Shown piece after piece: positions 1 through 16,781 of a stretch of 16,781 nt of DNA (positions within the stretch are counted from its first letter, which is position 1; the number at the start of each line of letters is the position of its first letter). The notes below the pieces were generated by a model, which worked only from the letters and a program-made list of their open reading frames with translations, was not told the origin of the DNA and made no database searches. This stretch comes from a bacterium (GTDB lineage Bacteria; UBP7; UBA6624). The DNA lies in NCBI GenBank assembly GCA_014384545.1, contig JACNFQ010000028.1, positions 1 to 16,781 on the forward strand. The letters are read 5' to 3'. The translations under genes were made by a program, and so were the position numbers.

Positions 1-1077
1 TTCCTCAAGGGTAGAAAAACGAATCACCATCCCGGGAGGTAAAGTCGTTGTAAGGGCAGCTCGAGCTCCTTGTCCTTCCCAATCACAATGGACCATTAGC
101 GTGCGGGTATTCTGTTTAAGGTGACCTTTTTCCCAGAAAACGGTGGAACGCTCTCCCGCTTTGATCTGACAAGTAAGGGGTGGGGGATTCCATTCGAAAG
201 TTAGGGGTACAGGGTTGCCCAAGAGGAGCGTGGGTTCTCGATTTTTGAGCTTAAAGTGAAGTGAGACATCGGCCGCTAGACCTGGCTCTGTTTCCTCTGT
301 AGGAGAAAGGAGAATCGCGGCTTGGGGGAGATCGATGATTGCCGATCCATCCCACCCCATCGGTGCCACCGACAATGGGGGAATCTCCCCCTCTCCCGTT
401 TCCCAGTGGGGAGAGAAGGGAAACGCTAGGGTGTTCTCTTCAAAGAGCCCCCCTTCAATCTCTTTTCCCAAACAGAGAGTCCTCAAAGCAGGAAAACGCC
501 CCTCTTTTGCTAAGAAAGTACGAAGTGCCTCGTTTTCAAGGGATTCATAAAGGGTCGTTAGGTCCCACTTGCCGCCCATTCGTCCTTGAATGGGGAAGAT
601 CTCAATAAAGAGGAGTTCATCTCTTCCACCAATCTCCAACCACAGGGGGGTTAAGTCGCCAAGATCGGCACTGTTAATGAAGGAAGTCGTCCCTTCTGCT
701 CCATCTGTAAGGAGAAGGGTCATGCGCGGAATCGTAGGGGGGACAGACCAAATCGCCTCTAACGTCGTCAAGAACCCGGTAGAACCTCCCTTGTTGAGGG
801 GGGACGTGAGTAAGGGGTCAATTTGAGCGAGCCCCGTGGCTGTAGAGAAAGGTGAGGAATCCCCTGCACGCCAAAACCGATAAGTGCTGTTGTGAGGGGT
901 AACTTCCAGATGACGAGCAAGTGAAACGGAGGGGTCATCTTGTGCCCCAGCCATCGAACCGGACAAGTCCAAAACGACATTGATTTCAACCCCCCTTTGG
1001 CATGCAAGAAGTATCAATAGCACCCATGGAGAGACCTGTTGACGCAAAGCGTTGCTAGAGAATCTCGATTTCGTCAT
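1..1077 (-). CDS. vWA-domain lipoprotein (3' end outside window)
   Basis: I read 359 codons from an ATG at 1077 to the window edge without a stop, so the C-terminus is missing. The N-terminus is a lipoprotein signal: a short polar stretch, the hydrophobic run WVLLILLAC, and a lipobox Cys at residue 26. A von Willebrand factor A domain follows at once. Its MIDAS motif DLSGS is at 37-41, a GGST stretch at 98-101 may supply the metal-binding Thr, and a TDG motif is at 124-126. After about residue 240 the protein looks beta-rich and unrelated to known domains. vWA domains bind protein ligands through a divalent metal. As a lipoprotein it should act outside the cytoplasm. It is the last visible gene of the ubiquitin-like cassette. 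Its start lies 23 bp inside the E2 gene and is preceded by a GAGGAG-like ribosome site, so translational coupling is likely. Its role in the pathway is inferred from position only. Confidence 0.85.
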   Translation of the reverse strand, partial: MTKSRFSSNALRQQVSPWVLLILLACQRGVEINVVLDLSGSMAGAQDDPSVSLARHLEVTPHNSTYRFWRAGDSSPFSTATGLAQIDPLLTSPLNKGGSTGFLTTLEAIWSVPPTIPRMTLLLTDGAEGTTSFINSADLGDLTPLWLEIGGRDELLFIEIFPIQGRMGGKWDLTTLYESLENEALRTFLAKEGRFPALRTLCLGKEIEGGLFEENTLAFPFSPHWETGEGEIPPLSVAPMGWDGSAIIDLPQAAILLSPTEETEPGLAADVSLHFKLKNREPTLLLGNPVPLTFEWNPPPLTCQIKAGERSTVFWEKGHLKQNTRTLMVHCDWEGQGARAALTTTLPPGMVIRFSTLEE

Positions 1078-1735
1078 CCCTCTCCTCAGGTAAGAGGTGG
1101 CCCTCAAAGAGTGGAAACCAACGCATTCTCTCACGGGCCCAAACGACCAAACAAGGATGAACAGGCTTGAGTGTGGGATGAGGAGATTCACCGGGCATCG
1201 GCTCCAAAAAGTCGTCATGATTCTGAAATGTAATTATGGACGCAACTTGTAGAACGATATCGACCGCAGATTGGGCGTCTGGGCGCCAATGATCACCGAT
1301 ACATATCCAACCCAAATTCTTCCCTGGATTTCCCGGACGACAGTCCACATTGGGGTGCCATACCACAGCGCCACCATCTACAACGGGAAGCAAAGAACGG
1401 TTGGCTAAGGGATAATCTCGCATAAAGGTAAACCTGACTGAAAGAGGCTTGGTGCTCTCTTTCCAAAGAGAGCCTTTGTCCTTGTGGTCAGAGGGTAGTT
1501 TGTAAGAAGGATCCACAAAGGCTGAATGGGGATATCCACCACAAGCCTGTGTAGCTAGGAGATGGGGTAATCGGTAATGAACCGTAAAAGAATCAGGCGC
1601 CATCTGCGGATTTGAGGGGGGATGGGTGAGATTGTATCCAGGTGGAAGAGCGACCACAATCTCTGGATGATCACTGAATCTATCTATGACGCCTTGGTCG
1701 CCCCAAAGCTCGTTCCGAATCCTACGCGTTCTCAC
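1055..1735 (-). CDS. E2-like ubiquitin-conjugating (UBC-fold) protein
   Basis: This 226-residue protein carries the hallmarks of an active E2. An HPN tripeptide lies at 127-129. A G-x-I-C-I segment at 142-146 puts the probable thioester Cys at 145. HWRP follows at 149-152, then an amphipathic helix (about 155-170), matching the W-x-P plus helix that follows the active site in classical E2s. The gap from HPN to the Cys is about six residues longer than usual and contains GNPGKN and a second Cys (132). The first 100 residues would form the N-terminal helix and sheet and are poorly conserved. A tail of about 55 residues follows the core. The start is GTG, one base after the JAMM gene stop. The protein should receive the tag from the E1 encoded two genes upstream. 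No RING or other E3 is visible, so it may transfer the tag directly. The family call rests on the motif set, with no alignment run. Confidence 0.85.
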   Translation of the reverse strand: MRTRRIRNELWGDQGVIDRFSDHPEIVVALPPGYNLTHPPSNPQMAPDSFTVHYRLPHLLATQACGGYPHSAFVDPSYKLPSDHKDKGSLWKESTKPLSVRFTFMRDYPLANRSLLPVVDGGAVVWHPNVDCRPGNPGKNLGWICIGDHWRPDAQSAVDIVLQVASIITFQNHDDFLEPMPGESPHPTLKPVHPCLVVWARERMRWFPLFEGHLLPEERDDEIEIL

Positions 1736-1736
1736 T

Positions 1737-3215
1737 TTACTTGTAGCATGGGCCCCATAGACCCATCCCTTTTGGTTTGAGGGGTAAGACTAGGTGCCGC
1801 TTAAGGATAGAAGGGATGGGGAGAAAGATAGCATCCCGCCCATCCTTAGCCAAAAAGGAGGCAGCTTCTAACCAACCTCTTGGGCCATTCCATAACGCAA
1901 AGATATCCGTCGCTTGTCCCATCGCATCCATAAAAGCCTTCCGCTGCGATTCGAACAGCCGGAGAGCGAAATACCTTCTGTCGTTCTTATGAAGATACGA
2001 GAGTCTATTGCGAAAACGCATCTGATAAGTCTTAGCCATGGAGAGAAAAGTTTCAGAGGGTAGCGTGCTAAGGGGTAAAAGATGGCAAGAGGGAGGTAGA
2101 TGTTGAGGTAGGAATAGAAGTTCAGACATGACGCCTTGAATCTCTCTGCGGAGACGCTCCTCTTCGGCCTGCGCTAGATCTAAAACTCTTCCGTGAACCC
2201 CATCTAAAGTGCCCGTCACGTCCTCAAGTGCAAGTGAGAATTCATCCCACTTCAATCTAGTCTCAGATTCAAAAAGAGAGAATGAAGAGATCTCTTCTTC
2301 TGTTTTAGCCTGCAAGTGAACGAGCGTTTCAAGCCCGGCATTCGTCTCTGAAACGACTCCCTCTAACTGAGAGTATCTCAAGGATAGACCATCTAGTTCC
2401 TCTCTAAAAGAAGAATCAGGTGTGGTGATCAGAGTGTCTTGGAAAACGCCCCACTCACTTTCAAGTTCTTGGAGATCCGCAGCCAACGTCGCCACTTCAA
2501 GCGTCAGCAGATCATCCTCATTATTAGCTTCCACGGCTAGAGTCTCGGATGCGGATGTCGTTTCGATTCCGTCTTCACCAAGGGATGGGGGTCGGTTTTC
2601 CCACATCATGAAAGCTCCCATCGCTAGGAAAGCAAGAAGAAGAACGATCGATTGTTTGCTTAACGACTTGCGTAGTGCCGAAAGGCGGGTCGCCAACTTC
2701 TCGACTTCGGCGTTTAGGTCGCTCTCTTGCGGAAGCGAGGCAGGAATACTCTGAGCCTCATCACCTTCCCGTAAACAACCAAACCACCCCTCTTTGCCTG
2801 ATTGGGGGTCGACCACCAAACCAACCATGCCCGGCACCCCAAATAAGCTCTTGTGACACGTTTGGTCCCATGAGCTATAGAAGATGCCGTGTCCCGGATG
2901 GCTGTGCCACCATCCCACGACACGCATGTCGGGATACTCAATGGCCGCTTGGGCGCCCAAACGACTCAGTTCCTCTTCGTCCAATTCAAAGCGAACAGAA
3001 GTGCCTCTCCCTTCTTTCCCATGGAGCAACGCCTTGGGTTGGCACAAGAGGCCCGACAAGGGGTCGTTGGGGTCGGCAACGATGCGCCCCACCAACAATC
3101 CACCTGTCTCTTTTCCGCGGGCCTTCTTTGCCAAGCGGAACGCTTCTTTAACGAGACCCTCTCCATGTTCAATCCTCACGGGAAATCGACTTTCAATGAC
3201 ATCAATGTCGTCCAT
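1737..3215 (-). CDS. JAMM/JAB isopeptidase fused to TM helix and coiled coil
   Basis: The N-terminal 160 residues form a JAB/MPN metalloprotease domain with a complete JAMM motif: Glu36 in KETGG, then HSH at 104-106, Ser114 and Asp117 in the exact H-x-H-x7-S-x2-D spacing. Such enzymes cut isopeptide bonds to ubiquitin-like tags, or trim their C-termini. A basic stretch (about 174-187) leads into a hydrophobic helix at about 188-205, then an acidic linker. A long heptad-like, Glu/Leu-rich region follows (about 233-365), then a less regular C-terminal domain to residue 492. The basic flank before the helix and the acidic flank after it predict a cytoplasmic JAMM domain and an extracytoplasmic coiled coil. 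Bacterial JAMM deconjugases of this kind are usually short and soluble, so the C-terminal 300 residues are unusual. The ATG has a good GGAGG site six bases upstream and shares one base with the E1 stop (TAATG). Confidence 0.88.
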   Translation of the reverse strand: MDDIDVIESRFPVRIEHGEGLVKEAFRLAKKARGKETGGLLVGRIVADPNDPLSGLLCQPKALLHGKEGRGTSVRFELDEEELSRLGAQAAIEYPDMRVVGWWHSHPGHGIFYSSWDQTCHKSLFGVPGMVGLVVDPQSGKEGWFGCLREGDEAQSIPASLPQESDLNAEVEKLATRLSALRKSLSKQSIVLLLAFLAMGAFMMWENRPPSLGEDGIETTSASETLAVEANNEDDLLTLEVATLAADLQELESEWGVFQDTLITTPDSSFREELDGLSLRYSQLEGVVSETNAGLETLVHLQAKTEEEISSFSLFESETRLKWDEFSLALEDVTGTLDGVHGRVLDLAQAEEERLRREIQGVMSELLFLPQHLPPSCHLLPLSTLPSETFLSMAKTYQMRFRNRLSYLHKNDRRYFALRLFESQRKAFMDAMGQATDIFALWNGPRGWLEAASFLAKDGRDAIFLPIPSILKRHLVLPLKPKGMGLWGPCYK

Positions 3216-4432
3216 TATGGTCCTCCAAATCTCTTTTCAAATGCGGTCCGGTCTTCTTTGAATGAAAGAATAAGGACTTCGTCACAATCGGGAGCCATAC
3301 CCAAATACTCATGCATCGGTGGTAAAGACCACGCCTTGGGAGACAAATCTAAGGCGGGCAGCCCCTTGTGAATGTGCCCCCCTTCAGCTACAGCAAGTCC
3401 CCAAGAGGGGTCAAACCCTTCTTGGTCGCAACAGACACCAGCCAGATCACCTAAGAACCAATCGGGAGAAAGGATGGGATGAACAGTTTGACATGCGGGG
3501 CACGTCGCTTCTATCTTCGTTTCGACACCAATATCCAAAATGGCGTACTTACTTCCCAAGCTATCTTGAACCAAGTCGACCATTTCACCAAGGGAGGTGG
3601 AACCCCAATCACTATCCAAGACTAAAGTGCGGCTTGGTGGTTGAGCCTCTTTAGATGCGGGTGGAAATCTCTCAAGCACATAGTCATTTGAAAAGCCCTG
3701 CCCAACGAGAGCATGCCCACGCAGGGGACGAGGACGTCCCTCACCATTCTGGTGTAGACGCTTAAGCGCTTCTTGTACTAAGAAAGCGCCGCAAAGCGAG
3801 GCAGATAGGGGTGTCGTAGCGATATGACCACCTTGATGGGCACGTATCTGAATATCTCGACATGAAACGCCCCCCGCCACAACGCCTTCGGGCAAGAGGT
3901 CGGCGTACCGGTGAGATTGAGGCAAGGAGTGGTCAAAGGGTTGAATCTGGAAACCTAAAGCAGAAATAGCACCATCCAAATGGTCGACTCCCGCCAACCA
4001 TGCTAACTTATCCAAGTGGAGTCGGGCTGGCACATTATCTACGCAACCAATGACAGCATTGCAGATGCGAACGAGACCTACCCCCACAACTTCTTGGAGG
4101 GACTTTGGAAGAGGAATGACTTGAACATCGGGATTCAGGGCCCGCAACGCTTGGGCAGCAGCAACCGCTTTGTTTTCACCTTCATCTGATTCGCGAAAGA
4201 GAACACTTCGAGCCAGATTGGTTCTCTCCACATCGTCGTTATCCACAATGTAAATAGTCCCTGCTCCCAACAAAGCTAAGTTTTTCAGCACTTCATTCCC
4301 AATAGCACCGGCACCTACCACCAAGAATTTCGAGGCACGAACACGTGCAGAATCCCACCAGGGCATGAGTTCTAGACGCTCATACCTACCTTCAACCTCT
4401 TCATCCCACTCTATCGGTTCAGGAACTGTCAC
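3215..4432 (-). CDS. E1-like ThiF/MoeB-family ubiquitin-activating enzyme
   Basis: This 405-residue protein begins with a ThiF-type adenylation domain. The nucleotide-binding loop GAGAIGNE is at 40-47, the acidic strand end VDND at 63-66, the ERTNLAR segment at 69-75, Lys88 and the CVDN motif at 130-133. It should adenylate the C-terminal Gly of the ubiquitin-like protein encoded just upstream and then hold it as a thioester. Cys191 in GGVSCRD is the best candidate for the thioester residue, with Cys214 as a fallback. The C-terminal third has a CPAC pair (311-314) and a CC pair (334-335), probably a structural zinc site, and ends in FGGP. There is no ubiquitin-fold domain like that of eukaryotic E1s. 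The start is GTG in a GTGA overlap with the stop of the ubiquitin-like gene, a typical coupled arrangement. MoeB or ThiF of cofactor synthesis is unlikely because E2 and JAMM genes follow directly. Confidence 0.9.
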   Translation of the reverse strand: MTVPEPIEWDEEVEGRYERLELMPWWDSARVRASKFLVVGAGAIGNEVLKNLALLGAGTIYIVDNDDVERTNLARSVLFRESDEGENKAVAAAQALRALNPDVQVIPLPKSLQEVVGVGLVRICNAVIGCVDNVPARLHLDKLAWLAGVDHLDGAISALGFQIQPFDHSLPQSHRYADLLPEGVVAGGVSCRDIQIRAHQGGHIATTPLSASLCGAFLVQEALKRLHQNGEGRPRPLRGHALVGQGFSNDYVLERFPPASKEAQPPSRTLVLDSDWGSTSLGEMVDLVQDSLGSKYAILDIGVETKIEATCPACQTVHPILSPDWFLGDLAGVCCDQEGFDPSWGLAVAEGGHIHKGLPALDLSPKAWSLPPMHEYLGMAPDCDEVLILSFKEDRTAFEKRFGGP

Positions 4433-4698
4433 CCTGCAATCATGCGCTCCTTAATCTCTAAGCGATCCCCATTCTGAATCCCTCCTTCCTGGAGCGTGGT
4501 TCGGTCGCCCATCTGTCCAGATGTCCTTTTGCAATATAGATACCTAGCGATTGGCTGGCCATCTTCATGGGTGGTGGGCAAGCTCCATAACGACTCGCAC
4601 TTCTTAATGAGTTTATGAGCCTCTGTATGGGGGGGCAACTTAAATTCGTTGCTTCGGGTCCCTACACTATTCGTTACGACGACTTTAATCTTTTCCAT
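4429..4698 (-). CDS. YukD-like ubiquitin-like protein with C-terminal Gly
   Basis: This 89-residue protein has the size and pattern of a beta-grasp ubiquitin-like fold: a first beta hairpin (KIKVVVT to NEFKLP, 3-22), a helix (about 25-37) and a final strand. The segment GIQNGDRLEI (73-82) matches the near-terminal GD-x-L-x-[IL] strand of YukD/EsaB-type bacterial ubiquitin-like proteins. A tail KERMIAG follows and ends the protein in a single free Gly, preceded by Ala rather than Gly. YukD itself stops at that strand, so the tail looks like an adaptation for activation and conjugation. The tag is made mature and should need no trimming. Lys residues 3, 5, 20, 29, 32, 33, 57 and 83 could allow chains. 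It is the first gene of the cassette. It has its own promoter-like sequence 33 bp after the diguanylate cyclase gene and overlaps the E1 gene by 4 bp. Confidence 0.85.
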   Translation of the reverse strand: MEKIKVVVTNSVGTRSNEFKLPPHTEAHKLIKKCESLWSLPTTHEDGQPIARYLYCKRTSGQMGDRTTLQEGGIQNGDRLEIKERMIAG

Positions 4699-4704
4699 TC
4701 CCTA

Positions 4705-4734
4705 GATTCTATCGTCAACATGAATGGGCATTCA
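4705..4734 (-). promoter_or_regulatory. Promoter of the ubiquitin-like cassette, probably leaderless
   Basis: On the minus strand I see TTGAAT, an 18-base spacer, TAGAAT, then seven bases to the ATG of the ubiquitin-like gene. The -35-like box contains the stop codon of the diguanylate cyclase gene. The -10 sits so close to the ATG that transcription would start at or next to it. This is the only unit start in the window with both boxes in reasonable form. It suggests the cassette can be expressed separately from the upstream genes. Confidence 0.55.
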
Positions 4735-6741
4735 AGAGGCAGAAACGACACAATTCCTTCCCGAGTTCTTGGCTTGATACAACGCTTCATCTGCTTCTTT
4801 TACCAAGTGCACAGCGTCTCGATTAGCATCTGTAGATTGCCAAGTAGCAACCCCAATACTAGCTGTTATAGACAAGGGTGAGGTATGCAGAGAGAACGGT
4901 TTGGACTCCAATGAGCTACGAATACGCTCTGCTACATGGACGGCTTCGCTCGATCCCGTATCTGGTAAAACCAAGAGGAACTCTTCGCCACCAAAGCGAC
5001 ATGCAATATCGATTTCTCGAATAGCATTTCGAATTCTCTCTGCTGTTTCCTTAAGAACACAATCTCCTACGTCGTGTCCATAGCTGTCGTTCACAGTCTT
5101 AAAGTGATCAAGATCAACCATCACCACTGACAAGGGGTTTCCAATGCGTCGTGCCCGCGCCCATTCTCGGTGCAGTGCAGGGTCAAAAAAGCGCCGCAAC
5201 CAAAGCCCTGTTAACGAATCAGTAAGGCTAAGGCGCACGGTGGATTCATACTTTAGGGCGTTCGACAAGGCGGTTCCCAATTGACTGGACAGACCTTCCA
5301 ACAACGCCATGAGGTCGGTAGAAAAGAGACCAATATCTGGATCATCCACATTCAAGACTCCAATCGGTTCACCGTGGGAAATCAACGGGAGAATGCCAAA
5401 AGCACCTGTTCGAAAGTTCTCCTTCTTCTCTCGACCCAATTCCGATTCCATATCATTTACAAAGCGGGGCTCTTTGCACTGTATCGCAGACCAAAGAAGC
5501 GAAGAAGGTTCGCGGGGAACAGCTAGTGAAGAGGACAAAGACCAGTCATCTCGATTATGAGCCCACAGCCGCAATTGGCTCTTATCTTCGTTCAGCAAGA
5601 AGATGGATAAGCCCTTTAGGCTGGCCAAAGACGGAAGGTCTGTGACAACGACATCAAGAATCGCCTCCATTGAAAGACTTGATGAGATGCGCTTGGAAAA
5701 CTCCGCCAACCGAGCCATCTTGTCTCGAGCCCGCCGCATCGCATCGTAAAGACGCGCATTCCTAATCGCCTTTGCAATTTCCTCTGAGAGGACCCTTAGG
5801 ACTCTTACATCAAAGGGGTGAAAATCATCTTTTCGCTGAGACTCTACCGTAATCACACCTAACGTCTCTTCATCTCCCTTGATCGGCAAAGCCAAGGCGC
5901 TTTCTGTTCCAGGAATCGCTTCTAAGAACCGCTTCTCTTTCGATACATCCCCCACTAAGATGGGTTCACCTTCAGATGCGGCAACGATCGTCAAGCTATC
6001 ACCTTTAGGCAATACAAACCCCAGTGGAAGGTGGCGCGGTGTTTCACCTGCACGTGCGCGCAATGTCAATTCACCATCCAATCTGTAAAGGAAGATAAGG
6101 ACATGGTGATACCCCAATTCTTCATGAATCGCCTTAGCGACATGAGCTAATACCTCGCTCGTATTGAGACTTTCTAGTGTGCGTCTAGAGACTTTCAGAA
6201 TCGTCTCCATTTCTCGGGCTCGTTTCCGGCTAATCGCTAGGGCATCGGCATACCGCAAGGCGACGCCCAGTTGAGAGGCAAAGACCTCAAGTACATCCAC
6301 ATCTTTAGGAGAAAACGCCTCCCTACGAGCACTCTCAATATCGAGCACCCCCATGAGTTCCTCTTCAACAAAGACAGGAAGAGCGAGTTCAGAGAGGGCT
6401 CCTTCTATCCCGGGTTCAAAGAAAGGGTCAGTCGTTACATCATTCGCCAAATAGGTTTGACCCGAGGAAACGACTTGCCCCAAGACACCATCCAAAGCGG
6501 GGTGGTGAAACGCTTCTGGAAAGGGGGATTCGCCCGGCCCCGCATAGGCGACAAGGCGAAGAAAAGCTCCTTCTAAGAGGAAGAGTGAGACATGGCGGAA
6601 CGAAAACCCAGTTTGAGCTTCGGTTACAGCAACCTTAAGGAGTTTGTCAAAATCATCGACCTGACCCAGTCCTTTCGCCAATCCAGCCAAAAGGCGTAGG
6701 TAAGGGGACTCTATATTGGGGGGAGATTCGCTTTCCTTCAC
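4732..6741 (-). CDS. Diguanylate cyclase with three GAF domains
   Basis: This 669-residue protein has three successive GAF sensor domains (about 16-165, 180-330 and 345-495) joined by helical linkers, followed by a GGDEF domain (about 500-669). The active-site loop reads GGEEF (584-588), a catalytically competent variant. An RxxD inhibitory site (R575 to D578) lies five residues before it, so product feedback by cyclic di-GMP is likely. There is no transmembrane segment or signal peptide, so it should sense a cytoplasmic ligand or redox state and make cyclic di-GMP from two GTP. The start is GTG, with TAGGAT six bases upstream. The gene lies between the LysM gene (29 bp away) and the ubiquitin-like cassette (33 bp away), all on one strand. 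Whether cyclic di-GMP signalling is linked to the cassette cannot be read from the sequence. Confidence 0.93.
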   Translation of the reverse strand: MKESESPPNIESPYLRLLAGLAKGLGQVDDFDKLLKVAVTEAQTGFSFRHVSLFLLEGAFLRLVAYAGPGESPFPEAFHHPALDGVLGQVVSSGQTYLANDVTTDPFFEPGIEGALSELALPVFVEEELMGVLDIESARREAFSPKDVDVLEVFASQLGVALRYADALAISRKRAREMETILKVSRRTLESLNTSEVLAHVAKAIHEELGYHHVLIFLYRLDGELTLRARAGETPRHLPLGFVLPKGDSLTIVAASEGEPILVGDVSKEKRFLEAIPGTESALALPIKGDEETLGVITVESQRKDDFHPFDVRVLRVLSEEIAKAIRNARLYDAMRRARDKMARLAEFSKRISSSLSMEAILDVVVTDLPSLASLKGLSIFLLNEDKSQLRLWAHNRDDWSLSSSLAVPREPSSLLWSAIQCKEPRFVNDMESELGREKKENFRTGAFGILPLISHGEPIGVLNVDDPDIGLFSTDLMALLEGLSSQLGTALSNALKYESTVRLSLTDSLTGLWLRRFFDPALHREWARARRIGNPLSVVMVDLDHFKTVNDSYGHDVGDCVLKETAERIRNAIREIDIACRFGGEEFLLVLPDTGSSEAVHVAERIRSSLESKPFSLHTSPLSITASIGVATWQSTDANRDAVHLVKEADEALYQAKNSGRNCVVSAS

Positions 6742-6747
6742 CCCCTC

Positions 6748-6753
6748 ATCCTA
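6748..6753 (-). promoter_or_regulatory. TAGGAT -10-like box abutting the GGDEF gene
   Basis: TAGGAT is followed by six bases and then the GTG start on the minus strand. No convincing -35 box is present. The embedded AGGA could also act as a weak ribosome site, so the call rests on the same placement at other unit starts in the window. Confidence 0.4.
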
Positions 6754-6770
6754 CCCAGTGCCCCTCTTAC

Positions 6771-7391
6771 TTAGTGAAGTGGAATCTGAATCAGGTCCCC
6801 AGGGCGAATCTTGGAAGGGTCAATATCACGATTTAGATCCACAAGGTCTTGGAGGTCAATATCTAGCTCGGAAGCGATTTTCCAGAAAGTATCACCTTGC
6901 CGCACTTGGAACCAACCCTCTTCTAAGGGTTGGGGTTGGGGAGGAGCTGTCCAAGGCGGAATCAAGAGACGCTGTCCAATCTCTATGTGGTTACTTGAAA
7001 TCTGATTGACCTCTTTGATCGCCCTAATCTCCACATCGAATTGAACGGCGATGGATGAGAGAGAATCTCCACGACGCACCACATAGACTTGGAGCTCTTC
7101 TTCCTCTCTTTTTTCTAGGGGGATTTCTGAGTCGCTAGGAGGTCCAAAAGCTAATCCTTCAGGAGTCAGTCTATCTTCCTCTAGGTCTGTATTCTCTAAA
7201 GCATCCATAGGGTATGTCGCTGAAGGGGGGGGAATAGGACCGGGTCGTGGACCCTTCTCCACCACTTCTTGGCTTTGATTTCCCCACTGAGAGAGTCCCC
7301 AGACCAGTGTCAATGCCAGAAGCGAAGGCCAAACCAACTTTGGTAGAGTGGTGGTTTGTTTGGAGAAACGTCTCAAGGTGAAGATTGCCAC
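6771..7391 (-). CDS. Membrane-anchored protein with two LysM domains
   Basis: This 206-residue protein has a basic N-terminus, one hydrophobic helix (about 19-36) without a lipobox Cys, a Pro-rich and acidic linker (about 45-100), and two LysM domains. The first (about 102-145) contains VRRGDSLSSIA and ends in LLIPP. The second (about 160-204) contains VRQGDTFWKIA and ends in IQIP. LysM domains bind N-acetylglucosamine-containing glycans, here most likely peptidoglycan, so the protein should be held in the inner membrane with LysM domains in the periplasm. No enzymatic domain is present. The start is GTG, with an in-frame TAG just upstream. It has no -10 box next to the start, unlike most unit starts here, and is preceded by a 177-bp spacer with a hairpin. 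It could be a cell-wall tether or an adaptor for an unseen amidase. Confidence 0.85.
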   Translation of the reverse strand: MAIFTLRRFSKQTTTLPKLVWPSLLALTLVWGLSQWGNQSQEVVEKGPRPGPIPPPSATYPMDALENTDLEEDRLTPEGLAFGPPSDSEIPLEKREEEELQVYVVRRGDSLSSIAVQFDVEIRAIKEVNQISSNHIEIGQRLLIPPWTAPPQPQPLEEGWFQVRQGDTFWKIASELDIDLQDLVDLNRDIDPSKIRPGDLIQIPLH

Positions 7392-7460
7392 CTAGATAAA
7401 CAGAGAACAGAGCGCATAACGATACCTTCCTAGTGCTCGGTTCGCGCATCCGAGAATGTG

Positions 7461-7502
7461 GTGGAAGGGGAGGCACCTGGGTGGAAAACCAACCCCTTCC
7501 AC
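7461..7502 (-). other. Strong hairpin in the spacer upstream of the LysM gene
   Basis: A perfect 10-bp inverted repeat (GTGGAAGGGG at 7461-7470 and its complement at 7493-7502) encloses 22 bases, which hold a smaller CACC/GGTG repeat. No run of T follows on either strand, so it does not look like an intrinsic terminator. It lies in the 177-bp gap (7392-7568) between the M29 aminopeptidase stop and the LysM start, the longest stretch without a gene in the window. The rest of the gap shows no convincing coding or RNA gene. It may be a leader structure of the LysM transcript. Confidence 0.5.
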
Positions 7503-7506
7503 AAAG

Positions 7507-7512
7507 AGTATA
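7507..7512 (-). promoter_or_regulatory. Possible -10 box TATACT before the hairpin leader
   Basis: TATACT on the minus strand ends four bases before the hairpin. A transcript from it would begin at the foot of the hairpin and have a leader of about 110 nt before the LysM GTG. No -35 box is recognisable. Confidence 0.3.
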
Positions 7513-7568
7513 GCTGAACTTGAGGTCGATTAGGGGTCTTGGTGAAGGCTTTGATGAGGATTTGCCCC

Positions 7569-8708
7569 CTATCGTGAAGGTTGGGAGGGCATCCCGGGTA
7601 AATTGAGGTTGGGAATCGTAAAGAGTCCATTCTCGTGAATCGTCTCTCCATCTAGGAGGATGCGACCTCCCTGTCGCATGTCCAGAACCATATCCCAATG
7701 GAGGGCACTTAGGTTTCTTGAACCTGTTTGAGGATAGCCCCTACCCAAAGCCAAATGAATCGTCCCTCCGATTTTCTCGTCAAAGAGAATGTTCTTGGTG
7801 TGCCGTTGGATCGCATAATTCGTTCCAATGGCGACCTCCCCTACTGTCCGAGCGCCCTCATCCAAATCAAGGAGGGCAAGGAGATGTTCTTCGCCCTTGG
7901 CGGCTTGGGCATCCACCACAACTCCAGAAGAGAACTTGAGTCGAATGTCCTCAACCAAGACTCCTTGGTACAGTGTAGGAAATCGATAACGAATCTCCCC
8001 TTCTACAGACTCTTCAATAGGAGCAGAAAAGACCTCTCCATCAGGGAAGTTCAGCGTACCTGAACAGGGTATCCATGTCCGTCCTAATACCGACATCTTG
8101 AGGTCTGTATCAGGAGCAAGAAAGTGGATTTCCTTACCCTTGTTCAAGACTTGAGCCAACTGTTCCTGAGCCCGTCCAAACTGACGCCAAAAGAGGACAG
8201 GATCTTCTTCGTCCAAATGTCCTGCCTTGGTGATGAACTCCTCAAACTCGGGCAAGGACATCCCTGCTTCTTTGGCTTGAGCTTCGGTAGGAAACAACGT
8301 ACCAACCCAAGTAAACTCACCCTTATTGGTGCGATCAAAGGTAATCTCCATAAGAGGTTCGCTCGCTTTACGCAGGAGGGCGACCTTGTCGGAGGGCAAT
8401 CCCGCTAGGAGTCGGGGGTTTCCCGAGGATCCAATGGAGATACGGGCATCAATCTCCTTCGCTTCTTCCCTATCAGTAGGCCATTGATACCCAATCTGCT
8501 CATCCGAGCCTTCTCCAATGAGGAGGGGCGTCAGGGCTTCCATCCCAAGTTTCATGTGGGGGAATCCACCCGCCTTGAGGACTTCTCGGTAGACTTCCTT
8601 GAGGAGTGGCTCGCCAAGGGGATTTCCTCGAATCTCTACTTTCCATCCCGGTTGAACTCCTACTGAGTAATGGACCAACAAACGAGCCCACCGACGAATG
8701 ATACTCAT
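7569..8708 (-). CDS. M29-family (AmpS/AmpT-like) metal-dependent aminopeptidase
   Basis: This 379-residue protein matches the M29 aminopeptidase family along its length. Family signatures include NFPDGEVFSAP (220-230), VGEVAIGTN (289-297), a GGTIHLALGRGYP stretch (314-326) and ALHWDM (335-340). By position and spacing the dinuclear metal ligands should be Glu225, Glu291, His318, Tyr325, His337 and Asp339, all present. Such enzymes remove N-terminal residues from peptides in the cytoplasm, with cobalt, zinc or magnesium in the best-studied members. There is no signal peptide. The length is slightly below the usual 400-410, mainly through a short loop between Tyr325 and His337. The ATG lies in a 4-bp ATGA overlap with the preceding small membrane protein, so the two should be co-translated. 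The LysM gene follows after 177 bp. Confidence 0.93.
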   Translation of the reverse strand: MSIIRRWARLLVHYSVGVQPGWKVEIRGNPLGEPLLKEVYREVLKAGGFPHMKLGMEALTPLLIGEGSDEQIGYQWPTDREEAKEIDARISIGSSGNPRLLAGLPSDKVALLRKASEPLMEITFDRTNKGEFTWVGTLFPTEAQAKEAGMSLPEFEEFITKAGHLDEEDPVLFWRQFGRAQEQLAQVLNKGKEIHFLAPDTDLKMSVLGRTWIPCSGTLNFPDGEVFSAPIEESVEGEIRYRFPTLYQGVLVEDIRLKFSSGVVVDAQAAKGEEHLLALLDLDEGARTVGEVAIGTNYAIQRHTKNILFDEKIGGTIHLALGRGYPQTGSRNLSALHWDMVLDMRQGGRILLDGETIHENGLFTIPNLNLPGMPSQPSR

Positions 8709-9244
8709 TCTCTTCCCCCGGATGTAATATGTCTCTCTCGGCTCTCTTCACGCATGGCATCTATGCGGCGTCCTACTCTCTTTAGCGACTTGATGAGTTG
8801 CCCCATCCCCATCGTCACAATGCCTGTACTTGCGAGGATTGTGCCCACCAAGTGGCTCGTTCTTTCCCCTTCAGGTGACGTAAAAGCAATGATGATACCC
8901 CCCAGTATCAATGCCCCCCCCACCCCAGCCATTACGGCACCAGAAATCCCCATCTCCTCCCCCCGAATGGATGCGACCATCTTATGAAAACCCTCTCTCA
9001 AGGCGGGTTCGCTGGGATAGGAGAACTCACTGAGGAGAAAGCGCTTTGGCTTCTGTTTTACCCAAGCTATCAACTCCATTTCGGAGGAGGCAAGGTCCTT
9101 CTTGTCTTGGGGAGACAGATGGGCAAAGGTAAGGATAGATAGTCGGAAATGAGCGGGACTCCCCGTTCGGTCCAATTGGATCGTCCCTAAGGCGATGCGT
9201 TGACCGGGGAGAAGGGTCTCAAGAATCGTTCTGGTGATCGCCAA
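8705..9244 (-). CDS. Small two-TM protein of unknown function
   Basis: I do not recognise this 179-residue protein. A soluble N-terminal part of about 100 residues is followed by two hydrophobic helices (about 102-122 and 131-150) and a strongly basic amphipathic tail (KSLKRVGRR onward). Both ends should be cytoplasmic, given the basic C-terminus. It resembles the product of the divergent neighbour at 9279. Both have a V-x3-P-x2-FLL-x-E segment (here 62-73), then two TM helices, then a short basic helix, suggesting ancient duplication. The TTG start has TAGAAT six bases upstream and no ribosome site. It overlaps the aminopeptidase gene by 4 bp, so a link to peptide turnover or membrane quality control is possible but unproven. 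Confidence 0.75.
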   Translation of the reverse strand: MAITRTILETLLPGQRIALGTIQLDRTGSPAHFRLSILTFAHLSPQDKKDLASSEMELIAWVKQKPKRFLLSEFSYPSEPALREGFHKMVASIRGEEMGISGAVMAGVGGALILGGIIIAFTSPEGERTSHLVGTILASTGIVTMGMGQLIKSLKRVGRRIDAMREESRERHITSGGRE

Positions 9245-9250
9245 GAATCT

Positions 9251-9256
9251 ATTCTA
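9251..9256 (-). promoter_or_regulatory. TAGAAT -10-like box for the 179-residue membrane protein
   Basis: TAGAAT is followed by six bases and the TTG start on the minus strand. There is no -35 box and no ribosome site. It lies in the 34-bp gap between two divergent genes and supports this unusual TTG as the real start. Confidence 0.45.
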
Positions 9257-9266
9257 CGGGGATGAT

Positions 9267-9272
9267 TAGGAT
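9267..9272 (+). promoter_or_regulatory. TAGGAT -10-like box for the 161-residue membrane protein
   Basis: TAGGAT is followed by six bases (AGAGGT) and the ATG at 9279. It favours this ATG over the one two codons later. AGGA within the box could serve as a ribosome site instead. Confidence 0.4.
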
Positions 9273-9278
9273 AGAGGT

Positions 9279-9764
9279 ATGGAAATGGAGACTTCTGAAG
9301 TGATTCTAAGGAGGCACTTGGCGGATGGGCGCTTTGCGGTTGCCCAATGTCGTGAAGGTGGGTGGTTGGTACAGATCTTTGATCCCCTCATCACAGAACC
9401 TGCAGACCGGGCAAAGATTCAAGAAGAGGGGATTGCTCATCTGGATTATGTCCTGAAACATCCTGAAGTCTTTCTCTTGGAGGAGATTCCCTGCAAGAGT
9501 CCCGCAGGGGCAAGGAATACATTGGCAAAACTCTCCTCAGATTCAATCCAAGACTCTGAGCCTATGAGTGATGTGGTGTTCCTATGGGTCGGTGCTCTTT
9601 TTGTCGTGGGGGGGCTGGTAACGACCGTTCTCCTCATTCTGGACGAGAGTGCCGAAAGCAAGGCTCTTGGATTGGTGCCGTTCGTCATTGGCATTGCTTT
9701 CATCGGTATCTCCCAGATGCTCTCATTGCTCAAAGCGTTGCTTGATAAACTGGGTCGCAAGTAG
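9279..9764 (+). CDS. Small two-TM protein, divergent paralogue of its neighbour
   Basis: This 161-residue protein is not a family I can name. Residues 1-95 are soluble and include VLKHPEVFLLEEI (58-70), which aligns with VKQKPKRFLLSEF in the protein encoded on the other strand at 8705-9244. Two hydrophobic helices follow (about 98-121 and 129-149), then a short Lys/Leu tail ending in LGRK. The matching length, helix positions and tail argue for common ancestry. The two genes diverge from a 34-bp gap, so they may share control. The gene downstream starts on the last base of this stop codon. No catalytic motif is visible. The topology suggests both termini are cytoplasmic. Confidence 0.75.
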   Translation: MEMETSEVILRRHLADGRFAVAQCREGGWLVQIFDPLITEPADRAKIQEEGIAHLDYVLKHPEVFLLEEIPCKSPAGARNTLAKLSSDSIQDSEPMSDVVFLWVGALFVVGGLVTTVLLILDESAESKALGLVPFVIGIAFIGISQMLSLLKALLDKLGRK

Positions 9765-10222
9765 TGGCGCTTCTTGACCGACTCCGAAGGGGTTCGGGGT
9801 TCATTCCTGAAGTCGTTGACGAGGGTATACTGTTGATTCAGCCTGATGGGGCTAGGCTCGTTCTTAGCGAAGAGGTTACCTACAAGGAGAAGAGACATGG
9901 TCCCAACCATAGAGGCGGGGTCTTGTCACCGTTGGGGTTACACCTACTAGATCAGTGGGTTCTCTTCCCTCCAGGGAAGGTGGGGCTAACTGGTTGGGCA
10001 ACTGTACCCCAGGGGCTACCGCTTCTCGTTTCTACTAGAGACTTGTATATCTTGAACAATGATCTAGAGATTGCAGAGAGAACTCTCCCCCCAAATAGAG
10101 ACAGAATGGAGGGTATTCTCCTATTTGCAGCCTCAATCATATCTGGTGCAAGAGAGGCTGGATTGGAGGAGCTAACTGGGTTGTGGAAGGGCGGGCAACC
10201 TTCCTTCAAGCTAAAACTCTAG
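9764..10222 (+). CDS. Unrecognised 152-residue protein
   Basis: I do not recognise a family. The start is GTG, overlapping the preceding TAG stop by one base (TAGTG), so it is almost certainly co-translated with the small membrane protein. The protein is soluble by sequence, with no signal peptide or TM helix. It has several short hydrophobic strands such as EGILLIQ, ARLVLSE, DQWVLFP and DLYILNN, suggesting a mainly beta fold for the first 110 residues, then one helix (GILLFAASIISGAREAG). It ends in KLKL. It converges on endonuclease III with a single base between the two stops. It is kept as a real gene for its coupling, its codon pattern and the lack of a better frame. Confidence 0.65.
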   Translation: MALLDRLRRGSGFIPEVVDEGILLIQPDGARLVLSEEVTYKEKRHGPNHRGGVLSPLGLHLLDQWVLFPPGKVGLTGWATVPQGLPLLVSTRDLYILNNDLEIAERTLPPNRDRMEGILLFAASIISGAREAGLEELTGLWKGGQPSFKLKL

Positions 10223-10223
10223 A

Positions 10224-10868
10224 TTATTTGATTCCCTTCGCCTTCCCTTGGGAAGGGCAAAGAGTGGACAGGGGGCAAGAACCACAGTCTGGTTTCTTTG
10301 CATCGCAGGGTCCTCTTCCCAATTGGATCGCTCTTCCTCCATAAGGAATCCACGCATCCTTGGGGAGTAACGCCATAAGATCCTTTTCCACGATTATTGG
10401 GTTCTTTGATTGGGACAAAAGGAGGCGCCTGCTGACCCTGCCTATATGGGTATCCACCACCACACCACTCACGATTCCTTCTTCGCCTAGGACGACGTTC
10501 GCGGTCTTCCGCCCTACCCCCGGTAGAAGAATGAGGTCTTCCATCCTTCGGGGCACTTCCCCACCAAAGTCAGATACGAGCCTTCTGGCTAGACCTCGTA
10601 TCGCCACACTTTTCTGCCGAAAATACCCTGTGCTCCTTATCAGGTCTTCCACATCCTTTTGTCTCGCTCCTGCCAGAGCAATGGCGTCGGGATAGAGTCC
10701 AAATAGCGTAGGGGTGACTCTGTTGACTTGTCTATCTGTTGTCTGGGCTGATAGAACGACCGAGACCAAGAGTTGGAATCGGTTCTCATGGATCAAAGCT
10801 GTCTCATATTGGGGATATGCGGTTGCCAAGAGAGAGAGAATCGTTGGAATGGGCGGGGAATGAGCCAC
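10224..10868 (-). CDS. nth: Endonuclease III
   Basis: This is a DNA glycosylase and AP lyase that starts base-excision repair of oxidised pyrimidines. With the GTG start at 10868 the protein has 214 residues, close to the family norm. The helix-hairpin-helix LPGVGRKTANVVL (115-127) carries the catalytic Lys at 121. The VDTH motif carries the catalytic Asp at 139. A four-Cys iron-sulphur loop with spacing C-x6-C-x2-C-x5-C is at 188-204. A TTG one codon earlier (10871) could also serve, but TAGAAT lies exactly six bases before the GTG, which fits the placement at other unit starts. It diverges from the GHMP kinase gene with 22 bp between the two starts. Confidence 0.96.
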   Translation of the reverse strand: MAHSPPIPTILSLLATAYPQYETALIHENRFQLLVSVVLSAQTTDRQVNRVTPTLFGLYPDAIALAGARQKDVEDLIRSTGYFRQKSVAIRGLARRLVSDFGGEVPRRMEDLILLPGVGRKTANVVLGEEGIVSGVVVDTHIGRVSRRLLLSQSKNPIIVEKDLMALLPKDAWIPYGGRAIQLGRGPCDAKKPDCGSCPLSTLCPSQGKAKGIK

Positions 10869-10874
10869 CAATTC

Positions 10875-10880
10875 ATTCTA
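10875..10880 (-). promoter_or_regulatory. TAGAAT -10-like box for nth
   Basis: TAGAAT is followed by six bases and GTG on the minus strand. It shares two bases with the opposing TACAAT box at 10879-10884, so the two promoters would compete for polymerase. Confidence 0.45.
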
Positions 10881-10884
10881 CAAT
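10879..10884 (+). promoter_or_regulatory. TACAAT -10-like box for the GHMP kinase
   Basis: TACAAT is followed by six bases (GGGGGT) and the ATG at 10891. It cannot be mistaken for a ribosome site, which makes it good support for a leaderless start. No -35 box is seen. Confidence 0.45.
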
Positions 10885-10890
10885 GGGGGT

Positions 10891-11862
10891 ATGTCATCAA
10901 CGACTGTTCTTGCTCCTACCCGCATCGATTTGGCAGGGGGCACTTTAGATATATGGCCCTTGACTTTATTGGTCAAGAATCCTTCTACTTTGAATGTCGC
11001 CATTTCTCTGGAAGCGGAGGTCCAAGTCACACCTGCGAAGAGCTGGGAGGTCGTTGCCGAAGATATAGATGTTTCGGTAGCTTTTCAAGGATTGGATGAC
11101 CCCGTACTAGACAGACTTCCCCTTATAAGGGAGGTACTTCATTCGACCCCCCTCAAGGAACCCCTCCACATCCGGACCCACTCGGCTGTTCCTCTTGGAT
11201 CAGGGTTAGGAGGTTCGTCCACCTTGGTGGTCGCCTTGCTCAAAGCGCTTGATCCCGCCCGAAAGGGATGGGGGTTGGTGAAAGAAGCAAGGAATATTGA
11301 GGGGGGGATGCTCCGTTTGCCTCCTGGATTTCAGGATGCGGGAGCGGCGGTTTTTGGGGGTATCTCCCATTTCTGTTGGAGTATGAAGGGCTGGGAGAGA
11401 GTGAGTAGGGAACTTTCTTCTTGGCTTTCTGAAAGGATGACCTTGGTTTTTTCTGGTGCGACTCGCTTTTCAGGTACGACAAACTGGGATGTCTTCAAAG
11501 CTGGGTTTGACGGAGACAAGGGCGTTTTGGGCTCTTTGGAGCGGATTGCAATTTCCTCGTATGAAGCGTTTGAAGCTCTGATCAACGAAGATGTGGAGAG
11601 GTTGGCTGAATCCCTTGCCCAAGAGATGAATGCGCGTATCCACTTGAACTCTGATATCTTGAGTCCTGTTATGGAAGAGCAGATTGAAGCGAGTTTGGGG
11701 GCTGGGGCACTCGTAGGGAAAGTATGTGGTGCGGGTGGTGGAGGCTGCTTCCTCTTACTCCATCCCCCTGCAAGAAGAGAGGCCATTGCACAGACCGTTG
11801 AAGAAAAGGGAGGCACAGTTCTTGCTGCAACACCTCAAAGCAAGGGCGTTCGTACCATTTGA
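10891..11862 (+). CDS. GHMP-family sugar kinase
   Basis: This 323-residue protein has the three GHMP kinase motifs. They are an N-terminal substrate loop APTRIDLAGGTLDI (8-21), the ATP-binding PLGSGLGGSS (101-110), and a C-terminal CGAGGGGCF (279-287). The family phosphorylates small molecules with ATP. The AGGTLD loop is closest in style to the galactokinase, fucokinase and heptose-7-phosphate kinase (HddA-like) branch rather than to homoserine or mevalonate kinases. The exact sugar cannot be told. A HAD phosphatase gene overlaps its end by 4 bp. Kinase plus phosphatase pairs occur in ADP/GDP-heptose synthesis, but the isomerase and nucleotidyltransferase are not in the window. It is cytoplasmic. 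Confidence 0.85.
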   Translation: MSSTTVLAPTRIDLAGGTLDIWPLTLLVKNPSTLNVAISLEAEVQVTPAKSWEVVAEDIDVSVAFQGLDDPVLDRLPLIREVLHSTPLKEPLHIRTHSAVPLGSGLGGSSTLVVALLKALDPARKGWGLVKEARNIEGGMLRLPPGFQDAGAAVFGGISHFCWSMKGWERVSRELSSWLSERMTLVFSGATRFSGTTNWDVFKAGFDGDKGVLGSLERIAISSYEAFEALINEDVERLAESLAQEMNARIHLNSDILSPVMEEQIEASLGAGALVGKVCGAGGGGCFLLLHPPARREAIAQTVEEKGGTVLAATPQSKGVRTI

Positions 11863-12533
11863 ACAGCGGGATCATCTTTGACTTGGACGATACCCTTTGT
11901 GATACAAGGGGACAGTTGGTGATGGTTGCTCATAGAGAGGCGTCCGAGGCGATGAGAAAGGCGGGGTTGCACTTCTCGGTAGATGAGATTCTAGACAAGC
12001 GACTTTTCCACTGGAAAGAGAATCCCCGAGGTGATATTGACCTCTTGACGAGTGAATCTTTGGGGGGTGGAAGGGGTGAGGCAGAAGCAGGAAGGAAAGC
12101 CTACTTGGAGAGACCTGTGGGAGCGTTAGACCCCTTACCCGGAGCGATTCCGTTGTTACACGCTCTATCGTCTTGGAAAAGAGCGTTGGTAACGAGAGGT
12201 TCGCCCATAACACAAGGAGAAAAAATCAAGCTATTGGGGTTTGGTTCGTTCTTCGACTCGATCCATATTGTCCCTTCCCATCTCTCTAAGAAGGGCACCT
12301 ACCAAGAGGTGGTTGAGGAGTGGGGATTGCCTCTTTCTCGAGTCGTGGTGGTCGGGGACCGTCCCGATAAAGATATTGAACCAGCAAGACGATTGGGTTT
12401 AAGGACGATTCGGTTTCTCAACGGAGAGTTTAGAGAGGTCGCTCCCTCAAGAAAATCTGAGCGAGCGGACGCCGAAGTAGAGAGACTTGAGGAGATTCTC
12501 CCCTTGCTGAAAGAGTGGCTTCTTACTGATTGA
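11859..12533 (+). CDS. HAD-superfamily phosphatase
   Basis: This 224-residue protein has all four HAD motifs: DLDDT at 8-12 (nucleophile Asp8, acid/base Asp10), Thr112 in LVTRGS, Lys144/Lys145, and GDRPDKD at 166-172. An alpha-helical cap (about 15-85) sits between motifs I and II, as in the beta-phosphoglucomutase/YjjG-like subgroup. Asp10 favours phosphatase or phosphomutase activity. The start is TTG in a TTGA overlap with the kinase stop. No upstream start is possible without running into the kinase, and a later start would lose the nucleophile. It may act on the product or a related intermediate of the kinase. Its 3' end overlaps the 3' end of the convergent lipoprotein gene by 11 bp. 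Confidence 0.87.
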
Positions 12534-13830
12534 CAACGGCTTCGGGGTCGATAGAGGACAGAGTCCCCCATATGGAGGGGTGTAGCCAACCCCCCACCAA
12601 GGTCTTATAGGTTTCGTACGGGATATAGAGGGTTCGGGAGCGTTGCCCAGATTTGCTGGTAAGAATCGCTTGGACTCGGTTCGCTTCCTCAAGGTTGAGC
12701 TCCTCATAGGGAAAGTGGAATTCGTAACCACCCTTTCCTGAAACCAAGTAGATATCTCCTTCGTAGTTTAGGAGCAACTCTGCCTGGCGTGCTCCATCCA
12801 ATGAAGTGACAGAGACCTCATTGAGGTACCGAAGCCATTCTTCTCCTTCTCCGCGACGGTATCCATAGTGGAAGTCAAGTCGGATATCTCCTGATAAGGG
12901 AATCCAAGCAGGACCTTCAGGGACAAAAGTGGTCAAGCTGTCAGTCCCCAAATCACCACAGACCAAGGTGGTGGGAGGGGAGCCTTCTGATTGAACAACG
13001 ACCGTAGGTCCTTGCCTTTCGATCGTGGCAACCTGATTGTCCTCGCTATCTAAGAACTCCCCGGTTCTCTCTTCCGAAGAGACGGGCCATGTGATCGACC
13101 CGATTCTCGCCAAGCCTCCTCCATCAAGAGGTCGTCCCTGAACCAAGAATATCTGGTGAGGCGCGTCTACTTCGTCTTCGTGCACCCTATAAAGCACCAG
13201 GGGTTGTTCGTCTCCTAAAGCAGCCACAATCTCCTTTCCTCTTTCGTTAGAGAGCGTATTCAGGCAGGGCTCCCATGAAAGAAAGTAACGGTGATAATCG
13301 ACTTCTGGCTCGTTTGTAGCTCCTAGGATATCATCGGTGGGGGAGCCCAAAATAGCGTCCGTTGGTGAGAGGTTTTCCGGCATTCCACAATCTGCTCTAC
13401 ACGACGCTTCAATCATTTCGTAGGGCACTGATTCCATTCCATGATCTTCTAGACACCGTTCAAGACAGGACTCGGAGTCGTCCGGTTCCGGTAGGGGAGC
13501 GCACGGGTTTGCTGGGGAACAGGGGTTGGAAGGGGCACAAGGATTGGCTGGACTGCAAGGGTTTGCTGGGGCGCAGGGGTTGGAAGGGGCACAAGGATTG
13601 GCTGGACTGCAAGGGTTTGCTGGGGCGCAGGGGTTGGAAGGGGCACAAGGATTGGCTGGACTGCAAGGGTTTGCTGGGGCGCAGGGGTTGGTTGGGCTAC
13701 ACGGATTCTCCAGATCTTCGGACTCATGCTCTGGGGTGGGGGTGGAGGATGTTGAATCAGATTGGGACTCCTTCGGGGTACACGAAGCAAACAGAATAAG
13801 AATAATAGGGATAAGGCGAAAGAAGTTCAT
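12523..13830 (-). CDS. Lipoprotein with twelve Asn-Pro-Cys hexapeptide repeats
   Basis: This 435-residue precursor begins with a hydrophobic signal and the lipobox FASC (Cys17). A polar Ser/Thr/Glu linker follows. Twelve consecutive six-residue units of the form NPC[SA]P[ATS] occupy residues 42-113. After them come four more Cys in a [12 protein letters not shown] and SCRADCG region (about 122-151) and a short internal duplication (SPTDAILG then SPTDDILG). The remaining 260 residues are probably a beta-rich domain that I cannot name. The regularly spaced Cys could be disulphide-linked or bind metal outside the cytoplasm. Similar repeats occur in envelope lipoproteins of some Myxococcota-like bacteria. 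The start has TAGAAT seven bases upstream. It converges on, and overlaps by 11 bp, the HAD gene. Confidence 0.87.
13492..13707 (-). repeat. Tandem repeat encoding NPC units, with a 54-bp perfect core
   Basis: Twelve 18-bp units encode the Asn-Pro-Cys hexapeptides. Inside them, 13520-13691 is exactly periodic at 54 bp for about 3.2 copies (three 18-bp units per period). Flanking units are diverged. Exact identity at third codon positions shows recent tandem duplication or active slippage, so copy number may vary between strains. Confidence 0.95.
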
Positions 13831-13837
13831 TAGGGGG

Positions 13838-13843
13838 ATTCTA
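13838..13843 (-). promoter_or_regulatory. TAGAAT -10-like box for the NPC lipoprotein
   Basis: TAGAAT is followed by seven bases and the ATG at 13830. No ribosome site is visible in those bases (CCCCCTA). It overlaps the start codon of the divergent deoxynucleoside kinase. Confidence 0.45.
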
Positions 13844-14556
13844 TGGGTGGGGATAACTCTAGAATCTCCCTAAGTGCAAAACTCATGAGAAAGGTCCCTT
13901 TTGTCGCTATTGCCGGAAACATCGGGTGTGGAAAAACGACACTCGCTAGGCTCCTCTCAAACAGGCTAGGTTGGTCCCATTACGAAGAACCCGTAGAGGA
14001 CAATCCCTTCTTACCACGGTTCTACGAAGAGGTCAGGAATGGGATTCGTCCTAGCGATGCTGCAGCGAAGGTCCAAAAGTACTTTCTCCTTTACAGAGCG
14101 ATGACTCACATGCGCATTTCAGCTCTAGGTAAACCTGTTATTCAAGATCGAACGATCTATGAAGATAGAGAGGTTTTCGCCCGAAATCTCTACGAAGTAG
14201 GCTTCCTTTCTGAAGAGGTTTATGAGGAGTATTCAGCCGTTTATGACTTCTCTATTAGAGACCTTCCTCTACCTACACTGATGGTATTCCTAGAAGCTCC
14301 TCTCCCCGTACTAAGAAAGAGAATATTGGCTCGGGGTCGCCCCTACGAGATCTCTATGGCTGACCCTGCAGAGCCCTACCTAGGACAACTCAAACGACTC
14401 TATGACCGTTGGATGGGAAACTGGAGCGATTCCGAACTCGTCCGAATTGATAGCGCGGAACGAAACTTTTTGGACCACGCCGACACACAAGCTCATATCG
14501 TCCAATTGATTGAAGATCGTCTTGGGAGCAGGCCACAAAGCCTATTTGACGCATGA
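13843..14556 (+). CDS. Deoxynucleoside kinase (dGK/dCK-like)
   Basis: This 237-residue protein belongs to the deoxynucleoside kinase family, which phosphorylates deoxyribonucleosides at the 5' position for nucleotide salvage. The P-loop GNIGCGKTT is at 25-33, a YEEP segment at 47-50 precedes the substrate site, the DRTIYED motif is at 102-108, and the lid RGRPYE is at 164-169. Which base it prefers cannot be read. The first ATG (13843) gives 14 extra residues. The second (13885, residue 15) lies just before the first beta strand and would also give a full enzyme. Neither has the -10 placement common here, though 13843 has a purine-rich AGGGGGA upstream. The Nif3-like gene overlaps its end by 4 bp (ATGA). 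Confidence 0.9.
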
Positions 14557-15305
14557 GAGGAAGAGACCTTAGCAGGGCATGGAATACTCTCCTCCAACCT
14601 GAGCGCTTTGACGACCCTGGCATCAATGGGTTGCAGGTAGAAGGAGATAGAGATATTCGGCGTCTGTTGTTTGGCGTTTCGGCATGCGAAGAACTCTTCA
14701 CCTTTGCTTCCACGAACGATTTTGACGGCATCGTCGTTCATCACGGATTGTTCTGGAAAGATGGTCCCTTTCTCCCTGTGGGGATGATGGGAAAGCGGTT
14801 GCGCATCCTCCTTGAGGGCTCTCTTTCGTTATGGGCTTATCATCTACCTCTAGATGCCCACAGAGAAGTGGGTAACAACTATCCTGCCCTCAGGGATTGG
14901 GGAGCAGAAGAGGTTGCTCCTTTTGGAGACTGGAAAGGGGCGAGTATCGGTGCATGTGGAGCGTTTTTGACAGAGAGAGAGCCCCTACCCTTTGGACAGA
15001 TGCTCTCTGACTATTTCAACCACCCCACCATCCACCTAGAAGGGGAAGGGATGGTCAAACGGGTCGGTATCGTGTCGGGAGGTGGCGCCTCCTTCATTCA
15101 GGAAGCCTACCAAATGGGGCTTGATGCCTTGATAACGGGTGAAGCCGAAGAGCGTTCCATCTATGAAGCACGCGAACTGGGCATCCATATCTACGCAATG
15201 GGGCATCATGCTACAGAACGGATGGGCGTACGCCTCCTAGGCGATTGGACCACCAAGAACCACGCCATAGAATGCACTTTCTGGGATGCTCCAAACCCCG
15301 TCTAA
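14553..15305 (+). CDS. Nif3-like dinuclear metal-centre protein (YbgI family)
   Basis: This 250-residue protein has the family length and its metal ligands: HHGLFW (His63 and His64), YHLPLDAH (Asp101, His103), and HHATE near the C-terminus (His218/219, Glu222). The family forms hexameric rings with two metals per subunit. It has been annotated as GTP cyclohydrolase I type 2, but its biological role is unsettled. The SGGGASFIQEAYQ segment is a further family hallmark. It overlaps the deoxynucleoside kinase gene by 4 bp, so the two are co-expressed, which hints at a role in nucleotide metabolism without proving it. Confidence 0.93.
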   Translation: MRGRDLSRAWNTLLQPERFDDPGINGLQVEGDRDIRRLLFGVSACEELFTFASTNDFDGIVVHHGLFWKDGPFLPVGMMGKRLRILLEGSLSLWAYHLPLDAHREVGNNYPALRDWGAEEVAPFGDWKGASIGACGAFLTEREPLPFGQMLSDYFNHPTIHLEGEGMVKRVGIVSGGGASFIQEAYQMGLDALITGEAEERSIYEARELGIHIYAMGHHATERMGVRLLGDWTTKNHAIECTFWDAPNPV

Positions 15306-15323
15306 TCCCTAACAAAGAAGGGT

Positions 15324-15638
15324 CTAATACCCAAAACGCCCCCCAGTTGGGCGGTCTCCTACATCGACAAGGTCATTGATGGACTCCACTCCCTCCACGC
15401 CCCGGATTAGTTTCAGGATAGCGTCCCGTTCTGTTTCTGAAGAGAGCGTTCCCTGAACCCCAATAACCCCCTGTGCCGCCGTTATCTTAAGTGAGGGTAG
15501 GAGTTGCTTGCCCAAACGATCTGCTTGAATCGCTGCAACGACTTTGGCCTGAAGAGCGTTGTCTTCTTGGTGCTGTTTATAAGCGGAGCAACTCGTGAAT
15601 AGGGTCAGTCCAAGTACTAGAGAGAGTATCCGTTTCAT
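15324..15638 (-). CDS. BON-domain lipoprotein
   Basis: This 104-residue precursor has a signal peptide ending in the lipobox FTSC (Cys17). One BON domain follows (about 28-93), with the typical pattern of a helix, LKITAAQGVIGVQGTLSSE, then a second helix and VEGVESINDLVDV. BON domains occur in OsmY-like periplasmic proteins and in secretins and are thought to bind phospholipid or support the envelope under stress. The tail is Gly-rich (TGGRFGY). It converges on the Nif3-like gene with an 18-bp gap. TAGACT lies six bases before the ATG. Confidence 0.9.
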   Translation of the reverse strand: MKRILSLVLGLTLFTSCSAYKQHQEDNALQAKVVAAIQADRLGKQLLPSLKITAAQGVIGVQGTLSSETERDAILKLIRGVEGVESINDLVDVGDRPTGGRFGY

Positions 15639-15644
15639 AGATGA

Positions 15645-15650
15645 AGTCTA
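15645..15650 (-). promoter_or_regulatory. TAGACT -10-like box for the BON lipoprotein
   Basis: TAGACT is followed by six bases (TCATCT) and the ATG at 15638, with no ribosome site. It is back to back with the TAGGAT of the next gene. Confidence 0.45.
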
Positions 15651-15660
15651 CACCCAAAGG

Positions 15661-15666
15661 TAGGAT
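15661..15666 (+). promoter_or_regulatory. TAGGAT -10-like box for the DUF2203 gene
   Basis: TAGGAT is followed by six bases (ACCTCT, not ribosome-site-like) and the ATG at 15673. Confidence 0.45.
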
Positions 15667-15672
15667 ACCTCT

Positions 15673-16074
15673 ATGGATCAAGAAGGCGCTCCTGAGATAT
15701 CGCTTTTCACCCCTAATGAGGCTCAGAAGTTGATTCCCTCATTGAAGAAATGGATGGCGAAGTTGATGGACTTGAACAGGAAACTGGAGAAGATCGGTTT
15801 TGATGTTTTTAGAGGGCGATATGAGGAGGGAAGAGACCCCAATGGAGAGGGTCCCTACCCGGATGCCTTTGCCTCGTTTGTGGTTACTGTCCAACGTTTT
15901 TCTGAAAGCGGCGTCCATCTACGCTCGATTGATGAAGGTGTTGTGGGATTCCATTCAAAGCGGGATTCTGGCGAAGTGGTGTTGTTGGTTTGGCATTACC
16001 CCGAAGATCAAATTGAATGGTGGCATCCTATTGAAACAGGGTACGGTGACAGACGCCCTCTTCTGGATTTCTAG
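15673..16074 (+). CDS. DUF2203 family protein
   Basis: This 133-residue protein fits DUF2203. It has an N-terminal SLFTPNEAQKLIPSLKKWM segment (LFT...EA...P), a helical middle, and a C-terminal part with SIDEGVVGFHSKRDSGEVVLLVWHY, then IEWWHPIETGYGDRRPL, the family's conserved Gly-Phe-x-x-Arg and Trp-His signatures. No biochemical function is established for the family, and no catalytic residues can be named. It is soluble and cytoplasmic. It lies 32 bp upstream of the DAHP synthase gene in the same direction. Confidence 0.85.
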   Translation: MDQEGAPEISLFTPNEAQKLIPSLKKWMAKLMDLNRKLEKIGFDVFRGRYEEGRDPNGEGPYPDAFASFVVTVQRFSESGVHLRSIDEGVVGFHSKRDSGEVVLLVWHYPEDQIEWWHPIETGYGDRRPLLDF

Positions 16075-16094
16075 AAAGCGTATTACCCCTCTGA

Positions 16095-16100
16095 TAGGAT
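16095..16100 (+). promoter_or_regulatory. TAGGAT -10-like box for DAHP synthase
   Basis: TGATAGGAT (an extended -10 form) is followed by six bases (AGAAGG) and the ATG at 16107. AGAAGG could also work as a ribosome site, so both modes are possible. Confidence 0.4.
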
Positions 16101-16106
16101 AGAAGG

Positions 16107-16781
16107 ATGTCTCAATACCCTCTTATTGGATTTCGTGGTGCGCGTACTGTCGTAGAGGTCGGTTCTGCCACTTTTGGAGGCGGGGGTTTTCCTGTTATTG
16201 CTGGTCCTTGTGCTGTGGAAAGTATCGCTCAGATCACTGAAACAGCTGAAGCTGTGGCTGGATTGGGTGCCGACCTTTTGCGTGGGGGTGCTTTCAAACC
16301 TCGAACGAGTCCTTATACTTTCCAAGGACTGGGAGAGGAAGGCTTATCCATGTTGGTTGAAGCAGGTCGACGTGTCGGTTTGGGGGTCGTTTCCGAAGTC
16401 CTATCGCCTGAGGATATTCCTCTCGTTGCGTCTTCAGTGGATATGATTCAGATTGGGAGTCGAAATATGACTAACTTTTCCTTACTCAAGGCGGTTGGGA
16501 AGACGAATCTCCCCATTCTCCTCAAGCGAGGATATATGTCAACGGTGGAGGAAACCCTCTTAGCTGCTGAACATATTGCTGCCAAGGGGAATGATCGTAT
16601 TATTCTTTGTGAAAGGGGCATTCGGGCATTTGACACCTCTCTTCGGTTTACTTATGACCTTGCTGGTGCTCTGTTGCTTCGCGAGCAGAGTCGGTTACCC
16701 GTCATTGGTGACCCCTCACATGCTACAGGTTGCACCCACTTGGTTGAACCCTTGGCAATCGCTTCCCAAGCCGCCGGTTTG
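16107..16781 (+). CDS. aroF: 3-deoxy-7-phosphoheptulonate synthase, type I-beta (3' end outside window)
   Basis: The first 225 residues are present, open to the window edge. The enzyme joins phosphoenolpyruvate and erythrose 4-phosphate, the first step of aromatic amino acid synthesis. Motifs of the type I-beta/KDO8P-like branch are all visible: AGPCAVES (32-39, with metal-ligand Cys35), [43 protein letters not shown] and GDPSHATG. The last metal ligands (Glu and Asp) should lie just past the edge. The catalytic barrel starts within about 25 residues of the ATG, so there is no N-terminal ferredoxin-like or chorismate mutase domain. The enzyme is therefore probably insensitive to feedback through that domain, as in the short archaeal-type form. 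Confidence 0.93.

Follow-up and report, generated by a model that had tools for sequence, protein, structure and literature searches.

A divergent, probable YukD-type ubiquitin-like conjugation cassette with a transmembrane JAMM protein in a UBP7 bacterium

Five adjoining genes at one end of a bacterial contig raise the question of whether they encode a ubiquitin-like (Ubl) conjugation system, and to which class such a system would belong. The DNA analysed, here called the window, comprises all of contig C64 (JACNFQ010000028.1; 16,781 nucleotides, 16.8 kb) of an incomplete metagenome-assembled genome (MAG, 79% complete) of the lineage UBP7, UBA6624. Because the window is an entire contig of an incomplete MAG, the cassette could extend further and may continue beyond the contig end. 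The minus strand carries, in order, genes for a Ubl, an E1, a JAMM peptidase that bears a transmembrane (TM) helix, an E2 and a vWA-like protein. The Ubl and E1 genes overlap by 4 bp (GTGA) and the E1 and JAMM genes by 1 bp (TAATG), the JAMM and E2 genes are separated by a 1-bp gap at position 1736, and the E2 and vWA-like genes overlap by 23 bp (1055-1077). The single strand and the four junctions described in an earlier note on this DNA were all reproduced exactly.

The family was found only via two-sequence profiles seeded by a plasmid cassette of Crinalium epipsammum. An E1 scan detected related E1s in at least 529 genomes; locus counts refer to the best 80 of these E1 relatives, 51 of which had enough flanking sequence to be judged. 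Profiles built from relatives without the window sequences, searched against all open reading frames of the window, picked exactly the four core genes: Ubl (3.9e-17), E1 (1.3e-79), JAMM (4e-28) and E2 (4.1e-7). The next-best frame reached 0.066 with the E2 profile and no better than 0.62 with the other three. Pfam cut-offs were passed by ThiF (6.5e-39) and Prok-JAB (1.1e-7) and missed by YukD (0.0014) and UQ_con (0.19).

The Ubl (4429-4698, minus strand), whose gene adjoins that of the E1, is a YukD/ubiquitin-like modifier of 89 aa with one ubiquitin-like domain and the C-terminus MIAG; a YukD score of 7.1e-12 was obtained for the relative L101, against 0.0014 here. Like 50 of 70 relatives, the window protein terminates exactly in AG, a common ending that the earlier note had overlooked. 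A few relatives carry a short tail beyond AG, as expected for a precursor processed by the JAMM peptidase. The E1 (3215-4432, minus strand, GTG start) has 405 aa and a single ThiF/MoeB-type adenylating domain (one ThiF match, aa 29-233) with the predicted catalytic Cys191. Cys191, K88 and D132 are invariant (84/84 relatives). At the C-terminus the CPAC half of a zinc knuckle is kept, and the first CxxC pair, present in relatives, is lost. The branch of this E1 is long in the E1 tree, which gave the window no placement.

The JAMM gene (1737-3215, minus strand) encodes a JAMM/MPN+ metallopeptidase domain (aa ~20-150), a TM helix and a C-terminal region of about 280 aa. The motifs ETGG and HSHPGHGIFYSSWD are present, the metal-site residues (E36, H104xH106, S114, D117) are intact, and the HxH is conserved (104/104). 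The TM segment is predicted at aa ~185-207 (2595-2663, minus strand; hydropathy maximum 1.74 at aa 185). A TM helix follows the JAMM domain in 40 of the 51 judged loci, and the membrane-fused JAMM reported earlier is therefore a real, conserved feature. With four K/R before the helix and one after it, the window protein fits a positive-inside topology; this pattern occurs in only 20 of 54 relatives' JAMM proteins, counts that do not settle the orientation for the family.

The E2 (1055-1735, minus strand, GTG start) has a UBC fold, an HPN motif (127-129) upstream of the catalytic Cys145, and insertions around the active site. H127 and N129 are conserved among relatives, in which the Asn of HPN is found in 90/90 and the Cys in 78/90 sequences. 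An AlphaFold2 model (pLDDT 79.7, pTM 0.80) retrieved only E2s in the top 19 rows of a Foldseek search, and its best structural match is UBE2S (Z 11.3). Single-protein searches with the window E2 gave no match in plasmids or in any of 289 other genomes, and those with the window E1 gave none in viral contigs; both proteins are divergent members of the family. The predicted catalytic residues are intact in E1, E2 and JAMM, and each gene has an open frame closely coupled to its neighbours. Core profiles, active sites and the modelled E2 fold together support the view that the locus is a Ubl-conjugation cassette.

The fifth gene (1-1077, minus strand) is still open at position 1, where the contig ends. 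It encodes an apparently exported vWA-like protein with an N-terminal signal, a predicted lipobox LLAC at residues 23-26 and a MIDAS-like pattern (DLSGS...GST...TDG, corresponding to DxSxS...T...DG). Alignment with neighbouring vWAs by hhalign covered residues 27-128 (E 2.5e-4, probability 43%); Pfam, NCBIfam and PADLOC gave no match for the protein, and an AlphaFold2 model of it alone had a pLDDT of 32, too low to confirm a fold. This assignment is the weakest of the five gene calls. The vWA-like pattern and lipobox of the vWA lipoprotein previously described are thus present, but the gene is truncated and cannot be called a complete lipoprotein. When the window's own genome was searched with an Acidobacteria vWA-RING protein, the missing part of the truncated gene was not found. 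In L060 a vWA protein ends in a TM helix plus a RING. A vWA motif in the relative locus L077 was a false match: the protein is a cobalamin adenosyltransferase by sequence and has no vWA-profile match.

Across the judged loci, Ubl, E1, E2 and JAMM occur together in 47 of 51, and in 38 of these 51 loci all four are present with a TM-bearing JAMM. In a negative control of 20 loci surrounding generic ThiF/MoeB matches (1.5-kb flanks), another JAMM motif was seen only in L018. The core order Ubl-E1-JAMM(TM)-E2 is also that of L075 and L097; L051 shows it too, with a single additional JAMM. A vWA gene stands beside the other cassette genes in only 4 of 51 loci. The proposed co-occurrence of five proteins therefore holds for the four-gene core and not for the vWA gene, and a distinct subtype defined by gene order and vWA lipoprotein, as had been suggested from the window, is not supported.

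The recurrent fifth partner in relatives is a RING-like zinc protein, found in 33 of 51 judged loci. Prok-RING_1 is matched by 46 of 108 neighbouring proteins, and the partners often have membrane helices. The window, whose contig ends inside the vWA-like gene, contains no RING gene. In the same genome a Prok-RING_1 match lies on another contig, C17, unlinked to the cassette; its genome-scan score (29.5) is just above the Pfam curated cut-off and its whole-protein score (26.8 bits) just below. None of 14 control genomes had a Prok-RING_1 match over the curated cut-off, and by phmmer the C17 protein matches the cassette RINGs of L095, L071 and L096. A Prok-RING_4 match in the same genome was below cut-off. 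The earlier note had overlooked both the characteristic RING-like partner of such cassettes and the RING gene on C17.

We read the cassette as one of the YukD-type Ubl/E1/E2/JAB/RING systems, which Burroughs, Iyer and Aravind reportedly predicted in 2011 (Mol BioSyst 7:2261). It shares with these systems a YukD-like Ubl, a separate single-domain E1, a separate HPN-Cys E2 and a JAB protein, with Prok-RING_1 partners in its relatives; it differs in lacking a linked RING gene in the sequenced part, in the truncated vWA-like gene after E2, in the missing first CxxC of E1 and in the insertions around the E2 active site. The plasmid cassette of C. epipsammum PCC 9333 (NC_019754) likewise has E2 and Ubl genes, an E1 34% identical overall, and a JAMM protein with the common motif VVGW(W/Y)HSHPGHGIF followed by a TM helix. 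Its order, however, is E1-Ubl-Ubl-E2-JAMM, neither of its two Ubls ends in AG, and it has no vWA gene. Type II CBASS and Iyer 6a-6b systems have either an E2-E1 fusion with a CD-NTase or an E2-E1-JAB fusion with an MBL; they were set aside, as E1, E2 and JAMM are separate genes here and no CD-NTase or MBL was seen in the cassette. Bil systems (BilA-D), which we take to be row 6d of Iyer 2006, also combine Ubl, E1, E2 and JAB in one operon. BilD has an inactive and an active adenylation domain, BilA two Ubl domains and BilB a CEHH site (PMC11354881), whereas the window has one adenylation domain, one Ubl domain, an HPN-Cys E2 and a TM-JAMM. E1 domains, Ubl domain number and E2 site all fall outside the Bil definition, in agreement with the earlier separation of the cassette from Bil. 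In Candidatus Caldiarchaeum subterraneum, a Ubl, E1, E2, RING and Rpn11/JAMM are described as acting as a conjugation cascade (PMC5654768). The window has the Ubl, E1, E2 and JAMM, with RING proteins among relatives and on C17; the archaeal operon differs in its small RING protein and di-glycine pro-ubiquitin, and the parts of that account available to us mention no membrane-fused JAMM (PMC5654768).

The cassette is thus probably a functional, though divergent, member of a widespread bacterial class of YukD-Ubl/E1/E2/JAB/RING conjugation systems. As for its chemistry, the C-terminal Gly89 of the Ubl, already exposed and so in no need of a maturation step, would be adenylated by E1, carried on Cys191 and passed to Cys145 of E2. 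Transfer to target proteins would be directed by a RING-like protein, probably the C17 membrane RING or part of the truncated vWA protein. The membrane-anchored JAMM, its catalytic domain in the cytosol, would remove the tag. With this JAMM and a membrane RING, conjugation and removal would be tied to the cytoplasmic membrane, and tagging of proteins near the inner membrane is a reasonable hypothesis. An extracytoplasmic vWA protein and the JAMM tail could report the state of the envelope.

A sulfur-transfer pathway of the ThiS/MoaD kind would fit the single-domain ThiF/MoeB-type E1. Sulfur carriers end in GG, however, and this Ubl in AG, while the conserved E2 with catalytic Cys and HPN, the JAMM and the RING partners make that pathway highly improbable. 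It is also very unlikely that the cassette is a relic decaying in a small-genome lineage. Decay would account for the lost E1 CxxC zinc pair, the long E1 branch, the divergent E2, the lack of a linked RING and the absence from sister genomes (E2 and JAMM were not found in two others of the family, G001 and G002, both incomplete); against it stand the open, coupled frames, the retention of every catalytic residue and the RING gene persisting elsewhere in the genome.

Bil-like anti-phage defence, with the Ubl added to phage proteins, would use the same toolkit of Ubl, E1, E2 and JAMM. The cassette is common to many Planctomycetota, Chloroflexota and Bacteroidota genomes, with versions in Singulisphaera acidiphila, Portibacter lacus and C. 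epipsammum. A defensive role agrees with a sporadic distribution: 13/147 genomes have the E2 in one order, to which a Pirellulaceae relative belongs, and a broad bacterial sample gave 4/385 besides the window. It also agrees with the Crinalium plasmid copy, with a copy on an IMG/VR contig (L115) and with an E1 of this clade at the end of a phage-tail contig (L025). In one Chloroflexota order, in contrast, the E2 is near-core (33/36 genomes) and almost always single-copy, unlike defence genes, which argues against a purely anti-phage role. The relatives' neighbours (RING, FHA, trypsin-like, vWA, M48) are not known defence families, and PADLOC found only weak E1 and JAB matches in the window, with no Ubl or E2. 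Defence is therefore an unlikely explanation. A conjugation system for everyday envelope quality control is a tentative alternative to defence: membrane RINGs would attach the AG-ending Ubl to membrane- or envelope-bound proteins, the membrane-fused JAMM would remove it, and external vWA or LysM domains would sense the envelope, as a core function in some lineages.

To our knowledge, YukD-type Ubl systems have been predicted but not tested. The TM-fused JAMM, the AG-ending Ubls, the RING partners with membrane helices and the near-core status in one Chloroflexota order give such a system a firm anatomy. Should conjugation be demonstrated, bacteria would possess a membrane-linked E1-E2-RING-JAMM cascade that resembles the eukaryotic one and serves purposes other than phage defence; this would bear directly on the origin of the eukaryotic system.

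The cassette lies on the minus strand at one end of contig C64, which the window covers in full, within a metagenome-assembled genome (1.39 Mb, 79% complete). It consists of genes for a ubiquitin-like protein (Ubl, 4429-4698), E1 (3215-4432), JAMM peptidase (1737-3215), E2 (1055-1735) and a vWA-like protein (1077-1), inside which the contig stops. On re-examination, all five genes matched the earlier note exactly, as did its four junctions. Pfam alone gave strong support for E1 and JAMM, and weak support for Ubl and E2. Among all ORFs of the window, profiles of relatives built with the window left out singled out precisely the four expected ones (Ubl 3.9e-17, E1 1.3e-79, JAMM 4e-28, E2 4.1e-7). 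The E2 structure model (42 sequences; pLDDT 79.7, pTM 0.80) aligned with E2 enzymes at VIA-align Z up to 11.3, and its first 19 Foldseek matches were all E2s, yet none fell below E 0.001. The vWA-like gene was recognized by a pattern resembling MIDAS and by a single weak match to a profile; structure prediction of its protein gave no usable fold.

Single-sequence searches recovered no family because the window proteins are so divergent. A plasmid search led to Crinalium epipsammum PCC 9333, where E1, two Ubls, E2 and a JAMM with a C-terminal transmembrane (TM) helix adjoin each other, and a JAMM profile from two sequences yielded three further bacterial loci. When the genomes of 84,980 species were scanned with an E1 profile, relatives numbered at least 529; the 80 best were retained. 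In a negative control, 1 of 20 loci around generic ThiF/MoeB matches (1.5-kb flanks) contained another JAMM motif.

E1 Cys191 is invariant (84/84 relatives), as are K88 and D132; the JAMM HxH is kept in 104/104, and the E2 HPN and Cys145 in 89-90/90 and 78/90, respectively. The window's Ubl has Ala-Gly as its last two residues, as do 50 of 70 relatives, where the usual form is PE-I/V-T/V-AG; some relatives carry a short tail beyond AG. This ending is a mark of the family, unlike the di-glycine end of ubiquitin and MoaD/ThiS. Based on these conserved residues and established ubiquitin chemistry, Ubl-AMP would be formed, and Ubl passed to E1 Cys191 and on to E2 Cys145; a RING would assist transfer from E2, and JAMM would remove Ubl. 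No RING was found in the sequenced part of the cassette. A candidate E3 of 196 aa, with Prok-RING_1 followed by hydrophobic helices, is encoded in the same genome, on the plus strand of contig C17 (about 27046-27636; L118:7047-7637), adjoining glycine-cleavage genes and unlinked to the cassette. When the genome was scanned, its RING exceeded the curated cut-off (0/14 control genomes did), but it fell slightly below when the protein was scored whole; the protein matches the cassette RINGs of relatives.

The positive charges flanking the TM helix of the window JAMM (4 vs 1) and the need to meet cytosolic Ubl suggest that the JAMM domain faces the cytosol; across relatives the charge rule is not supported (20/54 fit). 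The system may also have an envelope-sensing role. A triple-GAF GGDEF diguanylate cyclase gene (4732-7391, minus strand) ends 33 bp upstream of Ubl and is preceded by a membrane LysM protein; the cassette may thus form the last part of a longer operon. The TM-JAMM of relative L051 contains its own LysM domain. The product of 12523-13830 (minus strand), a putative lipoprotein, contains tandem Asn-Pro-Cys-Ala/Ser-Pro repeats and has no Pfam match.

Gene content was counted at 51 loci where E1 is flanked by 3.5 kb or more on each side; the counting relied on in-house profiles and motif patterns plus a rule based on hydropathy. As the loci were picked by E1 similarity, the counts describe this E1 clade and not all bacteria. 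Ubl was found in 47 loci, E2 in 49 and JAMM in 49, with all three in 47; JAMM was TM-fused in 40, and a RING-like gene occurred in 33 (20 with TM). Gene order and the vWA gene had been proposed as defining marks of a subtype, which did not hold: order differs between phyla, being Ubl-E2-E1-JAMM in Planctomycetota and E1-Ubl-E2-JAMM in Chloroflexota, and L075 and L097 share the core order of the window, as does L051 apart from one additional JAMM. The vWA gene, in 4/51 loci after removal of one false match, is an occasional accessory. The relatives' vWA proteins appear exported or membrane-bound; that of L060 ends in Prok-RING_1 and that of L113 carries an FHA domain, and the truncated window protein could have the same kind of C-terminal ending. 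Many planctomycete cassettes (L038, L044, L052, L053, L061, L071, L076 and L100) have E2 and JAMM in duplicate, and often a pair of membrane RINGs as well, which suggests duplicated or paired pathways. In the Bacillota versions (L045:6547-8370; L099:9159-11060), E2 is joined to membrane helices and, at its C-terminus, to an FHA domain (confirmed with Pfam in L045); a trypsin-like gene follows.

In 2011, Burroughs, Iyer and Aravind reportedly predicted operons of YukD-type Ubl, E1, E2, JAB and RING, a class to which, from the Pfam naming of Prok-RING_1, we take the cassette to belong. The arrangement is not among operon types 6a-6e of the Iyer 2006 survey (PMC1779556). The cassette also lacks the three Bil features tested, namely two-domain E1 adenylation, a two-domain Ubl and the CEHH E2 site. 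On these grounds it is filed as a divergent, new member of an already predicted system class. We know of no earlier description of the TM-JAMM, the AG tail or the near-core distribution.

The E2 profile matched 13 of 147 genomes in the order of a Pirellulaceae relative and 4 of 385 other genomes in a broad sample; the cassette was not found in two sister genomes of the window's phylum. This patchiness, together with the Crinalium plasmid copy, a copy in a viral collection (L115) and the E1 of a phage-tail contig (L025), shows the cassette to be mobile. The L025 E1 (4246-4758) belongs to this clade; it stands at the end of an IMG/VR contig that carries phage tail genes, immediately following one that is tail-fibre-like. 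In the Chloroflexota order of L101 (genome G387), E2 was matched in 33 of 36 genomes, one with two. Such near-universality is surprising, since the gene is usually treated as accessory. Near-fixation of E2 argues for a cellular role of the system in that order.
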